Virus record (IMG/VR): IMGVR_UViG_3300028666_000036 | Location: 1 to 60,184 of that record | Source: a virus | DNA: 60,184 nt | Direction: 5' to 3' (one strand) | Shown here: positions 1 through 60,184 of the stretch, piece by piece | How positions within the stretch are numbered: position 1 is the first letter of the stretch | Layout: the number at the start of each line of letters is the position of its first letter | The notes under the pieces: generated by a model | Seen by the model: the letters and a program-made list of their open reading frames with translations, nothing else | What the model was told of the DNA's origin: nothing | Databases searched by the model: none | Position numbers and translations under genes: made by a program

Positions 1-1
1 T

Positions 2-136
2 GGCCAGATCCTCACGCCAGACATCTTCGTCCAACCCGGCGAGTTCTTCGCGATCTGCGCCCGCAACTCGGGGACTGTCACGACCGCCGGTGTTGTCACG
101 TTCCTCGTCACCGTCGTGAGTCATTGGGGGAATTGA
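2..136 (+). CDS. C-terminal end of a structural protein (partial)
   Basis: The window opens inside this gene. The last 44 residues are visible (GQILTPDIFV... ending SHWGN) and stop one base before the next ATG. The segment is rich in beta-formers and aromatic residues, as in the last strands of a jelly-roll phage structural protein. Its position just before spike genes suggests a tail or fibre component. Nothing more specific can be said because the N-terminal part is missing. Confidence 0.6.
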   Translation, partial: GQILTPDIFVQPGEFFAICARNSGTVTTAGVVTFLVTVVSHWGN

Positions 137-137
137 C

Positions 138-656
138 ATGGCAACTTCCGCGACATTCTCCGTCGGCGACACCACGCCGGTCCAAATCTTCAGCGGCACG
201 GGCACGGTGTGGTTTTCCACCCAAGGCGCGTGCATCATCGGCCCCTCGGGCGTCACGCAATCCACCGGCACCAACGCGCCGATCGGCCAGCCGATGCAGG
301 TCATCAACGAGGCGATCTACGCGCTCGCGCTCGGCGCGGGCAACACCGCCGTCATCAGCGTGGCCTCCGTCGTGAGCGCGCCGGCCTCCGCGACCGCACC
401 GACGGTGTCGACGGTGGCGGCCTCGCTGACGTCCGTCTCGCTCCTCGCCAGCAATACCGCTCGCCGGTCGTTCGTGATCCTGAACGACTCGGCATTTCCG
501 CTTCGGCTCGGCCGAGGCACGGCCGCGACGGCGTCATCGGCAATCCTGATCCTGCCAAACCAGGTGTACGAGGCAATCCAGCCCTGCTACACCGGCGCGA
601 TCAACGGCATATGGACCTCGGCTACGGGGAACGCGCGCATTGAGGAGATCACGTAA
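138..656 (+). CDS. Putative tail-associated structural protein
   Basis: 172 residues, starting at ATG 138 after a GGGGGAA Shine-Dalgarno-like stretch. The protein is rich in Ala, Ser, Thr and Val with alternating beta-strand pattern and a region (about residues 85-165) resembling small beta-sandwich virion proteins. No catalytic motif or membrane segment is seen. It lies between a truncated structural gene and the spike gene at 656, whose ATG overlaps its stop. A tail or head-fibre accessory role is inferred from context only. Confidence 0.6.
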   Translation: MATSATFSVGDTTPVQIFSGTGTVWFSTQGACIIGPSGVTQSTGTNAPIGQPMQVINEAIYALALGAGNTAVISVASVVSAPASATAPTVSTVAASLTSVSLLASNTARRSFVILNDSAFPLRLGRGTAATASSAILILPNQVYEAIQPCYTGAINGIWTSATGNARIEEIT

Positions 657-2734
657 TGCCGTACGCTCCGCCGCAGGGTGGCCCGTTCTCGACCGGGCTG
701 ACTCGCGAGATGTTCTATTCAGCGCAGGACGACTTCGGCTTCGTCGGCGATCTGGTGACGGTGTTCGATGGCGCGATGACCTCCACGTCGGCCACGCTCA
801 CGTGTGCGACGTCTACGCCGTTCGCGTCCACCGACGTCGGAAAGCGCGTCACGGTCGCGCGCGCGGGAGCATCGGGCGCCCAGCTCACAACGACGATCTC
901 GGCATTCACTTCGAGCTCGGTCGTTACTCTTGCGGCCACCGCCGGCACGACCACGTCGGGCGCATGCGGAGTTTCGTTCGGCACCGACAATACGGCGGCC
1001 ATTTCGCTGATGACGACCACGATCAACGCGCAAACCTTCCCGGGCGCGACTATCGTCTTCGGCCAGAGCAAGACCAACTCCTACGGCTGGCCCACGCGCG
1101 CGGTTTTCACCTCTGCGGTTCAGATCCGTGGAATCGGCGGCGGCCATAATTGCGACTCTGGCGACTACACCAGGATCGGCGGGACTCGGCTCGCATGGAA
1201 TGGCACCTCATCCGACGGTGGTACGTCATTCGGCGGAATGATCGAGTTCAATGCTACCGGCGTACAGTCCCTGAAGCGCACCGGATTCCAGTCAATCTAT
1301 CTGGACTGCCGTAACGGAGACCAGAACCAGGCGCTGTGCGGTGTCGTCGCGCGATCCGTGCACGGCATGATCCTCGGCGATTTTTTCGTCGTCGACGCGC
1401 TCGCGATCGCAATTCGACTGGAAATTTCCACGACTCCGACGGAGGCAAAGGACACCACCCGCTTCCTGTTCACGAACTTCGGCGGCCGCATGCTGGACAA
1501 CCCGGCGTCACCCGCGCCCGTCACGACGGCTATCACCACCTCGTCGGCGGTGACATTGACGGCAAGTGGGCAGTCTCTCACGGTGGCCGCAAACTCGCTT
1601 CCAGCTGCCGGGTACATCTGGATCATGACGTCGGTGGGCATGCCGGTACTTGTCCAGTACACAGGCGGAGGCGGAACGACCACGCTCACCGGGTGCATCG
1701 TTTCAGCCGAGGACGTTGTACATACCCCGCTCACGGTGAACGGCTCGAACATCGTGCAAGCGGTCCCCGGTAACGGATGCGTGCTTAGGTTCAACGGTGG
1801 CAGTACTGCGAATTCCTGCTGCGGAACCATCGTGCAGACGTCGATCAACCACGGCACGACGTGGGGACCGGCTGCGTTCGAGTTCGCCAACAGCGATTCG
1901 ATCGATTGCATTCAGACCTATATCAACGGCGGCAATGCCACGTCTGACGGAGCGATCAATCGGATCCGCAAGCCGGGAGTTCGGCTCAACGGCTCGATCG
2001 TCTCTGCCACGCTAGCATCTCGAAACAACACGTTTCGCGGCGGAGATCCCGGCGTCGGCGGCGTCTCGATCATGGGCGCGAACAATTCGGGCGCGCGCTT
2101 ACTCGGCCAGTCCGGGCCGCATCATTGGGACGAGTACCAACTTGGCAACGGCGCGCCTGTCCCGGTCGCCGAGTTGAACGCGCCGATTTTCTGGACGCCG
2201 AACGGCGGTTTCTTCCCGGGCGCTCGCTCGGTGTCGGTCGCAGATCAGGCGATCTCGGCGGCGACGCTGACGCTCATCACTGGCTCGCTATTGGCCGTTC
2301 CGCCTCAGGGATTCCAGATCGGCACCGTCTTTCGGTGGACAGTGACGATGTCTAAGACCGCGGCGGGCACTGCCGCGCGAACGTGGTTCGTCAAGATCGG
2401 CACCGCCGGCACGACGTCTGACACTACGGTGGCCACATTCACGAACGCCGGCGTCCCTACCGCAGTGGTCGACCAGGGCAAGTTGGTCGTGGAATTCACC
2501 GTGCGCGGGCCGCTCGGTGCGTCTTGTGCCGGCGTGGCGACTTCCGAACTGACGCACAACTTGGCCGCGACTGGATTCGGTACGAAGGCGATCGACTTCA
2601 CAGCGGCGACGATGGCCACGTGGAATTCTGCCACCGCGCAGCAGTTTATCTCGCTGCATCTCACGTCGGGCGCGTCCGAGGCGATCACGGTCCAGCAGTG
2701 CATCACTGAAGTGGTGTGCTCGGGCAACCCGTGA
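656..2734 (+). CDS. Tail spike or fibre with central beta-helix-like region
   Basis: 692 residues; the ATG overlaps the previous stop as TAATG. Residues 20-110 are Ser/Thr-rich beta repeats. Residues 110-260 have the rhythm of a parallel beta-helix (DNTAAI, GATIVFG, IRGIGGG, YTRIGG, then SIYLDCRN and GVVARSVHGMILGDFFV), as in pectate-lyase-fold tailspikes that bind or cut host polysaccharide. The C-terminal 170 residues (from about 520) form a separate Ser/Thr/Val-rich domain of jelly-roll type. A receptor-binding or depolymerase role at the cell surface is likely; catalytic residues cannot be picked out by eye. Confidence 0.7.
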   Translation: MPYAPPQGGPFSTGLTREMFYSAQDDFGFVGDLVTVFDGAMTSTSATLTCATSTPFASTDVGKRVTVARAGASGAQLTTTISAFTSSSVVTLAATAGTTTSGACGVSFGTDNTAAISLMTTTINAQTFPGATIVFGQSKTNSYGWPTRAVFTSAVQIRGIGGGHNCDSGDYTRIGGTRLAWNGTSSDGGTSFGGMIEFNATGVQSLKRTGFQSIYLDCRNGDQNQALCGVVARSVHGMILGDFFVVDALAIAIRLEISTTPTEAKDTTRFLFTNFGGRMLDNPASPAPVTTAITTSSAVTLTASGQSLTVAANSLPAAGYIWIMTSVGMPVLVQYTGGGGTTTLTGCIVSAEDVVHTPLTVNGSNIVQAVPGNGCVLRFNGGSTANSCCGTIVQTSINHGTTWGPAAFEFANSDSIDCIQTYINGGNATSDGAINRIRKPGVRLNGSIVSATLASRNNTFRGGDPGVGGVSIMGANNSGARLLGQSGPHHWDEYQLGNGAPVPVAELNAPIFWTPNGGFFPGARSVSVADQAISAATLTLITGSLLAVPPQGFQIGTVFRWTVTMSKTAAGTAARTWFVKIGTAGTTSDTTVATFTNAGVPTAVVDQGKLVVEFTVRGPLGASCAGVATSELTHNLAATGFGTKAIDFTAATMATWNSATAQQFISLHLTSGASEAITVQQCITEVVCSGNP

Positions 2735-2738
2735 TCCC

Positions 2739-4442
2739 ATGGCGAACGCGGCAATCCTCGCGCTCAACCTGACGCAACCGCCGCTCCTCCAAGCGACCGA
2801 GACCGTCAAGCCGGGCGACGCGCCAACCACGCTCGCCGCTGCGCTGGCGCAAGCCCTGGCGAACGCCGTCGGCCGGGAACTGCCGCCCACCCTCGCCGCG
2901 GCCCTGTCCCAAGCCGGCGCGGGATCCGCCGAGGCCCCGGGCGCCGGGACGCTCGCCGCCACCCTCGCCCAAGCCGCGGGCCAGTCGGCCGAGACCGCCG
3001 GGACTGCCGCCCTCGCCGCCGCGCTCGCACTGGCGCTACAGGATGGCTCAGGCGCCGCGAACCTGCTCACGACGCTGGCCACGCTCGCCCAGGCCCCCGG
3101 CCTCTCCGCCGAGGTCGCCTACGCGGTCACGCAATCGGTCCTGTTCCTGTTGACGCAATACCCCGGGACGTTCGGTGAGCTCGCCAACCCGCCCGCGCTC
3201 GCCGCGACCGGGGCGCTGGCCACCGAATCCCCGCCTGCCGGGGACCGCGCCGCGACCTCGACTGCGACACTGGCCCAGTCCACCGGGCAGTCCGGAGAGT
3301 TCCCGGGCGCCATGGTCCTGACGCAGGTCCTGATCGAGTACCTGACGCTCGTCTTTGCCGGCGACCGCCCGCCGACCCTCGCCGCCGCGCTCGCGCTCGC
3401 CACCGCCGACGCTTCGGGCCGGGACCTGCCCGAGGTCACGACCGGCACTCTCGCCCAGTCATTCGGCTCCCCCGGCGGGCCGGACGCGCCCGCTTCGCTC
3501 TCCGCCGCGTTCCCCGGGCCGACGGCCATGGACACCGGCCAGGACCGCCTCGTGGCGCTGGCGGCATCTGGCGCGCTCCCACTGGCCCCCTCGTCGGAAT
3601 TCCCGGCGCTGCCCGCCTTGCTCGCCACCTTGGCCCAGGTAGCGGGCAAGACCGGGGAGCGGGACGCCGCAGTGCGGTTCGGCCTCCTGCTCCTGATGTA
3701 CCCCGAGCTCGGCCAGCCCCCGGGCGACCGGCCTCCGCTGGTCTCGGTCGCGCAATCCCGCCTCGCGTCCACGGTCATCGACCAGTTCGTGCGCAACGTG
3801 TCGCTGATCCTGTCCGGAACGCAGAACGGCGGGCGCTTCCTGCAGGCCGGCTACCGGCACACGCTGGAGGTCTACGACCGGGGCGGCATCAACGGCATGT
3901 ACCACGTCGAATGCACCGGCGCGCGCCAAGCTCGGCCCTTCTGGGGGGGGACGGACGCCGTGCGCGAGCTCGACGTGGTGATTCGGGTGGCCTACTGGCG
4001 GATTGCGGACCGCCGCCGCTCCAACCGGGACGCGGCCGCCGACATGGCGCGCATCGGCGATCTCTGCGAGTCGCCGGCGGGCTACGCGTTTCAAGACGTG
4101 GGGATCCGGTCGGTCAAGCTCGTCTCCGCCAACCGCGCGACGAACACCGAGCACCTCGAAGTGTGGGAGGCCAAGTTCACGGTAGAATGGGAACAGCCCT
4201 TCGTTTGGGTCGTTACCCCTGATACAACGCAAGCCGCACCCGTCGGAGGTGGTTTCATGTTCACTGTCGCAACTCTCGCCGCCCTCGGCACCTATCCCGT
4301 GCTCGGCATGCTGTCGGGCGCGTGGCTCGCGTTCGTTGAGGAAACGCAGCGCCAGTACCGACTGCGGGCGTACACCGGCACGGCCAGCAACGGCGTGTCG
4401 CTTATATCGGCGCCCGATGGGCGCCAGTGGGTGGTGATCTGA
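2739..4442 (+). CDS. Alanine-rich repeat protein fused to a tail-terminator-like domain
   Basis: 567 residues. Residues 25-340 consist of about a dozen degenerate units of roughly 20 residues, pattern TLAAALAQA-x-G-x-S-x-E-x-P, predicted to be short amphipathic helices joined by Gly/Pro turns. Residues about 343-490 form a globular domain (RPFWGGTD, ARIGDLCESP, FTVEWEQP) clearly homologous to the whole protein at 6058 and more distantly to the tail-terminator-like protein at 17940. Residues 500-545 contain a hydrophobic stretch (FMFTVATLAALG). The gene sits among spike genes, so a virion component, perhaps an adaptor that sockets a fibre, is inferred. The repeat family is not one I recognise. 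Confidence 0.7.
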   Translation: MANAAILALNLTQPPLLQATETVKPGDAPTTLAAALAQALANAVGRELPPTLAAALSQAGAGSAEAPGAGTLAATLAQAAGQSAETAGTAALAAALALALQDGSGAANLLTTLATLAQAPGLSAEVAYAVTQSVLFLLTQYPGTFGELANPPALAATGALATESPPAGDRAATSTATLAQSTGQSGEFPGAMVLTQVLIEYLTLVFAGDRPPTLAAALALATADASGRDLPEVTTGTLAQSFGSPGGPDAPASLSAAFPGPTAMDTGQDRLVALAASGALPLAPSSEFPALPALLATLAQVAGKTGERDAAVRFGLLLLMYPELGQPPGDRPPLVSVAQSRLASTVIDQFVRNVSLILSGTQNGGRFLQAGYRHTLEVYDRGGINGMYHVECTGARQARPFWGGTDAVRELDVVIRVAYWRIADRRRSNRDAAADMARIGDLCESPAGYAFQDVGIRSVKLVSANRATNTEHLEVWEAKFTVEWEQPFVWVVTPDTTQAAPVGGGFMFTVATLAALGTYPVLGMLSGAWLAFVEETQRQYRLRAYTGTASNGVSLISAPDGRQWVVI

Positions 4443-6061
4443 TGTCCTTCCCGGGTCCCGGCATCGCGCAAGCCACGAACACCCTGGTGTGCGACGGCGT
4501 CTATTCCGGCGCGACCGCACTCTCGGCAGTGACCACTACCAACCTCCCGCTGCGCTCAACGCTCGCATGGGTCGTAAGCATCGGAGACTATTTCCGACTG
4601 CAGCCAGGCAATTCAACCGGCGCCTACAGCGGGGTCACTGCGTATTCAGCGGGCGCGATGGTCACGAGCGGCGGCGTGACTTGGCTGGCCGTGGTGGCAT
4701 CGACCGGGCAAACCCCCGCCGCGGCCTCGGCATACTGGCAACCGTCCATGGCGCTCGTGGCCTCCGGCGATCTGGCGAATACGTGGGCGCGACTGGGAGT
4801 TCAGAACCTGTCATGGCAGGCGCAGGGTATATGGTCGGTCGATCCGGTGAATGGAAACGATGAGGCCACCGGCTATGGCGCGACGGTGACCGCGTCCGAC
4901 CTCGTCCCGCTGCGTACTGTAAAAGAGTGGCAGCGCCGCACGCTCGGGCGCGTGCTACCAACTAACACCCACGACATACTGCACCTGCTCGGAGATGTCA
5001 CGGATCCGACCGAGGCCACCGCGCTAACCCGCGGTATCCCGCCATGCCAAAGCGCCGGCGGGTCGTGGTTCGAACTGCGCGGCACCAAGTCGATACTTGC
5101 AACCGGCACCCTGACTAACGTCACCCAGCAATCCGGAAACACCCCGGCGATGGTAGAAGACACCTCGATCGCAACTTCCTGGACGGCATCCGGACTGATA
5201 TCGGGCACCGGCGGAGCCCGTCGGATCGAAAAAGTCGGCTCCAACGTGCGGGCCTATTTGATCAAGGATCTCGGATCGAAGCAGGCGCGTATTAATCCGG
5301 CGGTCAACATCACCGAGGATACTTCCGCGCTGTCATTTGGGTCCACCGTGGCGTTCAACATCGGCGACGCTTACCAGGTCGTCTCGCACTCCAAGTTCCC
5401 AGAGATCGTGTGCCCGCCAGCCTCTGCGATCAGGTGCCTGAACATCGAAATCGTCGGCATCGGCGCGACCTTCGCAGCGATCCTGACGCCTACCGGATCG
5501 AGCGGATACATGATCTGGTGCAGTTCGACCTCTGTAGCGCTGAACGTCTATTCCCCGATGTCTACCACGAATCTTATTGGATTCTGCGAGTGCGGCAGCT
5601 CTGGGTTCACATGGCGGGGGGAGATGCAGATCGGTACCTGCGTATTTATAGGCAACGGCTCGAAGTTCATCAGCACGGCACAGGCCTCCTCTGGAGATTG
5701 GCATTCAACAGGGATCATGACGTTCCAGGGATGCGGCATCCAATCGGTAAAGCCGTGCACTGTCACGAGGATGGGGACGATGCATTTCTGGGATTGCAAC
5801 GTCGTGTGCATCGACGTTCGCAACAACTGCACGCTAGCTCCCGAGATCGTAGCTGGAGCTGGAAACACGGCGGCGATCTTCAGCGTCACCCAGAACGGCG
5901 CGAAGATTTTTCACCCTGCAAACCTGGGGCAGACGTTCGTCCAAGCATGGACCGCCACGACCTCGGCCGCCGCCCCGGTCATCGTCGGCGTCACGGGCTG
6001 GCAGTACACCGACCTGCCTCAGTTCGTGGCGGCTCTCGACATGGGCATCTATGGGTCATGA
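4442..6061 (+). CDS. Tail spike/fibre with carbohydrate-binding-like N-terminal module
   Basis: 539 residues from ATG 4442, which overlaps the upstream stop as TGATG; an in-frame GTG at 4427 is less likely. Residues about 60-105 carry a motif of the CBM5/12 type (AYSAGAMV, VTWLAVVAST, GQTP, AYWQP). Residues 130-500 look like a beta-helix with many Cys, Asn and Gly turns, fitting a spike fold. The protein probably contacts host surface glycans. The next gene overlaps by ATGA, and that product has the terminator-like domain, so the two may assemble together. Confidence 0.7.
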   Translation: MSFPGPGIAQATNTLVCDGVYSGATALSAVTTTNLPLRSTLAWVVSIGDYFRLQPGNSTGAYSGVTAYSAGAMVTSGGVTWLAVVASTGQTPAAASAYWQPSMALVASGDLANTWARLGVQNLSWQAQGIWSVDPVNGNDEATGYGATVTASDLVPLRTVKEWQRRTLGRVLPTNTHDILHLLGDVTDPTEATALTRGIPPCQSAGGSWFELRGTKSILATGTLTNVTQQSGNTPAMVEDTSIATSWTASGLISGTGGARRIEKVGSNVRAYLIKDLGSKQARINPAVNITEDTSALSFGSTVAFNIGDAYQVVSHSKFPEIVCPPASAIRCLNIEIVGIGATFAAILTPTGSSGYMIWCSSTSVALNVYSPMSTTNLIGFCECGSSGFTWRGEMQIGTCVFIGNGSKFISTAQASSGDWHSTGIMTFQGCGIQSVKPCTVTRMGTMHFWDCNVVCIDVRNNCTLAPEIVAGAGNTAAIFSVTQNGAKIFHPANLGQTFVQAWTATTSAAAPVIVGVTGWQYTDLPQFVAALDMGIYGS

Positions 6062-6513
6062 GCGCGTCCGCGATCGTCGACACCTTCACCGCCAACGTGC
6101 TCAAGGTGATTGCCGCGTCGACCACCGGCGGGAGGTTCTTCCAGGTGGCCTACCGCCGCGCGCTCGAGCACGGCCCGAACCCAGGGTGCGACGGGTTCTT
6201 CTCCGTCGAGGTCCCGTCCGCGCGCCTCGGCCGCCCGTTCTGGGGAGGGCCCGACGTGGTCCGCGTGTTCGACTGCGTGATCGACGTGGCGTATTTCCGC
6301 TTCGAGGACCGGCGCCGCAGCCAACGCAACGGCTGGCAGGACCTCGCTCGAATCGGGGACCTGTGCGAGAGCCCACCCAATGGCAACTGGTCCGGCACGG
6401 GCATCCGCAGCGTTACGAAGTGGGGCGGCATCGCGTCACGCCAGTTACCCCGTTCCGAGATCTGGACGACCCGCTTCGAGGTGGAGTGGCAGCAACCCGG
6501 CGCCTACGGGTGA
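6058..6513 (+). CDS. Tail-terminator-like domain protein (paralogue of 2739 C-terminus)
   Basis: 151 residues from ATG 6058, overlapping the spike stop as ATGA. It aligns along its length with residues 343-490 of the 2739 product: GGRFFQVAYR, RPFWGGPDVVR, RRRSQRN, LARIGDLCESP and FEVEWQQP are shared. The protein at 17940, in the standard tail-terminator position, shows the same order of features (GVYRVE, VVR, TGIR, RFNVEW). It is therefore probably a virion protein of the terminator fold reused at the fibre end of the tail. Confidence 0.65.
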   Translation: MSASAIVDTFTANVLKVIAASTTGGRFFQVAYRRALEHGPNPGCDGFFSVEVPSARLGRPFWGGPDVVRVFDCVIDVAYFRFEDRRRSQRNGWQDLARIGDLCESPPNGNWSGTGIRSVTKWGGIASRQLPRSEIWTTRFEVEWQQPGAYG

Positions 6514-6528
6514 CATGATGTCGGCATC

Positions 6529-6738
6529 ATGCGTGCATGTGTGCGCCGCATGCCAAATTCCAACGCCGCCCAGACCCACGCCGATCCCGTCGAAGGCCTG
6601 TACCGCACGCTGCGCCCCATCTACCCGGTGGGAGAAGCCGCCGACCTGCAAGACCCGGTCGAGGTCGTTCGCTTCGGTGGGCACGTGTTCGTCCGGAGCT
6701 GGCGCGGCCCGTGGGTCCTGAGCGAGCCCGACGACTGA
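6529..6738 (+). CDS. Small protein of unknown function
   Basis: 69 residues from ATG 6529, or 62 from ATG 6550, which gives the cleaner N-terminus (MPNSNAAQTH). Codons 20-69 have strong G/C at the third position, typical of real genes here. The C-terminal half (EVVRFGGHVF, RSWRGPWVLS) looks like a small beta-sheet domain. No Shine-Dalgarno site is evident, so the start is uncertain. Confidence 0.5.
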   Translation: MRACVRRMPNSNAAQTHADPVEGLYRTLRPIYPVGEAADLQDPVEVVRFGGHVFVRSWRGPWVLSEPDD

Positions 6739-7054
6739 CGCGGTGAATTCGAGGCCTCGAAAGCTGCGCCGGCACGGGTGACCAGCCTCCGGCTGATCGT
6801 GGCGCACATGCCTCAGATGGTTGCCGAGGTCCCCGCCGGATGCCGGCGCTCATCCGGGGCGCTTGGGACTTGGTACTGCCCCGCGTGAAGAATCCGAAGG
6901 TTCCGGAAACGGAGCACGCGATCGCCTCTTGCGGTATCACGAGATGATGTAGGTGCGCAAGAGACCATAGCTTAGCTTTGCACTTCTTTGCACTTCTTCA
7001 CATAGCCGCTAAGCATCAGGAATGTGGGAATTCGGGCGGGGAGGGATCGGTGGC
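6739..7054. other. Intergenic leader before the terminase operon
   Basis: About 316 bases with no convincing gene; the only in-frame stretch (GTG 6778 to stop 6888, 36 residues) has no ribosome site. The last 80 bases are the least GC-rich of the area and hold a tandem decamer repeat (6976-6995). TTGCAC at 6988 followed after 16 bases by TAAGCA is a possible promoter for the terminase genes. The segment could alternatively contain the packaging site. Confidence 0.4.
6976..6995 (+). repeat. Tandem direct repeat CTTTGCACTT x2
   Basis: The decamer CTTTGCACTT occurs twice without spacing at 6976-6985 and 6986-6995, followed by a partial third copy beginning CTTCACA. It lies 60 bases before the small terminase start. 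Each copy contains a TTGCAC hexamer usable as a -35, and repeated sites next to the small terminase gene are also typical of terminase binding. Function is not decided by sequence alone. Confidence 0.55.
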
Positions 7055-7651
7055 ATGGTTTGGAGCGTGGCCACCGAAGCGGATGGCGAGCTCACCCCGA
7101 AGCAGGCCCGGTTCGCAGAGGAGTACGTAAAAGACCTGAACGGAACCCGGGCTGCAATCAGGGCCGGGTACTCGGCAAACAGCGCGGACGCGCAGGCGTC
7201 GACCTTGTTAACCAATCCAAGGGTTGGCACGGCGATTGCCGAGTTGAAGCGTAAGCGTAGCCTGAAGACGGCGATCACGGCCGAGCGAGTCCTGAAGGAA
7301 ATCGCGCTGTTGGCGTTCTCGGACTTCACGCACTACCAGGTTGACGAGGAGGGCGTGGTCACCTTGACCCCCGGTGCACCGAAAAACGCCAAGCGTGCGG
7401 TGCAGGCTGTCAAGCGAAAAGTGCGCTACGCCGCAGATGGTTCGCGGGAGGTCGAGGTCGAGATCAAGTTGTGGGACAAACCCGGCCCGCTTCGGCTCGC
7501 CGGGCGCCACGTCGGGCTGTTCAGCGACCGCGTCGAGCTCACCGGGGCTGACGGCGGCCCGGTCGAGCTCTCGGCGCCACGGGTGACGCTCTATTTGCCC
7601 GAGAACGGCCGCGAGGCGCTGCCAGCTTCGTCCGACGACGACGAGGGGTAG
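7055..7651 (+). CDS. terS: Terminase small subunit
   Basis: 198 residues. Residues about 12-60 match the Terminase_2/XtmA N-terminal helix-turn-helix (LTPKQARFAEEY, NGTRAAIRAGYS, STLLTNPRVGTAI), which binds the packaging site; the rest provides oligomerisation and large-subunit contact. ATG 7055 is chosen over ATG 7022 because GGGAGGG lies at a proper distance before it. It ends 2 bases before the large-subunit gene, the usual packaging pair. Confidence 0.9.
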   Translation: MVWSVATEADGELTPKQARFAEEYVKDLNGTRAAIRAGYSANSADAQASTLLTNPRVGTAIAELKRKRSLKTAITAERVLKEIALLAFSDFTHYQVDEEGVVTLTPGAPKNAKRAVQAVKRKVRYAADGSREVEVEIKLWDKPGPLRLAGRHVGLFSDRVELTGADGGPVELSAPRVTLYLPENGREALPASSDDDEG

Positions 7652-7653
7652 GC

Positions 7654-9033
7654 ATGGCGCGCCCGCGGGAGATTCGCCCGCAGCCTGGGTTTCAGACCAA
7701 GACGCTATCGAGCCCCGCCGACATCGTGGTGTGTGGCGGCGCGGCTGGATGCGGCAAGACGTTCACCGAGGTCATCGCCCCCGCGCGGCACGTCCACGTC
7801 CCGGGATTCTCGGCGGTCATGTTTCGCCGCACCACGAAGCAGATCAAGAACCCCGGCGGTCTGTGGGACGAGGCCGAGAAAATCTACCCGCTACTCGGCG
7901 CGCGCTCGAACAACACCGAGCTCGAATGGAAGTGGAAGTCAACGGCGAAAGTCAAGTTCGCGCACCTCGAACACGAAGACAACGTCTACGATTGGCAGGG
8001 CGCGCAGATTGCGCTGATCATCTTTGACGAGCTCACGCACTTCACGCCGAAGCAATTTTGGTACATGCTCTCGCGCAACCGCTCGACGTGCGGCGTGCGC
8101 CCGCAGGTCATGGCGAGTTGCAACCCCGACGCGGATTCGTGGGTCGCGGCGCTGATTGCGTGGTGGATCGAGCAGGACAAAGAGTCGCCCGACTACGGGT
8201 TGCCGATCCCCACGCGGGCCGGCGTGCTGCGCTACTTCACGCGTATCGGTGACACGATCATCTGGGGTGACTCGCCCGACGAGGTGGTGCGGCAGGCGCC
8301 CGGCATGTCGATCGAGTGGGTCAAGTCGATCACGTTCGTCCCCGGCCGGCTTGAGGAGAACGCGATCCTGGAGAAGCAGGACCCGAGCTACCGCGGCACG
8401 TTGATGTCGATGTCGCGGGTCGAGCGCGCGCGGCTTCTCGGCGGCAACTGGAAAGCGAAGGCCGCGCCTGGCGACGTGTTCCGCCGTCACGAGGCGCACA
8501 TGCTCGACCGCGTGCCCGACGACGTGACCGCGTGGGTGCGCAAGTGGGATCTCGCCGCGACTGAGCCGGGGGAGTCGAACGCGGATCCAGACTGGACGTG
8601 CGGCGTGCTCATGGGCTCGCGACCGAACGGGCGTTACGTCGTGGCGCATGCCGAGTTCGCGCGCGAGCGATCGGCCAACGTTCGCCAGTTGGTCAAGTCC
8701 ACCGCGGAGCGCGACCCGAGCGGCACGCACGTATGGATTTCGCAAGACCCGGGGCAGGCGGGCAAGGAACAGGCCGAGGGATACGTGCAGTACCTCGCGG
8801 GGTTCGGCGTGAGTACCGAGCGCGAGACCGGCGACAAGGAGACGCGCGCCGAGCCGTTCGCGTCGCAGTGGCAGGCGGGCAACGTGGATGTGGTGCGCGG
8901 CAACTGGAACGAGGAGTACTTCGGGCAGCTCGAAGGCTTCCCGGGGTCGGGCACGCACGACGACGCGGTTGACGCGAGTGCGGGCGCATTTGCGAAGGTG
9001 GCGAACTCGCTATCCCTCTGGGACGTGCTCTGA
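7654..9033 (+). CDS. terL: Terminase large subunit (ATPase and nuclease)
   Basis: 459 residues. The N-terminal motor has Walker A GGAAGCGKT near residues 27-35 and Walker B IALIIFDE near residues 118-125. The C-terminal RNase H-like nuclease has WDLAA near 298 as first acidic motif, SQDPGQAG near 362 and HDDAVDA near 434. It cuts concatemeric DNA and pumps it through the portal. Length is normal for the family and all key residues are present. The portal it must dock to is encoded nearby on the opposite strand, which is unusual. Confidence 0.95.
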   Translation: MARPREIRPQPGFQTKTLSSPADIVVCGGAAGCGKTFTEVIAPARHVHVPGFSAVMFRRTTKQIKNPGGLWDEAEKIYPLLGARSNNTELEWKWKSTAKVKFAHLEHEDNVYDWQGAQIALIIFDELTHFTPKQFWYMLSRNRSTCGVRPQVMASCNPDADSWVAALIAWWIEQDKESPDYGLPIPTRAGVLRYFTRIGDTIIWGDSPDEVVRQAPGMSIEWVKSITFVPGRLEENAILEKQDPSYRGTLMSMSRVERARLLGGNWKAKAAPGDVFRRHEAHMLDRVPDDVTAWVRKWDLAATEPGESNADPDWTCGVLMGSRPNGRYVVAHAEFARERSANVRQLVKSTAERDPSGTHVWISQDPGQAGKEQAEGYVQYLAGFGVSTERETGDKETRAEPFASQWQAGNVDVVRGNWNEEYFGQLEGFPGSGTHDDAVDASAGAFAKVANSLSLWDVL

Positions 9034-9036
9034 GGC

Positions 9037-9065
9037 TTGACCCGGCCGCGCGCCCGGTGTACTGT
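9037..9065 (+). promoter_or_regulatory. Candidate promoter TTGACC-N17-TACTGT with TACTGTATGCA box
   Basis: TTGACC at 9037-9042 and TACTGT at 9060-9065 are 17 bases apart. The -10 is part of TACTGTATGCA, a word that recurs with one change at other promoters in this window and is identical at 34370. It lies between the terminase stop and a gene with a strong ribosome site at 9129, so transcription restarts here. Confidence 0.6.
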
Positions 9066-9128
9066 ATGCATTCGCCCCGACGCGATGGGGAAAATCGTGG
9101 GGCCAACGTCGTGAACGAAGGAGGCAAC

Positions 9129-9998
9129 ATGGGAGACGAGAAGGCGGAAAAGCAACGGCGCGCGATGACCATGCGGGCGAGGGCGAAGATCTGGAAGGCG
9201 GCGGCGGATGCGGCGCACGTCGCATTTGCTTCGATGGACGAAGCCGAGAGGGATGTGCGCGGAATCCGATGGGCGCTCGACGACGTCGATCGGATGTGGC
9301 TTCCAGTGGAGAGCGCCGCCCACGAAGCCGAAGCTGCGCTGGCAGCGCCCATGTGGACCTGCCCCGTGTGCGAGTGGGCCGCGTCGGATTGCTCGTGCGG
9401 GAAGTCGATGGCCGCCACCACGACCTGGCGATGCGCGTGCGGCTCACCCGCGCGCCGACGCGAGGACCGGTCGATCAGGTGCGACGCGTGCCATGCGGGC
9501 GCGCTCGCCACCATGCCGCCGTCCGAACGCACCGTGTTCCCGTCAGGCACCCACCGGGGCATTCAGTGGACGTCGGACAACGGTTTCCATTCGGAGACGC
9601 ACGTCGTCGCCCGCATCGCCGCGGACGGGAAGTCGTTCGCGGCCCTGCTCGCCGTGCCGGTCACTGACGTCGAGATCGAGCGCGCGGCGAAGTCGATGGT
9701 CGACCAGTACCTCGGCGACGTCGGCGAGCCCATCGATGCGGCGTACGATGACGTCAAAGGCCCGGGCGGCGAGTCCGCGGCGGACTCATTTGCTTCGAAG
9801 GCGCTGGCAAAGCTCGAACGCGACTGCGGGCGATGGCCGACGACCGAAGAATCTGCCGCAGCCGGCTCGTGGCTTGCGCAGCGAGTCCTGGCGTGCGCCA
9901 AAGACCCCGAGTTCCCCGACGAGTGCCCGCGCTGCCATGGCCCGGCGTACATCGGCTCGGGCTACGCGCCGGTGAAGTGCAAGGGAGGTTGCAAGTGA
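9129..9998 (+). CDS. Cysteine-rich protein with three zinc-ribbon-like knots, unknown function
   Basis: 289 residues from ATG 9129 with AAGGAGG in front. Residues 1-70 are helical and charged. Two Cys groups follow in the middle (WTCPVCEWAA...CSC near 77; CACGSP...CDACHAG near 101-125) and one at the C-terminus (CPRCHG...CKGGCK). The middle contains no known domain. The gene begins a three-gene set (9129, 9995, 10537) linked by GTGA overlaps. Zinc binding is inferred from Cys pairing. Confidence 0.75.
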   Translation: MGDEKAEKQRRAMTMRARAKIWKAAADAAHVAFASMDEAERDVRGIRWALDDVDRMWLPVESAAHEAEAALAAPMWTCPVCEWAASDCSCGKSMAATTTWRCACGSPARRREDRSIRCDACHAGALATMPPSERTVFPSGTHRGIQWTSDNGFHSETHVVARIAADGKSFAALLAVPVTDVEIERAAKSMVDQYLGDVGEPIDAAYDDVKGPGGESAADSFASKALAKLERDCGRWPTTEESAAAGSWLAQRVLACAKDPEFPDECPRCHGPAYIGSGYAPVKCKGGCK

Positions 9999-10540
9999 TA
10001 CTGATCGGTCCGCGCTGGCTGATCGCCGACGCGGAGGTGTACGCCCGCGCCGACCGGGATTCCTCCATCGGCGATAGGCTCGTCGTCGATGGCAGGTTCG
10101 TCCCGGGCTCAGAGTGGAAGACGTGCACAAAGAAGGGCGAGATCGGGCGCGTGTTCATCCCTGGCAGTCTGCGCCGCTTCGACCTGACCACGCTCATGGA
10201 CGAGGAGACGAAGAAGGCGTATGCGACTCCGCATGCGTCCGGTCCACCCGAGGATCGTGTCCACCGCGACCTACCTGCCGCGCGCCCCGCGAAGTCGGTC
10301 AAGGTCCCATGGACCTGCGCATCCCCCGACTGCAAGACGCCGACCGCCGGCCCGTCGCTGCGCGTGTATCGCACGTTTTGCACCGCGTGCGCCGACGTGT
10401 TCATCCACCGGGCGCAGTGCCAAATCGACACGCCGCCGAATCGTAAGGCACGCGAGCCCGCGTCCGTTCCGCCCGCGTCGCCCGCAACCATGGGCGGCTC
10501 CGTGTTCCGCCCGGGCGGGCGCTGGGGCCAGTACCGGTGA
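9995..10540 (+). CDS. Hypothetical protein with C-terminal CxxxxC/CxxC ribbon
   Basis: 181 residues from GTG 9995, overlapping the previous stop and preceded by AAGGGAGG. The N-terminal 80 residues form a beta-rich region (ILIGPRWLIADAEVYAR). Residues 95-150 hold WTCASPDCKT and FCTACADVF, a probable zinc ribbon. The C-terminus is Pro/Arg-rich. I do not recognise the family. Confidence 0.7.
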   Translation: MILIGPRWLIADAEVYARADRDSSIGDRLVVDGRFVPGSEWKTCTKKGEIGRVFIPGSLRRFDLTTLMDEETKKAYATPHASGPPEDRVHRDLPAARPAKSVKVPWTCASPDCKTPTAGPSLRVYRTFCTACADVFIHRAQCQIDTPPNRKAREPASVPPASPATMGGSVFRPGGRWGQYR

Positions 10541-10800
10541 ACTCGGACGCCGCCAAAGAAGCCGTGCGCGAGCTCGGCCGCCAGCGGGGCGCGGGAGTGG
10601 CGCACACCACTGTCAAGCACGACACGGCGGCCAACTTCCAAGCGGTGATGAGCCGCTCGCCCGAGTTCCAATCGGCGTTCGAGCGAGACTGCCCGCGCGC
10701 GGTGCTGGACGACCTCGGCATATCGCTCGTGCTGGCGCGGCAGGTGTACCTGTGGGGATTCGTCGACGCCGCGTGCTCGACGCAGAAGCGCGGGCGCTAG
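10537..10800 (+). CDS. Small helical protein of unknown function
   Basis: 87 residues from GTG 10537 (GTGA overlap). Mostly alpha-helical with a mix of acidic and basic residues (KEAVRELGRQRG, ERDCPRAVLDDLG). Its end overlaps the end of the minus-strand portal gene by 4 bases, so the transcription units converge here. No domain is recognised. Confidence 0.65.
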   Translation: MNSDAAKEAVRELGRQRGAGVAHTTVKHDTAANFQAVMSRSPEFQSAFERDCPRAVLDDLGISLVLARQVYLWGFVDAACSTQKRGR

Positions 10801-12860
10801 CCCATCTTCAGCCGTCGGCGGGCCTTGGCCATCGTGGCGTACGGGCCGCCGATGCGCTTCCCGTCGCGATATACCGTCCAACCCGAGCCGTCGTGCTTGA
10901 ACATGTCGCCAGGCATCGCCCGGTCGCCGGTCGCCTTCGGCTCGTGCACCACCGTCGCGCCTGGATTCGCAGCGCGCCACTGCCCGAATACCGTCGCCAC
11001 ACCCTTGGCCATCGTCGCCTGACCGGCGGACAGCGGGACCTTGGGGCCATTCATCGACACCACGCAGTCGGCGGTGAGCTTTCCCGACCGAAGCGCGTGC
11101 GCCGTGTGCACGCCCTCGATGACGTACCGCTGGCCGATGGCCCTGGCGCGGGCTGCAATCTGCTCGGGCGTTTGCGCCCAACTGACCGTCTCGTCATTGA
11201 GCAGCTCGTCGGTTGACCACGTCGGCCGGTCTTTCACTAGGCTTGCCAGCGTGGTCTTCCCGTGCTTCGGGCCGCCGGTGATGACGATCGAGTCGTGGGT
11301 GTTCAAGCAATCCTGGAACCACGCCGGGATCTTCGTCGGCGCCGCATCTCCCGCCTCGTGCGCTGCCTGCTTCGGAAGCGTGACTTCGGCGGGCGGTGGC
11401 GTTTCCTTCGTGCCCGCCGACGCTCCACTGGCCTCGCTGCCCTGGTTCGCGTTTACGGGCTCGCCGGTCTCGGGGTCGAAGTTGCCCGGAGTCGTGGATT
11501 CGTTCTCGTCTGGCAATGACGCCTCTTCGGCCTCTTCGATGTCCTCGTCTTCGATTGTGCGGTAGGTCCCGCGATCCTTGAGCTCGCGGGCGGCGAGACC
11601 GGGCGTGATGACCTTCGCCGCGATGTAGGCGGCGTCCATCGTCGCGCGCGTGTTATCGCGGGCCGCCGCTTCGACGTCGGACATCTGCCAAAGGGGATTG
11701 AACGTCATCTCGAATCCGTCGGGCAGTCCGCCGAGGACCGAGCGCACGAGGATTTCGTACATGCGCATGAGGGGCGCGCGTAATTTCGCCTCCTGATCGC
11801 CAGACAGACGGTCGTAATAGTTGCGGATGTCGCTCTCTCCGGTAGCGCTGAGGCCGGCCGGGCTCTGCCCGAAAAGGCGCGTCGTCGGGATATCGGCGGC
11901 GCCCGATACGTCGATCATGAAGCGCACGAGGATGCTCTCGATCCCGCTGAACGACGTGACCTTTTGCTGCCACGACTCCGTGTCGGCGTCGAGCAGGAGG
12001 TTCTTGTTGAGCGACTTGTTCATCGCAGAAAGCTGAAACCGTTTGATGACTGCCGAGTCTTGGCCAGCGCTGAACGCCTTCGCGAGCCCCTTGGCCGAGA
12101 TGATGTCGACGTTCGCCTCGTGGAGCATCGACCCCGCAGCCGCACACGCGCCGTCGTAGTTCTGAAGCGCGTTGACTACGTGGAAGAGTTCACTGTCATC
12201 CCACATCGCGTTCTGCCGCCATTGGTAGTACGGCAACTCGCGGCCGGGCCAGCGGATCACGCGCGTCCAGTGCACTTGTTGCCCGCTCTCGGCGATCGTG
12301 TACATGAGCGGCAGGTCGAAGTTGGGCGAGTTCGTGTCTTGGTCCACGTCGGTGACGGCGGGGAATCGCCATCGGTCGCGCGTGATGAAGTTAAGAAGGC
12401 CGCCCTTCTTGATCTTCGTGACGTCGAGCGGGGTCGAGAGATCCTCGCCGCGCATGACGACGATCGAGCACGCGCCTCCGTAGAGGCGAGCCCACTTCAT
12501 GCCGGTGCGGATGCGCTCGCGAAACTTCAGCGCAACCTCGGCGACTTCGATCGCGTTCGAGTCGTTGTCGTCGTCGTCGCGGCCGTCCCACGTGAGCGCC
12601 ACCCATTCGCGGGTCATGTCCGCAACCGGAGCGTCGACGATCTTGCCGGCGAGCCACGATCCGCGATACATCGCATCGAGTTGCAGCTGCGACATCTGCA
12701 CCGGGATCGCGTATCCCGAGTACGCGTTCTTGTCAGAACTCGAGCCGAGCGCGCTGACGAGGTTCAGGAATCCGTCGGTCACGGCTTGCGGGCTGGCCGG
12801 AGGTGGCCCGTCGGCGGCCGAGATGGGCGGAATCGTGACCTTCGGGCGGCGCTTGCTCAT
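10797..12860 (-). CDS. Portal protein (DUF1073 type) with C-terminal P-loop kinase-like domain
   Basis: 687 residues from ATG 12860; an in-frame GTG at 12878 would add 6. Residues about 1-480 match the DUF1073 portal family (SGYAIPVQMSQLQLDAMY, WLAGKIVD, IVMRGEDLS, WPGRELPYY, PTTRLFGQSPAGLSATGE, FNPLWQMSD), the ring through which DNA enters the capsid. After an acidic Pro/Gly linker, residues about 510-635 form a P-loop domain: Walker A GGPKHGKTT near 527-535, then STDELL, RYVIEGVHTA and PLSAGQATMAKG, matching stand-alone phage nucleotide-kinase-like proteins. The last 40 residues (YRDGKRIGGPY) form a small extra module. Portals normally lack an ATPase, and this gene runs against its neighbours. 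Fusion and orientation are read directly; the enzymatic role is inference. Confidence 0.85.
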   Translation of the reverse strand: MSKRRPKVTIPPISAADGPPPASPQAVTDGFLNLVSALGSSSDKNAYSGYAIPVQMSQLQLDAMYRGSWLAGKIVDAPVADMTREWVALTWDGRDDDDNDSNAIEVAEVALKFRERIRTGMKWARLYGGACSIVVMRGEDLSTPLDVTKIKKGGLLNFITRDRWRFPAVTDVDQDTNSPNFDLPLMYTIAESGQQVHWTRVIRWPGRELPYYQWRQNAMWDDSELFHVVNALQNYDGACAAAGSMLHEANVDIISAKGLAKAFSAGQDSAVIKRFQLSAMNKSLNKNLLLDADTESWQQKVTSFSGIESILVRFMIDVSGAADIPTTRLFGQSPAGLSATGESDIRNYYDRLSGDQEAKLRAPLMRMYEILVRSVLGGLPDGFEMTFNPLWQMSDVEAAARDNTRATMDAAYIAAKVITPGLAARELKDRGTYRTIEDEDIEEAEEASLPDENESTTPGNFDPETGEPVNANQGSEASGASAGTKETPPPAEVTLPKQAAHEAGDAAPTKIPAWFQDCLNTHDSIVITGGPKHGKTTLASLVKDRPTWSTDELLNDETVSWAQTPEQIAARARAIGQRYVIEGVHTAHALRSGKLTADCVVSMNGPKVPLSAGQATMAKGVATVFGQWRAANPGATVVHEPKATGDRAMPGDMFKHDGSGWTVYRDGKRIGGPYATMAKARRRLKMG

Positions 12861-12891
12861 GCCACCACGGTAGCGCACATGGTGCGTCGGC

Positions 12892-13068
12892 TCATGACGC
12901 GCGGATCAGGTGGCCGAGCCCTTCGGCGCGCAGCGCGGCCTCCACGCGCTCGCGTAGGCTCGGCCGCGTCGGCTCGCCCGCGATGACCTTCCGCACGGTG
13001 GACAGGCTGGCGTTGGCCGCGACCGCGACGCGCATCATCGCTTGGTGGGAACATGATGGTTCGTTCAT
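12892..13068 (-). CDS. Small HTH regulator upstream of the portal
   Basis: 58 residues from the ATG whose first base is 13068. Residues 12-50 read as a LacI/lambda-type helix-turn-helix (MMRVAVAANASLSTVRKVIAG, with STVRKVIAG as recognition helix). A longer in-frame start at 13164 is possible, but a good minus-strand promoter lies between the two. The gene ends 31 bases before the portal ATG, so both are probably on one transcript. A partial palindrome covers its own -35, suggesting autoregulation. Confidence 0.75.
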   Translation of the reverse strand: MNEPSCSHQAMMRVAVAANASLSTVRKVIAGEPTRPSLRERVEAALRAEGLGHLIRAS

Positions 13069-13077
13069 GTGACGTTG

Positions 13078-13123
13078 ATAGAACCATGACGACACAACTG
13101 GCTCAATTCTCGCTTGCGAATTG
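13078..13123 (-). promoter_or_regulatory. Minus-strand promoter with palindromic operator candidate
   Basis: On the minus strand TTGAGC (13106-13101), a 17-base spacer and TTCTAT (13083-13078) make a sigma70-like promoter. The -10 ends 9 bases before the HTH start codon, so the transcript should have almost no leader. An inverted repeat with arms CAATTC (13104-13109) and GAATTG (13118-13123) overlaps the -35, and the same AATTC...AATTGA layout stands before 38658, 41726 and 42307. A repressor binding here would block RNA polymerase. Confidence 0.55.
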
Positions 13124-13157
13124 AGGAAAATCGTAGCGTTGCCGACCATTCGAGGGA

Positions 13158-14381
13158 ATGGCACGGCGAATCTCGGTCACCGACCTCGTTGGTCTGACCT
13201 CCAGATCCCTGACGGACGAGGGATACATGGTCGCGCCCGCCGTGCTCGCGGCGTCCGACAACGTGCAGATGTACACGGCCGGCGAGCTCGGACTGACCGA
13301 CCTGCCGCCTAAGCAGATGGTCGGGCTGTACCGCCCCACCGACGAGGTCCTGTCGCCCGAGACGCTCGCCAGCTTCGAAAACAAACCGCTCACGATGGAC
13401 CACCCGCCAGCCGGGGTGAGCGCCGCGAACTGGAAGCAGGTTGCGATCGGCGACGTACACGCGGTCGCCCCCGCCGGGAAGAACGTCGGGGCGAAGATCC
13501 TGATCCGCGACGGCGCGGCGGTGCAGAAGGTCGGCGCCGGCAAGAGCGCGCTGTCGCAGGGCTACAGCTTCGAGCTCGACCTGACCCCCGGGGTAGCCGC
13601 CGACGGCACGCCGTACGTCGGGGTCCAGCGACAAATTCGCGGGAACCACACCGCAATTGTTGACGTGGCGCGCGGTGGTCTCGCGTGCCGGATCGCTGAC
13701 CAGGAGAACAGACCAATGGCACTCAGGAAGCTTGTCTTGGACGGCCTCGCCGTCGAGCTCGAGGACAACGCCGCGACGGTGGTGGAGAAGGTCGTGGCGG
13801 ACGCTGGCAAGGCCACGAAGGCCGCCCAGGACGCCGCCGCGACCGCGGGGCAGGCGCTCGCCACCGCGCAGGCGGAGTTGACCACCGAGCGCGAGAAGAA
13901 CACGAAGCTCGTGGCCGACCATGCCGCGGCGCTGGCCGAGGTGACCGCCAAGATCCCGACTCCCGAGCAGGTTCAGGCGTTGGCCGCCGAACTCTCGAAG
14001 GTCGTGGGCGACGCCGCCAAGTTGGCTCCCGCCGTCAAGGCGGCCGGCAAGTCCGCCCATGCGATCCGCGTCGAGGCGCTCGCGACCGTCGTGGCCGATG
14101 CCGCGTCGACCGTGAAGCCGGTGGCGCTGGCCGTACTGGCAGGCATCGAGCCCGCCAAGGCCGAGCCCGCCTCGGTCAAGGCAGCCTTCGACGCGTGCGT
14201 TGCCGCTGGTGGCACCGTGTCCGCGCAGGCGACCGACGCCGCCGCGATCGACGCCGCCAACGGGCGCGCGCTGTCGGGCGCTGCCACCGGGGGCGCCGCT
14301 CCCAAGCTCGTCGGGCGCGCGGCCGCGATGGCCAACCTCGCGACCCGACCCACCGCCAAGACCGATTCACAGCGTGCGTAG
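13158..14381 (+). CDS. DUF2213 head maturation protease-like protein with scaffold-like C-terminus
   Basis: 407 residues from ATG 13158 with GAGGG in front. Residues 5-190 match DUF2213 (YTAGELGL, VGLYRPTDEV, LTMDHPPAGV, IGDVHAV, LSQGYSFELD, RGNHTAIVD), where the conserved His lies in RGNH; the family is found next to DUF1073 portals and DUF2184 capsid proteins. Residues 195-320 are Ala/Lys/Glu-rich with coiled-coil character, as in scaffolding regions. The natural reading is a protease fused to its scaffold, guiding capsid assembly and then removed. Protease activity is inferred. Confidence 0.8.
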   Translation: MARRISVTDLVGLTSRSLTDEGYMVAPAVLAASDNVQMYTAGELGLTDLPPKQMVGLYRPTDEVLSPETLASFENKPLTMDHPPAGVSAANWKQVAIGDVHAVAPAGKNVGAKILIRDGAAVQKVGAGKSALSQGYSFELDLTPGVAADGTPYVGVQRQIRGNHTAIVDVARGGLACRIADQENRPMALRKLVLDGLAVELEDNAATVVEKVVADAGKATKAAQDAAATAGQALATAQAELTTEREKNTKLVADHAAALAEVTAKIPTPEQVQALAAELSKVVGDAAKLAPAVKAAGKSAHAIRVEALATVVADAASTVKPVALAVLAGIEPAKAEPASVKAAFDACVAAGGTVSAQATDAAAIDAANGRALSGAATGGAAPKLVGRAAAMANLATRPTAKTDSQRA

Positions 14382-14427
14382 TCGCCGCTGACCAACCAAC
14401 CAACGTCAACACGCACAGGAGACTCAC

Positions 14428-14949
14428 ATGGCAATTCCCTCTCTCGCCACTTACGGGGGCACCCTGCTCCAGCCCGGCTACCCCGGCCAGATCGCCGAAG
14501 GCGGGCCCACCGTCATCCGCACCGGCATCAACGACCAGGCGACCGCTGTGGACTTCGGCCAGATCGTGGTCCGAAGCACTGCCACCGCGTTCGGAGCGAC
14601 CGACAAGATCAAGGCGTACTCGGCCGGCGCTGACATCCCCTGCGGGATCTCAGTCCGCAACGCCTCGCCACTGATCGCCCCGGCCGCCGGCGGCAACAAC
14701 TCGGTCCTCTACGCGCAGAATACCCCGGTACCCTTCGTGACCTTCGGCGTGGTGGTCTGCACCGCAGCCGAGAACGTCACCGAGGGAGACGCGGCGGTCG
14801 GCGTCGTCGCAACCCCGCTCACCGTCGGAGGCACCACCGGCGGAGCCGGCAACGGCACCACGCGCACCGCCTTCCCCAATGCGATCTGGCTCGACACCGT
14901 CACCTCCGGTGGCGTCGGACGCGTTCGCGTCAACATGACCACCACCTAA
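14428..14949 (+). CDS. Head decoration / structural cement protein
   Basis: 173 residues from ATG 14428 with AGGAGACTCAC in front. Gly/Thr/Ala-rich beta protein with no charged clusters, placed between protease-scaffold and major capsid genes as in phages whose cement protein (Gp24-like) stabilises the shell. Segments GQIAEGGPTVI and NAIWLDTVTSGGVGRVRV fit that class. Call rests on position and composition more than on a diagnostic motif. Confidence 0.7.
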   Translation: MAIPSLATYGGTLLQPGYPGQIAEGGPTVIRTGINDQATAVDFGQIVVRSTATAFGATDKIKAYSAGADIPCGISVRNASPLIAPAAGGNNSVLYAQNTPVPFVTFGVVVCTAAENVTEGDAAVGVVATPLTVGGTTGGAGNGTTRTAFPNAIWLDTVTSGGVGRVRVNMTTT

Positions 14950-14980
14950 CCCGTCAACCGAAAACCAAAGGAAAACGCAC

Positions 14981-16030
14981 ATGCTCATCACCACGGTGGA
15001 CGGCGAAACTCAACAGCCCGTCACTTTCGACGCCGACGAAAACCGGCTCGCCCAGATCCAACACTTCATCTCGTCCAACCCGCAGATCCTGGGGATGGGC
15101 GCATGGTCGCCCTTCGGCCGGCGCGCGGCTGACGCCGTCGAAGCGCAGGCGTTCGCGGTGTCTCAGCTCGCCTTTGTCGAGCAGAAGACCTACGAGAAGC
15201 AGTACGCGCCGCTGACCTTCCAAACGCTGCTGGGCAACACCATCAGCTACGCGGACGGCGAGTGGGCGCAGTCGGTCGAGTACCAGATCGTCGACTACGT
15301 CGGGCAGGGCAAGCGCATCTCCGGCATGGGGAACGACATCCCCGAGGTCGACGTGGCCTACGCCCGCAAGCAGTTCGCGGTCGCTCAGGGCGCCGTCCAG
15401 TACAGCTACACCACGGAAGACCTCCGGGTGTCGGCGTACCTCCAGCGCCCGCTGCCGATCACGAAGCTGAAGGCCGCGAACATGGCGTACATGCGCCACC
15501 TGAACGCGGTGGCTCTCACCGGAGAGGCGGCGTCTGGGTTCACGGGGCTCTTCAACAACGCTACCGTGGTGGCCAGCTTCATGCAGACCGTGACCAACAG
15601 GTGGGACACCCTGGCAACGGCCGACCAGATCATCGCCGACGTCATCGCCACCGTCGCCACGATCATGACCAACACGCAGAACAACAGCGTGCCGAACATG
15701 CTCGCGGTGTCGATCCCGACCTTCGAGGCGTTCCTGAAGCCGCGCTCCACCGTCAGCGACACGACCGTGCTGGCGTTCCTGCAGAACATCTACCCCAACA
15801 TGAAGATCGTTCCGATCTTCGAGTTGGCGGGGATTGGCACCGGGGCATCGACCAACCGCGCGGTGTTCTTCAACGCAGACGACGACAACATGGTGTATCA
15901 CGTGCCGATGCCGCTGCGCTTCCTGGCGCCGCAGTATCAGGGACTGAAGATCATCGTCCCCGGCGAGTACAAGTACGCCGGCCTCGAGATCCGACGCGTT
16001 CCCACGGTCTACTACCGGGACAACACCTAA
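14981..16030 (+). CDS. Major capsid protein, DUF2184 family
   Basis: 349 residues from ATG 14981 (AAAGGAAAACGCAC before it). Family features: an N-terminal helix region (ADAVEAQAFAVSQLAFVEQKTY), then YAPLTFQTLLG, YDVGQGKRISG-type loop (VGQGKRISGMG), DIPEVDV, and late NMVYHVPMPLRFLAPQ and GEYKYAGLEIRRP-like strands. DUF2184 proteins adopt the HK97 fold and build the icosahedral shell. Length and gene order agree. Confidence 0.9.
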   Translation: MLITTVDGETQQPVTFDADENRLAQIQHFISSNPQILGMGAWSPFGRRAADAVEAQAFAVSQLAFVEQKTYEKQYAPLTFQTLLGNTISYADGEWAQSVEYQIVDYVGQGKRISGMGNDIPEVDVAYARKQFAVAQGAVQYSYTTEDLRVSAYLQRPLPITKLKAANMAYMRHLNAVALTGEAASGFTGLFNNATVVASFMQTVTNRWDTLATADQIIADVIATVATIMTNTQNNSVPNMLAVSIPTFEAFLKPRSTVSDTTVLAFLQNIYPNMKIVPIFELAGIGTGASTNRAVFFNADDDNMVYHVPMPLRFLAPQYQGLKIIVPGEYKYAGLEIRRVPTVYYRDNT

Positions 16031-16036
16031 GCCGCC

Positions 16037-16306
16037 ATGCTCGTCAAGAACGATACCGGGGCTGACGTCATAGTCGACGCAGCCCCGGAAGGGGTTGAAT
16101 GCTACTCGACGATTTGCGTGTTCTCGGGCGGCTCATACATTGGTGACTCCAACGTAGAAAAGCTGATCGCATCCGGCAAGCTCGAACGGGTCGGAGACGT
16201 GGTGCAGGTGCCGATGCCGAAACCGGTGCCGGTTCCGGAAGCCGCCGTCGAGCCCGTGCCGGAGCCGGCGAAGGCGCGCTTCTCGAAGAAGGGAGGGGAT
16301 GAGTAG
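16037..16306 (+). CDS. Small head-associated protein with Pro-Val repeat tail
   Basis: 89 residues. Residues 1-55 form a compact segment (VKNDTGADVIVDA, SGGSYIGDSNVEKLIASGKLERV). Residues 56-80 are a Pro/Val/Glu repeat (MPKPVPVPEAAVEPVPEP), likely extended. It follows the capsid gene by 6 bases, suggesting a virion accessory role. The family is not recognised. Confidence 0.65.
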   Translation: MLVKNDTGADVIVDAAPEGVECYSTICVFSGGSYIGDSNVEKLIASGKLERVGDVVQVPMPKPVPVPEAAVEPVPEPAKARFSKKGGDE

Positions 16307-16404
16307 TGGCGATGCTCATGTATGGGGCCAGCGCAAGGCTCACGATCCAGGGCGACGGGTTCGCGAACCAATTCGACTACCTCTCCGGCGTCGCGCCGGT
16401 CTAG
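16306..16404 (+). CDS. 32-residue ORF of unknown function
   Basis: GTG 16306 overlaps the previous stop (TAGTG), with GGGAGGGG just upstream, and runs to TAG 16404 (MAMLMYGASARL...). The strong ribosome site and coupling favour translation, but the product is too short to classify. It could be a remnant of a gene truncated by the tRNA-like element that follows. Confidence 0.45.
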   Translation: MAMLMYGASARLTIQGDGFANQFDYLSGVAPV

Positions 16405-16441
16405 CTTCACGCCGCACCCCCGGGCGCAACAGGGGGTTCAC

Positions 16442-16512
16442 CGCGGGAAGTCTTTGGAGACAACCGGGCCCATACCCCGGTCTAGGTGGTTCGATGCCAC
16501 CTCCCGTTACCG
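16442..16512 (+). tRNA. tRNA-like element with CAT anticodon, short D arm
   Basis: A cloverleaf can be drawn: acceptor 16442-16448 with 16502-16508 (six of seven pairs, one G-T); a mini D hairpin 16450-16461 with only a TTGG loop; anticodon stem CCGGG/CCCGG with loop CCCATAC (anticodon CAT, 16471-16473); T arm GGTGG-TTCGATG-CCACC perfectly paired; then ACC. The D loop is too short and position 33 is C instead of T. It may be a degenerate Met or Ile-type tRNA, and it fills the gap between two coding genes. Confidence 0.5.
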
Positions 16513-16908
16513 ATGGCCTACCTAGCCTCAGACTTCAAGACCGCGTTCCCAGTCTTCGCGTCCGCCGTGACAGACGCGGATGTCACGCGTCACATCGCCC
16601 GCGCGGTGAACTATGTGGACGTCTCGCGATACGGCGTCTGGTACAACGACGCGCTCGGGTACCTGACGGCGCACTTCATCGCGATGGAGTCCAAGGATCA
16701 GGCAATGGGAATCCAGGGGCGCGCGGGAGATATCACGTACAAGTCCGCCAGCTCGGCGAGCGGCGAGGCGCGGCTCGAACGCGCGGCGCCCGCCGTCATG
16801 CTGGAGATGACAGACCCGTTCATGCGCACCCAGTACGGGCAGCGGTTCCGCGACATCGCCCGCGTGGCGGCACTCGGCGGAGGCGCTGCGGGCGCGGACT
16901 CGTGCTAG
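16513..16908 (+). CDS. Head-tail adaptor, DUF4054-like
   Basis: 131 residues from ATG 16513. Helical bundle pattern typical of DUF4054 adaptors: FKTAFPVFASAVTDADVTRHIARA, VSRYGVWYNDALGYLTAHFIAM, and a C-terminal TQYGQRFRDIARVA. These proteins sit between portal and neck and are encoded after the capsid gene, as here. The start follows the tRNA-like element directly, and the plausible N-terminus MAYLASDF agrees with that boundary. Confidence 0.75.
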   Translation: MAYLASDFKTAFPVFASAVTDADVTRHIARAVNYVDVSRYGVWYNDALGYLTAHFIAMESKDQAMGIQGRAGDITYKSASSASGEARLERAAPAVMLEMTDPFMRTQYGQRFRDIARVAALGGGAAGADSC

Positions 16909-16918
16909 GGTCGCATCC

Positions 16919-17770
16919 ATGATCCAGCGGCTCGCATGCGGCAAGGGCGGCACCGTGTCGACGTTCTTCAGCGGGCGCCGACCGGCCTCGTGCACCGTCA
17001 CGATCACGAAGTCCGACGGCACGGCGATCGTGACCTCGCAGGCGTGCACAATCGACCCCGTCAACACCACCGTCACGATCGCGGCCACCGGCGGCGTCAC
17101 GTACCAAGTGCAGGTCGGCTCTACCACGGGTATGGCCACACGCGCGCGGTACCTCGTGGGCGACGAAGAGGTCACGGTCAAGCAGGTCATCGATGCTTCC
17201 AACGTCCTGCTTTGGGCGCCATTCATGCGTGACAAGCCCGCCGGCACGCCGTGGCTCGGACTCGGAGTCAGCGCGGTCATCGCCAACGTCCCGGGCGTCA
17301 CCGACACGCCGCTGTGGGATGCATTCGCGATATTCACCACCGACCTCGGTGACGACCAGACAGAGACACTGCAGGTGGTCCAGCGCCTGATCCCGAAGCG
17401 CCTGATCAGCGAGATCGACATCCGCAACGTCGACCCCAAGCTGGCCGGCTCGCTGTCCCAGGAACTCGACATATTTTTCGCGTTCGACGTAGCCCGCGAG
17501 CGCATGTTCATCGACCTGGGTGACTCCCAGCGGGCCGACACGTTCCTCGGCGTCGACCACTTCCGCAACCTGTGCGCGCACCGCTTTTGGCTCGACCGCG
17601 AGTTCGAGTTCGGGCCCGAGTGGAAAGACCAGTTCGAGCGGATTCGGACCGAGTACGACCGGCTCAAGCGGCAGGTCATGGCCGAGACCAGCGGCCTCAA
17701 CGCCGACGGGACCGCCAGCGCGCCTACTTTTAGCGGGGCCTACCCGTTCATCGACCTGGAGGTGCTTTGA
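16919..17770 (+). CDS. Putative head-tail connector protein
   Basis: 283 residues from ATG 16919. Residues 1-110 are beta-rich (SCTVTITKSDGT, TVTIAATGGVTYQVQVG) like an Ig-type or adaptor domain; residues 150-270 are helical with many aromatic residues (FFAFDVARERMF, FLGVDHFRNLCAHRFWLD, WKDQFERIRTEYDRLKRQV). It lies between the DUF4054-like adaptor and the terminator-like protein. Connector role is from position; no family is recognised with confidence. Confidence 0.6.
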   Translation: MIQRLACGKGGTVSTFFSGRRPASCTVTITKSDGTAIVTSQACTIDPVNTTVTIAATGGVTYQVQVGSTTGMATRARYLVGDEEVTVKQVIDASNVLLWAPFMRDKPAGTPWLGLGVSAVIANVPGVTDTPLWDAFAIFTTDLGDDQTETLQVVQRLIPKRLISEIDIRNVDPKLAGSLSQELDIFFAFDVARERMFIDLGDSQRADTFLGVDHFRNLCAHRFWLDREFEFGPEWKDQFERIRTEYDRLKRQVMAETSGLNADGTASAPTFSGAYPFIDLEVL

Positions 17771-17937
17771 TGTTCCCGCTGCCCCTTGACCAGTGGTTAG
17801 CGCAGTGCGCATGGGCCAAACGCCCGCTCCACCCGGTCACGCCAACCCACGACTGGCTGGCGCACTTCTGCCTCTGCAGCGCGTGCGAGGCTGCGCGGTT
17901 CGTCGCTGGGCAGGCGCAAATGCCCGAGACCGACTGA
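17770..17937 (+). CDS. 55-residue Cys/His/Trp-rich protein
   Basis: ATG 17770 overlaps the upstream stop (TGATG). The product (MFPLPLDQWLAQCAW...) has Cys at about 13, 38, 40 and 43 and several His residues, so it may bind a metal. Its tight packing between two morphogenesis genes and good codon use support it. Function unknown. Confidence 0.6.
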   Translation: MFPLPLDQWLAQCAWAKRPLHPVTPTHDWLAHFCLCSACEAARFVAGQAQMPETD

Positions 17938-17939
17938 CC

Positions 17940-18443
17940 GTGCCGATTCTCACCGGCGCCATCCTGGCGAGGTTTGAGAGCGTCGTGGAGGCGACCCCTC
18001 GTGTCGGCGGCGTCTGGCGCAAGGCAATCACCCGGTTCGAGCTCGGCAAGCAGCCCATGGGCGGGCGAGACGGCGTCTACCGGGTCGAGGCGTCTGGCAT
18101 CGACACCGCGCGGCAGGTCTTCGGCACCGGCGAGGTGGTCCGGAACCTCGGGAGCGTGGAAATCCAGACCTGCTACTTCCGTGGGGGCGGCTCGTCGGGC
18201 GGGTACTACCTCGGCGGCGACCGGCTGTCCGTCAACAAGCGGGCCCTCGATGACGCGTTCGGGACGCTCGGCTCCCGGGGCCTCGTGGCCGCGTGCGAGG
18301 ACTCGGCCAGCTACGACGAGCAGAACACCGGCATCCGCGTCGTGACGTGGCAGGACTTCGACCGACTGCGGGACGATCCGCTGGGCGAGGTCTGGCGAAT
18401 CCGGTTCAATGTTGAGTGGCTCGCGACCACCGTGTCATCCTGA
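17940..18443 (+). CDS. Tail terminator-like protein
   Basis: 167 residues from GTG 17940, two bases after the previous stop. It occupies the usual tail-terminator position, before the tail-completion and tube genes. N-terminal helix ILTGAILARFESVVE, then beta strands DGVYRVEAS, SVEIQTCYFR, a flexible Gly loop, and C-terminal WRIRFNVEWLA. The ending and the VVR/TGIR features recur in the proteins at 6058 and 2739 (C-terminus), indicating common descent. It would cap the tail tube and join it to the neck. Confidence 0.65.
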   Translation: MPILTGAILARFESVVEATPRVGGVWRKAITRFELGKQPMGGRDGVYRVEASGIDTARQVFGTGEVVRNLGSVEIQTCYFRGGGSSGGYYLGGDRLSVNKRALDDAFGTLGSRGLVAACEDSASYDEQNTGIRVVTWQDFDRLRDDPLGEVWRIRFNVEWLATTVSS

Positions 18444-18447
18444 TGCC

Positions 18448-18933
18448 GTGCTGACGCCGCCGCCGATACCGCAGATCTACCTGCAGACCGACGGACTGAC
18501 GTCGCAGTCGGCCGACTTGATGGCCAAGGCGATGACCGAGGCGGCCGGCGACTCGGCGGAGATCGGCATCCAGACCGGCGGGGCGCGCGGCGCGGATCTG
18601 AACGCGCTCATCGCCCGGGCGCAGGCGAACCGCGGGCGAGACCCGTTTTGGTTCCCCGCCGACGTGGTCAAGCAGCTTCGCGACCGAATCCAGCGCGCGA
18701 TGTCGGTCAATGTCACCGCCCGGCAAGCCGTGTACCAGGGGATCGGGCAGGCCATGCTGGCGGCGATTCAGTCCAACGTGGACGCGCAGCGCGGCCCGGG
18801 AGGCACGTCCTTTCGAGCACTCACCCCCGAGTACGCTCGCCGAAAGCAGCGGAAATTCGGCTTCGTGACTCCAATTCTCCGGGCGACCGGCGATCTCATG
18901 AAGGGACTGAAAGTAGTCATCACCAAGTCGTAA
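18448..18933 (+). CDS. Tail completion / virion morphogenesis protein (gpG-like)
   Basis: 161 residues from GTG 18448. The C-terminus FRALTPEYARRKQRKFG...TPILRATGDLMKGL closely follows the phage virion morphogenesis family (Mu gpG / P2 gpS type), where the signature is PLSPxYAxRK...PILxATGxL. It completes the tail-head interface. Position right after the terminator-like gene agrees. An upstream in-frame start at 18409 would overlap the preceding gene and is less likely. Confidence 0.75.
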   Translation: MLTPPPIPQIYLQTDGLTSQSADLMAKAMTEAAGDSAEIGIQTGGARGADLNALIARAQANRGRDPFWFPADVVKQLRDRIQRAMSVNVTARQAVYQGIGQAMLAAIQSNVDAQRGPGGTSFRALTPEYARRKQRKFGFVTPILRATGDLMKGLKVVITKS

Positions 18934-19002
18934 CAACCAAACCACTTCAGGGCGTGTGGATCGAGGCGGGAGGCGCGGGAAACCGCAGAGAGGTAGCGAG
19001 AA

Positions 19003-20685
19003 ATGCCGACGGAACCCAGAAGGCAAAGTCAAGACCTAATCTTGACCGTAGCCGAACCCCAGTACCGAGCCGCCCAAGAGCACGCGCTCACGCGGTCGTT
19101 TCGCCCCACGGCCATCACGGCCACCACGTTCACCGACGCGAATGTCGACGCCACGGCGGTCGGCAGCTACGTGCTCCCCGAAGACGGGAACATCCGGAGC
19201 CAGCCGCGCCAGGTGATTTCGGTTGCCGGCACGGTCGCGACCATCGACGCGCCATGGCCCACCCCGGCCGCGAACACCGCGATCCGTTGTTGGGATCCGA
19301 GTGATGTCCCGGTGCGCGTGACCACGGCGAGCTCCGCGGCGGTCATCTCGACCACGCACGCGGCCGTCGCCAATGAGCCCGACAACTACTGGGCGCCGGG
19401 CAAGGGGTACTACGCGCTCGGCATCTCGGGGGCGAACGCGGGCAAGGCGTTCCAGCTTCTCTCGTTCACCTCGTCCACGGGGACCTTCACACCGACTGCG
19501 GCGCTGCCAATCACCACGGCCGTCGGTGACCTGTTCCTCATCCGCAAGGTGATTCGCCCGGCCGCCGACATCACGGCGTCCATCAAGGCGAAGTCGATCG
19601 CCCGCAAGATCATCGGCACCGGCTCGCAGGGCGGAGACATGCCGATTGTCCTGGCGAACGACGGGACCGTGTCCATGGACGTCGAAGGGCGCCCGCTCAC
19701 CGTGTCCGCCGGCTCGGGCGTCGCGGCCACACCGCCGATCGAGCTCGGGGACATCCTCGCCGACCACTTCGTGCAAACGCTGAACACGGGCGGCACGGTG
19801 AGCGCGATCGACGCCAACTCGATCACGATGACCGCCGCGGTGCCCTCGGTGAACGGGGCGATCCTGCTGAACAACGGCAAGGTCGCGCCGATCCTGTCGG
19901 CCACCGGGTCGAACGTCACGAAGTACGCGCCCGGGACCGCCGGATTCGCCAGTGTCACGACCGGCACCGTCGGGTACGCGAGCGCCTTTTACACCCGCAA
20001 GACGCTGAACTTTTTCACGCGGACATGGGATATCTTCCGCGGCGGCAAGGTGCGTCAGCTCTACCAGGGGTGCATGCCGACCCTGACCATCGACGTTCAG
20101 CGGCTCATGCCGGTGCACTTCAAGCTGGCATACACCGCCGGCGAGGCGCTGCAGTACAACGTGGATCGGCCGGTCGCGCTCGGGGCATCCAACCCGATCA
20201 GTATCCCCGACGTGGGCGTGTCGACCGACGGCAAGGGCGCCCGCATGGTGATCGACGGTACCTTCGTCAACGTGATCAGCCTGTCCGTGAACGCGGGCCT
20301 CAAGCCAGTGCCGCGCAACTCGCTGTCGGGGCTCGGGCAGATGGACGGCCTTCTCCAGGACCTCTCGGCGCCCACGGGTCAGATGAAAATCTACTCCGAC
20401 AACGACGATCTCGCGGGCTTCACCGATCTCATGGACCGGATGCAGAACCGCGTTCCGATGGCCGTGCTCTACCAAAAAGGCACCGCGCCCAAGGAGACGT
20501 TCTGGCTGTTCATGCCGACGCTCGTCTTCACCGGCGACGAGTTCGGCTACGACAACGGCCAGGGCGTCTCCACCATCGACTTCACGTGCGTCTCGCCCGA
20601 GGCGGCCGTCGACCAGTCCAACGCGCAGCTCTACCCGACTGCCACCTTCCCGGGGCTGTCCGAGCTCTCGTTTGGGTGGTGCTGA
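19003..20685 (+). CDS. Major tail (tube) protein
   Basis: 560 residues. It precedes the tail chaperones, the fixed position of the tube gene. Residues 150-260 contain KVIRPAADITASIKAKSIARKIIGTG, and residues 340-520 hold a tube-like region (RKTLNFFTRTWDIFRGG, GCMPTLTIDVQRLMPVHFKLAYT, SIPDVGVSTDGKG) ending with FWLFMPTLVFTGDEFGY. It is longer than simple tube proteins, consistent with inserted surface domains (about residues 30-150 Ser/Thr-rich). The start gives a clean N-terminus and follows GAGAGGTAGCG. Confidence 0.75.
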   Translation: MPTEPRRQSQDLILTVAEPQYRAAQEHALTRSFRPTAITATTFTDANVDATAVGSYVLPEDGNIRSQPRQVISVAGTVATIDAPWPTPAANTAIRCWDPSDVPVRVTTASSAAVISTTHAAVANEPDNYWAPGKGYYALGISGANAGKAFQLLSFTSSTGTFTPTAALPITTAVGDLFLIRKVIRPAADITASIKAKSIARKIIGTGSQGGDMPIVLANDGTVSMDVEGRPLTVSAGSGVAATPPIELGDILADHFVQTLNTGGTVSAIDANSITMTAAVPSVNGAILLNNGKVAPILSATGSNVTKYAPGTAGFASVTTGTVGYASAFYTRKTLNFFTRTWDIFRGGKVRQLYQGCMPTLTIDVQRLMPVHFKLAYTAGEALQYNVDRPVALGASNPISIPDVGVSTDGKGARMVIDGTFVNVISLSVNAGLKPVPRNSLSGLGQMDGLLQDLSAPTGQMKIYSDNDDLAGFTDLMDRMQNRVPMAVLYQKGTAPKETFWLFMPTLVFTGDEFGYDNGQGVSTIDFTCVSPEAAVDQSNAQLYPTATFPGLSELSFGWC

Positions 20686-20686
20686 C

Positions 20687-20914
20687 GTGAGCCTCGAATC
20701 CATGGCCGAGGCCGCCATTGCGGCGGCCGTTGCGGCGAATCCCGCTCATGCGAGCGGCGACCGGCACGGGCAGTCCGTGCATTCGGTGAGCGTCGGGTAC
20801 GACGGCGTGTCGTGCTTCGTGCCGTGCTCGTGTGGCGTGACGCTGGCGGTGCGGATCCTCAAGGACGACGGCTCGACCGCCCCGCGCGTCTCGGTGACGG
20901 ACGATGGCTCTTAG
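20687..20914 (+). CDS. Small protein with CxC motif
   Basis: 75 residues from GTG 20687, one base after the tube stop; overlaps the next gene by 11 bases. Ala-rich helix then a beta segment CFVPCSCGVTLAVRIL. Role unknown; the location between tube and chaperone genes suggests tail assembly. Confidence 0.6.
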   Translation: MSLESMAEAAIAAAVAANPAHASGDRHGQSVHSVSVGYDGVSCFVPCSCGVTLAVRILKDDGSTAPRVSVTDDGS

Positions 20915-21479
20915 GTTCGGGTACCGGGCGGGCGAGAAGCGGGACACCATTTGGATCGGGGATGCGGCGCTCGAAAACGTGCCGCAGTCCGCCCGCGAGG
21001 ACTGGCAAAAGGACGGCGACGCTGTCCATCTGCGCAACTACGCCACCGCCGGCCAGCCGACGACGTTCACGTTTCGCGCTCTGACCTTCACCGAGGCGCA
21101 GTACGTGCGCGGCATGTATGACTCGGCATCGCCCGGGCCTTCGTGGGAACTCGTCGTGTCCATGTGCTTCCGCATGGCCGTCAGGTTCCGCGATGCACCA
21201 GAGTCGTTCACGCTCGAACCCACGGGCGTCACCGGTCTTCGGTCCACCGAGCGCGTGGCGGGCATGACGGTGCTGTCCGAGGGATTCGCCAATCACATGC
21301 GGTGCGAGTACCCGGGCATGGTGGAGTTCTACGGCGCGCTGATCTTCGCCGCGAGCCAGCCGAGCGAGCCGGAAAAAAAAGCATCATCGCCGCCGCCCAC
21401 GCTCCCGCCATCGTCGGAGGTGGCGTCTTCGACGGCCGTTACGGCGGCAACGGGCGCACCGGCCGAGGCGGGTGCATAG
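20904..21479 (+). CDS. Tail assembly chaperone (short, G-like product)
   Basis: 191 residues. Residues 1-150 are the folded part (FGYRAGEKRDTIWIGDAAL, TFTFRALTFTEAQYVRGMYD, VRFRDAPESFTLEP, MVEFYGALIF). After an A8 run at 21373-21380 the zero frame continues with a low-complexity Ser/Pro/Ala tail to 21479, the usual dull end of the unshifted product. It sits between tube and tape measure genes, where lambda-type G/GT chaperones belong; they coat the tape measure during tail assembly. Confidence 0.8.
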   Translation: MALRFGYRAGEKRDTIWIGDAALENVPQSAREDWQKDGDAVHLRNYATAGQPTTFTFRALTFTEAQYVRGMYDSASPGPSWELVVSMCFRMAVRFRDAPESFTLEPTGVTGLRSTERVAGMTVLSEGFANHMRCEYPGMVEFYGALIFAASQPSEPEKKASSPPPTLPPSSEVASSTAVTAATGAPAEAGA

Positions 21480-21844
21480 GTTGCCCGGTGGAGATGCGCC
21501 GGCAATGGTCGTGCCCGGACGAGGCTGACGAGCGAGAGCCAGGGACGTTTCTCTTGGTCGAGTCGACGGACCACGAATTCCCCGAGTGCCCAGCCGCCTA
21601 CCTGCGCCAACCGGGCGACTTGGCCGACATCTCTGACCGGCTCGGGCGCCCGGCGTTTGCGCCGCACCTCGAAGGCGGACAACACCCGGCGAACCTGATT
21701 GCGATGTACGCGAACGAAATCGAGCTCGGCGCGCGGCGGGCGTCGTCGCTGGCGCCGCTCGTGATCGAGCTCGTGCACCTGTGGATGTCCGAGAAGGGCA
21801 AGTTTCGCGACCGGGAGAATGAACTTCGAAGGGCGGCTCACTGA
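20904..21844 (+). CDS. Frameshifted tail assembly chaperone (GT-like), join 20904..21380, 21380..21844
   Basis: A -1 shift on the A8 run moves reading from GAA-AAA-AAA-GCA to AAA-AGC-ATC, giving a fusion of about 313 residues that ends at 21844, whose last base is the first of the tape measure ATG. The extension carries a charged helical domain (EMRRQWSCPDEAD, MYANEIELGARR, LVIELVHLWMSEKGKFRDRE), comparable to the T part. Known chaperone pairs use this layout. An independent start at GTG 21488 is possible but has only a weak ribosome site. Confidence 0.75.
21373..21380 (+). promoter_or_regulatory. Programmed -1 ribosomal frameshift site (A8)
   Basis: Eight consecutive A bases in frame as G-AA/AAA/AAA, followed by GC-rich sequence able to pair. 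Such homopolymers are otherwise absent from this GC-rich coding area. Slipping back one base connects the chaperone frame with the -1 frame that stays open to the tape measure gene. Confidence 0.75.
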
Positions 21845-24129
21845 TGGCAATCACCGGCGAAGACAACATCGTACTCAAACTCGGCATCAAGGGCGTCGAC
21901 CCCGCCGAGGCGCGCGCGATCGCGATGCAGGGCGCCGCCGGGTTGGAGTCCGCGTTCCAGGAATCCCTGCAACGCCAGTCGCAGTTGTACAAGGTCCAGG
22001 CAGAGACCATGGACGCGAACGCGAAGGCGTACGCGGCGAAGGAACTATCACAGGCGCAGAGCCAGGCCACCGCGTTGCAGTCGTTGCTCAAGCAGGCGTA
22101 TACGCAACAGGAGCGCGATGCGAAAGAGCACGCGGCCCACATGGCCGAGGTGAAGGAGCATAGCGGCGTCGTTGGCGGCCTAACGTCTATCGGCGAGGGA
22201 ATCGAGTCGCACCAGGCGGCGATACTCGGAGCGGCGTCGATCGGGTTCATCGCCGTCGAGGCCGTGCACGCGCTTTTTGAGCTCGGCGAATCCATTGCGC
22301 ATGTTTCCGCCGTCACCGAGGGCTTCACGGGAAACATCGCAGAACTACGCGAGGTAACCAACGGCGAAATCTCCGACATGGACCTCATGACCGCGTCGAA
22401 TGCAGCGGTTGCTAAGAACCTGTCGCTTACGTCAGAGCAATTCGGGATCATCTCAAATTCAGCGCTTCATTTCGCCGCTATCACCGGAGGCAGTGTCAAA
22501 GAATCCCTGGACGACATGATCAATGGCCTCGCCACCGGCCGATCTCGCGCGCTGTCGATGTCCGGCGTGGTACTGGACCAAGAGAAAATCTTCGCCGACT
22601 ATGCCGAGTCGATCGGCCATGCCGGCGCGACACTCGATCAGCACGCCAAGAGCGTGGCGCTTTCGAAGGCCGCGATGGAGGCCATGGACATAGCACTGGT
22701 CAATAACACCGGACACGTTTCCGAGTCCGAGGTCGCGGTCAACAAACTGAAGGCTTCGTGGGACAACTTTTTCAAGGATGCGAAGTTGGGCATCGCCGAC
22801 TTCGTTATGGATTCACATTCATTCGACGACGCGATCGGGCTTGTAAATGCGAAGATGAAGGACGCCGCGCTTGACCTCAAGCATGCGCTCGGAGGCGCAC
22901 CCAACAACGAGCATTACGTGATGCAGTACTGGGCGCAACTCGGCAAGGAAAAGGAAGAGCGCGAAAAACTCGGCGGAGGTGCGGAGGAAAAAGATGCGGC
23001 ATTGGCGCGTCTCGCGAGCGCCGGCGCAGCGTATGCACCAGAGAACGGAGAGAAAGGAGGCGTCGAGGCGTCTAAGAAGCCATACAAGCCGACGGGCATG
23101 GAGCGGCTCTTCAATGCCCTGTCCGGCGGCATGGGCCTCGACCCCGCGGAGGACGGAGCGATCGTCACGACCGAGGCGGAGAAGCGCGCGATCAAGCTGC
23201 ACGACCTCTGGAACCAGGGACTCCTGGACGTCTTCGGCAAGCCCGAGAACTACACCGACGCGGAGCTGGCGGGCATCTACTCGGGCAACGCCGAGAAGAC
23301 CGGCAAGAATTCCCCGCTGATGCTGATGCTGAAGTCGGCCGGCTGGTCCGACGAGGACATCGCCAAGGGAGCCGAGGACACCGCCGAGGCCGTGGTCAAG
23401 GAGTTGGACGACAAGCTGACCGCCGCCATGGAAAAGATGGACAAGCAGACGCGCGCCAACAAGAAGGCCGCGGGTCCGATGGTCAGCGGCATCATGGAGA
23501 AGTTCTTCGGGCCCGACATCATGGACACCGCGCGCGACAAGATGACCGAGCTGCAGGGGATCGTTTACGACGCCTCGAAGACGATGGAAGATGACGTCAC
23601 GAAAGCCGGCAACGCGATGGCCGCCGGCTTCGGCAAGGCCGTGGCGGCAACCATCATCCACGGCACGAGTCTCAAGGCGGGGCTGCAAAACGAGACTGAG
23701 GCGGTGCTAGAATCGCTGTCGTCGCAGGCACTCGGGCAGTCGCTCATGTACGCCGCCAAGGCCCTCGGGTGGGGCGCCGATGCGTTGTTCACCGGAGACC
23801 CGAAGGCAGCGGCGGCCGCAGCGGAGGCCGGCGTGGCCGCGGCCGCGTTCGGCGCCGTGGGCGTTAGCGCGGGCGTGCTTGCGCGCGCAGTCGGCACTAC
23901 CTCGACGTCGGCATCTTCGTCGCCAGGTGGCACCCCGACGACCACTGGCGCCGGCTACGGCTCGCCGACCCAGGGCAACAACGGCAACCTCGGCAACACA
24001 AACGCCGTCGTGATCAACCTGTCCGTCATGCCCGGAGGGGAATCCGCGGCCGGCGAGTCGATCACGAAAGCCCTCGCCGCCTACCAGGCGCAGACCGGGC
24101 AAACCCTTGACCAGATGTTGAGGAACTGA
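21844..24129 (+). CDS. Tape measure protein
   Basis: 761 residues from ATG 21844, overlapping the chaperone extension stop. Residues 30-110 are Gln/Ala-rich coiled coil (QESLQRQSQLYKVQAE). Residues 115-155 contain hydrophobic stretches (AAILGAASIGFIAVEAVHALF). Residues 190-300 show the tape-measure pattern with SEQFGIISNSALHFAAITGGSVKE. The C-terminal third has Ala/Gly-rich segments (AAAAAEAGVAAAAFGAVGVSAGVLAR). It sets tail length and enters the cell with DNA. Position, repeats and length all agree. Confidence 0.85.
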   Translation: MAITGEDNIVLKLGIKGVDPAEARAIAMQGAAGLESAFQESLQRQSQLYKVQAETMDANAKAYAAKELSQAQSQATALQSLLKQAYTQQERDAKEHAAHMAEVKEHSGVVGGLTSIGEGIESHQAAILGAASIGFIAVEAVHALFELGESIAHVSAVTEGFTGNIAELREVTNGEISDMDLMTASNAAVAKNLSLTSEQFGIISNSALHFAAITGGSVKESLDDMINGLATGRSRALSMSGVVLDQEKIFADYAESIGHAGATLDQHAKSVALSKAAMEAMDIALVNNTGHVSESEVAVNKLKASWDNFFKDAKLGIADFVMDSHSFDDAIGLVNAKMKDAALDLKHALGGAPNNEHYVMQYWAQLGKEKEEREKLGGGAEEKDAALARLASAGAAYAPENGEKGGVEASKKPYKPTGMERLFNALSGGMGLDPAEDGAIVTTEAEKRAIKLHDLWNQGLLDVFGKPENYTDAELAGIYSGNAEKTGKNSPLMLMLKSAGWSDEDIAKGAEDTAEAVVKELDDKLTAAMEKMDKQTRANKKAAGPMVSGIMEKFFGPDIMDTARDKMTELQGIVYDASKTMEDDVTKAGNAMAAGFGKAVAATIIHGTSLKAGLQNETEAVLESLSSQALGQSLMYAAKALGWGADALFTGDPKAAAAAAEAGVAAAAFGAVGVSAGVLARAVGTTSTSASSSPGGTPTTTGAGYGSPTQGNNGNLGNTNAVVINLSVMPGGESAAGESITKALAAYQAQTGQTLDQMLRN

Positions 24130-24983
24130 TGCCGCGCCCATGCTTCATGAGTGAGATCCAGCCGAGCGCGAATTTCACCGTTCAGGTCGGCGGCGGCTCT
24201 GTGCAGACGTTGCCGCTCACGGGGTTCTTCTATCTCGCGACCGCGAAGTCATCCGCCGGAAACGGGCAGAGCTTACTGGCCGCGCTGATGACCGCGCTCA
24301 ACGCCTCGTCTGGCCTCACGTGGACTCTCGTGCTGGACGCGAACCTCAAGGTCAAGTTCACCCACAATTCGGGAAGCACGCAAACCGTGACCTTCGGAGG
24401 AGGCATGGCGAACGCGCTCGGCCTGCACTCGTCGGTCGTGCTAGGCACCGATTCGTTTCCGTTTCCAGCCGGCTCGACTACTGCCGACAATCGGTGCCTG
24501 TGGATGTGGGAGCCGGGCCAACTCTACGGCACTACGGGTCCCGGACTGTTCGATCCGACGGTCCAGGACGGTTGCTCAAGGTCGGCCGGGGCGGCCGCGC
24601 GCGCCCCTGATTCGACGGCGTCTTTCGTCCAGAACGGTATCCAGGTCGAAGCGACGTACCAATTCATCGGCGTGCAGCCGGTCTACCGTGCGCGCGCGAC
24701 GCTGGACTCCCTCGGGTATTACATGAACTATGACTTCGACACGTGGTGGGCGCGCGGGCCTGCGCTCGGTCGCCGGGTCATCATGTGGCGCGATCAACTG
24801 AACCTCGTGAACCAGTCGACGCCGTTCACCAACAACGTCGCGCCTCTGAAGTACGTCGAATACTACCCGGACGCCGCCATGCGAGCGGCTCCTGACATCC
24901 AGGCCACGCGTTCACCGAACCTCCTGTATTGGGACATCGGCCTGTCGTTTTGGAAGAGCGGACTGACGGGGGCGACGTACTAG
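24129..24983 (+). CDS. Distal tail / baseplate protein
   Basis: 284 residues; ATG 24129 overlaps the tape measure stop, though ATG 24147 (MSEIQPS) could be used. N-terminal strand-rich part (NFTVQVGGGSVQTLPLTGFFYLATA) and C-terminal YYPDAAMRAAPD, LYWDIGLSFWKSG. Immediately downstream of the tape measure, where the distal-tail gene is expected. No signature motif is seen, so the call is by order. Confidence 0.6.
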   Translation: MPRPCFMSEIQPSANFTVQVGGGSVQTLPLTGFFYLATAKSSAGNGQSLLAALMTALNASSGLTWTLVLDANLKVKFTHNSGSTQTVTFGGGMANALGLHSSVVLGTDSFPFPAGSTTADNRCLWMWEPGQLYGTTGPGLFDPTVQDGCSRSAGAAARAPDSTASFVQNGIQVEATYQFIGVQPVYRARATLDSLGYYMNYDFDTWWARGPALGRRVIMWRDQLNLVNQSTPFTNNVAPLKYVEYYPDAAMRAAPDIQATRSPNLLYWDIGLSFWKSGLTGATY

Positions 24984-27900
24984 ATGGCGAACGTCGTCAA
25001 CCAGCTCGCCGTCACGAATGGCGGCGTCTCGCTGTTCTACTATTTGAAAATCACGGGCCTTCCCTACTACTTCTTCAGCGTCGTCAACCCGACAGATCCG
25101 AAGTACGGCGCGAGCGCGTGGACGTTGCCGACGTACGCGAGTTACCCGGCCTACACCGCCGTCCAGGGCATGGCGCTCCCGTCGGGGACATTGTCGCAGT
25201 CGTTCGCGGACATGATCGGAGGCATCGGCAACGCCGAGAAGATGCGCCTGACGCTGGCGGATTTCACGGCCACCGACGCGAATGGGCCGTACCAGTTTCT
25301 CGCGCGCCTGTTCGCGACCGGGATTCAGGCAATGGGCTCGCAGATGACACTGGCGCGCTCGCTGAACCCGGCCGACACGCAAGCCAAGTTCGTCAACGCG
25401 CCGACGGTGCTGCCACTCGGCGGGTCCATCCCGACGTTCCCGGTGATTCACGTCGGCGGCGAGGCGTTCGGAACCACGTGGACGTCGCCAGTCTCAGGAG
25501 TCACGACGGTGACCGTCACTGGGCAGCGCAACCTCTACCCGTGCTCGTCGGTCTATCCACCGATCCCGGTGCACACGGTGCGCACGAACGCAAGCGATGG
25601 GACCGTCGACCAGACCACCGCCCAACGCGCGACGTTCGCTCCATATTCGATGATCGGGCGCTCGTGCGCGTTCTACGTCGGAGCCATGGATCCTAGCGGT
25701 GTGCCGCTACCGGAGGCGTCGTCGATGCTTCGATTCATCGGACGCATCTCCGCGATCACCCTCGGGGCAGACGGGCGCTACGAGCTCCAGATGGACAGCC
25801 TGCTCGCGAACGCCGGGGGCCAGCAATTGTGCAGCGGCCTGTTCACCGGTCAGCTCAAGCCGAATCAGATCGTGATCCAACAGGGCGCGAATATGTTCGG
25901 TTGGCGGATCAACAACGGGGGGCTCTACTCCAGCGGAGTCAACCGCGTGAGCGGCATCGTCGTCGTCACGCCTGGCGTGTACACGATCGAGGCCTTGATC
26001 GCGAACATCAACACACAGATCGCGACGAACAGCGCGGCGTCGTATGCGACCGGAAGGCAAGTCGGTCTCGCGCCGCTGCTCTCTACGATCAACGTGAATG
26101 GCGCAAAGACAGCCATTTTCAAGCAGCTCGACGCACAGGACGGGTTCAGCGTCTGGAACTACAGCATGACGAATTTCGGCATCCTGCAGGCGCTCGGCTT
26201 CGACAATCCTGCCCTGCCGAACCATTCGTACGACTCGGCCAACACGGGGAAGATCCCGGACTGGGATGTCACGCTCACCTACTACGGCGGAATCCTCGAC
26301 CCGGTCGCCTACAACGGAAAGGCCTGGGTCTGCATCGCGTCCACCTCGAGCACGGGCGAGATCCCGGCGTCGACGCCAGCGTCGTGGCAGGCACTCGGTC
26401 CGCTGTCGGGCGTGCCGGTCTTCAACTCGGTGACGGCGAACAATCCGATCCCGGGCGTGTTCATCCCATACGGGTACATCACCGCCTCCAGCGCGACGGC
26501 AACGTTCCAGGTCACCGACCTCTCGCCGAGGTGGTTTTTCGACCAGGGCGACGGCAGTGGGCAGGCGTTCGTCCGCTTCGGAAACGGAGACATCGTTCGC
26601 CTGGACCCGAGCACGGGGACGCCGGACGGCAGCTACGTCACCGTTGGCAAGCTGGCAGACCAGACCCTGTATCCGACTCCAGCGACCCAGGCGCAATCGA
26701 ACTGGCAAGCTAACTACGGCGCGCAGGCGAGCGCCTATTACTCGGTGCCGGCCGGGCAGACCGCGACCGTTGAACAGGTCGTGATTTCCCCCGTTGATTC
26801 CACCGTTGCGCTCGTCGGCCCGGGGACGATGGTCGGGCGATTCCTCGCGAGCACGGGCGTCAACCTGAACAGCGGGACGCTCGACTGCTATCCGCCGGGC
26901 GTCGGGCTCGGCCTCGGCACCGCGTTCAATTCAGACAGCCTGTCGGCGTTCTCGTCGTCAGACCTCAAGCGATCCGCCGTCATCGACTCGTCGACGACGC
27001 TCGCGGATCTGTTCGTTCCGCTCGCTCGCGAGTACGGGTGGTTTCTCGTGTGGGATCCGCTTCTGTCGCAGTATGCGGTCAAGACGATCTCGGTTCCGAA
27101 TTCCGGCAGCTTCGTGTCCACGCTGAATGAATCAAGCCGGGCGACGGTGACGGACCGGACCATTCAGACGCAGGATCAAGGCGCGTTGCGATCGACGTGG
27201 ACCCTGAAATGGGGATACGACCGCTACAGCGACTCGTACAAGGCGAAGGACTTGACCATCGTTGACACCTACGTGGTCAGCTCATTTGGCAACGCGATCA
27301 AGGGCGAGACGATCGAGGATAAGACGCTACTGCAGGTCAACGGGCAGAACGCACTGGAGATCCCGAACGGCCTGTTGCTCGGTCGCAGCTACCAGTACCG
27401 AATCCCGTTCATGAAGTGCAAGCGCACGATCTCGAAGTTGGGATCGATCCTGTGCCCTGGCGACGTCGTGGCATTCGTGGACAATACCGTGGTGAATCCG
27501 TTCACCGGCAACGTAGGGATCGCCTCCGCCGACAAGATCTACGCGCTTCTGATCCAGGTCGACTTCGACTTTGGTACGTGCACCGGAACCGTGACGGCGC
27601 TCCTCAATCGGCAGGACCCGTCGAGCGCGTTCGGCAACCTCGCGCCGTGCGCGGCGCTCGACTACGCGGCGACCGGACACGGCTACGACACCGCGACCGG
27701 CACCGTCGTGTGCCTCAACCATTACACCGGGATCGGCCCGTCGTTCTACGATGGCGCTGACTTCGCTGTCGGCGACACCGTCGTCATCGCTTCGAAGGAC
27801 GGAGACACCTCGGCGTCGAGCCCCGCGCCGTACCTCGTGACGACGACGGTGACCGCAGTGTCAGGCGACGGGCACCAGGTGACGGTCGCGTCCGGGCTCG

Positions 27901-28043
27901 GGGCGCCTCCCAACGGAGAGCTGATCATGTACCTTCGCCACTACTCCGTCGCGACGGCCGCCAGAAAACTATCCACCGCGTTCCAGGGAGACCGTGCGAC
28001 AATGCTCATTGAAGCGACCGTGCAGTCGAACAGGTGGGCCTGA
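24984..28043 (+). CDS. Large tail hub / baseplate protein with carbohydrate-binding-like insert
   Basis: 1019 residues. The N-terminal part (residues 1-290) has hub-like strands (YYFFSVVNP, KMRLTLADFTATD, RFIGRISAITLGADGRYELQMD). Residues about 432-470 contain VAYNGKAWVCIAST followed by GEIPASTPASWQAL, the same CBM5/12-type pattern as in the spike at 4442. Residues 650-900 (LFVPLAREYGWFLVWDP, YQYRIPFMKCKRTISKLG, GDVVAFVD) resemble tail-hub domains that process local coordinates of the baseplate. Probably the central hub through which the tape measure exits. Confidence 0.65.
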   Translation: MANVVNQLAVTNGGVSLFYYLKITGLPYYFFSVVNPTDPKYGASAWTLPTYASYPAYTAVQGMALPSGTLSQSFADMIGGIGNAEKMRLTLADFTATDANGPYQFLARLFATGIQAMGSQMTLARSLNPADTQAKFVNAPTVLPLGGSIPTFPVIHVGGEAFGTTWTSPVSGVTTVTVTGQRNLYPCSSVYPPIPVHTVRTNASDGTVDQTTAQRATFAPYSMIGRSCAFYVGAMDPSGVPLPEASSMLRFIGRISAITLGADGRYELQMDSLLANAGGQQLCSGLFTGQLKPNQIVIQQGANMFGWRINNGGLYSSGVNRVSGIVVVTPGVYTIEALIANINTQIATNSAASYATGRQVGLAPLLSTINVNGAKTAIFKQLDAQDGFSVWNYSMTNFGILQALGFDNPALPNHSYDSANTGKIPDWDVTLTYYGGILDPVAYNGKAWVCIASTSSTGEIPASTPASWQALGPLSGVPVFNSVTANNPIPGVFIPYGYITASSATATFQVTDLSPRWFFDQGDGSGQAFVRFGNGDIVRLDPSTGTPDGSYVTVGKLADQTLYPTPATQAQSNWQANYGAQASAYYSVPAGQTATVEQVVISPVDSTVALVGPGTMVGRFLASTGVNLNSGTLDCYPPGVGLGLGTAFNSDSLSAFSSSDLKRSAVIDSSTTLADLFVPLAREYGWFLVWDPLLSQYAVKTISVPNSGSFVSTLNESSRATVTDRTIQTQDQGALRSTWTLKWGYDRYSDSYKAKDLTIVDTYVVSSFGNAIKGETIEDKTLLQVNGQNALEIPNGLLLGRSYQYRIPFMKCKRTISKLGSILCPGDVVAFVDNTVVNPFTGNVGIASADKIYALLIQVDFDFGTCTGTVTALLNRQDPSSAFGNLAPCAALDYAATGHGYDTATGTVVCLNHYTGIGPSFYDGADFAVGDTVVIASKDGDTSASSPAPYLVTTTVTAVSGDGHQVTVASGLGAPPNGELIMYLRHYSVATAARKLSTAFQGDRATMLIEATVQSNRWA

Positions 28044-28795
28044 TGGCAATCGTCTACAACGAGCAAACGCGACTTTGGCAGGCCGACCCTGGCGGGACGG
28101 ATACGTGGACCGACGACGGCGCGCCGATGCATGCGGCGCTCGTGCACGACATGCCGCGCGTTCTGAACAACCTGGCGACCTACGTCGAGCCGTGCTTTCA
28201 GTTCGTGTGCCCGAGTTCCATCATTGCCGGCGTTGCATTCAACGGACCGCAGTGGTGGAGGCTCGACACGACCAACCAGCCGGCGAGCGGATACGCGTGG
28301 CTTGGGACGTTTCCGATCCTTCTGCCTGTCGGCAACAAGCGGATCTTTTGGACATTCAGCGCCGAGACCGACAACCTGTCACCACCGCCGGGGCTCGTGG
28401 AGTCGTCCCCGACGCTGTCCGTGACCGGCGTGCGGATCTACCTCAGTTCGACGCCGCCGAAGTCGTTCGCCTCGTCGCCTGATCTGTACCACGTCCCGGC
28501 GTACACCTACCTGGAGAGCTACACCACCTCGGATTCATCCTTCCCGGGTGGATTCATCTCGCACGAGCTGACGGCGGCTCCGACCGTGACCCTTCTAGGC
28601 GGCGCGGTCAACTACAACGTCTGGATAGACACCTCGACGGGGTGGCTGAACTGGTACCAGTCTGGCGCGACCTTCGTGCCCGGCGGAGACGGAGAGGTGT
28701 GCGCCTATTGCACGATCGCGGTTGCCTTCAGCGGCGCCGTCCAGTACGACCGAATCAAGGCGAAGGAATTCAGCATCTGGGGGGTGCCCGAATGA
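28043..28795 (+). CDS. Tail protein, probable minor tip component
   Basis: 250 residues from ATG 28043 (TGATG overlap). Beta-rich, aromatic and Pro-rich (RLWQADPGG, MHAALVHDMPRVL, PQWWRLD, IFWTFSAETD, WLNWYQSGATF). It is coupled to the hub before and the gene at 28792 after. Jelly-roll type fold is plausible; specific function unknown. Confidence 0.6.
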   Translation: MAIVYNEQTRLWQADPGGTDTWTDDGAPMHAALVHDMPRVLNNLATYVEPCFQFVCPSSIIAGVAFNGPQWWRLDTTNQPASGYAWLGTFPILLPVGNKRIFWTFSAETDNLSPPPGLVESSPTLSVTGVRIYLSSTPPKSFASSPDLYHVPAYTYLESYTTSDSSFPGGFISHELTAAPTVTLLGGAVNYNVWIDTSTGWLNWYQSGATFVPGGDGEVCAYCTIAVAFSGAVQYDRIKAKEFSIWGVPE

Positions 28796-29928
28796 AAACG
28801 CCATTCACGCCGATGGACGACTCGAGGCGGCTCGCCGGTCGCAGCGGATCGTCCGCCAATGGGCGAGCGTTCAAGGACATGATCACGGGCCTAAACGCGA
28901 TCGCGACGCGCCAGCGGCCGCTATTCACGTGGGTCGGCGGACCGCTCAACGGCAACACGAGCCAGGCACTGCCGTCCATCCGCGCGAACTGGCTCGATGC
29001 CAGCCCCGGGCGCAATGGCATCTCCACGATGGCGCTGCAGCTCCCGACGGCTGGCCCGCCTGTGACCGGGCAGGGGGCGACCATCGGAATCACCGGGGCC
29101 TTCGCCACGACGCTGTCAGGCGCGTCGCCCTACGCGGGCCCGGCGCCGGTCACCGCGCGCCTGTACCCGGAGAAGGGCACCGTATCGGACCCGCTGGCGA
29201 TCGTGGTTCCAAAGGACAGCTCGACCAGGCCGCGGGGACTGGCGATCTCGAGCGACACCACCGCCGGCCCGCAACTCAGGGCGGGCATGATTTGGGAGTC
29301 GAACAACAACGAGTCGAACATCGGCCCGAACGCGAACCCGCGCCTGTTGCCGACCGACTGGGAGAGTTCGGGCCAGCAAATCAGCGGGCGCGACACGGCC
29401 GTCAGCGACCTCCGTTCGATGCGCAGCGTGCGCAACTACCTACGGCAAGCCTACAAGGGCCGACGTATCCATTTCGGGTGGTGCGCAGGAAACCCGGACA
29501 ACGCAACGACGACGCCGATCAACGTGGCAGTCGGGCCCGGGTACATTCTCAACCAGATCGCGGCCTACACCGCCACCGGGCCGGGCATGCGCATCCCGCT
29601 CCGCTACGGCGCCAGTGGGATCAACACCCGCGTGCGCCTCTACTTCAGCGTGTACGCGCGCATGAACGGCGGAGGCACCGGAGGCTTCACCTACTACGGC
29701 CTGGACGACTTCGGCGCCGCGGTGGGGCCCACGGCCATGGCGCACTCGATCACAGTCTCGGGCTCGACGTGGCAGTGGTACGGGCAATCTGACCCGTTCA
29801 ACGAGGCGACTGGGACCTACCTGCTTGGCAACTCCACGTTGCCGTTCGACAATATCCAGGTCGTCGGTTCGGGAGCAAACCTCAACGTCGGCGCGTTCAT
29901 GCTGTTCGCGTACCATTCGCAGCAATAG
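28792..29928 (+). CDS. Putative tail fibre / tip protein
   Basis: 378 residues from ATG 28792 (ATGA overlap). Residues 1-40 are charged, residues 60-180 Gly/Pro/Thr-rich, and residues 220-378 a beta-sandwich-like domain (VRLYFSVYARMNGGG, FTYYGLDDFGAAVGP, ITVSGSTWQWYG) ending FAYHSQQ. It lies just before the large fibre gene and could attach it to the hub. Confidence 0.6.
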   Translation: MKTPFTPMDDSRRLAGRSGSSANGRAFKDMITGLNAIATRQRPLFTWVGGPLNGNTSQALPSIRANWLDASPGRNGISTMALQLPTAGPPVTGQGATIGITGAFATTLSGASPYAGPAPVTARLYPEKGTVSDPLAIVVPKDSSTRPRGLAISSDTTAGPQLRAGMIWESNNNESNIGPNANPRLLPTDWESSGQQISGRDTAVSDLRSMRSVRNYLRQAYKGRRIHFGWCAGNPDNATTTPINVAVGPGYILNQIAAYTATGPGMRIPLRYGASGINTRVRLYFSVYARMNGGGTGGFTYYGLDDFGAAVGPTAMAHSITVSGSTWQWYGQSDPFNEATGTYLLGNSTLPFDNIQVVGSGANLNVGAFMLFAYHSQQ

Positions 29929-29930
29929 CC

Positions 29931-32900
29931 ATGGCAAACACGCTCATTCGTGACACCAAGCGGATGGTCGACCTCGGCTCCAATAGCCCGGCGCTCGACA
30001 CCGTGCCGTTGACGTGGATGGCGAACGACGTGCGCATGTGCACTGACCCCGCCGGCGTGCTGTTCCCTGCGAACACCGGGATCATCGAGTGGGTCTGCAC
30101 CGTAGCCGGCACGCCTGGCACGTGGGTTCCCGTCTACGGCGTCGGAGGCGCTCCGATCTCGCTGACCAACCGATCGATCGTGGTCAGCGGTGGCGGCTCG
30201 GTCCTGACCGAGGACAACCCGAATTTCATCATCGACATCGTCAACCACCGCATGGTGATTGGGACCGGCGGCACGTACACCCCGGCCGCGGGCGCGCCGC
30301 TGACCGTCCTGAACGCGAGCGGTGGCGTCTCGATCTCCCTCGCGGGCGCCATCACCCAGGGGATCTGGAAGACCGGCGGGATCTTCAACGTCGGCACCCT
30401 GGACGCGCAGCCGTTCCAAGTCGGAACCAACGGAGGACTGCGGGCCGCGTGGGACTCAACGGGGAATCTCACGCTCACGCCGGGCGTCGTCGCCGGCCCC
30501 ACGGTCGAAGGTTTTCGCTTCACCGCGCCGGCACACACGGCGGCGACGGCGTGGGTTGCCGATTTTCTGATCGACAACTCAAGGACGCTCGGCCTTGCGG
30601 CCGGCGGAACGATCGCGGTGTGGAGAGCCATGTCCACGTCGGGACCCACCTTCACTGCACCGTCGGCTCGCACGATCTCGGTCGCCGCCACGCTTGCCAT
30701 TTCGGGCCCGCCAGGGATTGGAGCCAACGTCACGATCACGCAGCCTCTCGCCCTCTGGGTAGAGGCCGGCGACTCGTACCTGAATGGCAACCTGACCGTC
30801 GCGTTCCTCGGCGGCGGCACGGTGGCGATGGTTAAGGCGAACACCGGAGGTCTGCTCCAGCGTGCGGTCGCTGGCACCGACTATGCCGTGTCGGTTGCGG
30901 CAGGGACAAACATCTCCGTCTCGAACGCGAGCGGCGTCTACACCGTCAATGCGAAGGATGCTACCTACTGGGTCTCCAGCTCAACGAACATCCCGGCGAG
31001 CGGCGTGAATCTCGGCGCGCTGTCCACTGGACTCGTTAAAATCACGGTATCGGCTGGCGTGGCAACTCCGTCGACGGCCGTCAGCGGGACCGACTACGTC
31101 GCGCCGTGGTCTCTGACCAGCCGCTCGATCGTGATCTCTGCCGGGGGCGCCTCACTGACCGAGGACAATAACAATTTCGTCGTCGACACCACGAATCATC
31201 GGATGATCATCGCCAAGGGCGGCGCGTACACGCCTGCCGGGGGCGCGCCGCTGACGATTTCCGGCAGCTCGGCCGGCATATCCATCGTGCTGGACGCATC
31301 CGGCGCGCAGTCGATCTCAAAGTCAGGATCTGGAGACCTAAGCATCGGCACGACGATCGCCTCGAACCTCACAATCGCAACCAACAGTGTCACGGCGGCG
31401 AAGTGGGACACGAGCCAGAATACGCTGCTCACGCCCAGTGTTGTCGCAGGTCCGACCGTCGAGGGTTTTCATTTCACGGCCCCGGCGAGTACGGCATATG
31501 CAGGCGCTGTGTCCGACTTCCTCATTGATAACTCGCGCACGATCGCGCTCGCCGCCGGTGCCACGATCGCGACGTGGCGGTCGATGAATGTGTCGGGTCC
31601 CACCTTCACTGCGCCGTCGGCTCGCACGATCTCGGTTGCCGCCACGCTTTCGATCACAAATGCACCCAATGTCGGCACCAACGTCACGATCACGCAGCCG
31701 CTGGCGCTGTGGGTAGAGAACGGAGACAGCTACTTCAGTGGGCGCATTGCCAGCGGCGTGCTCGTCGGGTCCTCGGTCCTGGTCAAGTGCGACTCTGGCG
31801 GCGGCAACCTCGCGCGCGCAGTGCCGGGCACCGACTACGCCGTGTCGCTCACCGCCGGCACGAATATCACCGTCAGCAACGCGAGCGGCGTCTGGACCGT
31901 TAACAGCACGGCGGGCGGCATCACACAGCTCACCGGGGACGTCATCGCGGGCCCCGGCTCTGGCTCGCAAGTCGCGACGCTGAAGAACATCCCCAACGAC
32001 ACGCCAGCCGCCGGAGACATCCTGTTCACGGCATCGGGCGCTCCTGCCAATCCATCGGCAGGCCTCGTGAGAGTCTTCGCCGACTCCACGAATTTCCAAC
32101 TCAGGACGATCAACTCCTTTGGGTCGACCTCATCCACGGCATTCAACACCCCGGCTGTGGCATCGAATTGGCTGCGATCATTCAGCAGCGTCTCGGGCGC
32201 GTTCACGGCTAGCCAGCCGACTGTCGGCGACATCTCAGGGATCCCGTCGCTCACACAGGGAAGCGTGATTTTCGCAGGCCCGAGCAACACGTTCGCCCAG
32301 GACAACAGCAACTTTTACTGGGACGACACAAACAACCGCCTCGTGCTGGCCAAGGGCGGCGCGTTCAGCCCGGCGGCAGGCGCACCCCTCACTGTGTCCG
32401 GGGCGTCCGGCGGTGTCGCAATCAATCTGGATGCGTCGACCGCGCAGTCAATCGTCAAAGGCGGCACTGGAGCATTGTCAATAGGGACTACAACTGCAAC
32501 CTCAGTCAGCATGTTGACAAGTGGGACTACGGCGGCGCAATGGGACTCAAACCAAAACCTGACACTCACCCCTGGCGCAGTCTCAGGCGGAGTTACGTGT
32601 TTCACTATTTCAGGTGCCGCGCACTCTGGCGTGAACACCGATTATCACGATATTCAATTCAACATGAGCCGCACGGTTGCGCTGGCTGCCGGGGCGACGA
32701 TTTCGACGATGTCGAGTTGGGTCTTCTCACCACCTGTGTTCACGGCACCGAGTTCCCGGACGATTACTGTCGCATCTTCATTCTCCGTGTCTGGGCCTCC
32801 TGCAGCCGGCACCAACGTCACGATCACGCAGCCGCTGGCGTTCTGGGTTCAGAACGGCGACTCGTACTTCAACGGGCGCATCGCCAGCGGCGTGCTTGTC

Positions 32901-33764
32901 GGGACATCGGTCCTGGTCAAGTGCGACTCGGGCGGAGGTAATCTCGCGCGCGCTACCCCCGGGACGGACTACGCAGTATCGCTCGTCGCCGGGACCAACG
33001 TCACCGTATCGAATTCCTCGGGCGTTTGGACCGTGAACTCCACCTCGACCAGCGGGATCACGCAGCTCACCGGAGACGGCACTGCCGGACCTGGCAGCGG
33101 ATCGCAGGTGTTCACGCTGGTAAACATCCCGACGGGGACCACGGCGGCGGGTACGATCCTGTGGTCCGGCATATCGGCACCGGCGACGCCGGCGGCCGGG
33201 AAATCCCTGGTCTACCTGGACTCGTCAACGCTGAACATCTGCGGGAAGAACGGCAGCGGCTTCGTCCAACACATGGTGCAGACGCAAGCCGCTGTCGCCG
33301 GCTCCTTCCTGAAGTCGTGCTCTGACTCGGGGACCTGGACGACCGGCGAGGCATACGACCTGACGCTCCCATTCACATTCGACGCGTCTGGCGTCTCGGT
33401 GAACGACCACAAACTCCTCGGCTCTGCGGCCACGGCGAAGCTCGACTTCCCCGTCTTCGTGATCCCGCAGTCGTACACGAAAATGCGCCTGATGGTGTAC
33501 ATCATCAGCCTGTCAATCACGAGCGTGACTACCGTTAAACTGGCGGTGGAGAAGGGATCGTCGGGAGCGTACCCGGGAACCTATGCGCCTGGCACGTCCA
33601 TCATCACCATGACGTCCGGGTCGACCAACACGAAACTCGACTCGGGCGTGATCACGGTGAGCTTCGCAGCCGGAGACACGATCACGGTGTTCCTCGACGG
33701 AATCACCACCGGCGCGGGACAGGTTACCGGGCAGTTTGCGGGCGAACTCACCCTCTGGTCGTAG
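29931..33764 (+). CDS. Large tail fibre with three long internal repeats
   Basis: 1277 residues. Three related modules begin near residues 77, 394 and 774, each passing through SIV(V/I)S, a GGAxTPAAGAPLT step, an LTPG-V-GP segment, (T/S)APSARTISVAATL and an ANVTITQPLALWV-x-GDSYxxG ending. Between them are ITQLTGD/AGPGSGS linkers, a motif widespread in phage fibres. Residues 1120-1277 form a distinct C-terminal jelly-roll-like domain (LDFPVFVIPQSYTKMRLMVYI ... TITVFLDGI), a likely receptor-binding tip. Its end overlaps the minus-strand lipoprotein gene by 17 bases. Confidence 0.8.
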   Translation: MANTLIRDTKRMVDLGSNSPALDTVPLTWMANDVRMCTDPAGVLFPANTGIIEWVCTVAGTPGTWVPVYGVGGAPISLTNRSIVVSGGGSVLTEDNPNFIIDIVNHRMVIGTGGTYTPAAGAPLTVLNASGGVSISLAGAITQGIWKTGGIFNVGTLDAQPFQVGTNGGLRAAWDSTGNLTLTPGVVAGPTVEGFRFTAPAHTAATAWVADFLIDNSRTLGLAAGGTIAVWRAMSTSGPTFTAPSARTISVAATLAISGPPGIGANVTITQPLALWVEAGDSYLNGNLTVAFLGGGTVAMVKANTGGLLQRAVAGTDYAVSVAAGTNISVSNASGVYTVNAKDATYWVSSSTNIPASGVNLGALSTGLVKITVSAGVATPSTAVSGTDYVAPWSLTSRSIVISAGGASLTEDNNNFVVDTTNHRMIIAKGGAYTPAGGAPLTISGSSAGISIVLDASGAQSISKSGSGDLSIGTTIASNLTIATNSVTAAKWDTSQNTLLTPSVVAGPTVEGFHFTAPASTAYAGAVSDFLIDNSRTIALAAGATIATWRSMNVSGPTFTAPSARTISVAATLSITNAPNVGTNVTITQPLALWVENGDSYFSGRIASGVLVGSSVLVKCDSGGGNLARAVPGTDYAVSLTAGTNITVSNASGVWTVNSTAGGITQLTGDVIAGPGSGSQVATLKNIPNDTPAAGDILFTASGAPANPSAGLVRVFADSTNFQLRTINSFGSTSSTAFNTPAVASNWLRSFSSVSGAFTASQPTVGDISGIPSLTQGSVIFAGPSNTFAQDNSNFYWDDTNNRLVLAKGGAFSPAAGAPLTVSGASGGVAINLDASTAQSIVKGGTGALSIGTTTATSVSMLTSGTTAAQWDSNQNLTLTPGAVSGGVTCFTISGAAHSGVNTDYHDIQFNMSRTVALAAGATISTMSSWVFSPPVFTAPSSRTITVASSFSVSGPPAAGTNVTITQPLAFWVQNGDSYFNGRIASGVLVGTSVLVKCDSGGGNLARATPGTDYAVSLVAGTNVTVSNSSGVWTVNSTSTSGITQLTGDGTAGPGSGSQVFTLVNIPTGTTAAGTILWSGISAPATPAAGKSLVYLDSSTLNICGKNGSGFVQHMVQTQAAVAGSFLKSCSDSGTWTTGEAYDLTLPFTFDASGVSVNDHKLLGSAATAKLDFPVFVIPQSYTKMRLMVYIISLSITSVTTVKLAVEKGSSGAYPGTYAPGTSIITMTSGSTNTKLDSGVITVSFAAGDTITVFLDGITTGAGQVTGQFAGELTLWS

Positions 33765-34359
33765 GGCACGCGAGCGAGCACACGATGACCTCGGTGGTCC
33801 CGTCCGAGGCGTTGGCGAAGTACCCGCAGCCTCCGACCGGGCGACCATCGGCATCCGCGCACGCCGATGGGCGAAGTCCACCGATGGACGCAGCCGACGG
33901 GCACCCAGCCCCGCGGACCACACCGGGCGCGCAGTCCGGCCACGCGCACGCGCCGCTGTCCAGGAGCCTCGGGCACGTCGGCGGAGGACCGGCCGGCCCG
34001 GCGTCGGGCACCGCGGTCGCGGTGTAATTCGAAGCGCAGAACGTTCCTGACCCGGTCCCGTCGTTGAATGGCCGCCAGTGGTCAGCGACCGAGTACACCC
34101 CAGAGCCCGCGTCCCCGCTCCAGTGGATATCCAACTCGGAGTCAGGTCCTGGCACCGTCACTGACTCGGTGCAGTCGGTACGCGTGATGAACATCGGCGG
34201 GAGCGGGCCACAGTCCGACCCTTGCTCGACGAACGTCACGCGGTACTGGACCGACGGATCCGCGCAGGCCGAGACCTCGGACGGCATCGCCGGAGGCGGT
34301 GGCGCCACGTCGCACGCCACGAGAGCCATCGCAAGCAGGGACAGGGAGTGTGTTTTCAT
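33748..34359 (-). CDS. Putative lipoprotein on the minus strand
   Basis: 203 residues. N-terminus MKTHSLSLLAMALVAC is a lipoprotein signal with lipobox LVAC (Cys about 16), followed by a Pro-rich spacer. The mature part has about a dozen Cys residues (SACADPS, GSDCGPLP, RTDCTES, SGTFCASNY), as in secreted disulphide-rich proteins. It has its own promoter and faces the tail genes, so it is probably a moron-type gene changing the host envelope; superinfection exclusion is one possibility. Confidence 0.7.
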   Translation of the reverse strand: MKTHSLSLLAMALVACDVAPPPPAMPSEVSACADPSVQYRVTFVEQGSDCGPLPPMFITRTDCTESVTVPGPDSELDIHWSGDAGSGVYSVADHWRPFNDGTGSGTFCASNYTATAVPDAGPAGPPPTCPRLLDSGACAWPDCAPGVVRGAGCPSAASIGGLRPSACADADGRPVGGCGYFANASDGTTEVIVCSLACPTTRG

Positions 34360-34370
34360 CCCTCTAGCGT

Positions 34371-34393
34371 ACTGTATGCAACCCGTCTGTCAA
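34371..34393 (-). promoter_or_regulatory. Candidate promoter of the minus-strand lipoprotein, containing TACTGTATGCA box
   Basis: Minus-strand TTGACA (34393-34388) lies 16 bases before TACGCT. The spacer contains TGCATACAGTA, which is the plus-strand word TACTGTATGCA (34370-34380) also found at 9060. Here the word lies inverted within the spacer and is not itself the -10, favouring an operator function for it. AGAGGG precedes the ATG at a suitable distance. Confidence 0.5.
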
Positions 34394-34941
34394 GAGCCGA
34401 TGCCGATCACGCTCGCGGTCGACGCCTCGCCTTCGTGGTTCAGCGACTGCGGCAGGACGACGGTCACGAGGTCGGCCGGCAACTCGTAACTGCCGCGCTC
34501 GGCACGGCCCAAGCGCGACTCGACGGCGGCGATCTCGAAGTCGGCCACCCCGGCCGGGTCGGCTTTGTCGAGCGCGCCGAGCGCCCATTCGATCTGCGCC
34601 GGCGTCAACGACACGACGATGCGCTCCCGGCGCGCGCGGGCGAATGGGTCGCGGGCGAGGACCTGTGCGAGTTGGGCAACCACGGCGTTCATCGCGTCGA
34701 GCTCGGCCGAGCCGGCGGACTGGCGCGCCTGGAAGATCGACAGGAGTTGGTTGGTGTCCACCGACTCGACGGCGTCCTCGGACGTTTCCTTGACCCAGTC
34801 GAGGCCGAGCGCGGTCATGGCCGCGGCCTTCGTCTTCCTGGCGTCTCGCCCCTGCGCGGGCGCCTTGGACAGCGCGCCGTAGATTGCGATCTGCTCGCCG
34901 CGGGTGAGGTGAATTTGAAGGGGCTCATTCTTGTTGGGCAT
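34390..34941 (-). CDS. Hypothetical charged helical protein
   Basis: 183 residues from the ATG at 34941. Hydrophilic, helical, no Cys. Residues 1-50 (HLTRGEQIAIYGALSKAPAQGRDARKTKAAAMTALG) and 105-140 (RRERIVVSLTPAQIEWALGALDKADP) look like two folded units of a small DNA- or protein-binding protein. It lies upstream of the lipoprotein but their promoters differ. The family is not recognised. Confidence 0.65.
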   Translation of the reverse strand: MPNKNEPLQIHLTRGEQIAIYGALSKAPAQGRDARKTKAAAMTALGLDWVKETSEDAVESVDTNQLLSIFQARQSAGSAELDAMNAVVAQLAQVLARDPFARARRERIVVSLTPAQIEWALGALDKADPAGVADFEIAAVESRLGRAERGSYELPADLVTVVLPQSLNHEGEASTASVIGIGS

Positions 34942-35015
34942 GCCGCGACTATGCCACGTCGGTCGGCCGTTCCGAAACTTGAGCCGGTTTGAGGTACCAT
35001 GGCAAGGTGGCCGAG
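34942..35015. promoter_or_regulatory. Divergent intergenic region
   Basis: 74 bases between a minus gene starting at 34941 and a plus gene at 35016; both need promoters here. On the minus strand TTTCGG, 18 bases, then CATAGT ends 6 bases before the ATG, again nearly leaderless. No clear plus-strand -35 is seen. Assignments are tentative. Confidence 0.3.
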
Positions 35016-35288
35016 ATGGACGCACAACTCACGGCGATTCGCGCGTTACTGGCCTCGGCTGATTTCACGGCGCGGCTCGGGGTGATTTTCCGCCAACTCG
35101 GAACCGTGCCCGAGCGGGACGCCTACGCCGCGGCGACGCGCTACCTCGCGGAGCACGGCGTCACTTTCGCGGGCGTCGACATCCGGCTCCGATGGCGGCC
35201 CGAGTTCCGCCGGGTGGACATCGACGTACAGCGGGCTCGCCCCCGCGCCGCGCCTGACCCGCTCCGGTTGGTGCCGGAAATCGGGTAA
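35016..35288 (+). CDS. Small hypothetical protein
   Basis: 90 residues from ATG 35016 with AAGGTGG before it; in-frame TTG 34989 and GTG 35007 are alternatives. Helical N-terminal half (AQLTAIRALLASADFTARLGVIFRQL) and a basic C-terminal half (RLRWRPEFRRVDIDVQRARPR). It begins the plus-strand run leading to the lysis genes. Function unknown. Confidence 0.6.
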   Translation: MDAQLTAIRALLASADFTARLGVIFRQLGTVPERDAYAAATRYLAEHGVTFAGVDIRLRWRPEFRRVDIDVQRARPRAAPDPLRLVPEIG

Positions 35289-35322
35289 GGGTGGCCACGC
35301 GTTACTCTAAGGAGAAGACACC

Positions 35323-35718
35323 ATGCAACCGTTGCCGAATCCGGTCGTGATCCCCGACCTCACCCACATCGAGGTCATCGACTCGCGCCTGCTCCGCGAC
35401 CGAAACGAGCTGATCGTCGAGGTGCGCGTACTCAACGCCGACGGCGGCACGTACTGGTCCGCCGAGCTCCGCCTGCGACCATCGGCCGTCGAGATCGAGC
35501 AGACCGAAGAGGGCGAGAAGCGCACCGTCACCAAGGGCCAATGCGAGCGGGTCATGCGCTCGGTCCCCGGCGAGCGGGTGCATTTCCATACCGGCACCTT
35601 CCAAAGCGAGAACGCCTACGCGAATGCCCTGGCGGCGCGCAAGGCGCCCGACGAGTTCGCGGCGTTGGAGGCGGCAGGGATCGCCGACGGCTGGCTCTTT
35701 CCGCTGGAACCGTCGTAG
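35323..35718 (+). CDS. Hypothetical protein
   Basis: 131 residues with an excellent ribosome site (TAAGGAG, 9 bases before ATG 35323). Beta-rich (HIEVIDSRLLRDRNELIVEVRVLN) followed by helices (ENAYANALAARKAPDEFAALEAAG). No membrane segment or motif is recognised. Its neighbours are lysis genes, but no direct link is evident. Confidence 0.7.
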   Translation: MQPLPNPVVIPDLTHIEVIDSRLLRDRNELIVEVRVLNADGGTYWSAELRLRPSAVEIEQTEEGEKRTVTKGQCERVMRSVPGERVHFHTGTFQSENAYANALAARKAPDEFAALEAAGIADGWLFPLEPS

Positions 35719-35720
35719 CC

Positions 35721-36122
35721 ATGGGGGGCCCACTGCGCATGATCGACGGCATCCCCGAGTTGCGCAAGTCGCGGCAACCGTTCCCGCAGTGGGTCAAGTG
35801 GCTCGGCTTTGTTTTCGGCGTGCTGTCGTCGGTGGGGGTGACCGTCGGCGGCGCGCTCGGGTGGGCGGGGAAGACCACGGTCTCTCTCGCGGTGGAGGCG
35901 GTAGGCAAGCGCCTCGATCCGAAGTTCGAAGCGCTGGCGATTCAGGAACGGGCGGACTCTCATGTGGAGTCTGAGCATCACGCGGAGGCACTCGCTGCCA
36001 TCGCGAAAATGCAACGCTCGATCGAAGTCCTGCAACGCCAGAATCAGACCATGATTCGACGCCTGAAACTTCCACCTACGGCGTCCGCGGGGGCGCCAGA
36101 CACGAGGACCAGTGCCCAATGA
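35721..36122 (+). CDS. Membrane protein with one TM segment and coiled-coil tail
   Basis: 133 residues from ATG 35721. Residues about 22-55 carry a hydrophobic segment (WLGFVFGVLSSVGVTVGGALGW). Residues 65-118 are charged and coiled-coil-like (ERADSHVESEHHAEALAAIAKMQRSIEVLQRQNQTMIRRL). A single-TM protein with coiled coil before an endolysin fits an i-spanin-like or holin-like role. It overlaps the next gene. Confidence 0.65.
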   Translation: MGGPLRMIDGIPELRKSRQPFPQWVKWLGFVFGVLSSVGVTVGGALGWAGKTTVSLAVEAVGKRLDPKFEALAIQERADSHVESEHHAEALAAIAKMQRSIEVLQRQNQTMIRRLKLPPTASAGAPDTRTSAQ

Positions 36123-36477
36123 CCAGTCCAAATCTGCGCGCCATCGCCGAACCGTCGCTGACCTCGCTCTCACCTACACAGCGATTGGAGTTGAGCTGTC
36201 AGAGTGCGCGGCGTCTCTTGGCCGAACTTCGGGAGATGAACGCCGCTCCCGGTTCCTCGCAATCTCCCACCAGCTCGGCCTGCTCGGGGATCAGTGCCAC
36301 GAGACGCGGCGGGCACTCCACGACCTAGCCCTCGAAGGCGCGGCCGACGGGTCGGACCAAAACGAGCTGACGACCACGGGCGAGCTCGACGACTGGAGAG
36401 TTTTGCACCCAATCCCCGAGCCGACGCGCGATCCGCTGTGGGTCCGCGCCGCGAAACGACTCTTCAACCTGGAGTGA
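36112..36477 (+). CDS. Hypothetical soluble protein in the lysis cassette
   Basis: 121 residues from GTG 36112, overlapping the previous gene by 11 bases. Helical, with conserved-looking Cys (ELSECAASL, GDQCHETRRALHDL) and a C-terminal RDPLWVRAAKRLFNLE. No TM segment. Function unknown; position suggests a role tied to lysis timing. Confidence 0.6.
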   Translation: MPNDQSKSARHRRTVADLALTYTAIGVELSECAASLGRTSGDERRSRFLAISHQLGLLGDQCHETRRALHDLALEGAADGSDQNELTTTGELDDWRVLHPIPEPTRDPLWVRAAKRLFNLE

Positions 36478-36481
36478 ACCG

Positions 36482-36694
36482 ATGACCTCTTCCACGACCG
36501 CCCTTCTGTCCAAAGCCCTGACGTTCCTTTCCGGTTGCACCGCGATCGTCGCCGGCATCGGGACGGGCACCAATAGCGGGATCCCGCGCTGGCTCACGAT
36601 CGTCTGCATCGCGCTCACCGGCGGATTTGCCAAGGCGTCGATCGGTGCGCTTCCGGTCGGGGCGGGTGCCCCGACGGAGCCGACCAAGCCGTGA
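36482..36694 (+). CDS. Putative holin (two hydrophobic segments)
   Basis: 70 residues. Two hydrophobic stretches, ALTFLSGCTAIVAGIG (about 12-27) and WLTIVCIALTGGFAKASIGAL (about 37-57), joined by a short turn, with polar termini. This two-TM small protein two genes before further membrane peptides and the endolysin is the best holin candidate: it would make membrane holes so the enzyme reaches the wall. Confidence 0.6.
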   Translation: MTSSTTALLSKALTFLSGCTAIVAGIGTGTNSGIPRWLTIVCIALTGGFAKASIGALPVGAGAPTEPTKP

Positions 36695-36813
36695 TCCTGC
36701 GGTTCGTCTACGACTGCGCGTGGCTGGCGGTGATGCTGACGATCGGCGAAGGCGTCGGCTCGCCGCGCGCTGGCATGATGGCCGTCTGCGCGCTCGTGCA
36801 GGTGCTCACGTGA
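36691..36813 (+). CDS. 40-residue membrane peptide
   Basis: GTG 36691 overlaps the previous stop. One hydrophobic segment (DCAWLAVMLTIGEGVG) and a second weaker one (GMMAVCALVQVLT). Tight GTGA coupling on both sides and a clean frame support translation. It may be a second holin component or antiholin. Confidence 0.55.
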   Translation: MILRFVYDCAWLAVMLTIGEGVGSPRAGMMAVCALVQVLT

Positions 36814-36926
36814 ACCCGCTGACGGCCGCCGGCCTGCTCTGCTGCCTCCTGATCGTGACGGTCGCGATCGGGGGCATACGGGCGGACGCCGAGGAACTCG
36901 AAGACGATGACGACGCCGGCGCCTGA
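36810..36926 (+). CDS. 38-residue membrane peptide with acidic tail
   Basis: GTG 36810 overlaps the previous stop. Hydrophobic helix LTAAGLLCCLLIVTVAIGG followed by IRADAEELEDDDDAGA. The last 20 bases overlap the endolysin start. TM plus acidic tail with no lipobox; possible lysis regulator. Small size limits confidence. Confidence 0.55.
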   Translation: MNPLTAAGLLCCLLIVTVAIGGIRADAEELEDDDDAGA

Positions 36927-37533
36927 CCTCGGTCCGTTCCGCGCCATCCTGCAGCGGTGGGAGGGGCGCGTGCCGTGGCTCTACCGCGACTCGACGCCCG
37001 AGGGAAACGCCACGGTCGGGATCGGGTGCCTGCTCCCCTCCCTCGCCGCGTCGCAGTCGTTGCCGTGGATGCTGCAGGTGCTCGAGTACCCCGGGACGCC
37101 GCCGGTGCCCGCCTCGCCCTACGACGTGCTGTCCGACTGGCGCCGGGTCATGGGCCTGCCCCCCTCGCGGCTCGCCGATGCCTACCGCGACCCCGCGCGA
37201 CGGGTGTTCCTCCTGGACGCCGCGATCGACACCCTGGCCGACGTCCGCATCCGGGGCGCCATCGCCTCGCTGCGCGCACGCTACGCGGACTGGGACGCAC
37301 TCCCGCCGGATTGCCAGCTCGTGCTCGTGGACCTCGAGTTCAACCTCGGGGCGGGCAAGGCGGCGCAGTTCGTCAAGTTGCGCGCCGCGGTCGAGGCCCG
37401 GGCATGGGGAAACGCCTCGGTCGAGTGCATCACGGTCAACGCCGGGCAGACGCACGAGGAGGCGGCCGCCCGCCCCCGGAACGCCTGGCGGGTTGCGACC
37501 ATGGCGCACGCCGGTTCCCCGGCGGTGGCCTGA
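36907..37533 (+). CDS. Endolysin (lysozyme-like, GH24-type)
   Basis: 208 residues. ILQRWEGRVPWLYRDS near residues 14-29 carries the catalytic-type Glu 19 in a WEG context and is followed by GNATVGIGCLLP, matching the muramidase motif E-G-x-x-x-x-x-Y...G-x-x-T-x-G-x-G. A helical region follows, with LVDLEFNLGAG near 135 and RPRNAWRVATMAHAG near the C-terminus. It degrades peptidoglycan at lysis. No signal peptide; release by the nearby holin candidates is expected. Confidence 0.8.
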   Translation: MTTPAPDLGPFRAILQRWEGRVPWLYRDSTPEGNATVGIGCLLPSLAASQSLPWMLQVLEYPGTPPVPASPYDVLSDWRRVMGLPPSRLADAYRDPARRVFLLDAAIDTLADVRIRGAIASLRARYADWDALPPDCQLVLVDLEFNLGAGKAAQFVKLRAAVEARAWGNASVECITVNAGQTHEEAAARPRNAWRVATMAHAGSPAVA

Positions 37534-37829
37534 TGGACGACATCCCAATCACGGTCGACGACGACCTGACGCCGGTCTCGGTCGACGCCTGCCCCGGATG
37601 CGGGCGCACCCAGTACCGGGTTGCCGCGCGCGCTCCGGAGGCCGCTGCCGCCGCGTGGGGGCGCGCCGGGCCCGAGTTGCGCTGCTACCGCGGGGACGCC
37701 GGGGATTGGACCTGGTGCAGCGGCACGGGGGATCTGACGTACATCAGCGACGACTCGACCCGGATCGTGGTTTCGTTTGAGCGGCGGTTCCGACGTCGGC
37801 CGGCCGCCGACGACCCCGGCACGCCATGA
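37533..37829 (+). CDS. Small protein with CxxC and C...C pairs
   Basis: 98 residues from ATG 37533 (TGATG overlap). CPGCGRTQY near 20 and later ELRCYRGDAG, WTWCSGTGDLTYI suggest a zinc-binding fold. C-terminus is Arg-rich (RRFRRRPAADDPG). Linked by overlap to endolysin and sigma factor. Function unknown. Confidence 0.6.
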   Translation: MDDIPITVDDDLTPVSVDACPGCGRTQYRVAARAPEAAAAAWGRAGPELRCYRGDAGDWTWCSGTGDLTYISDDSTRIVVSFERRFRRRPAADDPGTP

Positions 37830-38572
37830 CCGCGTCCCGGGAGGACCGGGACCGGCTCGTGATAGCCAACCTCAAGATCGCCCGCGCCGAGGGCGTGTCC
37901 GCCTGGCGGCGCATCGGGCGCGCAGGGCAGGCGCGGCACGACGTCGAGGACCTCGTGCAGGCAGGGATCGAGGGGCTGATCGGCGCGGCAACCCGGTTCG
38001 ACCCTTCGCGCGGGTCCGACTTCGGATGGTTCGCGCGCACCCGCGTCCGAGGGTCCATCTCGGACTACCTACGGGATCAGGACTCAATGTCGCGCGACCT
38101 CCGCGCGCTGCGAACCCGAGTGCGGAACGCCGCCAGCCGAGTCGAGCAACGGAACCTGCGCGAGGCCACGACCGACGAGATTGCGCTCGAACTCGGGATG
38201 ACGCCCGAGGAATTCGGCGCGACCGCGGCTAAGTTAGGTGGATGGCTCGTGAAATCGCTCGACGAACTCACGGACGAGCTCCGCAACAGCGACGCCGGCG
38301 CTGACCGGAAAATCAACCGGAGGACCCTGCAAGCGCTGGCCGACACGGCGGCCGCCCCCGACGTCGCGATTGGGGATTTCTGGCACGAGCGGCGCACCAT
38401 CCGCGCGATGGCCCGGCTACTCCCGCGCGAGCGCGAGGTCCTGCACGCCACCTACGTCGAGGACCTGCGCCTCGTCGATGTCGCGCGCCGCTGGCGCCTC
38501 ACCGAGTCGCGGGCGAGCCAGATTCGCAAGGCCGCGCTGGCCAAGCTGCGCCTTCTGCTCACCGACGATTAG
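37826..38572 (+). CDS. Phage-encoded sigma factor, FliA/WhiG-like
   Basis: 248 residues from ATG 37826. Region 2: HDVEDLVQAGIEGLIGAATRFDPSRG then FGWFARTRVRGSISDYLRDQD (about 38-88), with the RGSISDYLR core. Region 3 about 100-170 (TDEIALELGMTPEEFGATAA). Region 4: LLPREREVLHATYVEDLRLVDVARRWRLTESRASQIRKAALAKLR (about 195-240), a helix-turn-helix. It redirects host RNA polymerase to phage promoters, probably late ones. Lies last in the lysis cluster. Confidence 0.85.
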   Translation: MTASREDRDRLVIANLKIARAEGVSAWRRIGRAGQARHDVEDLVQAGIEGLIGAATRFDPSRGSDFGWFARTRVRGSISDYLRDQDSMSRDLRALRTRVRNAASRVEQRNLREATTDEIALELGMTPEEFGATAAKLGGWLVKSLDELTDELRNSDAGADRKINRRTLQALADTAAAPDVAIGDFWHERRTIRAMARLLPREREVLHATYVEDLRLVDVARRWRLTESRASQIRKAALAKLRLLLTDD

Positions 38573-38604
38573 CACCGCGCGTCAGAATCGGCGGGGCGGC
38601 TTCG

Positions 38605-38657
38605 AATTCTTGCGAGCAGTAATTGACAGGCGCGCGCCGTGGTTGCATACTGTCTTC
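38605..38657 (+). promoter_or_regulatory. Promoter with AATTC...AATTGAC box, near-leaderless
   Basis: AATTC (38605), then TTGCGAGC, then AATTGACA (38621-38628; TTGACA at 38623). CATACT at 38646-38651 is 17 bases from the -35, and the next start codon follows 6 bases later at 38658. The -35 and its upstream box are almost identical to those at 41672. The matched spacing leaves no room for a ribosome site, so translation should start at or within a few bases of the 5-prime end. Confidence 0.6.
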
Positions 38658-38999
38658 ATGAACACGACGACGCAGACGGTTTCCGAGGTTCTCGCCCCCC
38701 GGTGCGGCGCTTGCGAGCACGGCGTTGCTCACGAGGAAATCGACGAGGGCAAGTTCGAGTCGAGCACCTGCCGCGCGTGCGACGGGCACGGCGTCGCGGT
38801 GTGCGAGTGCGAGGCCCCGGCGACCGTGTGGCGCAAGTTTCCCGGCTCGGACGAGCTTGAGCCGATCTGCGACGGCTGCATCGCCAGCCGCGCGGACGAG
38901 GAGGGCGTGCGTTACGGCGCCCGCGGCACGGTGGTGCGCACCGACCGCTACGGCAACGCGACGACGCAAGCCGTGATTCTCGCGCAGTGGATCGACTGA
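38658..38999 (+). CDS. Cys-rich zinc-binding protein
   Basis: 113 residues from ATG 38658 (MNTTTQTV). Cys groups: CGACEHG (about 17-23), CRACDGHGVAVCEC (about 38-52) and CDGCIAS (about 74-80). Resembles DnaJ-like or ribbon zinc knots; RTDRYGNATTQAVILAQ at the end. First gene of an operon of small proteins. It shares its N-terminal codons and promoter with the gene at 41726. Role unknown. Confidence 0.7.
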   Translation: MNTTTQTVSEVLAPRCGACEHGVAHEEIDEGKFESSTCRACDGHGVAVCECEAPATVWRKFPGSDELEPICDGCIASRADEEGVRYGARGTVVRTDRYGNATTQAVILAQWID

Positions 39000-39023
39000 C
39001 ACCAACCCACGAAAGGACCCATT

Positions 39024-39305
39024 ATGAAGGCCAATCACCGTCATCTCGCGATCAAGGGCGAGGCGAGGATCCGATCGTTCAGCGGCCCAGTGTCGAAGGC
39101 GGAGAACCCGCGCGCACATGGCGGCGTCTGCTACGTCGACACGTGCCGCTGCGGCGCTACCCGCGCGCGCAACGTCAACGGCAACCAGGTCGAGAAGGGG
39201 GATTGGGTCGGGCCGCCGAGGTGCCCGCTGTGCGGCGACCTGCGACTGGCCTGGCAGGTCTACTGCGGAGCCGCGTGCTCGGCCCGCGCGGAGATGGGTC
39301 GATGA
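39024..39305 (+). CDS. Zinc-ribbon protein with QVYCGAAC tail
   Basis: 93 residues, ribosome site AAAGGA before ATG 39024. C-terminal half: CYVDTCRCGATRAR then RCPLCGDLRLAWQVYCGAACSARA. The tail QVYCGAAC plus basic residues recurs at the end of the product of 56900 (QVYCGAACASKA), so this ribbon has been shared between two genes 18 kb apart. DNA or RNA contact is plausible; not proven. Confidence 0.7.
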   Translation: MKANHRHLAIKGEARIRSFSGPVSKAENPRAHGGVCYVDTCRCGATRARNVNGNQVEKGDWVGPPRCPLCGDLRLAWQVYCGAACSARAEMGR

Positions 39306-39508
39306 CCGGGCGCATCGTCCACGCGCCCGCCTGCCCGGGCGTCGAGGTCGCGCGCTGTGGGTGGCGGCGCACGTCGTTCCTCGTGAGCGAGCCCGTGCCG
39401 TTCTCCCGCGCGGCGGGGCGCGTGACCTGCCCCGAGTGCCGGGCGCTCACGAAGTCGAGGTCCGCGCCCGCGTGGGTCGCGGCGTTCAACCGGAAGGCGA
39501 CGTCATGA
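39302..39508 (+). CDS. Small Cys-containing protein
   Basis: 68 residues from ATG 39302 (ATGA overlap). Residues ACPGVEVARCGWRR, then VTCPECRALTKSR. A CxxC at about 44-47 pairs with earlier Cys at about 11 and 19. Coupled to both neighbours. Function unknown. Confidence 0.6.
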   Translation: MTGRIVHAPACPGVEVARCGWRRTSFLVSEPVPFSRAAGRVTCPECRALTKSRSAPAWVAAFNRKATS

Positions 39509-39783
39509 GCGAAAAGTGCGCGAACGGATGCGCCTTCCGTGCTTCGTCGACCCCGGGTTGGTCATTCTGCGCGAAGTGTGGGGCTGGGCATCCGACCGTG
39601 GGAGCCATGGAGTTGAGTCGGCCGCTGGACAACCTCTCGGCCGCCGACCTCGACGTGCTCGACGAGTGCCTGTTCCGCGTCGCCACGAGCCACGCATCGA
39701 CGTTTCACGAGGGCAAGGCGGCGTGCACGCTGATTGGCACGGTCGCCAAAGAGCGGGCAGCTCGATCGGAAGGTGGGTCATGA
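39505..39783 (+). CDS. Small Cys-rich N-terminal protein
   Basis: 92 residues from ATG 39505 (ATGA overlap). N-terminal knot CANGCAFRASS...FCAKCGAGHP, then a helical part (LSAADLDVLDECLFRVATSHAS, AKERAARS). Same operon of coupled small genes. Function unknown. Confidence 0.6.
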   Translation: MSEKCANGCAFRASSTPGWSFCAKCGAGHPTVGAMELSRPLDNLSAADLDVLDECLFRVATSHASTFHEGKAACTLIGTVAKERAARSEGGS

Positions 39784-40076
39784 AAATCCAGTACAGCGCG
39801 AACAACTCGGGCGGCCACTGGTGGCTCACGGACGACGACTGGCGAAACCTGGAGAAGGCGGGTTGGGCCGTGGATTGGTGTTGGGATAACGAGTTCCAGC
39901 GCGGGCATTTGACCGGCGGCAGGTACATGGGCGCGCTGGCGACCTACGCGAGCCGCGTGGCGCTGTCTCTCGACGTCGCGAAAGCCGAGTTCGGCGCAAT
40001 CGTGCACCAGGACCCTGACGACGAGGGGTGCAATTGCTGCGGCAATCCCCACCAGTTCTACGAGGACCGCACATGA
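39780..40076 (+). CDS. Small Trp-rich protein with CxCC knot
   Basis: 98 residues from ATG 39780 (ATGA overlap). Rich in Trp/Asp (HWWLTDDDWRNLEKAGWAVDWCWDN), with a C-terminal GCNCCGNPHQFYED. Compact soluble domain, metal site possible. Function unknown. Confidence 0.6.
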   Translation: MKIQYSANNSGGHWWLTDDDWRNLEKAGWAVDWCWDNEFQRGHLTGGRYMGALATYASRVALSLDVAKAEFGAIVHQDPDDEGCNCCGNPHQFYEDRT

Positions 40077-40288
40077 CCCGCAAGGCCGGCCGCCCCGCGC
40101 TCGCCGCCAAGGACCGGCGGTCCGTGCAAGTCGGCGTGCGCCTCACGCCGGCGGAGGCCGCGGAGCTCGACGCGCGGGCCGCGGCGCTGGGGATCTCGCG
40201 CCGGGACATGGCGCGGGCGCTCGTGCTCGACGGCGTGATTCCGCCACCGCCGCCCCTTGACCAACTGGATACCGTATGCGAGCGTTGA
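40073..40288 (+). CDS. Ribbon-helix-helix-type DNA-binding protein
   Basis: 71 residues from ATG 40073 (ATGA overlap). N-terminal basic arm (RKAGRPALAAKDRR), a strand RSVQVGVRLT, then helices PAEAAELDARAAALG and ISRRDMARALVLDG: the order of a ribbon-helix-helix (MetJ/Arc) fold. Small repressors of this type often control phage or plasmid promoters. C-terminal Pro run. Confidence 0.6.
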   Translation: MTRKAGRPALAAKDRRSVQVGVRLTPAEAAELDARAAALGISRRDMARALVLDGVIPPPPPLDQLDTVCER

Positions 40289-40291
40289 GGC

Positions 40292-40651
40292 ATGTCACCA
40301 AAGCCCCGCGCCAAGCCCCCGCTCCCACGGCTCTCCCCATCCGGACGCGAGACCGAGGAGCGCCACCGCAAGCACGCACTCGCAATCGGCCGTTCGACCT
40401 CGCGCGCGCTCCGGGAGGGGCATCCGTTCGTAGTCGCACTGTACGAGGCGGGGTGGACCGTGGCCGGTTGGTGCAGGCACGCCACGGCCAAGTACCGCGA
40501 CAGGCTCACGCGCTCGACGGCAAGCGGGTGGGTGCACGACGGCGACGGAAAACGGAAAGTGCCGTGGATTTGGGCGAAGCGCATCGAGCGGGAGTTCCCC
40601 GCGCTCACCGTCGAGAGTTGGCGGAATGGCGTCACGGGCGGGCCGGGCTAG
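40292..40651 (+). CDS. Basic HTH-like protein
   Basis: 119 residues from ATG 40292. Basic and aromatic (KHALAIGRSTSRALREGHPF, EAGWTVAGWCRHATAKYRDRL, STASGWVHDG, RIEREFPALTVESWRNG). The central SGWVHDGDGKRKVPWIWAKRIEREF has the look of a helix-turn-helix for DNA recognition. Next to the methyltransferase; may regulate it. Confidence 0.6.
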   Translation: MSPKPRAKPPLPRLSPSGRETEERHRKHALAIGRSTSRALREGHPFVVALYEAGWTVAGWCRHATAKYRDRLTRSTASGWVHDGDGKRKVPWIWAKRIEREFPALTVESWRNGVTGGPG

Positions 40652-40666
40652 CGCAAAAGGAGAACC

Positions 40667-41653
40667 GTGGATGAGCTGGCACTTTTTGCAGGCGGGGGAG
40701 GCGGCATCCTGGGAGGGCGACTCCTTGGCTGGCGCACCCGCTGCGCTGTTGAGCTTGATCCCTACTGCCGACGGGTGTTGCTGTCCCGCCAGCGCGACGG
40801 AGCGCTCGCCCCGTTCCCGATATGGGACGATGTGCGAACCTTCGACGGCCGTCCCTGGCGAGGGCACATTGACGTCGTCAGCGGCGGATTCCCCTGCACC
40901 GACATCAGCGTCGCCGGCAAGGGAGCCGGAATCGAAGGCGCTGAGTCCGGGCTCTGGCGAGAGATGGCGCGAATCATTCGCGAGGTGGAACCCCGCTACG
41001 TCTTCGTGGAAAACAGCCCAACTCTTGTTACTCGCGGACTCGGGCGAGTCCTCGGTGACCTGGCCTCGATGGGGTTTGATGCGCGATGGGGTGTGCTCGG
41101 AGCAGACGACGTCGGCGCCCCGCATGTCCGAAAGCGGATTTGGATCGTGGCCCACGCTGCGGAGCACGGACGGGGAGCGTGGCGAACGCGGGGACCTGAT
41201 TCAAGCGGTACGTGGGAACAGCAACAGCCACTTCAGACTGCCGACGCTCACGGCAAGCAGCTACGGGAATTCGCAGGGCGGTGGCATGGGGCGAACAGGG
41301 CCGGTGCGGATGTCGTTGCAGAGCATGGCGGCGAAGGGGATGCCGCCGACGCTCACGGTCGACGGGAACTACAACCGCAAGGGGGCGTCGAAGACGAGCG
41401 GGGACGGGCTCGCGACGGCGCTGAAGCGGTGGCCGACGCTGACGGCGAACGAGGCGAAGAACAACGGCGGACCGGCGCGTCACGAGAGGAATTCTCCGCC
41501 ACTGGACGCGGTGATTGGTGGACCTCTGAACCCGACGTGGTGCGAATGGCTCATGGGATTCCCGCTCGGGTGGACCGACTGCGCGCCCTTGGAAATGCAC
41601 AAGTTCCGGCAGTGGTTGCGCTTGCATGGCGACTATTAGCGCGGCGCGTCTGA
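40667..41653 (+). CDS. DNA (cytosine-5) methyltransferase
   Basis: 328 residues from GTG 40667 (AAAAGGAG in front). Motif I LALFAGGGGGILGG, motif IV GGFPCTDIS with catalytic Cys at 77, motif VI VFVENSP (Glu 115), motif VIII RKRIWIVA, and near the C-terminus motif X region LRALGNAQVPAVVALAWRLL. All core motifs are present, so it should methylate cytosine and protect phage DNA. The segment between motif VIII and IX is low-complexity and overlaps a long open frame, see 40671. Confidence 0.9.
   Translation: MDELALFAGGGGGILGGRLLGWRTRCAVELDPYCRRVLLSRQRDGALAPFPIWDDVRTFDGRPWRGHIDVVSGGFPCTDISVAGKGAGIEGAESGLWREMARIIREVEPRYVFVENSPTLVTRGLGRVLGDLASMGFDARWGVLGADDVGAPHVRKRIWIVAHAAEHGRGAWRTRGPDSSGTWEQQQPLQTADAHGKQLREFAGRWHGANRAGADVVAEHGGEGDAADAHGRRELQPQGGVEDERGRARDGAEAVADADGERGEEQRRTGASREEFSATGRGDWWTSEPDVVRMAHGIPARVDRLRALGNAQVPAVVALAWRLLARRV
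40671..41639 (+). CDS. Overlapping +1-frame protein inside the methyltransferase gene
   Basis: 322 residues from ATG 40671, four bases into the methyltransferase gene, ending 14 bases before its end. Segments recall phage proteins that I know from many prophages (MSWHFLQAGEAAS, SSWKTAQ, WPRWGLMRDGV, SGNYNRKGASKTSGDGLATAL-type DGNYNRKGASKTSGDGL, NPTWCEWLMGFPLGWTD). These fit a known family, commonly found beside cytosine methyltransferases, whose true function is unknown. Both frames look constrained, so this is either a real overlapping gene or a shadow conserved because of the methyltransferase. Confidence 0.5.
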   Translation: MSWHFLQAGEAASWEGDSLAGAPAALLSLIPTADGCCCPASATERSPRSRYGTMCEPSTAVPGEGTLTSSAADSPAPTSASPAREPESKALSPGSGERWRESFARWNPATSSWKTAQLLLLADSGESSVTWPRWGLMRDGVCSEQTTSAPRMSESGFGSWPTLRSTDGERGERGDLIQAVRGNSNSHFRLPTLTASSYGNSQGGGMGRTGPVRMSLQSMAAKGMPPTLTVDGNYNRKGASKTSGDGLATALKRWPTLTANEAKNNGGPARHERNSPPLDAVIGGPLNPTWCEWLMGFPLGWTDCAPLEMHKFRQWLRLHGDY

Positions 41654-41671
41654 GATTGCGGCGCCGGTGAT

Positions 41672-41725
41672 AATTCTTGCGAGCGGTAATTGACGAGCCG
41701 GGGTTTCCAGCGTACTGTATTCAGC
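41672..41725 (+). promoter_or_regulatory. Promoter, near-duplicate of 38605, near-leaderless
   Basis: AATTCTTGCGAGC (41672), then GGT, then AATTGACG (TTGACG 41690-41695), 17 bases, TACTGT (41713-41718) and ATG 41726 after 7 bases. Upstream GCGGCGCGTCTGAG also resembles the region before 38605, so the whole segment is probably a duplication. No ribosome site exists between -10 and ATG. Confidence 0.65.
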
Positions 41726-41968
41726 ATGAACACGACGACGAATACGGCGGCGAATTGGAAGGCCCGGCTGGCGAAGCGGACCGAGTCCGAACGGATCTGG
41801 ATCGAGCTCGGCCGGCACGTCGAGTCCGAATACTCGGCCGAACTGCGACTGTTTGCGGTGTGGTCCCTCACTGCATTCACCCGCGAGCGAATCGAGATCA
41901 TTGGCGCCGGCAAGACCGAGTATGCGGCGTTCGCCGACGCCTACGCCACGCTGCGAGGTGCGCTGTGA
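41726..41968 (+). CDS. Hypothetical protein
   Basis: 80 residues from ATG 41726; MNTTT start resembles that of 38658. Helical (NWKARLAKRTESERIWIELGRHVE, RLFAVWSLTAFTRERIEI, YAAFADAYATLRGAL). No Cys and no motif. Translated from a leaderless-type transcript and coupled to the next gene. Confidence 0.65.
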   Translation: MNTTTNTAANWKARLAKRTESERIWIELGRHVESEYSAELRLFAVWSLTAFTRERIEIIGAGKTEYAAFADAYATLRGAL

Positions 41969-42255
41969 GCCTTCCGGTCCGCACCGGCCCGACGCCGGGT
42001 TGCGACGTGTGCGCCAAGGACGGGTGGGAGGACTGCTGCATGCACGAGCGCTGCGAGGGCGACTACTGCGAAGGCGACGACCACGGCGAGGCCAGCCGCA
42101 CGCGCCTGTCCGAGCTCGGGTGCGAGGATACGGGTTTTCTCACGCTCGGGCCGATCTGCCGCTCCGAGTACAAGCGCCGCGCCAAGGCGCACGCCGACCA
42201 CGAGGCGGGCATGGACCGACTGGCCAGCGAGCACAAAGAGCGGTACGGGTGGTAA
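41965..42255 (+). CDS. Cys-rich acidic protein
   Basis: 96 residues from GTG 41965 (GTGA overlap). Dense Cys: CDVCAKDGWEDCCMHERCEGDYCEGDD in the first half, then SELGCEDTG and GPICRSEYKRRAKAHADHEAG. Likely metal-binding or redox-active. Homology not recognised. Confidence 0.6.
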   Translation: MSLPVRTGPTPGCDVCAKDGWEDCCMHERCEGDYCEGDDHGEASRTRLSELGCEDTGFLTLGPICRSEYKRRAKAHADHEAGMDRLASEHKERYGW

Positions 42256-42306
42256 TTCTCAACAAAGATTGTTGACAACTCTCGCTCACCGCCGCATACT
42301 GTATTC
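42254..42306 (+). promoter_or_regulatory. Promoter TTGACA-N17-CATACT with AATTC box and ATACTGTAT palindrome
   Basis: AATTC at 42254, TTGACA at 42272-42277, CATACT at 42295-42300 (17-base spacer). ATACTGTAT at 42296-42304 is a full 9-base palindrome, ATAC-T-GTAT, overlapping the -10. Start codon at 42307 follows the -10 by 6 bases: leaderless layout again. Confidence 0.65.
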
Positions 42307-42570
42307 ATGTCAACCGAACGAAACGGTTTCGAAGCAACCGCCCGGGCCAAGAAGGTGGCCAAGCTGCTCGCCGCAATCCCGGCGGCCAAGGACGATACCC
42401 GGGTGGCCAAGTTGCTCGCCGGGTGGTCGCAGTCCGACCGGGACCGGTTCGCGGCCGCCCACGGCGTCAAGTCGCCGTCTGTCCGGACCTGGAACGAGCT
42501 GCTGTGTGCGCTGGTTTCGCGGCGCGAGGATTCCGAATTCGCAACTCAGATGGAGGTGACACGTGTTTGA
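42307..42570 (+). CDS. Small helical protein
   Basis: 87 residues from ATG 42307 (MSTERNGFEATARA). Lys/Ala-rich helices (KKVAKLLAAIPAAK, RVAKLLAGWSQSDRDRFAAAHG) and a C-terminal LCALVSRREDSEFATQ. May be a DNA-binding helical bundle. No family recognised. Overlaps the next gene by 8 bases. Confidence 0.6.
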   Translation: MSTERNGFEATARAKKVAKLLAAIPAAKDDTRVAKLLAGWSQSDRDRFAAAHGVKSPSVRTWNELLCALVSRREDSEFATQMEVTRV

Positions 42571-42880
42571 CGACGACGCAACTGTGACGATTTCCCCCCT
42601 GCAACTCGTGGAGCTGCTCACCGAGTGCAACCCCCGCGCGGCGGCCGTCGCGCAGCTCTCGGCCGACTACGAGGCCGGCATGGCCGCGCGCACCGGCGAC
42701 CGCCGCCGCACCGTGCGCATCGCCACCGTGACCTGCGCCGAGCTCACCGGCCAGGCCGAGCGGGACGCGCTGGCCGAGATGATCCCGATCGCGAGCGACG
42801 ACGAGCTCGAGGACTTCCGCGCCATTCCCGAGGTCGACGATTCCGAGGCCCTGACCGAGCGGATCGAGGTGCAGTCGTGA
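42563..42880 (+). CDS. Hypothetical acidic protein
   Basis: 105 residues from GTG 42563. Soluble and acidic (LQLVELLTECNPRAAAVAQLSADYEAG, TCAELTGQAERDALAEM, DDELEDFRAIPEVDD). Overlaps neighbours on both sides, supporting translation. Function unknown. Confidence 0.6.
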   Translation: MFDDDATVTISPLQLVELLTECNPRAAAVAQLSADYEAGMAARTGDRRRTVRIATVTCAELTGQAERDALAEMIPIASDDELEDFRAIPEVDDSEALTERIEVQS

Positions 42881-43131
42881 TCCGCGCACTGGTCCTCTCC
42901 GCTCTTCTCGCCGGCTGCGCTACCACGGCAACCGGACCCCGCGACGCCGCGCCGGTCATCGAGTCCGTGGGCGAGATGCGGGCCGCCGCGCTCGCGACCA
43001 AGGCCGACGAGGCCGAGGTTTTCGAAGTCCAGCTTTCGGCGCCCAAGCGCGCCGTCCACGCTACCGCCAACAAGCCCACCACGGAGGACTCCAATGCCAT
43101 CGAAATCGCCCACAAGCGCCCACTTCTCTAA
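42877..43131 (+). CDS. Small putative lipoprotein
   Basis: 84 residues from GTG 42877 (GTGA overlap). VIRALVLSALLAGCATT is a lipoprotein signal with lipobox LAGC (Cys 14). Mature part is polar (RDAAPVIESVGEMRAAALATK). An outer-membrane or inner-membrane lipoprotein early in the accessory region; unknown role, perhaps exclusion or spanin-like. Confidence 0.6.
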   Translation: MIRALVLSALLAGCATTATGPRDAAPVIESVGEMRAAALATKADEAEVFEVQLSAPKRAVHATANKPTTEDSNAIEIAHKRPLL

Positions 43132-43327
43132 GAAATTCTGGACCGACGCGCAGTGCGACGCGTTTGAGATCATGCGCATCGCCAACCGCGGAATGCTGGA
43201 CTCGGTCGAGCGCAAGGACAGCGATCTGATGTTCGCTGCGACCCGCGACGCCTTTGTCAAGTTCGCGGCCAATTTCATCGCCGCGATCGAGGGCTCGCCC
43301 GCGCCGCACCCGGAGTACCTGCCGTGA
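43094..43327 (+). CDS. Small soluble protein
   Basis: 77 residues from ATG 43094, overlapping the lipoprotein end by 38 bases in another frame. Hydrophilic with helices (FWTDAQCDAFEIMRIANRGMLDSVERK, RDAFVKFAANFIAAIEG). Unknown function; overlap and codon use make it moderately likely. Confidence 0.55.
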   Translation: MPSKSPTSAHFSKKFWTDAQCDAFEIMRIANRGMLDSVERKDSDLMFAATRDAFVKFAANFIAAIEGSPAPHPEYLP

Positions 43328-43557
43328 AAACCAACGAACCCGTCGACGTCATCGACCTGACCGGCATGCGCGCCGACCACGCTGCACGCTGGCGCAAGAT
43401 CGAGGAGCAGGAGTCCATCTATTCCGCATGGGCCGAGACCGAGCGGCGCCTGCGCGACGAGCGGCACCACCGCGGATGGACCGTCGCGATCATGTTGCTC
43501 TGCGCCGGGATCGCGGCGCTGCTGGCGATCGGCTGGTTTTCGAAGGGTGCGCCATGA
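43324..43557 (+). CDS. Small membrane protein with C-terminal TM
   Basis: 77 residues from GTG 43324 (GTGA overlap). Charged N-terminal helix (HAARWRKIEEQESIYSAWAETERRLRDE) followed by VAIMLLCAGIAALLAIGWF (about 54-72). Topology N-in suggests a membrane-anchored coiled-coil, similar to i-spanin-like or immunity proteins, but no pairing partner is evident. Confidence 0.6.
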   Translation: MKTNEPVDVIDLTGMRADHAARWRKIEEQESIYSAWAETERRLRDERHHRGWTVAIMLLCAGIAALLAIGWFSKGAP

Positions 43558-43763
43558 CATCCGACGACTTCCAGATCCACGTCTTCAAGGTCCTCGACGG
43601 CGAGCGGTGGCGCGGCGAGGTCTTGCGAAACGGCAAGGTCGCTTTCATGGCGGCGTGCGAATTCACCCGGGCCGAGGCGCTGCGAAAGGCGTGCGACTGG
43701 CTCACGAACGAGTTGGCATTCTTAGGAGGGAGGCAGCCATGCGATCGAAGCTTGCAAAACTGA
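43554..43763 (+). CDS. Small hypothetical protein
   Basis: 69 residues from ATG 43554 (ATGA overlap). QIHVFKVLDGERWRGEVLRNGKVAFMAACEFTRAEALRKACDWLTNELAF is a compact alpha/beta unit. Coupled between a TM protein and a secreted protein. Function unknown. Confidence 0.55.
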   Translation: MTSDDFQIHVFKVLDGERWRGEVLRNGKVAFMAACEFTRAEALRKACDWLTNELAFLGGRQPCDRSLQN

Positions 43764-44134
43764 TCACGGCGGGAATCATGCTGGCGTCCACTGGCGCGCT
43801 GGCCGGCGCAACGTCGACCACGTTCAACGCGGCGATGTTCATTCACGACACGAGCATCCCGATCACGCAGTCCGGTGGATTTCGGCTCCCGTCTGCGCTG
43901 GCCGCTCGGGGATGGACCTGTCAGGTCACAGACGAGGCGTTGTCAGACGACGGGCGCAAGGTCTTTCGGAACATCGCCTGCCGGTACGGAGATTCAACGG
44001 TGGTCGCGAGCGCGGCGTGCCTGCGCACGGCCCCCGACTTCGACAGCGGCGCGTTCTCGCTCCGAGCCGGCGACGTCGACGCTGCACTTGTGATCACGTG
44101 CAAGACCTCGGTGGCGGGGGGCGCCTCGCTGTGA
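43739..44134 (+). CDS. Secreted Cys-containing protein
   Basis: 131 residues from ATG 43739 with a strong AGGAGGGAGG. MRSKLAKLITAGIMLASTGALAGA is a signal peptide with signal peptidase I site near 22-24. Mature region has four Cys (TCQVTDEAL, NIACRYGD, SAACLRT, VITCKTS), likely disulphides in the periplasm. No known family; presumably envelope modification. Confidence 0.65.
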   Translation: MRSKLAKLITAGIMLASTGALAGATSTTFNAAMFIHDTSIPITQSGGFRLPSALAARGWTCQVTDEALSDDGRKVFRNIACRYGDSTVVASAACLRTAPDFDSGAFSLRAGDVDAALVITCKTSVAGGASL

Positions 44135-45285
44135 AGTCGATTCGTTGCAGCTCGCTTCCGCTCTTCATGAGATGCCCGAGCGCCCTCGAAGGCGATCTCC
44201 GCATCGACAGTTTCAACGACGCATCCGCGCTCGGGACCGCGGTTCACGAAGCGATGCAGGCGGTCGTCGGCGGCCTCATGGTCGACGTCGGAAAGCTGGC
44301 GGCCGAGCACGGCGTCGAAGCTGACGACCTGGGCGTGCTCGTATGGCTCGGCAGGAAGATCTGGGTCGAACTGGCGCCGAGCTTCCCCGGCGCGTGCTCC
44401 GAGGCGGAGGTCAACACGATCGACATAGACGGCAACAACCTGACAGATGATGCCGGGTTCGAACTGACCGGGCACATCGACGTCATGGCTTCGGTGCATC
44501 ACGACTCCGATAATGAGGAGGCTAGGATCCTGGACTGGAAGTCGGGGCGCATTGACGGCGACTACCGGGCGCAACTCATGGGCTACGCGTTGTGCATCTT
44601 CGCGATGGAGCTTGAGTTCCAGACGGTCACCGGGACGGTCGGCTGGCTGCGCGAGGGCGAGACGGAGACCTACGTCTTCCGTCGCTCGGAGCTGGCCAGC
44701 TACATCGCCGAGATCCGCGACCAGCTTGCGCGCGTCGGCCAGTACACCGTCGGCTCGCACTGCCAGTATTGCCCGCGGCGCCACTCCTGCCCGGCGCTCG
44801 CGGCACAGGCCCGGGCCGACGTGGCGCTGCTCGGCGGCTTGCAAATCATCGAAACCAGCGACGGGCCGAAGGGCATCTCGGCCATGCAGCCCGCCGAGAT
44901 CGTGCGCCTGTTCAAGATGTCCAAGATCATCGCGGCACAGGCGGAAAGCTTCCAGGACGCCGTTCGCCGGCTCGCGAAGGACGGGCCCATCGATGGCGGT
45001 GACGGGACCGAGATTCGCCTCGTGTCCGAGAAGGGGCCGCGCAAGGTGGACGCCGCGATCGCGTGGCCGATCCTGCTTGCGCGACTGACCGACGATGAGG
45101 TACTGTCTTCAATCAAGGTAAGCATCTCGGCTGTGGAAAAGGCGGTCATGGCGAAGGCCGAACGTGGCAAGGGCGCGGCGGCAAAGCGCGAACTCACAGA
45201 GGCGCTGGACGCCGTGCAGGCGACGAGTCAGACCACGATCCACAAGCTGAAGGTTTTGCGCACACCCAAAGGAGAAATCGAATGA
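44131..45285 (+). CDS. PD-(D/E)XK nuclease with Fe-S type Cys cluster (Cas4/AddB/DUF2800-like)
   Basis: 384 residues from GTG 44131. GTAVHEAMQA near 36, FELTGHIDVMAS near 110 and ARILDWKSGRIDG near 131-143 form the nuclease core: His, then D in GHID, and the D-x-K of DWK. A C-terminal HCQYCPRRHSCPAL near 209 with an N-terminal Cys (RCSS, MRCP) resembles the four-Cys cluster of Cas4. It would resect DNA ends for recombination with the neighbour at 45282. Confidence 0.8.
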   Translation: MKSIRCSSLPLFMRCPSALEGDLRIDSFNDASALGTAVHEAMQAVVGGLMVDVGKLAAEHGVEADDLGVLVWLGRKIWVELAPSFPGACSEAEVNTIDIDGNNLTDDAGFELTGHIDVMASVHHDSDNEEARILDWKSGRIDGDYRAQLMGYALCIFAMELEFQTVTGTVGWLREGETETYVFRRSELASYIAEIRDQLARVGQYTVGSHCQYCPRRHSCPALAAQARADVALLGGLQIIETSDGPKGISAMQPAEIVRLFKMSKIIAAQAESFQDAVRRLAKDGPIDGGDGTEIRLVSEKGPRKVDAAIAWPILLARLTDDEVLSSIKVSISAVEKAVMAKAERGKGAAAKRELTEALDAVQATSQTTIHKLKVLRTPKGEIE

Positions 45286-46328
45286 GCGACGAAATTGCAC
45301 CGTGGGACAAACCCGAAGATACCGAGATCATCCGCGTTCAGGAGTCGAGCGGCGGCATCGATGCCGTCAACCGCGGAGAGGTGGAGTCGCAGCTTTCCGC
45401 CGCGCACCGCTACCCGCGTAGCATCACGAAGTTCATGCGCTCGGCGCTGTCCATGGCGACCATCTCGCGAGAGGTTGCGGAGTCGTGCATCTACGCCCTT
45501 CCGCGCGGCGGCAAGACGATCTCGGGCCCGTCCATCCGACTGGCCGAGATTTGCGCCAGCGCGTTCGGCAACCTCCACGTCGCGGCTCGAATCATCGAGA
45601 CCGGGGAGAAGGAGGTCGTGGCGCAGGGTGGAGCGTGGGACCTGGAAGCCAACAGCCGGGCCACCGTCGAGAGCCGGCGCCGCATCACCGACAAGAACGG
45701 CAAGCGGTACAACGACGACATGATCCTGATGACCGCCAACGCCGCCGCATCCATTGCGCTTCGAAATGCGATCTTCCGAGTCGTGCCGCGCGCCTACGTC
45801 GATACCATCTTCGCGAAGGTCAAAGAGGTGGCCGTCGGCAAGGCTTCCACGTTGGTCGACCGGCGCGCCGAGGTTCTCGCGCGACTGGCGAAGCTTGGCG
45901 CCACGCAGGATCGCGTGATGGCCGCACTGGAACTGAAGGACGTAGGCGACATCGGCCTCGACCAGCTCGAAGTCCTCATCGGCTACGGTACGGCCATCAA
46001 GTCGGGTGACAAGACGGTTGACGAGGTGTTCCCTGGTCCGGCCGCCGCCGTTCCCGGCATCGCCCCCGCCGAGCAAGGGCGCCGCGTGGCACTCGGGCGC
46101 AAGCCGGCGGAGGCCAAGCCCGAGCCGACGCCACCGCCCGCCGGCAACCCGAACCTCGCCGCGCAGGTCGAGTTGGCACAGGCGCAGTCCGCGCTCGCCC
46201 GCCGCATCTCGGAACTCGGCATGTCCAACGGCGACGTGGCCGCCGACTACGAGGTGGCCGCGATTTCGGACCTGACGATCGAACAGGCGCAGCAGGCGCT
46301 GAGCAAGCTCGCGGCGGTGAAGTCGTGA
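45282..46328 (+). CDS. Probable single-strand annealing / recombination mediator protein
   Basis: 348 residues from ATG 45282 (ATGA overlap). Central region (SITKFMRSALSMATISREVAESCIYALPRGGKTISGPSIRLAEICASAFGN, about 45-95) then IIETGEKEVVAQGGAWDLEANSRATVESRRRI follow a phage family found next to Cas4/RecE-like exonucleases and usually thought to be RecT/Redbeta-like. C-terminal third is Pro/Ala-rich. The nuclease just upstream is what one expects in such pairs. Call is from context and remembered family pattern, not from a unique motif. Confidence 0.6.
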   Translation: MSDEIAPWDKPEDTEIIRVQESSGGIDAVNRGEVESQLSAAHRYPRSITKFMRSALSMATISREVAESCIYALPRGGKTISGPSIRLAEICASAFGNLHVAARIIETGEKEVVAQGGAWDLEANSRATVESRRRITDKNGKRYNDDMILMTANAAASIALRNAIFRVVPRAYVDTIFAKVKEVAVGKASTLVDRRAEVLARLAKLGATQDRVMAALELKDVGDIGLDQLEVLIGYGTAIKSGDKTVDEVFPGPAAAVPGIAPAEQGRRVALGRKPAEAKPEPTPPPAGNPNLAAQVELAQAQSALARRISELGMSNGDVAADYEVAAISDLTIEQAQQALSKLAAVKS

Positions 46329-46411
46329 ACGCGGACGGCATCGCAGAAGTGGTGATGGCCGTGGCGCTCGGGATCGTCGTGATCATCGCCGCATGGAGGA
46401 ACGTCAAATGA
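46325..46411 (+). CDS. 28-residue membrane peptide
   Basis: GTG 46325 overlaps the previous stop and the stop overlaps the next ATG (ATGA). Hydrophobic segment VVMAVALGIVVIIAAW flanked by charged ends. Coupling on both sides argues for translation; role unknown. Confidence 0.5.
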   Translation: MNADGIAEVVMAVALGIVVIIAAWRNVK

Positions 46412-46803
46412 ACCGCTGGATCGAATGCGTGACCGAGTTTCACCATCGATTTGGCGTGCCGTCGAACACCGTGCCGGCCACGCCGGCGTCCGAGCGGATC
46501 CTGCTTCGCCAGTCCCTGATCGACGAGGAGGCAACCGAAACATGCCTGGCGCTCGCGGATCTCACGGATGAGACGCACGCCATGGCGGAAGTCGCCGACG
46601 GCCTGGTCGACACCATCTACGTGTGCATCGGCGCCGCGCTGGAGCTCGGCATCGACCTCGATCCGCTGTTCGAGGAGGTGCACCGCACGAACATGGCGAA
46701 GGTCGGTGGGCAGTCGAGGAGCGATGGGAAGATCATGAAGCCGCCTGGATGGCAGGCACCGCGCATCGCCGAACTGCTCAAGGCGCAGGGGTGGAAGCCG
46801 TGA
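46408..46803 (+). CDS. MazG-like nucleotide pyrophosphohydrolase
   Basis: 131 residues from ATG 46408. LIDEEATETCLALAD (about 37) provides the EExxE-type metal site, and ADGLVDTIYVCIGAALELGIDLDPLFEEVHRTNMAKVGG (about 63-98) the second helix pair; the tail DGKIMKPPGWQAPRIAELL is typical. Such phage enzymes hydrolyse dNTPs or (p)ppGpp, cleaning pools for replication. Family call is reasonable; substrate unknown. Confidence 0.75.
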   Translation: MNRWIECVTEFHHRFGVPSNTVPATPASERILLRQSLIDEEATETCLALADLTDETHAMAEVADGLVDTIYVCIGAALELGIDLDPLFEEVHRTNMAKVGGQSRSDGKIMKPPGWQAPRIAELLKAQGWKP

Positions 46804-47081
46804 ACCGCTCACTAGGCGTCGTCATCGGCATCACCCTAGCCTCGCTCACGTGGGCAGTCGTCGCGGCGCACGGCATCCGCCGGCCCATCCCGCTGCCTGC
46901 CGGCGACCCCACGAAACTAGAGCGCATCATGGCCGCGCCGCTGCCCGATGCACCCGTCGAATACCCTGCGTACTTCGTGCATTCCAGCGGTGCGGAACCC
47001 GGGATCGAGCCACCGGCGCCTCGGGTTCATCGCCACGCGCGGGTCACCGTCGGCCGCAACGGCGCGCCGATCATCCCTTGA
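46800..47081 (+). CDS. Small membrane-anchored protein
   Basis: 93 residues from GTG 46800 (GTGA overlap). N-terminal VVIGITLASLTWAVVAAH is a signal anchor or signal peptide; the rest is Pro- and Ala-rich (IRRPIPLPAGDP, PPAPRVHRHARVTVGRN). No lipobox Cys. Envelope location likely; function unknown. Confidence 0.55.
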   Translation: MNRSLGVVIGITLASLTWAVVAAHGIRRPIPLPAGDPTKLERIMAAPLPDAPVEYPAYFVHSSGAEPGIEPPAPRVHRHARVTVGRNGAPIIP

Positions 47082-47107
47082 CACTTTTCAACACTCGCAT
47101 ACTGTAT
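47078..47107 (+). promoter_or_regulatory. Promoter TTGACA-N16-TACTGT with ATACTGTAT palindrome
   Basis: TTGACA 47078-47083, 16 bases, TACTGT 47100-47105. ATACTGTAT (47099-47107) is the full palindrome also seen at 42296. Unlike the leaderless ones, a ribosome site GTGAGGTG is present before ATG 47124 and no AATTC box lies upstream. Confidence 0.65.
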
Positions 47108-47123
47108 CCCGTGAGGTGTTTCC

Positions 47124-47402
47124 ATGATCAAGTTTACCGTCGGTGATGTGACGCTCGAAGCGGTTGACGCCGAGACTTTTTTGCGCATCGCGCGCGCGAC
47201 CGAGCCGTTTCGCAAGTTCATGGTACCGGCCGCCGCTGCACAGTGGGCAAATCTGCCGGTTCCGGGGCGCGTGCCGTGGCACGATCGCTATCGGTGCACC
47301 GAGGGCGGCGTCCATCACTCTGCGCTCGCAAGCTACATCCATGTGAGCGACGAGGGGCGCGGCCTGTGCCTGGACTGCGCCGCTGAGGTATTCAAGCCGT
47401 GA
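47124..47402 (+). CDS. Small protein with C-terminal CxxC
   Basis: 92 residues from ATG 47124. VGDVTLEAVDAETFLRIARATEPFRKFMV then a later GLCLDCAAEVFK and YRCTEGGVHHS with two His. A zinc site CxC/HxxH is possible. Head of the replication operon; function unknown. Confidence 0.6.
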   Translation: MIKFTVGDVTLEAVDAETFLRIARATEPFRKFMVPAAAAQWANLPVPGRVPWHDRYRCTEGGVHHSALASYIHVSDEGRGLCLDCAAEVFKP

Positions 47403-47725
47403 CGCCGGCAGACCACGCGGGCGAGGCATTCCTGCGCCGGCACGCGAAGGGCGCTACGCCGGGCGAGGCGTTCGAGGAGGCGCTGCGCGCGTGGAGGGGC
47501 AAGTCCAACACGCCTCTGGAAAACGTCGCCAAAGACATGGGTGCGCGCGCCGACCTGATACGAAGTCGGTCGCGGTTGCCGGAAATCGTGCGCACGCGCG
47601 ACGAGGCGGCTTGGCGCATGCGCGAGTCGGGCATGACCTACTCGGCAATCGGTCGGGCGCTCGGGGGAATGAACCATTCGAGCGTGATCACTGCGGTTCG
47701 GCGGCACATTGGGAGGCGGACGTGA
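47399..47725 (+). CDS. DnaA domain IV-like DNA-binding protein
   Basis: 108 residues from GTG 47399 (GTGA overlap). Residues about 60-107 (RSRSRLPEIVRTRDEAAWRMRESGMTYSAIGRALGGMNHSSVITAVRRHI) follow the DnaA C-terminal domain: an arginine-rich segment, helix, then IG-R-L-GG-x-NHSSV-x-x-AV, close to the DnaA signature GGRDHSTV. It lacks the AAA+ part, so it may bind an origin-like DNA and recruit the helicase or regulate initiation. Not a usual phage initiator. Confidence 0.65.
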   Translation: MTPADHAGEAFLRRHAKGATPGEAFEEALRAWRGKSNTPLENVAKDMGARADLIRSRSRLPEIVRTRDEAAWRMRESGMTYSAIGRALGGMNHSSVITAVRRHIGRRT

Positions 47726-49119
47726 GCGAGTACGAGGAATTCATCGAGCGCAAGAGGCTTCTGGTCGCGCCGTCCGGGTTCGAGGCTGCCGAGGTTTCTG
47801 GCATGGCCTACCCGTTTCAAGCCGACATCATTCGGTGGGCGTGTCGCATGGGGCGCGCGGCAGTGTTCGCTGACTGCGGACTCGGGAAGAGCCTGATTCA
47901 ACTCGAATGCGCGCGGCTTATGGTCGAGCACTCCGGAAAGCCGGCGCTGATTCTCGCCCCGCTGGCGGTGGCGCAGCAGACCGTGCGCGAGGGTGAGAAG
48001 TTCGGGATCCACTGCCGGTACCTCAGACAGGACGACGGAGCGCCCGGAATCGTGGTCGCCAACTACGAGATGCTAGAGCACTTCGACGCGCGGCGGTTCG
48101 GGACCGTCATCCTCGACGAGTCGTCGATCCTCAAAGCTCACACGGGCAAGATGCGAAACCTCATCATCGACACGTTCTCGTCGACGCCATACCGACTCGC
48201 CTTCACGGCCACGCCGAGCCCGAACGACTTCACCGAGCTCGGTAACCATTGCGAGTTTCTCGGCGTCATGCGCCGCACGGAGATGCTGTCGATGTTCTTC
48301 GCGCACGACGGGGGCAGCACGCAAGACTGGCGCATCAAGGGCCACGCGCAAAAGGACTTCTGGAAGTGGGTATGCGGCTGGGCGGTCATGATTCGGTCGC
48401 CTGCGGATCTCGGGTATGAGACGAGCGACTTCGTCCTGCCGCCCATGCGCATCGAAAAGAGCGTCATCGCGGCCGACCATTCACAGGCCAAGAAGTCCGG
48501 CTTCCTGTTTGAGATGGAGGCGCAGACGCTGCAGGAACGGCGGGCGGCGAAGCGGGGCACCATCTCGGCGCGGTCGAAGGCATGCGCGGACTTGATTGCG
48601 TCTGAGCCGGGAGAGCAGTGGCTCACGTGGTGCAATCTCAACGACGAGGGCGACGCTCTCGCCGCGTTGATCCCGGGCGCTGTCCAGGTGTCAGGGTCGG
48701 ACACGCGTGAGCACAAGGAGTCGTCGATCGCCGGGTTCACCGAAGGTCGCATCCGCGTCCTCGTCAGCAAGCCGTCGATGTTTGGGCACGGCCTCAACCT
48801 GCAAAACTGCGCGCGCATGGCTTTCGTCGGCCTCTCGGATTCGTTCGAGGAGTTCTACCAGGCCGTGCGCAGGTGTTGGCGATTCGGGCAGAAGCGCGAG
48901 GTCGCGGTGCACGTCATAACGTCCGAGCTTGAGGGCGCCGTCGTCGCTAACATCCAGCGCAAGGAGGCGGACATGGTGAAAATGATCGCCGGCATGCTCG
49001 AAGAGATGCGCGCAGAGATGCGCGCGAACGTCCGTGGGACGCAGCGGAATGTCGTCGAGTACGAGCCGACGAAGAAACTCAAAATCCCAGCTTGGCTAAC
49101 TTCCGAGGTGCGCACATGA
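47722..49119 (+). CDS. SNF2/DEAD-type helicase (SF2)
   Basis: 465 residues from GTG 47722 (GTGA overlap). Q-like motif FQADIIRWACRMGRAAVFADCGLGKSL (Walker A GLGKS near 52), motif II as VILDESSIL (about 130), motif III LAFTATPSPND (about 157), C-terminal lobe with VLVSKPSMFGHGLNLQNC (about 351) and AVRRCWRFGQKREV (motif VI, about 378). This is a known phage class near DNA methylases; it likely translocates on DNA to unwind or remodel in replication or recombination. Confidence 0.85.
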   Translation: MSEYEEFIERKRLLVAPSGFEAAEVSGMAYPFQADIIRWACRMGRAAVFADCGLGKSLIQLECARLMVEHSGKPALILAPLAVAQQTVREGEKFGIHCRYLRQDDGAPGIVVANYEMLEHFDARRFGTVILDESSILKAHTGKMRNLIIDTFSSTPYRLAFTATPSPNDFTELGNHCEFLGVMRRTEMLSMFFAHDGGSTQDWRIKGHAQKDFWKWVCGWAVMIRSPADLGYETSDFVLPPMRIEKSVIAADHSQAKKSGFLFEMEAQTLQERRAAKRGTISARSKACADLIASEPGEQWLTWCNLNDEGDALAALIPGAVQVSGSDTREHKESSIAGFTEGRIRVLVSKPSMFGHGLNLQNCARMAFVGLSDSFEEFYQAVRRCWRFGQKREVAVHVITSELEGAVVANIQRKEADMVKMIAGMLEEMRAEMRANVRGTQRNVVEYEPTKKLKIPAWLTSEVRT

Positions 49120-50006
49120 ATGTCATCGATCAGAAAGTTACCGACCGGTTCGCAATCTACAACGGAGATTCATGCGAGGTGCTCAAGGGAATCCCGGACA
49201 ACTCCGTCGACGGCTCTGTATTTAGCCCCCTGTTTAGTTCTCTTTACACATACTCGGCCAGCGATCGCGACCTCGGCAACTGCACCGGCGAGGATGAGTT
49301 TTTCGAGCACATGAAGTTCTTGATCGCGGACTTGCTTCGGGTGACGAAGCCAGGTCGGAACCTCGGATTCCACTGCATGACGATGCCGACTTCTAAGGCC
49401 AAGGATGGATACATCGGCCTCCGAGACTTCCGCGGCACGCTCATTCGCGCATTCGAAGCTGCGGGTTTCATCTTCCATTCCGAAGTGTGCATCTGGAAGG
49501 ATCCCGTCACGCAGATGCAGCGAACGAAAGCCCTGGGCCTGCTTCATAAGCAGGTACGCAAAGACTCCGCGATGTCGCGGCAGGGGCTAGCGGACTATAT
49601 CGTGACAATGCGAAAGCCAGGGGAGAACCCGGACCCCATCACACACGACGACTCAGACTTGCCTGTGTCATTGTGGCAGAAGTACGCGTCCCCTGTCTGG
49701 ATGGACATCAACCCAAGCAATACGCTCCAGAAAGAGTCAGCGCGCGAAGACGAGGACGAGCGTCATATCGCGCCGTTGCAACTCGACGTGATCGAGCGGT
49801 GGCTTCACCTGTGGTCGCGTCCCAACGACGTGATCCTGTCCCCCTTCGCCGGCATCGGCAGCGAGGGATACCAGGCGCTGAAGATGGGCCGACGGTTCAT
49901 CGGGTGCGAGCTAAAGCCGTCGTACTACAAGCAGGCCGTGCTTAACCTTGACGCGTGCGAGAAGGCGCAGTCCGTCGGCGACCTGTTCTCGCGCATCGCC
50001 CCGTGA
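49116..50006 (+). CDS. DNA N4/N6 methyltransferase (beta class)
   Basis: 296 residues from ATG 49116 (ATGA overlap). Motif IV near 37-40 reads SPLF, where the family has SPPF/SPPY; a C-terminal motif I, SPFAGIGSEGYQALKMGRRFIGCELKPSYYKQA (about 243-275), and an order IV-I match the beta class. Leucine replaces the second proline, which may reduce activity or indicate an altered enzyme. With the cytosine methyltransferase it would modify phage DNA. Confidence 0.8.
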   Translation: MNVIDQKVTDRFAIYNGDSCEVLKGIPDNSVDGSVFSPLFSSLYTYSASDRDLGNCTGEDEFFEHMKFLIADLLRVTKPGRNLGFHCMTMPTSKAKDGYIGLRDFRGTLIRAFEAAGFIFHSEVCIWKDPVTQMQRTKALGLLHKQVRKDSAMSRQGLADYIVTMRKPGENPDPITHDDSDLPVSLWQKYASPVWMDINPSNTLQKESAREDEDERHIAPLQLDVIERWLHLWSRPNDVILSPFAGIGSEGYQALKMGRRFIGCELKPSYYKQAVLNLDACEKAQSVGDLFSRIAP

Positions 50007-50045
50007 CGCTGCGACCCGTTGACTTTCTGCCGCAAGGGTGATTTC

Positions 50046-50174
50046 ATGGAAATGCGACCCCACATGCTGAAATTTCGTGCCCGGAAATCCCATCGTCTCC
50101 ACCAACGTCGTGGGGTCGCACTCTCGCCGGTGTTGCAGGCGGTGGGATTCCTGGGCATCGAGGTGCGCACGTGA
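50046..50174 (+). CDS. 42-residue basic protein
   Basis: ATG 50046 to TGA 50174 (MEMRPHMLKFRARK...). Basic N-terminal half and a hydrophobic end (SPVLQAVGFLGIEV). AAGGGTG is near. The next start codon GTG 50171 overlaps the stop. Codon bias is mediocre, so this is tentative. Confidence 0.45.
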   Translation: MEMRPHMLKFRARKSHRLHQRRGVALSPVLQAVGFLGIEVRT

Positions 50175-50251
50175 CGAAACGCAGCGAGTCGGTCATGGAG
50201 TCCGAATGGAGGAAGACCCAAGATGGCCCGCATCCGCACGATCAAGCCTGA
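50171..50251 (+). CDS. 26-residue ORF
   Basis: GTG 50171 overlaps the previous stop and runs 29 bases into the initiator gene (VTKRSESVMESEWRKTQ). GGAGG near the end may serve as the ribosome site of the initiator. Probably a leader-type or spurious ORF. Confidence 0.3.
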   Translation: MTKRSESVMESEWRKTQDGPHPHDQA

Positions 50252-51125
50252 ACTACTCGAAGACGAGAAGGCGGCGTCCCTGTCGCACGTGGAATGGCGT
50301 ACGTGGGTGTCGTGCATCCTTCTTGCCGACGACTACGGGAACTTCCGGGCGCACCCTCAACGCGTCGCCAGCGCGATCATGTGGGCTCACTCCGACGTCG
50401 ACATGAAGGCCGTGCTTCGGCGCCTGAATTCAATCGGCCTGATCGAGCTCTACTCGGTCGACGGCCAGGCTTACGCGCACCTGACCGGGTGGGAGAAACA
50501 CCAGCGCGTCGACAAGCCCGGGAAGCCAACCTGCCCCGGTCGCGAGACTCCCGCGAAAGTTCCCGGGGATTCCCTGGGGTCTCGCGAGGAATTACACGAT
50601 GATGTCGGTAACTGCTTGGAATTACATGATTCGCGAGACACTCGCGAGACTCCCGCGAAAGTTCCCGGGACTCCCGCGCCTGACCGGGACCGGGACCGGG
50701 ACCGGGAAGAGGACCGGGAAGAGGATAGCGCTCCGAGGTCCGCTCCCGCGGACTCGAAGCCGGAACCGCTCCGCCTTGGACTTTCGGGAGACACGCCGGA
50801 TCCGCCGGTCCTGACCTACCCGACCAACGGAGATCCGAAGGTGTGGCATCTGACCCAACGGCAGATCGACGCATGGCAGGTTGACTTCCCAGGGGTGGAC
50901 GTTCGGATTGAGGCCGGCGCGGCTCGGTCATGGTGCGAAGCGAACCGCGCGAACCGTAAGACCGCAGGCGGCATGGAAAAGTTCCTCGTGGGATGGATGA
51001 CGCGTCAGCAAAACAGCGGACGTGGACCCAAGGGACCGGGCATAAAACCAAGGCCAAGCACCGCGCACCCGAACCCGAACTACAACCCCGACGCGATGCC
51101 TCCGCTCTGGAGGCCGCCCACATGA
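50223..51125 (+). CDS. Replication initiator / DnaD-like organiser with internal iterons
   Basis: 300 residues. Residues 1-100: MARIRTIKPELLEDEKAAS, WVSCILLADDYGNFRAHPQRVASAIMWAHSDVD, LRRLNSIGLIELYSVDGQAYAHLTGWEKHQRVD, the winged-helix start of phage replisome organisers. Residues 105-180 are a low-complexity linker with the DNA repeats 50540-50670 and an RDRDRDREED stretch. Residues 195-290 form a C-terminal domain (IDAWQVDFPGVDV, AARSWCEANRANRKTAGGMEKFLVGWMTRQ) like DnaT/DnaD helicase loaders. It would bind the origin and load the helicase, as lambda O and P do together. Confidence 0.75.
   Translation: MARIRTIKPELLEDEKAASLSHVEWRTWVSCILLADDYGNFRAHPQRVASAIMWAHSDVDMKAVLRRLNSIGLIELYSVDGQAYAHLTGWEKHQRVDKPGKPTCPGRETPAKVPGDSLGSREELHDDVGNCLELHDSRDTRETPAKVPGTPAPDRDRDRDREEDREEDSAPRSAPADSKPEPLRLGLSGDTPDPPVLTYPTNGDPKVWHLTQRQIDAWQVDFPGVDVRIEAGAARSWCEANRANRKTAGGMEKFLVGWMTRQQNSGRGPKGPGIKPRPSTAHPNPNYNPDAMPPLWRPPT
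50540..50670 (+). repeat. Iteron-like repeats: candidate replication origin inside the initiator gene
   Basis: TCGCGAGACTCCCGCGAAAG (and onward CCCGGG) occurs at 50540-50567 and 50642-50669, 102 bases apart. TCGCGAG also occurs at 50582 and 50631. Between the long copies, GGAATTACACGAT (50588) and GGAATTACATGAT (50618) form a second, more AT-rich repeat pair. Lambdoid phages place ori iterons and an AT-rich stretch inside the initiator gene, which matches this layout. A run of GGACCG repeats follows at about 50680-50730. Confidence 0.55.
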
Positions 51126-51283
51126 CGACGCCCGACCAAATCCGTTCCTGGATCCGCCAACTCGACGCAATCCGCACGGCACTCGTCGCCGGCCCCTTCT
51201 CGGCCTCGGCATCTCGCGCCCTGGAGCGCGCCGACGACATGATTGCCCGACTACAGGCGCTACTCGACGAGGCCCGCCAGTGA
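51122..51283 (+). CDS. 53-residue helical protein
   Basis: ATG 51122 overlaps the initiator stop (ATGA). One or two amphipathic helices (IRSWIRQLDAIRTALVAG, SRALERADDMIARLQALLDEARQ) suggest coiled-coil dimerisation. Lies between initiator and primase-helicase genes, so an accessory in replication is plausible. Confidence 0.55.
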   Translation: MTTPDQIRSWIRQLDAIRTALVAGPFSASASRALERADDMIARLQALLDEARQ

Positions 51284-53130
51284 CGATCCACGAGTTCGTG
51301 GCGCGTCTGAAATCCGCCAAGGCGTGCGGGGATCGACGCTGGATGGCCCCATGCCCCGCTCACGACGACCGGATGCCTTCGCTCTCGGTCACAGCTGGCA
51401 CCGGCGGCAAAATACTCGTGTGCTGCCACGCAGGATGCGATACCGCGGCAATCTGCGATTCGCTCGGGCTCAAGGTCGGGGACCTGTTCGAGGAACCACT
51501 CGTCAACGGCAAAGCCGAGGAAACCCTGGACCCGAGGGAGTGGCCGGTCACCGCGGTCTACGAGTACTTCGACGCCGTGTGGGTCTTGAAGTACCGCGTG
51601 TCCCGCTTGACCTCGCCCGACAGCGGCCGCAAGTCGTTCCGGCAAGAGTCCATGCAGGGCGGCAAATGGGTCCCCTCGATGACCGGCGTCGAGCGCATAC
51701 TCTACCACGCGCCGCAACTCGCGAAGTCCACGGGCGTCGTGTTCTTGGTCGAGGGCGAGCGCGATGTGGAATCGGTCGAGGCACTCGGGCTCACTGCGAC
51801 GACCAAGACGGGCGGGTCGAGCTCGAAGTGGGAGGCCGGCATGGTGGCCGCGCTGAAGGGCCGCAGCGTCGTCGTGTTGCCCGACAACGACGTCCCGGGC
51901 GAGAAGGCCGCGACACTGGCACAAGCCGCGCTGGGCGAAGCCTGCGAGTCCGTGAAGGTACTCAAACTACCGGGGCTGCCGCCAAGCGGAGACGTCACGG
52001 ACTGGATCGGCGCGGGCGGCACCGCCGAGAAGCTGCTGGCCATGGTCGCGCGACTCGAGGCCGGCCCGCGCTTCCTCCGGTCGCCAGAGCGATTGAGCGG
52101 CGAGCGCGCGCGGCGGCTCGACGACGGCAAGTCGCTCTTGCACTTCGGGGTGCAGTTCCTTGACGACGCGTTCGGAGGCATCACGCGACAGGATCTCGTG
52201 CTCGTTGGGGCGAAGTCGGGCGCCGGCAAGACGGCCCTCGTCAGCGGCATCTCGCTGGCAAACTGCACACTTGGCAAGCGCGTGCACCAGTTCCAGCTGG
52301 AGGCCGAGGACATCGAGATTGAGCGCCGCATGAAGTTCACGATCCTGGCCTCGAAGTTCTTCGCCAGCGGCACGCGCTCGAACGCCGACATCCGCTACAT
52401 CAACTGGCGCAACGGGAAACTCGAACAAGAGCTCGGTCCCTTCGACAGCGAGACGGACGCCGAGCTTCGAAAGATCCTCGCGAACCTGAGCACGTACTAC
52501 CGGATCAACTCGTTCACCAGCGACGACTTCTCGCGCCTATTCGCGAGTGTTCAGGATGAGACGGACCTAGTTGTGCTCGACCATTTCCACTACGTGGACG
52601 TCGACGACAAAGACGAGTATCGCGGGCAGAAAAAGATCCTCCAACAGATCCGCGACTCAGCATTGCGCGCGGATCGCCCGGTCATCGTCGTCGGGCACAT
52701 CCGCAAGTCGAGCGGTCGCTATGATTCGGTGGTCCCAAACGAGGACGCATTCCACGGCTCCAGCGACCTCGTGAAGATTTCGACCAAGGCGATCATGATT
52801 GCGCCCGACTACGAAACGCCGTCTCCCGGTCCGGGCCAGTGGTCGACGTACATGCGAATCGTGAAGTGCCGCGCCGACAGCTCACTCACGCGCTATGTGG
52901 CGAAGCTGACCTTCGACACGCGCACGAACTCCTACCTCCCGCACTACACGCTCGGCCGACTCGACATGACGGGGCAGACATGGGAGGCGCTGACGAGCAG
53001 TGAGTGGCCGCGCTGGTACAAGTCGAGTCCCGGCGCCGACGGCCGCCCGACGCCACCGCCCGTCGATGACCCACCGCCAACCCGAACCCGCATTCCCGAT
53101 CGATGGGACCCACCCGAGGAGGACAGATGA
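51280..53130 (+). CDS. Bifunctional primase-helicase
   Basis: 616 residues from GTG 51280 (GTGA overlap). Primase zinc site CPAHDDRMPSLSV ... CCHAGC near 25-51; TOPRIM with VEGERDVE near 156-163 and VLPDNDVPGEKA near 200. Helicase core: GAKSGAGKTALVSG near 309 (Walker A), then VVLDHFHYVD near 428 (Walker B) and a DnaB/RepA-type end (VGHIRKSSGR). Similar to T7 gp4 type organisation. It unwinds and primes the replication fork. A Pro/Arg tail follows. Confidence 0.9.
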   Translation: MTIHEFVARLKSAKACGDRRWMAPCPAHDDRMPSLSVTAGTGGKILVCCHAGCDTAAICDSLGLKVGDLFEEPLVNGKAEETLDPREWPVTAVYEYFDAVWVLKYRVSRLTSPDSGRKSFRQESMQGGKWVPSMTGVERILYHAPQLAKSTGVVFLVEGERDVESVEALGLTATTKTGGSSSKWEAGMVAALKGRSVVVLPDNDVPGEKAATLAQAALGEACESVKVLKLPGLPPSGDVTDWIGAGGTAEKLLAMVARLEAGPRFLRSPERLSGERARRLDDGKSLLHFGVQFLDDAFGGITRQDLVLVGAKSGAGKTALVSGISLANCTLGKRVHQFQLEAEDIEIERRMKFTILASKFFASGTRSNADIRYINWRNGKLEQELGPFDSETDAELRKILANLSTYYRINSFTSDDFSRLFASVQDETDLVVLDHFHYVDVDDKDEYRGQKKILQQIRDSALRADRPVIVVGHIRKSSGRYDSVVPNEDAFHGSSDLVKISTKAIMIAPDYETPSPGPGQWSTYMRIVKCRADSSLTRYVAKLTFDTRTNSYLPHYTLGRLDMTGQTWEALTSSEWPRWYKSSPGADGRPTPPPVDDPPPTRTRIPDRWDPPEEDR

Positions 53131-53468
53131 AAGTCGTCTACATCGCCGGCCCGTTCACCGCGCCAACCCCGCACGAAATCGAGTACAACATCCGCGATGC
53201 GGAATACGTTGGCCTCGAAGTCGCGGCGCTCGGCATGTCGGCGCTCGTTCCGCACTCGGTAGGGCGCTTCGCCGTCGGCACGTTTGACGAGGCGTATTGG
53301 TACGAGGCGACCATGGCGCAACTTCGCAAGTGCGACGCGGTCATGATGGTCCCCGGGTGGGAGGAATCCATTGGTGCCAAACAGGAACGCGACGAGGCGA
53401 TCGCGCTCAATATCCCGGTGTTCGAAATCCTCGACGATCTGAAACTCTGGAAGGAGCTAACGCCGTGA
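53127..53468 (+). CDS. DUF4406 nucleoside 2-deoxyribosyltransferase-like protein
   Basis: 113 residues from ATG 53127 (AGGAGG just before, in the previous gene). VVYIAGPFT near 2-10, YVGLEVAALGMSALVPH, then CDAVMMVPGWEESIGAKQERDEAIALNIPVFEI, which is the family signature. Such proteins act on nucleosides or nucleotides; in phages they may adjust the nucleotide pool. Located next to replication genes. Confidence 0.75.
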   Translation: MKVVYIAGPFTAPTPHEIEYNIRDAEYVGLEVAALGMSALVPHSVGRFAVGTFDEAYWYEATMAQLRKCDAVMMVPGWEESIGAKQERDEAIALNIPVFEILDDLKLWKELTP

Positions 53469-54007
53469 AAACCCGAAAAGAACCGAACGGACGCCCGTAC
53501 CAGACCAAGGCCGGCAAGGCCGCCGCCGCCAAGCGCCGCACTTTCATTCCGCCGATGCACGAGTCGGGCATGAGCACACGCGAGATCGCAGTGAAGATCT
53601 TCGCGATGGAGGACCCTGGCGAGGCAGAAATGCAAATGATCCGAAACGACCTGCGCTACCTCGGCCTGTTGGCGAACCGGTCGACGTGGACGCCGGACGT
53701 GGCCGTCAAAAACATCCTACCTCCGCGCGCGCCGCGCGTCCCTGTCCTACTCTCGGACGCCAACGGCCCATGTTGGGACGCCGTCGACGACATGGGCTTT
53801 TCGTGCTGTCAGGCGTGCCGTGGGCACGGCGAGGTTTTGCGCGGCGCATGGCTGGACATCAACGACAAGCGAAGATGCCAGGCGTGCAAGGGCGAAGGCT
53901 GGAAGCGCGTCGCCACGAAGTTGACGCGAATCCCGGCCACCGCGTTCGCGCGAATCGGGTGCGCGCTCGGCAACGTGATGGCCTGCGGGCTGGAGTACGG
54001 GGGGTGA
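53465..54007 (+). CDS. HTH-like protein with DnaJ-type zinc finger
   Basis: 180 residues from GTG 53465 (GTGA overlap). N-terminal part (KAAAAKRRTFIPPMHESGMSTREIAVKIFAMEDPGEAEMQMIRNDL) resembles an HTH of the resolvase/transposase class. C-terminal part has two CxxCxGxG-like motifs: CCQACRGHGEVL and RRCQACKGEGWK, a DnaJ zinc finger arrangement. It may regulate or interact with nucleic acids. Product unknown. Confidence 0.65.
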   Translation: MKTRKEPNGRPYQTKAGKAAAAKRRTFIPPMHESGMSTREIAVKIFAMEDPGEAEMQMIRNDLRYLGLLANRSTWTPDVAVKNILPPRAPRVPVLLSDANGPCWDAVDDMGFSCCQACRGHGEVLRGAWLDINDKRRCQACKGEGWKRVATKLTRIPATAFARIGCALGNVMACGLEYGG

Positions 54008-54645
54008 TTTTGGCGATCGTGAGCCGAGTCGAAGTGAGCGCCGACCCGCCGGGCCAGCGGTGCTTTGCATTCGTCGAGCTCACGGTCAAGGTCCTGTTCC
54101 CGCGCCCGTCATTCCGCCGCGCCCGAGCCGCGCGAATCTCGGCGCTCGAAATCCAATGGGACCGCCCCGCGCGCCTGGCTCCGGTGCGCTCGCCGCGATT
54201 GCGCGTGGCAAAGCAGCGCAAGATGGTCGCCGGGCCGCCGCCGCGCTCGATCGGCATGGAGCGCATGACCGCCGCCGAGCTGGCGGAGACGGAGCGCGAC
54301 ATCCGCGACCTCGTGAGCACTGGCGACTACGATCGGCCGATGACCGTGGCCGACTGCCCGACAGGGCCGTGCGCATGGTTCGCGTGTCGTCACAACCTGT
54401 ACATGTTCGTGGACGCCGCCCACGGCACGCTCAAGGTGGTTTTTCCCGACAAGGACTTCGACGAACTCGATGAGACGTGCGCGCTTCGGGTTGCCGCGCG
54501 GCCGCACGAGGGGTTGATGCCGTTTGAGGAAATCGCGAAACTCCAAAACATGACCCTTGAGCGCGCGTCGAAGATCGCGGATGCGGCGATGGCGAAGCTC
54601 AAGTCCGGGCTGGCACGATTGCGCGACGACGACGAAATCGGTTGA
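54004..54645 (+). CDS. Sigma-region-4-like regulatory protein
   Basis: 213 residues from GTG 54004 (GTGA overlap). Basic N-terminal half, Cys pair DCPTGPCAWFACRHNLYMFVD near 115-135, and at the C-terminus PFEEIAKLQNMTLERASKIADAAMAKLKSGLARL (about 175-208), resembling sigma70 region 4 (a helix-turn-helix that contacts -35). Phages have a widespread family with this Cys region and a sigma4-like end. It may regulate transcription; DNA specificity unknown. Confidence 0.65.
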   Translation: MILAIVSRVEVSADPPGQRCFAFVELTVKVLFPRPSFRRARAARISALEIQWDRPARLAPVRSPRLRVAKQRKMVAGPPPRSIGMERMTAAELAETERDIRDLVSTGDYDRPMTVADCPTGPCAWFACRHNLYMFVDAAHGTLKVVFPDKDFDELDETCALRVAARPHEGLMPFEEIAKLQNMTLERASKIADAAMAKLKSGLARLRDDDEIG

Positions 54646-54671
54646 CCGCGCGCGGGACTCGTGTACTGTAT
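54642..54671 (+). promoter_or_regulatory. Candidate promoter TTGACC-N16-TACTGT
   Basis: TTGACC 54642-54647 overlaps the end of the sigma4-like gene; 16 bases later TACTGT at 54664-54669 followed by ATTCA. Leader with CGGAGG exists before ATG 54691. Same word TACTGTATTCA as at 41713 and 42297. Confidence 0.6.
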
Positions 54672-54690
54672 TCACTTCGGAGGTTTGACG

Positions 54691-54894
54691 ATGGACAACC
54701 AAGCACTGTTGAATGCGGCCGCGGAGTCACTTGCGACGGAGCCAGCGTTTCGCGCGACACTGGTCGAAAACGATACGCGGCGCGTGGAATTGTTCGCGCA
54801 TGACATTGAGGAGGCGAAGGCGCATCGCACGCGTACCGAGGCGCTGTGGGAGCGAATCGCAGTGGCGGTCGAACGACTGGCGGCGCACCGATGA
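54691..54894 (+). CDS. Small helical protein
   Basis: 67 residues from ATG 54691 (CGGAGGTTTGACG before it). MDNQALLNAAAESLATEPAF then RVELFAHDIEEAKAHRTRTEALWERIAVAVERLAAHR: two helices with coiled-coil pattern. Start of the next operon. Function unknown. Confidence 0.65.
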   Translation: MDNQALLNAAAESLATEPAFRATLVENDTRRVELFAHDIEEAKAHRTRTEALWERIAVAVERLAAHR

Positions 54895-55136
54895 CGCTGG
54901 ACGAACGAATCGCGGTCGCGCTGGAGCGCATCGCCACGGCACTGGAGGCGCGAGAGTGCAAATCGTGCCGGCTGCATGCTGCGAGCTTGCGGGAAAAGAA
55001 CGCATCGCTCATCCAGTCGAGCGGACTTAACACGACTTCCACCGGGACCGGCATGGTTCACCCGATGCAGAGTATCATGTGCGAAGTGTGCTTTCGCGGC
55101 GGCGGAATGCATGAGAACGGGTGCACACGTGGCTAA
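54891..55136 (+). CDS. Small Cys-rich protein, paralogous helix to 54691
   Basis: 81 residues from ATG 54891 (ATGA overlap). LDERIAVALERIATALEARECKSCRLHAA shares the ERIAVA-ER helix with the end of 54691, then a second Cys set MCEVCFRGGGMHENGC. Zinc binding likely. Function unknown. Confidence 0.6.
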   Translation: MTLDERIAVALERIATALEARECKSCRLHAASLREKNASLIQSSGLNTTSTGTGMVHPMQSIMCEVCFRGGGMHENGCTRG

Positions 55137-55200
55137 CCTCGGCGTCTATGTGTGGCGGCGCGACCTGATGCTGAGCTGCGCGGGGCCCACAAATGTGTAG
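55129..55200 (+). CDS. 23-residue ORF, uncertain
   Basis: GTG 55129 overlaps the end of the previous gene and the stop lies 5 bases after the next ATG. VANLGVYVWRRDLML is short and not distinctive. Included because of tight coupling, but it may be spurious. Confidence 0.25.
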   Translation: MANLGVYVWRRDLMLSCAGPTNV

Positions 55201-55615
55201 CTACGACTTGGAGCCGTCGCAGGTTTGGGATGTGACTCACCCGACGTGTCGATCCGAGCACATGTGCTGCGAGTGCGGCTTGCCGCTTCGCAAGGGCGAG
55301 CGGTACCAGCGCATTGGGTGCCTGTTTGAAGGCTCGTGGTCAACGTACCGATCGCATGTCTTGTGCGTGGCGATGAAGGATTTCGTCGAGAAAGAGGTGT
55401 GTGGCGGCCACGGTGAGATTCCAATCGGTGAACTCGCGGAGGAAATTGGATGCATCGGAATGGGACCGTATGATGCCGGCGACGCCTCCGACCTGCGAGT
55501 GATGGGCTTCGACGCCGAGGACAGGCGCGACACGGAGGCGGCCTTCGAGGTGCTGACATGGGTGTGGGACCTGATTCGCGACGAGTACCGCTGCGCGGGG
55601 CCGGTGACGTCGTGA
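55193..55615 (+). CDS. Cys-rich protein with N-terminal zinc ribbon
   Basis: 140 residues from ATG 55193. HMCCECGLPLRKGERYQRIGCLFEG (about 22-47) is a LIM/ribbon-type Cys region: CxxC then later CVAMKDFVEKEVCGG. The remaining 80 residues are acidic and helical (DASDLRVMGFDAEDRRDTEAAFEVL). Function unknown. Confidence 0.65.
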   Translation: MCSYDLEPSQVWDVTHPTCRSEHMCCECGLPLRKGERYQRIGCLFEGSWSTYRSHVLCVAMKDFVEKEVCGGHGEIPIGELAEEIGCIGMGPYDAGDASDLRVMGFDAEDRRDTEAAFEVLTWVWDLIRDEYRCAGPVTS

Positions 55616-55809
55616 GGCCGCCGCGCGAGATTGCGCACAAGGATGAAAACCCCTTCTGCGCCGGACTGGGCCACGACCGTATGTGCGACCGTGACACCAG
55701 GATGCTTGCGCTAGGCATGATCGAGGCGCTGAGGTGGGTGCTGCCGCACGTCTGGCCGGACATGCGTGCAGAGGTGAGCGCCAAGCTCGCAAAGCCGGAG
55801 AAGTCGTGA
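55612..55809 (+). CDS. Small hypothetical protein
   Basis: 65 residues from GTG 55612 (GTGA overlap). VRPPREIAHKDENPFCAGLGHDRMCDRDT followed by an amphipathic helix (MLALGMIEALRWVLPHVWPDMRAEVSAKL). Two Cys and His at the N-terminus. Function unknown. Confidence 0.55.
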   Translation: MRPPREIAHKDENPFCAGLGHDRMCDRDTRMLALGMIEALRWVLPHVWPDMRAEVSAKLAKPEKS

Positions 55810-55937
55810 GCACCATCCGTCGCGTGCTGTGCCGAATCTTCGGGCACAGGTGGAGCGAATGGCGAGACCGGCGCGCAATCCTGGACGTGTGGCTTCGCGA
55901 CTGCAAGCGCTGCCACAGGAGAGACTGGAAGTCGTGA
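55806..55937 (+). CDS. 43-residue basic protein
   Basis: GTG 55806 to 55937 with GTGA overlaps at both ends. VSTIRRVLCRIFGHRWSEWRDRRAILDVWLRDCKRCHRRDWKS is Arg/Trp-rich with C..C (KRCH) near the end. Could bind nucleic acid. Uncertain. Confidence 0.5.
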   Translation: MSTIRRVLCRIFGHRWSEWRDRRAILDVWLRDCKRCHRRDWKS

Positions 55938-56164
55938 TTTACGTCAACGGGATACCCGCGCCGGGCTGCAACGGCATGTGCTACGCGCGTGTGCAGTGCA
56001 CCAAGTGCAAGCGCATAAAGGCGCCGCGCGGTCGCAGTGTGCCGCTTCCGATGGCTGGCGGCGTGTGCGACCTGGAATGCGGCGGGTACTACGATGAGCC
56101 GCTGCCGCCGCACCTGTGGCCTTCCGAGGTGTCGCTGTTCCCGCCACCACCGGTGCAAGAGTGA
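55934..56164 (+). CDS. Small Cys-rich protein
   Basis: 76 residues from GTG 55934 (GTGA overlap). Cys pattern PGCNGMCYARVQCTKCKRIKAP, then CDLECGGYYDE: five to six Cys, zinc ribbon-like. C-terminus Pro-rich (LFPPPPVQE). Coupled to the RuvC gene. Function unknown. Confidence 0.6.
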   Translation: MIYVNGIPAPGCNGMCYARVQCTKCKRIKAPRGRSVPLPMAGGVCDLECGGYYDEPLPPHLWPSEVSLFPPPPVQE

Positions 56165-56667
56165 GCGTCGTCATCATCGGCGTCGACCCCGGCACGCGAC
56201 GGATGGGCGTCGGGGTGATTCGGTTGACCAGATGCAAGCCGTTCGTGCTCGACAGGCTGGAGTTCGTGCTCGCCGAAACGCTGGTGGCCAAGGCCACCGA
56301 CTCGCCGGCCGAGCGCCTGCTAACCCTGCATGACGACCTCGGCGCGCTCTGCGACGAGCTCCCAGCCGACGGTACGACGTACCTCTGCGGCATCGAAGAA
56401 GGGTTCGGCGGTGGTTTCGCAACTGACCTCACGCTGGCCGAGGTGCGCGGCGTGGCTCGCACGGTGCTGGCGCGGTGCTTCGGGCCGAAGTCAATCCGCG
56501 GCTATGGCAACTCGACGGTGAAGAAGATCGGCGCCGGCCACGGTGAGGCCACGAAGAAAGACGTACAACTTGCGGTGATGCGCACGTTGAGGATGAAGGC
56601 GTGCCCGCAGGTCGACGCGGCCGATGCACTCGCGGTGGCGATAACCCGGGCGATGGACCGCGAATGA
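56161..56667 (+). CDS. RuvC-like Holliday junction resolvase
   Basis: 168 residues from GTG 56161 (GTGA overlap). VIIGVDPGTRRMGVGVI near 5-21 (first Asp 9), GIEEGFGGG near 77-85 (Glu 79 or 80), ATKKDVQLAV near 125-135, and VDAADALAVAI near 150-160 (last Asp pair). All four acidic catalytic positions of the RNase H fold are present. It cuts four-way junctions from recombination or branched replication before packaging. Confidence 0.85.
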   Translation: MSVVIIGVDPGTRRMGVGVIRLTRCKPFVLDRLEFVLAETLVAKATDSPAERLLTLHDDLGALCDELPADGTTYLCGIEEGFGGGFATDLTLAEVRGVARTVLARCFGPKSIRGYGNSTVKKIGAGHGEATKKDVQLAVMRTLRMKACPQVDAADALAVAITRAMDRE

Positions 56668-56897
56668 GCTACCGGGCGGGAGATTTGGCGTTCGGCAGGG
56701 GACTACCGTATCCACACTGGACGTGCGACACATGCGGAGCGGTTCGCAGTTGCTACGGCCCGAACGGCTTCCCGTACCGATGGGCGATGGCCAACAAAGA
56801 CCTACGGCTTCCGCCTGGTTGGCGACGATCTGCGCCGGGCGAGCTCGACATTTGCAACGCTTGCAGGGCGATAACCCGGGCTTACGACAAGGAGTGA
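56664..56897 (+). CDS. Small Cys-rich protein
   Basis: 77 residues from ATG 56664 (ATGA overlap). WTCDTCGAVRSCYG near 19-32 and DICNACRAITRAY near 64-76 give two CxxC-type pairs; a zinc ribbon is likely. Function unknown. Confidence 0.6.
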   Translation: MSYRAGDLAFGRGLPYPHWTCDTCGAVRSCYGPNGFPYRWAMANKDLRLPPGWRRSAPGELDICNACRAITRAYDKE

Positions 56898-56899
56898 TG

Positions 56900-57460
56900 A
56901 TGAGCGAACTAGCAGACGCGTTGGTGCGACAGGTGAACGCCTTGGAGGCACGCGCCGAGAAGGCCGAGCGGGAGCGCGACGAGGAACGCGCAAAAAAGGA
57001 AACGTTCGCCTGCGCAGCCGAGCATTACTGCAAGGAGCGCGACGAGGCGAAGGAAAAGAAGGCTCGCCTGCGCGATTACATCAACGGCTACCGCGCGCCG
57101 GTCTGCAAGTCCTGCGAAGGCGCGCTGACGTGCGTGAAGTGCGCGCCGGTGTTCACGCAGGAGTTTCTGCGCGGGCTGTCGGAAGACGCAGGCGACGAGG
57201 ACCCTCCCGGGTGGTTCGACGACCACGAGGCGCGCATTAAGGCACTGGCCGACAGGGTCAAGGAATTGGAGGACTTCTGCGGACAAAAGTGCCAACAGTG
57301 CGGCGGCTACATCCTGCGGCACGTCGAGGGGTGCCCTACGCTCGCCGGTAAGATGCCTCTACCTGGTAACGCATACCTCGGGTGCAAGCGATGCGGCGGC
57401 CCCAAGAAGTCGTTCCAGGTCTACTGCGGCGCCGCATGCGCCTCCAAGGCTGGCGCGTGA
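56900..57460 (+). CDS. Coiled-coil protein with several Cys knots and QVYCGAAC tail
   Basis: 186 residues from ATG 56900 (AAGGAG, 5 bases spacer; ATG 56897 is too close). Coiled coil (LEARAEKAERERDEERAKKE) then CKSCEGALTCVKC near 67-79, a second coiled segment, CGQKCQQCGGYILRHVEGCP near 126-145, and CKRCGGPKKSFQVYCGAACASKA at the end. The last 20 residues match those of 39024. Zinc-dependent dimer likely; function unknown. Confidence 0.65.
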   Translation: MSELADALVRQVNALEARAEKAERERDEERAKKETFACAAEHYCKERDEAKEKKARLRDYINGYRAPVCKSCEGALTCVKCAPVFTQEFLRGLSEDAGDEDPPGWFDDHEARIKALADRVKELEDFCGQKCQQCGGYILRHVEGCPTLAGKMPLPGNAYLGCKRCGGPKKSFQVYCGAACASKAGA

Positions 57461-57621
57461 CCGCCCGAGAGCGAGCGGCGGCGGCCCTGGCACAGGTCCA
57501 GTTGGAGTTGGAGGAGGCGAAGGTGCGCATCAAGGAACTGGACACCCTAGTCCAGGCGATGGGCGAGCGAGTAAATGACCATGAGCGGCGGCTTCGCGCA
57601 CGTGAGGGGAAGCCGAAATGA
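57457..57621 (+). CDS. 54-residue coiled-coil protein, paralogue member
   Basis: GTG 57457 overlaps the previous stop. VTARERAAAALAQ at the N-terminus matches the start shared by 57618 and 57831 (TSRERAAFARAAR), then ELEEAKVRIKELDTLVQAMGERVNDHERRLR is a coiled coil. First of three tandem relatives. Confidence 0.6.
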   Translation: MTARERAAAALAQVQLELEEAKVRIKELDTLVQAMGERVNDHERRLRAREGKPK

Positions 57622-57821
57622 CCTCCCGCGAGCGAGCGGCATTCGCGCGGGCGGCGCGGTTCTGGCGCAACGAGGTGAGCCTGACGCCGTCGATACTGGA
57701 GCACGTGAACTTCGTGGAGAGCCTGGAGGACAGGGGTGCGTGGTGGCAGTTCGAAGGGTGGCGGCGAATCGCGCATGTCGCCGAGTCCCTAAGCCTCGAC
57801 GGCGTGGCGGTGCGCGGGTGA
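57618..57821 (+). CDS. Constant-end/variable-middle small protein 1
   Basis: 67 residues from ATG 57618 (ATGA overlap). N-terminal TSRERAAFARAAR and C-terminal AESLSLDGVAVRG are identical to those of 57831; the middle (FWRNEVSLTPSILEHVNFVESLEDRGAWWQFEGW) is different. No known family. Confidence 0.65.
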   Translation: MTSRERAAFARAARFWRNEVSLTPSILEHVNFVESLEDRGAWWQFEGWRRIAHVAESLSLDGVAVRG

Positions 57822-57830
57822 GGACGGCGC

Positions 57831-58037
57831 ATGACGTCCCGTGAGCGAGCGGCGTTCGCGCGGGCGGCGCGGTGGCTGCGCGGGGAGCGCATGGGCATGG
57901 TTGCATATCCACTTGGTCAGATCGTACTCGCAACACACGTCGCCGACTCGATGTCGGATGGTCCGTGGGCTCCGGATGAGACTTGCGCCGAAATCGCCGA
58001 GTCACTGAGCCTCGACGGCGTGGCGGTGCGCGGGTGA
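57831..58037 (+). CDS. Constant-end/variable-middle small protein 2
   Basis: 68 residues from ATG 57831. Same ends as 57618 (nearly identical at DNA level too), but another middle (WLRGERMGMVAYPLGQIVLATHVADSMSDGPW). A recent duplication of the ends with replacement of the central part is the simplest reading. Stop overlaps the next gene. Confidence 0.65.
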   Translation: MTSRERAAFARAARWLRGERMGMVAYPLGQIVLATHVADSMSDGPWAPDETCAEIAESLSLDGVAVRG

Positions 58038-58138
58038 GTCTCCGCGACATCCCAGCCCGCGCCGCAGTGACCGCCGTGCTGTGGGCCGTGGGTGCGCTGT
58101 TCTGGCTGCTGTCGTGCCTCGCGGGGTGCGGGTTGTGA
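58034..58138 (+). CDS. 34-residue TM peptide
   Basis: GTG 58034 overlaps the previous stop; stop overlaps the next GTG. RAAVTAVLWAVGALFWLLSCLAGC is one long hydrophobic helix that ends in a lipobox-like LAGC near the C-terminus. A lipid anchor there would be unusual because almost nothing follows. Probable membrane peptide. Confidence 0.5.
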   Translation: MSLRDIPARAAVTAVLWAVGALFWLLSCLAGCGL

Positions 58139-58575
58139 AGATTGTCCCGCTCGAACTGAAGGCGCTGAACGCGCTGGTCGAGTCGCTTCACCGTCATCAC
58201 AAACCAGTCCAGGGGCATCGCTTTTCGATCGGCGTCGAGCACGACGGAAAGATAGTTGGGGGGTGTTCTGTAGGTCGCCCGGTAGCCCGCGCCGTACCGC
58301 ATGCGACGACGCTGGAGGTTACGCGACTGGTGACCGACGGAACGAAGAATGCGTGCAGCGCGCTCTATTCAGCAGCTGCGCGGGTCGGCAAGGAACTTGG
58401 ATACGCGAAGATTCAAACTTACATCCTCGCCAGCGAGCCCGGGACGTCGCTGCGCGCGGCTGGATGGTCAAGAGAGGCCGCCGTCAGTGGGCGTGACTGG
58501 AACTGTCCATCGCGCAAGGGGCGACGCACAGACCAACCACAGGAGGACAAGGCAAGATGGTCAAAGCTACTGTGA
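58135..58575 (+). CDS. XF1762-like / GNAT-related protein
   Basis: 146 residues from GTG 58135 (GTGA overlap). HHKPVQGHRFSIGVEHDGKIVGGCSVGRPVARAVPHATTLEVTRLVTDGTKNACSALYSAAAR (about 20-82) and YAKIQTYILASEPGTSLRAAGW (about 90-112) match a phage-borne family (XF1762). It has an acyl-CoA N-acyltransferase-like pattern. Substrate unknown. The 3-prime end overlaps the next ORF. Confidence 0.75.
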   Translation: MKIVPLELKALNALVESLHRHHKPVQGHRFSIGVEHDGKIVGGCSVGRPVARAVPHATTLEVTRLVTDGTKNACSALYSAAARVGKELGYAKIQTYILASEPGTSLRAAGWSREAAVSGRDWNCPSRKGRRTDQPQEDKARWSKLL

Positions 58576-58625
58576 CACGCGCGCTGCTACTCGCCCTCGC
58601 GGGGTGCGCGACCGATAGATTCTGA
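58557..58625 (+). CDS. 22-residue lipopeptide with lipoprotein signal
   Basis: ATG 58557 with strong AGGAGGACAAGG in front, to TGA 58625. VTRALLLALAGCATDRF: a signal with lipobox LAGC leaving a mature peptide of six residues, CATDRF. This resembles very small lysis lipoproteins, or a lipoprotein gene cut off by a stop. The ribosome site favours expression. Confidence 0.5.
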   Translation: MVKATVTRALLLALAGCATDRF

Positions 58626-58666
58626 CCCCCGATTTTCGGTGGTCGAAAACCAACAGGAGGATACCG

Positions 58667-59413
58667 ATGTTCAAGAAAGCACTGATTGGATTGGTACTAG
58701 GCGCCGCACTGGCGGCATGTGGCGGCGAGCCACCGGCGAGTGACGTGGGGGTCGCGACAGAGAAGCTATCGACGTACTACACCAGTACGGCGTTCCCGAA
58801 CGGGACGCCGCCGTCGATCTACCCGAGCTTCATGCTCTCGAAGCCGATCGGATCGGACGTGAGCGACTTCTCGGGGACGCACATCGCGATCAATCCCGGA
58901 GAGTTGATCACGTTCACCGCTGGCTCCTCGCCCGGAACCAACGGCACCGGCCGCGACGTGTTCCACATGAACCTCGACGGATCGATCCAGGCCGGCAGCG
59001 TTACCCTCGTGTGCACAGGGATCCATCTCGGAGGCGGCTTCGATCCGACTACCGGTGTGCACAACGAGCAGGGCGGATTCTTCCCGCAGACCGAGTTCCC
59101 ACTGGCCTATTCCGGCGCGGCCCCCGGTCACTGGGGCGCATGGTACGGCTGGAACGATGCCGCTTCCGACATGAACCAAGGGACTTGCGTGTTCAAGGAT
59201 CCGGTTGCCGCCGCGCAGTTCCCGGCGCGCGCTCCGGTGCGGGTGCGGATGATGCCGTATTTCAATTCGAACCCCGGGATTTCGAAGTACACCCAAAGCA
59301 TCGGCGTGCCGGTGCTGGATGGATGGAATCAAGGTTACCTGCTGATCGTCATGCGCTACGCCGAGAGTGGCACCGAGAATCGGTACTACATCAACATCGT
59401 TGGCAGCACGTAG
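58667..59413 (+). CDS. Lipoprotein with GVATEKL motif
   Basis: 248 residues from ATG 58667 (CAGGAGG 8 bases before). MFKKALIGLVLGAALAACGGEPPASDVGVATEKL: signal, lipobox LAAC, then a linker and GVATEKL motif shared with 59552. Mature part is beta-rich and Gly/Asn-rich (TFTAGSSPGTNGTGRDVFHMNLDG, IHLGGGFDPTTGVHNEQGG, NRYYINIVGST), like a secreted beta-sandwich. Probable lysogenic conversion or exclusion factor; host resembles Myxococcota. Confidence 0.7.
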   Translation: MFKKALIGLVLGAALAACGGEPPASDVGVATEKLSTYYTSTAFPNGTPPSIYPSFMLSKPIGSDVSDFSGTHIAINPGELITFTAGSSPGTNGTGRDVFHMNLDGSIQAGSVTLVCTGIHLGGGFDPTTGVHNEQGGFFPQTEFPLAYSGAAPGHWGAWYGWNDAASDMNQGTCVFKDPVAAAQFPARAPVRVRMMPYFNSNPGISKYTQSIGVPVLDGWNQGYLLIVMRYAESGTENRYYINIVGST

Positions 59414-59441
59414 TAGCAGCCACCGCCCCGCCGGGGGCCTT

Positions 59442-59491
59442 GGGGTGGCATAGGTGCAAATCAGCCCGGGGTTCGAGTCCTCGGCACCCCA
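59442..59491 (+). other. tRNA 3-prime-half-like sequence (attachment-site candidate)
   Basis: T arm CGGGG-TTCGAGT-CCTCG is well formed (one G-T pair) and is followed by GCACCCC and A, as in the last 30 bases of a tRNA. GGGGTG at 59442 can pair with CACCCC, but only 20 bases separate acceptor and T arm, so no anticodon arm fits. Such 3-prime halves are typical of phage attachment cores inside host tRNA genes. No integrase is seen, so use as attP is a guess. Confidence 0.45.
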
Positions 59492-59551
59492 CGAATGACG
59501 AGCCGACGCCACGGTGGCGCGGCCGTTGAGATGACAACGAAAGGATCGAGC

Positions 59552-60184
59552 ATGAAGAAGCTAGCACTCGGGATTCTGGCAATCGGCTGCGCGCTGGTGG
59601 CGTGCGGCGGACAGCCGCCGGCGGATGAGATCGGCGTGGCGACCGAGAAGCTGATGTTCCTGTCGTTCTACGCCAGCGAGGGCTCCGCGCCTGCGGGTCA
59701 CGGCGGCTTGCTGACCAACATCGAGGTCGTGCCAGACTCGGACTGCCGTGACTGCGATGTCGATCCGGCGAGGGCTGACAGGTCGAGCCAGTCGCAGATC
59801 ATCACGGTGTACAACGAAAGCAGTACGCACAACCCGGCGAGGGTGGGAGACTCGATCTTCTTCACCGTCGCAGGCGGCGCTGGCGGTGGATCGCATATCA
59901 ACTGCGGCATGCGCGGGATCGTGCAAAAGGGCGTGATCGGCGGGCCGACCCTGGGGGATCTTGACTTCCCCTATCAGTGGAACGTGGGTCTGAATTGCAA
60001 CGGCACGTTCGTGAAGACAGCGCCAGACAGCGGTACTTGCACTGACGAATTTGGAGGCACAGTCAGTGCGGACATCGAGGCTGTCCCCGGTGGTTGTGCT
60101 GGCTTCAGCACGACAAATCAGAGCATGAGTTGGCGGGTCGACCTGCATTACGGTGTTCCGATCAGCCAAGTCTACCGCCACATG
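59552..60184 (+). CDS. Lipoprotein with GVATEKL motif (3-prime end outside window)
   Basis: 211 residues visible from ATG 59552 (AAAGGATCGAGC before it), open to the window edge. KKLALGILAIGCALVACGGQPPADEIGVATEKL has lipobox LVAC, then the GVATEKL motif shared with 58667. Cys-rich mature part (DSDCRDCDVD, HINCGMRG, LNCNGTF, GTCTDEFGG), probably disulphide-bonded. Unlike 58667 after the motif, so a fast-diverging tandem pair. Confidence 0.7.
   Translation, partial: MKKLALGILAIGCALVACGGQPPADEIGVATEKLMFLSFYASEGSAPAGHGGLLTNIEVVPDSDCRDCDVDPARADRSSQSQIITVYNESSTHNPARVGDSIFFTVAGGAGGGSHINCGMRGIVQKGVIGGPTLGDLDFPYQWNVGLNCNGTFVKTAPDSGTCTDEFGGTVSADIEAVPGGCAGFSTTNQSMSWRVDLHYGVPISQVYRHM

What the first reader, a model, noticed from the sequence alone, without database searches (positions are those of the whole stretch)
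10797..12860. Portal protein fused to a P-loop kinase-like domain, on the opposite strand to the head genes
Seen: a DUF1073-type portal of about 480 residues continues through an acidic linker into a domain with GGPKHGKTT, STDELL, VIEGVHTA and SAGQATMAKG, then a small C-terminal module. The gene runs opposite to the terminase and capsid genes. Known: stand-alone phage P-loop proteins carry the VIEGV and GQxxMAKG pattern; portals normally rely on the terminase for ATP. Inference: the added ATP-binding domain could sit at the DNA entry vertex and modify DNA ends, act on nucleotides in the head, or travel with DNA.
Basis: partly seen in the sequence, partly recalled or inferred. Interest (0 to 1): 0.72.

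Follow-up and report, generated by a model that had tools for sequence, protein, structure and literature searches.

The report
Phage portal carrying a kinase-fold domain
In this uncultivated phage the ring protein through which DNA enters the capsid carries a small kinase-shaped domain, and relatives of that domain sit beside or are fused to several parts of the DNA-packaging machine in many environmental phages, which suggests an enzyme at the packaging vertex that nobody has described.

Summary
One uninterrupted 687-residue ORF (12860-10797, minus strand) joins a Phage_portal_3/DUF1073 portal to a P-loop domain and a 45-residue tail. The same gene is found nucleotide-identical in a second metagenome and at 68% identity in a third, inverted in both; both domains are under purifying selection. 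AlphaFold gives the P-loop part a kinase fold (pLDDT 89.5; adenylate, polynucleotide, gluconate and shikimate kinases tie at Z about 9-10). It belongs to a family of about 66 small phage proteins with no PHROG or specific Pfam model, absent from 50,696 of 50,697 phage records and not found in two pattern scans of 84,980 prokaryote genomes. 40 of 64 non-redundant loci have it fused to, or within 450 nt of, portal or packaging genes. Single contigs show fusions to the MuF-like head protein, large terminase and small terminase. A stand-alone version right behind a DUF1073 portal is the fused form's closest relative. I read it as a phosphotransferase of the DNA-packaging vertex, here tethered to the portal's inner end. 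The substrate is unknown. A head-packaged, injected effector is the main rival. Portal-enzyme fusions are a known theme; this domain and its spread over four packaging components were not found in the literature searched.

The parts
10797..12860 (-). whole gene: portal - linker - P-loop kinase-fold domain - C-terminal module, 687 aa
   Evidence: single ORF; identical in L002, 68% in L003
11559..12779 (-). portal core, residues 28-434
   Evidence: PF06381 321 bits, phrog_146, TIGR01555; solved relatives Pam3 and E217 portals
11316..11558 (-). acidic, low-conservation linker, residues 435-515
   Evidence: 51% identity and dN/dS 0.42 between window and L003 for residues 441-515; sequence reads E/D/P/G/A-rich
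10938..11315 (-). P-loop kinase-fold domain, residues 516-641
   Evidence: AlphaFold pLDDT 89.5 for the 188-residue C-terminal part; VIA-align Z up to 10.1 to P-loop kinases; family alignment
11250..11276 (-). Walker A GGPKHGKTT, residues 529-537
   Evidence: sequence; G, G and K invariant in the family alignment
11199..11216 (-). STDELL, residues 549-554: family motif TDDLI after strand 2
   Evidence: Asp/Glu motif present in 65 of 66 unique members
11109..11123 (-). VIEGV, residues 580-584; the following family motif RALRKW is degenerate here (HALRSG)
11001..11024 (-). GQATMAKG, residues 613-620, lid-like helix; Gln invariant
10800..10937 (-). C-terminal module, residues 642-687, three strands and a helix, DUF2188-like at best
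   Evidence: model strands 153-175 and helix 178-187 of the 188-residue fragment; DUF2188 E 0.055, below cut-off
12892..13068 (-). small HTH (LacI/Cro-like) ORF just upstream on the same inverted strand; conserved in L003
   Evidence: LacI E 0.0038, below cut-off

Best explanation
The domain is a compact P-loop phosphotransferase that works at the DNA-packaging vertex. Usually it is a separate late gene beside the portal or terminase. In this lineage the neighbouring gene has fused, through a flexible linker, to the portal's C-terminus. Shown: the fusion, its conservation, purifying selection, the predicted fold, and the gene's adjacency to or fusion with packaging-vertex genes. Inferred: since related portals point their C-terminus into the head, a dodecamer would hold about 12 kinase domains in the capsid lumen around the incoming DNA, where they would phosphorylate a nucleotide or a nucleic-acid end (or recycle nucleotides for the motor) during packaging. 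The acceptor is not identified; the acidic TDD motif placed after strand 2 is where hydroxyl-phosphorylating P-loop kinases carry their catalytic acid (from general knowledge), so a hydroxyl acceptor is slightly preferred.
For: Fold: models at pLDDT 89.5 (window) and 96.1 (stand-alone L019), both closest to P-loop small-molecule or polynucleotide kinases, Z about 9-10 over 115-128 residues. Selection: dN/dS 0.26 for the P-loop part against 0.21 for the portal. Context: 40 of 64 non-redundant loci fused to or within 450 nt of portal or TerL; TerL within 2.6 kb in 34 of 48 against 16.5 expected by random placement, and in 16 of 30 contigs of 20 kb or more against 5.0 expected, maximum 13 in 2000 draws. 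Fusions: portal, MuF-like head protein in L025 (Phage_Mu_F E 3.9e-15), TerL in L049 and TerS in L028, both AT-rich so long ORFs are not chance. Origin: the fused forms group with L053, a stand-alone gene 36 nt behind a DUF1073 portal (support 96/86). Site: the E217 portal C-terminal barrel enters the head and residues after 528 of 765 are unresolved (PMC10329688, PMC11042391).
Against: No activity shown. 24 of 64 loci are not close to portal or TerL by my criteria. Some portals were identified by position or weak matches only. TerS, TerL and MuF fusions rest on one contig each. The fused version lost the family's most conserved motif (RALRKW to HALRSG or RGLRSG), so it may have lost or changed its substrate. 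Gene fusion could reflect operon neighbourhood alone. Substrate class cannot be read from the tied structural matches.
Confidence: 0.42

Rival explanations
1. It is a head-packaged effector. The portal (or MuF) only carries the kinase into the virion; the domain is released, perhaps by the DUF2213 protease, and enters the host with the DNA to modify host nucleotides, cell-wall precursors or defence signals.
For: MuF and portal proteins fused to enzymatic effectors (2H, Nudix, ART, InPase, zeta-toxin-like kinase on MuF) are proposed to be packaged and injected (PMC5512222, PMC9503650). The linker is long and fast-evolving. The window has a head protease gene.
Against: TerL and TerS, the partners in L049 and L028, are not virion components (general knowledge), so injection does not explain them. 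The family is distant from zeta toxins by profile (Zeta_toxin E 0.23 over 26 residues of L012). No cleavage site was identified.
Confidence: 0.3
2. The domain is a nucleotide-binding regulator or structural module, not an enzyme: it binds ATP and adjusts portal, terminase or scaffold interplay (a headful or ATP sensor).
For: The fused copies keep Walker A, TDEL, EGV and GQATMAKG but lose RALRKW, the presumed acceptor-side motif. The lid helix carries a Lys rather than the Arg residues usual in kinase lids (alignment, general knowledge).
Against: Stand-alone members conserve both motif sets, which looks like an active site.
Confidence: 0.15
3. Neutral neighbourhood: a mobile kinase gene with a function elsewhere (nucleotide metabolism) settles in the late operon and fuses by stop-codon loss without working at the vertex.
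For: 24 of 64 loci lie away from portal or TerL by my criteria; some neighbours are methyltransferase or ParB genes.
Against: Association exceeds random placement about threefold in long contigs. Fusion partners are all packaging or head-vertex components. The fused form has been kept under selection.
Confidence: 0.13

Closest known systems
Phage_portal_3 / DUF1073 portals (Pam3 8hds, E217 gp19 8fvh, Pa193-type gp19 9b41)
   Same: Portal core homologous by sequence (E 1.7e-53, 1.8e-14 and 3.5e-15); E217 and Pa193 also have a long C-terminal extension after the barrel, unresolved by cryo-EM
   Different: The window's extension is a P-loop kinase-fold domain; what the E217 extension is was not examined
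Portal/MuF-effector fusions (2H, PBECR, Nudix, ART, InPase, zeta-toxin-like kinase on MuF) described in PMC5512222 (2017) and PMC9503650 (2022)
   Same: An enzymatic domain hung on a portal or MuF head protein
   Different: This P-loop family was not found there; it also occurs on TerS and TerL and as a small gene touching portal or TerL
NMP/shikimate/gluconate kinases and bacterial polynucleotide kinase (CthPnk 4gp7, 4mde); Pfam AAA_18/AAA_28
   Same: Predicted fold and Walker A; one family member (L071) passes the AAA_18 cut-off, 32.8 against 29.4 bits
   Different: At about 125 residues it is smaller; it has its own motifs WSEAS, PGPWIxEGV, RALRKW and GQxxMAKG; the window member does not pass any kinase Pfam cut-off
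MW202476.1 UOF77383.1 (Caudoviricetes sp., Manatee Spring), annotated 'ADP-ribosylation factor-binding protein'
   Same: The only family member found among 50,697 phage records; stand-alone, start overlapping the portal end
   Different: Separate gene behind a portal of another family (related to the phrog_145/DUF4055 portal of L011); its annotation looks wrong

Membership tests
Phage_portal_3 / DUF1073 portal | Profile match above the curated cut-off over the core | tested here: met
   321 bits against 33.8; TIGR01555 320.9 against 196.25; Pam3 and E217 portals by phmmer
Phage_portal_3 / DUF1073 portal | Position in a terminase-portal-protease-MCP head module | tested here: met
   TerL, DUF2213 protease, cement and MCP flank it; the orientation is reversed, also in L002, L003 and L015
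P-loop kinase fold | Walker A plus parallel alpha/beta kinase core | tested here: met
Pfam AAA_18 | Score above the gathering cut-off | tested here: not met
   Window domain 13.1 bits against 29.4; met only by the family member L071, 32.8 bits
Adenylate kinase | AMP-binding Arg (R36 of E. coli AK) after the TGD motif | tested here: not met
   hhalign pairs TGDMLR with SDDLIG; no conserved Arg at that place in the family
Adenylate kinase | Large lid domain with several Arg | tested here: not met
   Models have only a short helix with GQxxMAKG; sequence-based
Polynucleotide 5'-kinase | Fold similarity to a polynucleotide kinase | tested here: inconclusive
   CthPnk Z 9.8, tied with other kinases
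Polynucleotide 5'-kinase | Catalytic Asp with Arg three residues on | tested here: inconclusive
   Family has TDDLI/STDELL: Asp present, no Arg at +3; the rule is recalled and no residue-level structural alignment was available
Zeta-toxin-like kinase on MuF | Zeta_toxin profile match | tested here: not met
   No match of the window domain at E up to 1; L012 E 0.23 over 26 residues
Portal-fused 2H phosphoesterase / Acb1-type effector | 2H domain on the portal | tested here: not met
   The extension is a P-loop fold; no 2H match in Pfam
Head-packaged effector | Present in virions and delivered into the host | not testable with these tools
   Needs virion proteomics; uncultivated phage

The most novel reading that the evidence does not exclude
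Tailed phages have an undescribed family of minimal kinases that belong to the genome-packaging machine itself, combining with portal, small and large terminase or MuF as separate gene or fusion, and phosphorylating DNA ends or nucleotides at the vertex; in this phage a ring of about 12 of them lines the inner mouth of the portal.
Probability: 0.27. Interest if true: 0.82.

Novelty: new variant of a known kind. Interest (0 to 1): 0.58.

Why it matters
DNA packaging is usually described with one ATP-using enzyme, the large terminase. A second P-loop enzyme family that recurs beside or fused to portal, TerL, TerS and MuF would mean that some phages carry out another phosphoryl-transfer step at the packaging vertex. 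The stand-alone members are about 125 residues long and well predicted, so the activity can be tested directly. The family is nearly absent from the public phage records, which would explain why it has gone unnoticed.

Tried and rejected
Chimera or frameshift: rejected (identical ORF in L002, homologous ORF in L003). Decaying passenger domain: rejected by dN/dS 0.26. Exact family assignment of the P-loop part: no PHROG, Pfam or NCBIfam match above cut-off, no significant PDB sequence match for the single domain. The profile search against PDB gave many hits on the Walker A region only; 4eun thermoresistant glucokinase covers most of the domain at E 1.5e-4. Prokaryote genomes: two pattern scans gave no confirmed relative; such scans miss divergent sequences. 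Further portal-fused members: none beyond the two species. ATP regeneration for the motor: the literature search gave nothing. The family's RALRKW and PGPW conservation is partly built in, as the search patterns used them; among 28 members found only through PGPW, 25 still have RALRKW. Full-length portal model: not run, the two structure jobs went to the window domain and a stand-alone member.

Full report
OBSERVATION. The window is an IMG/VR virus record of 60,184 bases. On the minus strand one ORF runs from ATG 12860 to the stop at 10797-10799, 687 residues, with no stop between its parts. Its portal part matches Phage_portal_3 (PF06381, 321 bits; cut-off 33.8) and phrog_146. TerS, TerL, DUF2213 protease, cement protein and major capsid protein are on the plus strand. 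The arrangement is not an artefact: an 18-kb contig from another metagenome (L002) has the identical gene (0 differences in 2061 nt), and a 35-kb contig from a third (L003) has a 713-residue homologue, 68% identical, also inverted. A small HTH-like ORF precedes the portal on the inverted strand in both species. L015 has an inverted DUF1073 portal too, there with a separate P-loop gene.

SELECTION. Between window and L003, dN/dS is 0.21 for the portal, 0.42 for the linker, 0.26 for the P-loop part and 0.31 for the C-terminal module. The domain is maintained.

FOLD. AlphaFold with 60 family sequences gives the window C-terminal part pLDDT 89.5, and a stand-alone member (L019) 96.1. Both are P-loop kinase folds. 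VIA-align puts adenylate kinase (Z 10.1, 2.6 A, 118 residues), C. thermocellum polynucleotide kinase (9.8, 3.5 A, 127), gluconate kinase (9.3) and shikimate kinase (9.1) within one unit; L019 gives the same set. These are ties and do not name a substrate. The AMP-binding Arg of adenylate kinase is missing.

A FAMILY. With the window domain, L003 and a public relative (MW202476.1, H1) as seeds, one scan gave two further relatives, L011 and L012; a second, seeded with L012, L011 and MW202476.1, gave 68 loci, and a last one two more. 66 unique sequences from the earlier sets were compared. Consensus: RixIaGgPrxGKtTla - rxTDdL - WSexS - WfdxPGpWixEGVaxpRALRKWl - PxDxviwl - GQxxMAKGcxTVw. There is no PHROG for it; Pfam AAA_18 and AAA_28 match weakly, and only L071 passes a cut-off. 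In 50,697 phage records only MW202476.1 has it, and two pattern scans of prokaryote genomes found none.

CONTEXT. The gene touches the portal in many unrelated head modules: DUF4055/phrog_145 portals (L007, L011, L022, L046, L051, L057, L062), phrog_12082 (L012), phrog_113 (L035, L037, L075) and DUF1073 (L015, L053). Counting fusions and genes within 450 nt of portal or TerL, 40 of 64 non-redundant loci qualify. About eleven of these portals are inferred from position behind TerL with only a weak DUF4055 match in one of them, and seven more from one weak phrog_156 match in their cluster. TerL lies within 2.6 kb in 34 of 48 records with a located TerL (16.5 expected), and in 16 of 30 contigs of at least 20 kb (5.0 expected; at most 13 in 2000 draws). 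24 loci do not fit.

FUSIONS. Besides the portal there are three others, each in one contig: MuF-like head protein then P-loop (L025, 429 residues, Phage_Mu_F E 3.9e-15), P-loop then TerL (L049, 647 residues, 33.5% GC) and P-loop then a TerS-like protein (L028, 298 residues, 30.6% GC, TerL next). In the tree the two portal-fused domains join L053, a separate gene 36 nt behind a DUF1073 portal (96/86), so the fusion probably arose from such neighbours; the fused branch is long (2.6) and the root is a midpoint root.

WHERE IT SITS. E217 gp19, a sequence relative of the window portal (E 1.8e-14), sends its C-terminal barrel into the head; residues 529-765 were not resolved in E217 or Pa193 (PMC10329688, PMC11042391). 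The window's domain should therefore sit in the capsid lumen (inference).

MECHANISM. The partners portal, TerL, TerS and MuF meet at the packaging vertex. TerL and TerS leave before the virion is complete (general knowledge), so injection alone does not explain them. I favour a phosphotransferase acting at the vertex during packaging. The rival, an injected effector, follows published reasoning for MuF and portal fusions, including a zeta-toxin-like kinase on MuF (PMC5512222, PMC9503650). In the fused lineage RALRKW is degenerate, so its substrate may differ or it may only bind nucleotide.

NOVELTY. Enzyme-on-portal is a known kind; this domain, its minimal size and its spread over four packaging components were not found in the literature searched. 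I therefore call it a new variant of a known kind.

Noticed in passing
window 12892-13068 (-); L003 about 5793-5970 (+): A tiny HTH-like ORF (weak LacI match) sits directly upstream of the inverted portal gene in both species, so portal-kinase and a possible regulator may form one reversed transcription unit.
   Followed up: partly
window 7654-9033; L003 10757-12124: The two species share portal, protease, cement and MCP types, but their large terminases fell into separate profile groups when each was used as a seed, suggesting a terminase swap next to the portal.
   Followed up: no
window 9057-9998; L003 9890-10699: A protein with paired CxxC motifs (CPRCHGPAY / CPRCGGQAY), perhaps a zinc ribbon, lies between TerL and portal in both species.
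   Followed up: no
window 16442-16511: tRNA-Met (CAT) gene just behind the major capsid gene.
   Followed up: no
L012 4847-5350: A dual-specificity phosphatase-like gene (DSPc E 1.2e-6, below cut-off) overlaps the end of the stand-alone P-loop kinase gene: a possible kinase/phosphatase pair behind a portal.
   Followed up: no
L028 4665-5939: A ParB-like plus DNA methyltransferase protein lies just upstream of the P-loop-TerS fusion.
   Followed up: no
window 10800-10937: C-terminal module with a DUF2188-like pattern and a basic end (KARRRLKMG) is conserved in L003; its role is unknown.
   Followed up: partly
MW202476.1 65277-65726: The public annotation 'ADP-ribosylation factor-binding protein' for this family member looks wrong.
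   Followed up: yes
window 43912-45285, 47491-49119, 49092-50006, 51280-53130: PD-(D/E)XK nuclease, DEAD/SNF2-like helicase, N6/N4 DNA methylase and Toprim-DnaB primase-helicase genes.
   Followed up: no

Follow-up and report, generated by a model that had tools for sequence, protein, structure and literature searches.

Nested reading frames in a phage gene that probably encode the two polypeptides of a single C5 DNA methyltransferase

One piece of phage DNA very probably encodes a C5 DNA methyltransferase as two polypeptides, in the manner of M.EcoHK31I, from two reading frames of the same strand. The gene lies in the window, by which is meant the whole stretch of viral DNA that was analyzed (60,184 nucleotides, positions 1 to 60,184 of IMG/VR record IMGVR_UViG_3300028666_000036); there a methyltransferase frame, here called alpha, contains almost all of a second long frame, here called beta. 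A sequence-only reading of this DNA had offered a choice between two selected proteins that share one DNA segment and a second protein family that is a shadow of the methyltransferase. The first of these has been borne out: beta is a second, selected polypeptide and not a shadow. What that reading did not see is that the two proteins look, from their alignments, like complementary parts of one enzyme.

In the proposed enzyme, alpha (frame 0) would supply the large catalytic domain. It would carry motifs I-VIII and then, after a linker with a passive role, motif X, which packs back onto the catalytic domain in C5 methyltransferases. Beta, read in frame +1 from a start 4 nt past that of alpha, would supply the small domain, with the recognition cassettes and motif IX. 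Both frames would be translated, and alpha and beta would join as a heterodimer to give one active methyltransferase, its DNA specificity set by beta; such an enzyme probably marks the phage DNA against host restriction.

The locus and its paired starts

Alpha, the large C5-cytosine methyltransferase polypeptide, is encoded at 40667..41653 on the plus strand (GTG start, 328 aa), and beta at 40671..41639 on the same strand (ATG start, 322 aa). The sequence-only reading had reported the 322 open codons from the ATG at 40671, which are confirmed, and had quoted the peptides NYNRKGASKTSGDGL and EWLMGFPLGWTD along with WPTL units, all of which are present in beta. The overlap amounts to 969 of 987 bp, or 98% of the alpha gene, such that beta is nested almost wholly within it; the beta frame is also open further 5', up to an ATG at 40626.

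A Shine-Dalgarno-like AAGGAG at 40657..40662 (plus strand) precedes the alpha start by a gap of 4 nt and the beta start by 8 nt, and in relatives the commonest gap is likewise 4 nt to alpha and hence 8 nt to beta. A single ribosome-binding site may serve both starts. Among 210 start contexts, the alpha start position is ATG, GTG or TTG in 176, and 4 nt further on there is an ATG in 182 contexts and a GTG in 10. Synonymous shuffling of this GC-rich gene gives an expectation of 2.5 stops in its +1 frame, and none is present (P ~0.03). Taken alone, the open frame of the window gene is only mildly unusual, and its meaning must therefore come from relatives.

Complementary parts of one enzyme

The catalytic domain of alpha, with motifs I-VIII, is encoded at 40676..41167 (plus strand). 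PF00145 matches residues 4-167 only (E 8.9e-29), the match stopping after motif VIII, and TIGR00675 matches residues 6-165; the catalytic PC and ENV motifs of C5 methyltransferases are met as GGFPC and VENS. When compared profile to profile with single-chain methyltransferases, represented by 27 actinophage C5 enzymes, the alpha profile aligns with columns 2-185, which hold motifs I-VIII (E 1.8e-42). The AlphaFold2 model of alpha is confident for the catalytic domain, approximately residues 1-165, and of low confidence at residues 171-192 and 206-309. The stretch that follows the catalytic domain, at 41168..41536 (plus strand), is variable, and both this model and the substitution rates given below are consistent with a neutral linker lying over the recognition region of beta. 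Further 3', at 41567..41629 (plus strand), is the motif X region, RVDRLRALGNAQVPAVVALAW, which includes RALGNAQVP; GNAQVP stands here for the family consensus GNGQVP, whose columns are conserved in alignments A2 and A4. In a single-chain C5 methyltransferase, one chain holds motifs I-VIII, the recognition region and motif IX; of these alpha lacks the last two, and both are found in beta. The sequence-only reading had motifs I-X in the methyltransferase frame, which is correct for I-VIII and X but not for IX, located in the second frame.

Beta can be divided into three parts, all on the plus strand. The N-terminal half (40671..41147) lies over alpha motifs I-VIII and has the conserved residues W113, T115, P132, W134, G135 and G140. 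The recognition region (41148..41525) has PTL/PTP cassettes at approximately 41148, 41238, 41343 and 41430. Motif IX, LNPTWCEWLMGFPLGWTD, at 41526..41579, has the pattern EWLMGFPxGWTD and aligns with EWMMGWPAGWV of the single-chain enzymes. From residue 160 onward, the profile of the whole beta alignment falls on columns 229-408 of the single-chain methyltransferases (E 4.5e-14), although the final part of this match, into motif X, stems from a few AquI-type members of the beta alignment. Those columns come after motif VIII and contain LPTP units, and EWMMGWPAGWV occupies the motif IX position. The placement of the two profiles indicates that alpha and the C-terminal half of beta together tile a single-chain methyltransferase. 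The beta profile did not match one canonical methyltransferase, the E. coli hit H109, used as a single sequence. All 100 aligned beta proteins match PHROG 1008, yet despite the DNA methyltransferase label of that family, beta by itself has no match in Pfam, the catalytic domain included, and none that convinces in the PDB. Modeled alone by AlphaFold2, beta folds poorly (mean pLDDT 53), which lends no support to the proposed enzyme; a need of beta for alpha could be the cause.

An arrangement with ribosomes starting at alpha and shifting to the beta frame after motif VIII, to make a single chain of motifs I-VIII, recognition region and motif IX, would suit the constant +1 relation of the frames and the fact that beta supplies exactly what comes after motif VIII. 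Such programmed frameshifting is nevertheless improbable, as the chimeric chain would be without motif X, which remains in alpha, while beta has a conserved start of its own 4 nt after that of alpha and an N-terminal half that is open and constrained throughout, upstream of any shift site. It is very unlikely that beta is an independent protein, of anti-restriction or regulatory function for example, that overprints the methyltransferase and acts outside the enzyme. The N-terminal half of beta, for which Pfam gave no match and a PDB search nothing convincing, would fit such a protein, but the alignment places the C-terminal half on the part of single-chain methyltransferases that holds the recognition region and motif IX, the very part that is missing from alpha. 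For the two-polypeptide enzyme, the N-terminal half of beta would most simply be an overprinted addition, since the motifs that it overlies occur in all C5 methyltransferases; it may have a role in assembly.

Both frames are kept in relatives

Relatives were first gathered by scanning viral contigs with beta, which gave 80 loci, and by adding 16 phage records. In 95 of these 96 both alpha and beta were matched in the fixed +1 relation. Because this set was mostly chosen by means of beta, a second viral scan was made with alpha only; beta is present in all 80 of the loci so found and uninterrupted in 79. L116 has a broken beta and an open alpha. The 58 non-redundant genes of the alpha-selected set contain one stop in the +1 (beta) frame against 278 (sd 11) expected from shuffling synonymous codons within each gene, and the deficit holds in genomes of approximately 50% GC as well. 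The +2 frame of the same 58 genes has 910 stops against 804 after shuffling.

Scanning genome contigs with the beta alignment added 79 further loci, both frames being recognizable in all, on contigs of Pseudomonas, Acinetobacter, Burkholderia, Verrucomicrobia, Planctomycetes and others. In L179, L223, L229 and L249 of this set an in-frame stop breaks alpha and beta remains open (in L249 the stop comes after the catalytic PC). A strict heterodimer would not predict loci of this kind, unless these are decaying copies. Over the whole collection, both proteins have been preserved by evolution in well over a hundred relatives.

Two other features of the relatives can be recorded. An HNH-endonuclease-like insert interrupts both frames within the motif IX / VDRL stretch in L022 (~3070-3800) and L091 (~1800-2350); Rfam found no intron at these two loci. 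Public annotation of L007, L008, L010 and L011 is inconsistent, with either alpha or beta annotated by itself in some records and the two together in others, under labels that range from hypothetical protein to DNA methyltransferase.

Selection on each frame

Substitutions in 39 close pairs were classified, as in OLGenie, according to what they change in each frame; a sequence could enter two pairs, which makes the pairs partly non-independent. The rates are drawn from other members of the family, none of which is very close to the window. In the catalytic codons the constraint on alpha is strong (NS/SS 0.06, NN/SN 0.15). Beta is moderately constrained over the same region, alpha codons 1-162 (SN/SS 0.28, CI 0.23-0.32; NN/NS 0.64); with some 305 sites synonymous in both frames, NN/NS and NN/SN draw on more sites than the SN/SS and NS/SS ratios do. 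Alpha evolves neutrally in the variable region (NN/SN 1.11, CI 0.93-1.31), where beta is constrained (NN/NS 0.26, CI 0.17-0.37), and over the 50 codons at the C-terminus both frames are constrained. Where beta has motif IX, at alpha codons 281-300, third-position divergence (0.173) is lower than first-position divergence (0.341).

The window gene at 656-2731 had been intended as a control but gave only one viral relative, and single-chain actinophage methyltransferases were used in its place. Their +1 frame over codons 3-110 is neutral, with SN/SS of 1.14 (0.94-1.48) and nearly as many stops (105) as expected (113), indicating that the method creates no constraint where none is expected. At codons 111-165 of the single-chain actinophage loci (L258, L264, L272 and others) constraint on the +1 frame persists (SN/SS 0.53, with 9 stops where 42.5 would be expected). 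These loci have a partial beta-like open reading frame in the +1 frame, with motifs IX and X in frame with I-VIII.

Purifying selection on both frames, one mark of a genuine same-strand overlapping gene pair, is present in the alpha/beta family. The sequence-only reading had named two things that would count against a second protein, namely that most relatives have stops in its frame or that beta residues change freely; both were looked for, and neither is seen. The idea of a shadow frame, open only through GC-rich and repetitive methyltransferase coding, with the second family as an annotation artefact, could draw on the less than overwhelming P value of the window gene and on the position of the EWLMGFP peptide over conserved alpha residues, but it is rejected with near certainty by the stop counts, the constraint on beta where alpha is neutral, the neutral control, the conserved beta start and the fact that beta is homologous to a domain which single-chain methyltransferases carry in frame.

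The variable region of beta is made up of cassettes of ~37 residues that begin W/L/F-PTP, up to four of them and mostly one to three. Classes of cassette recur at differing positions, at times in betas that are otherwise distant. For the GNYNRKG cassette, which is present in the window, 16 distinct copies have a mean identity of 83% when read as beta, against 43% when read as alpha; the copies were gathered by a beta-frame pattern that in itself favors beta. Together with the neutrality of alpha and constraint on beta in this region, the cassette identities point to beta as the probable carrier of target recognition.

Comparison with known enzymes

Split C5 enzymes of the M.EcoHK31I kind are already known, and in M.EcoHK31I itself the small subunit is read from a different frame inside the gene of the large one. 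By its published description, M.EcoHK31I (YGGCCR) resembles the proposed window enzyme in having motifs I-VIII and X in the large chain and motif IX on a small polypeptide of its own. The differences are that beta in the window has 322 aa, begins 4 nt after alpha and overlaps it nearly completely, and that selection places recognition in beta; the larger subunit of M.EcoHK31I carries motifs I-VIII and X and the recognition domain, the latter assignment being itself a prediction, and the smaller subunit carries motif IX only (PMC3404938). M.AquI (CYCGRG) also has catalytic motifs I-VIII in one polypeptide and motif IX in another, but in its case IX and X are together on the smaller subunit (PMC3404938), whereas the motif X of the window lies in alpha.

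Single-chain phage C5 methyltransferases of the mycobacteriophage type (alignment A5) have consecutive segments homologous to alpha motifs I-VIII and to the LPTP/EWMMG units of beta, in one chain and one frame where the window uses two. An AquI-type layout is found in the relatives L208, L024 and ArV1 (L007), with motifs IX and X in the beta frame in L208 and L024, and single-chain layouts occur within the wider family (L258, L264). The occurrence of both layouts suggests that frames have been exchanged as the family evolved. A plasmid search for an EcoHK31I-like system led to the E. coli hit H109, which was rejected as a split enzyme; it is a canonical methyltransferase adjoining an NgoMIV-family endonuclease.

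The overlap of alpha and beta in phages is not described in the open-licence papers found. The near-total overlap, the wide spread in phages and prophages and the cassettes shared in the beta frame look new. The window enzyme is most likely of a known kind, more extreme and far more widespread than those papers describe.

Genome surroundings

Genes downstream, at 43912-53130 of the window, match phage exonuclease, helicase and primase/helicase families, which places the methyltransferase near a replication module. Elsewhere in the window, at 19003-20685 (plus strand) and 19036-20718 (minus strand), are two antisense open reading frames of 560 aa each that overlap almost completely; this pair is probably a GC-rich shadow.

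Implications

At ~970 bp the nested same-strand pair is very long, it occurs widely among phages and prophages, and each of its products can be assigned to a part of one enzyme. The overlap explains inconsistent annotation, in which one frame, the other or both are given depending on the record. In enzymes split in this way the recognition domain would be relocated to the small subunit. It is about an even chance that these loci form a phage-wide class of nested alpha/beta enzymes that arose by frame exchange from single-chain enzymes, with specificity residing wholly in the +1-frame subunit, in no more than four swappable cassettes of ~37 residues that alpha reads as a neutral linker. Were that so, the neutral reading in alpha would leave specificity exchangeable by recombination with catalysis unharmed. 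The locus would be a natural split methyltransferase, the sort used in targeted-methylation work, and its specificity part may be modular. Constraint here is divided between the frames, and the evolution of overprinting is thereby testable within one gene.
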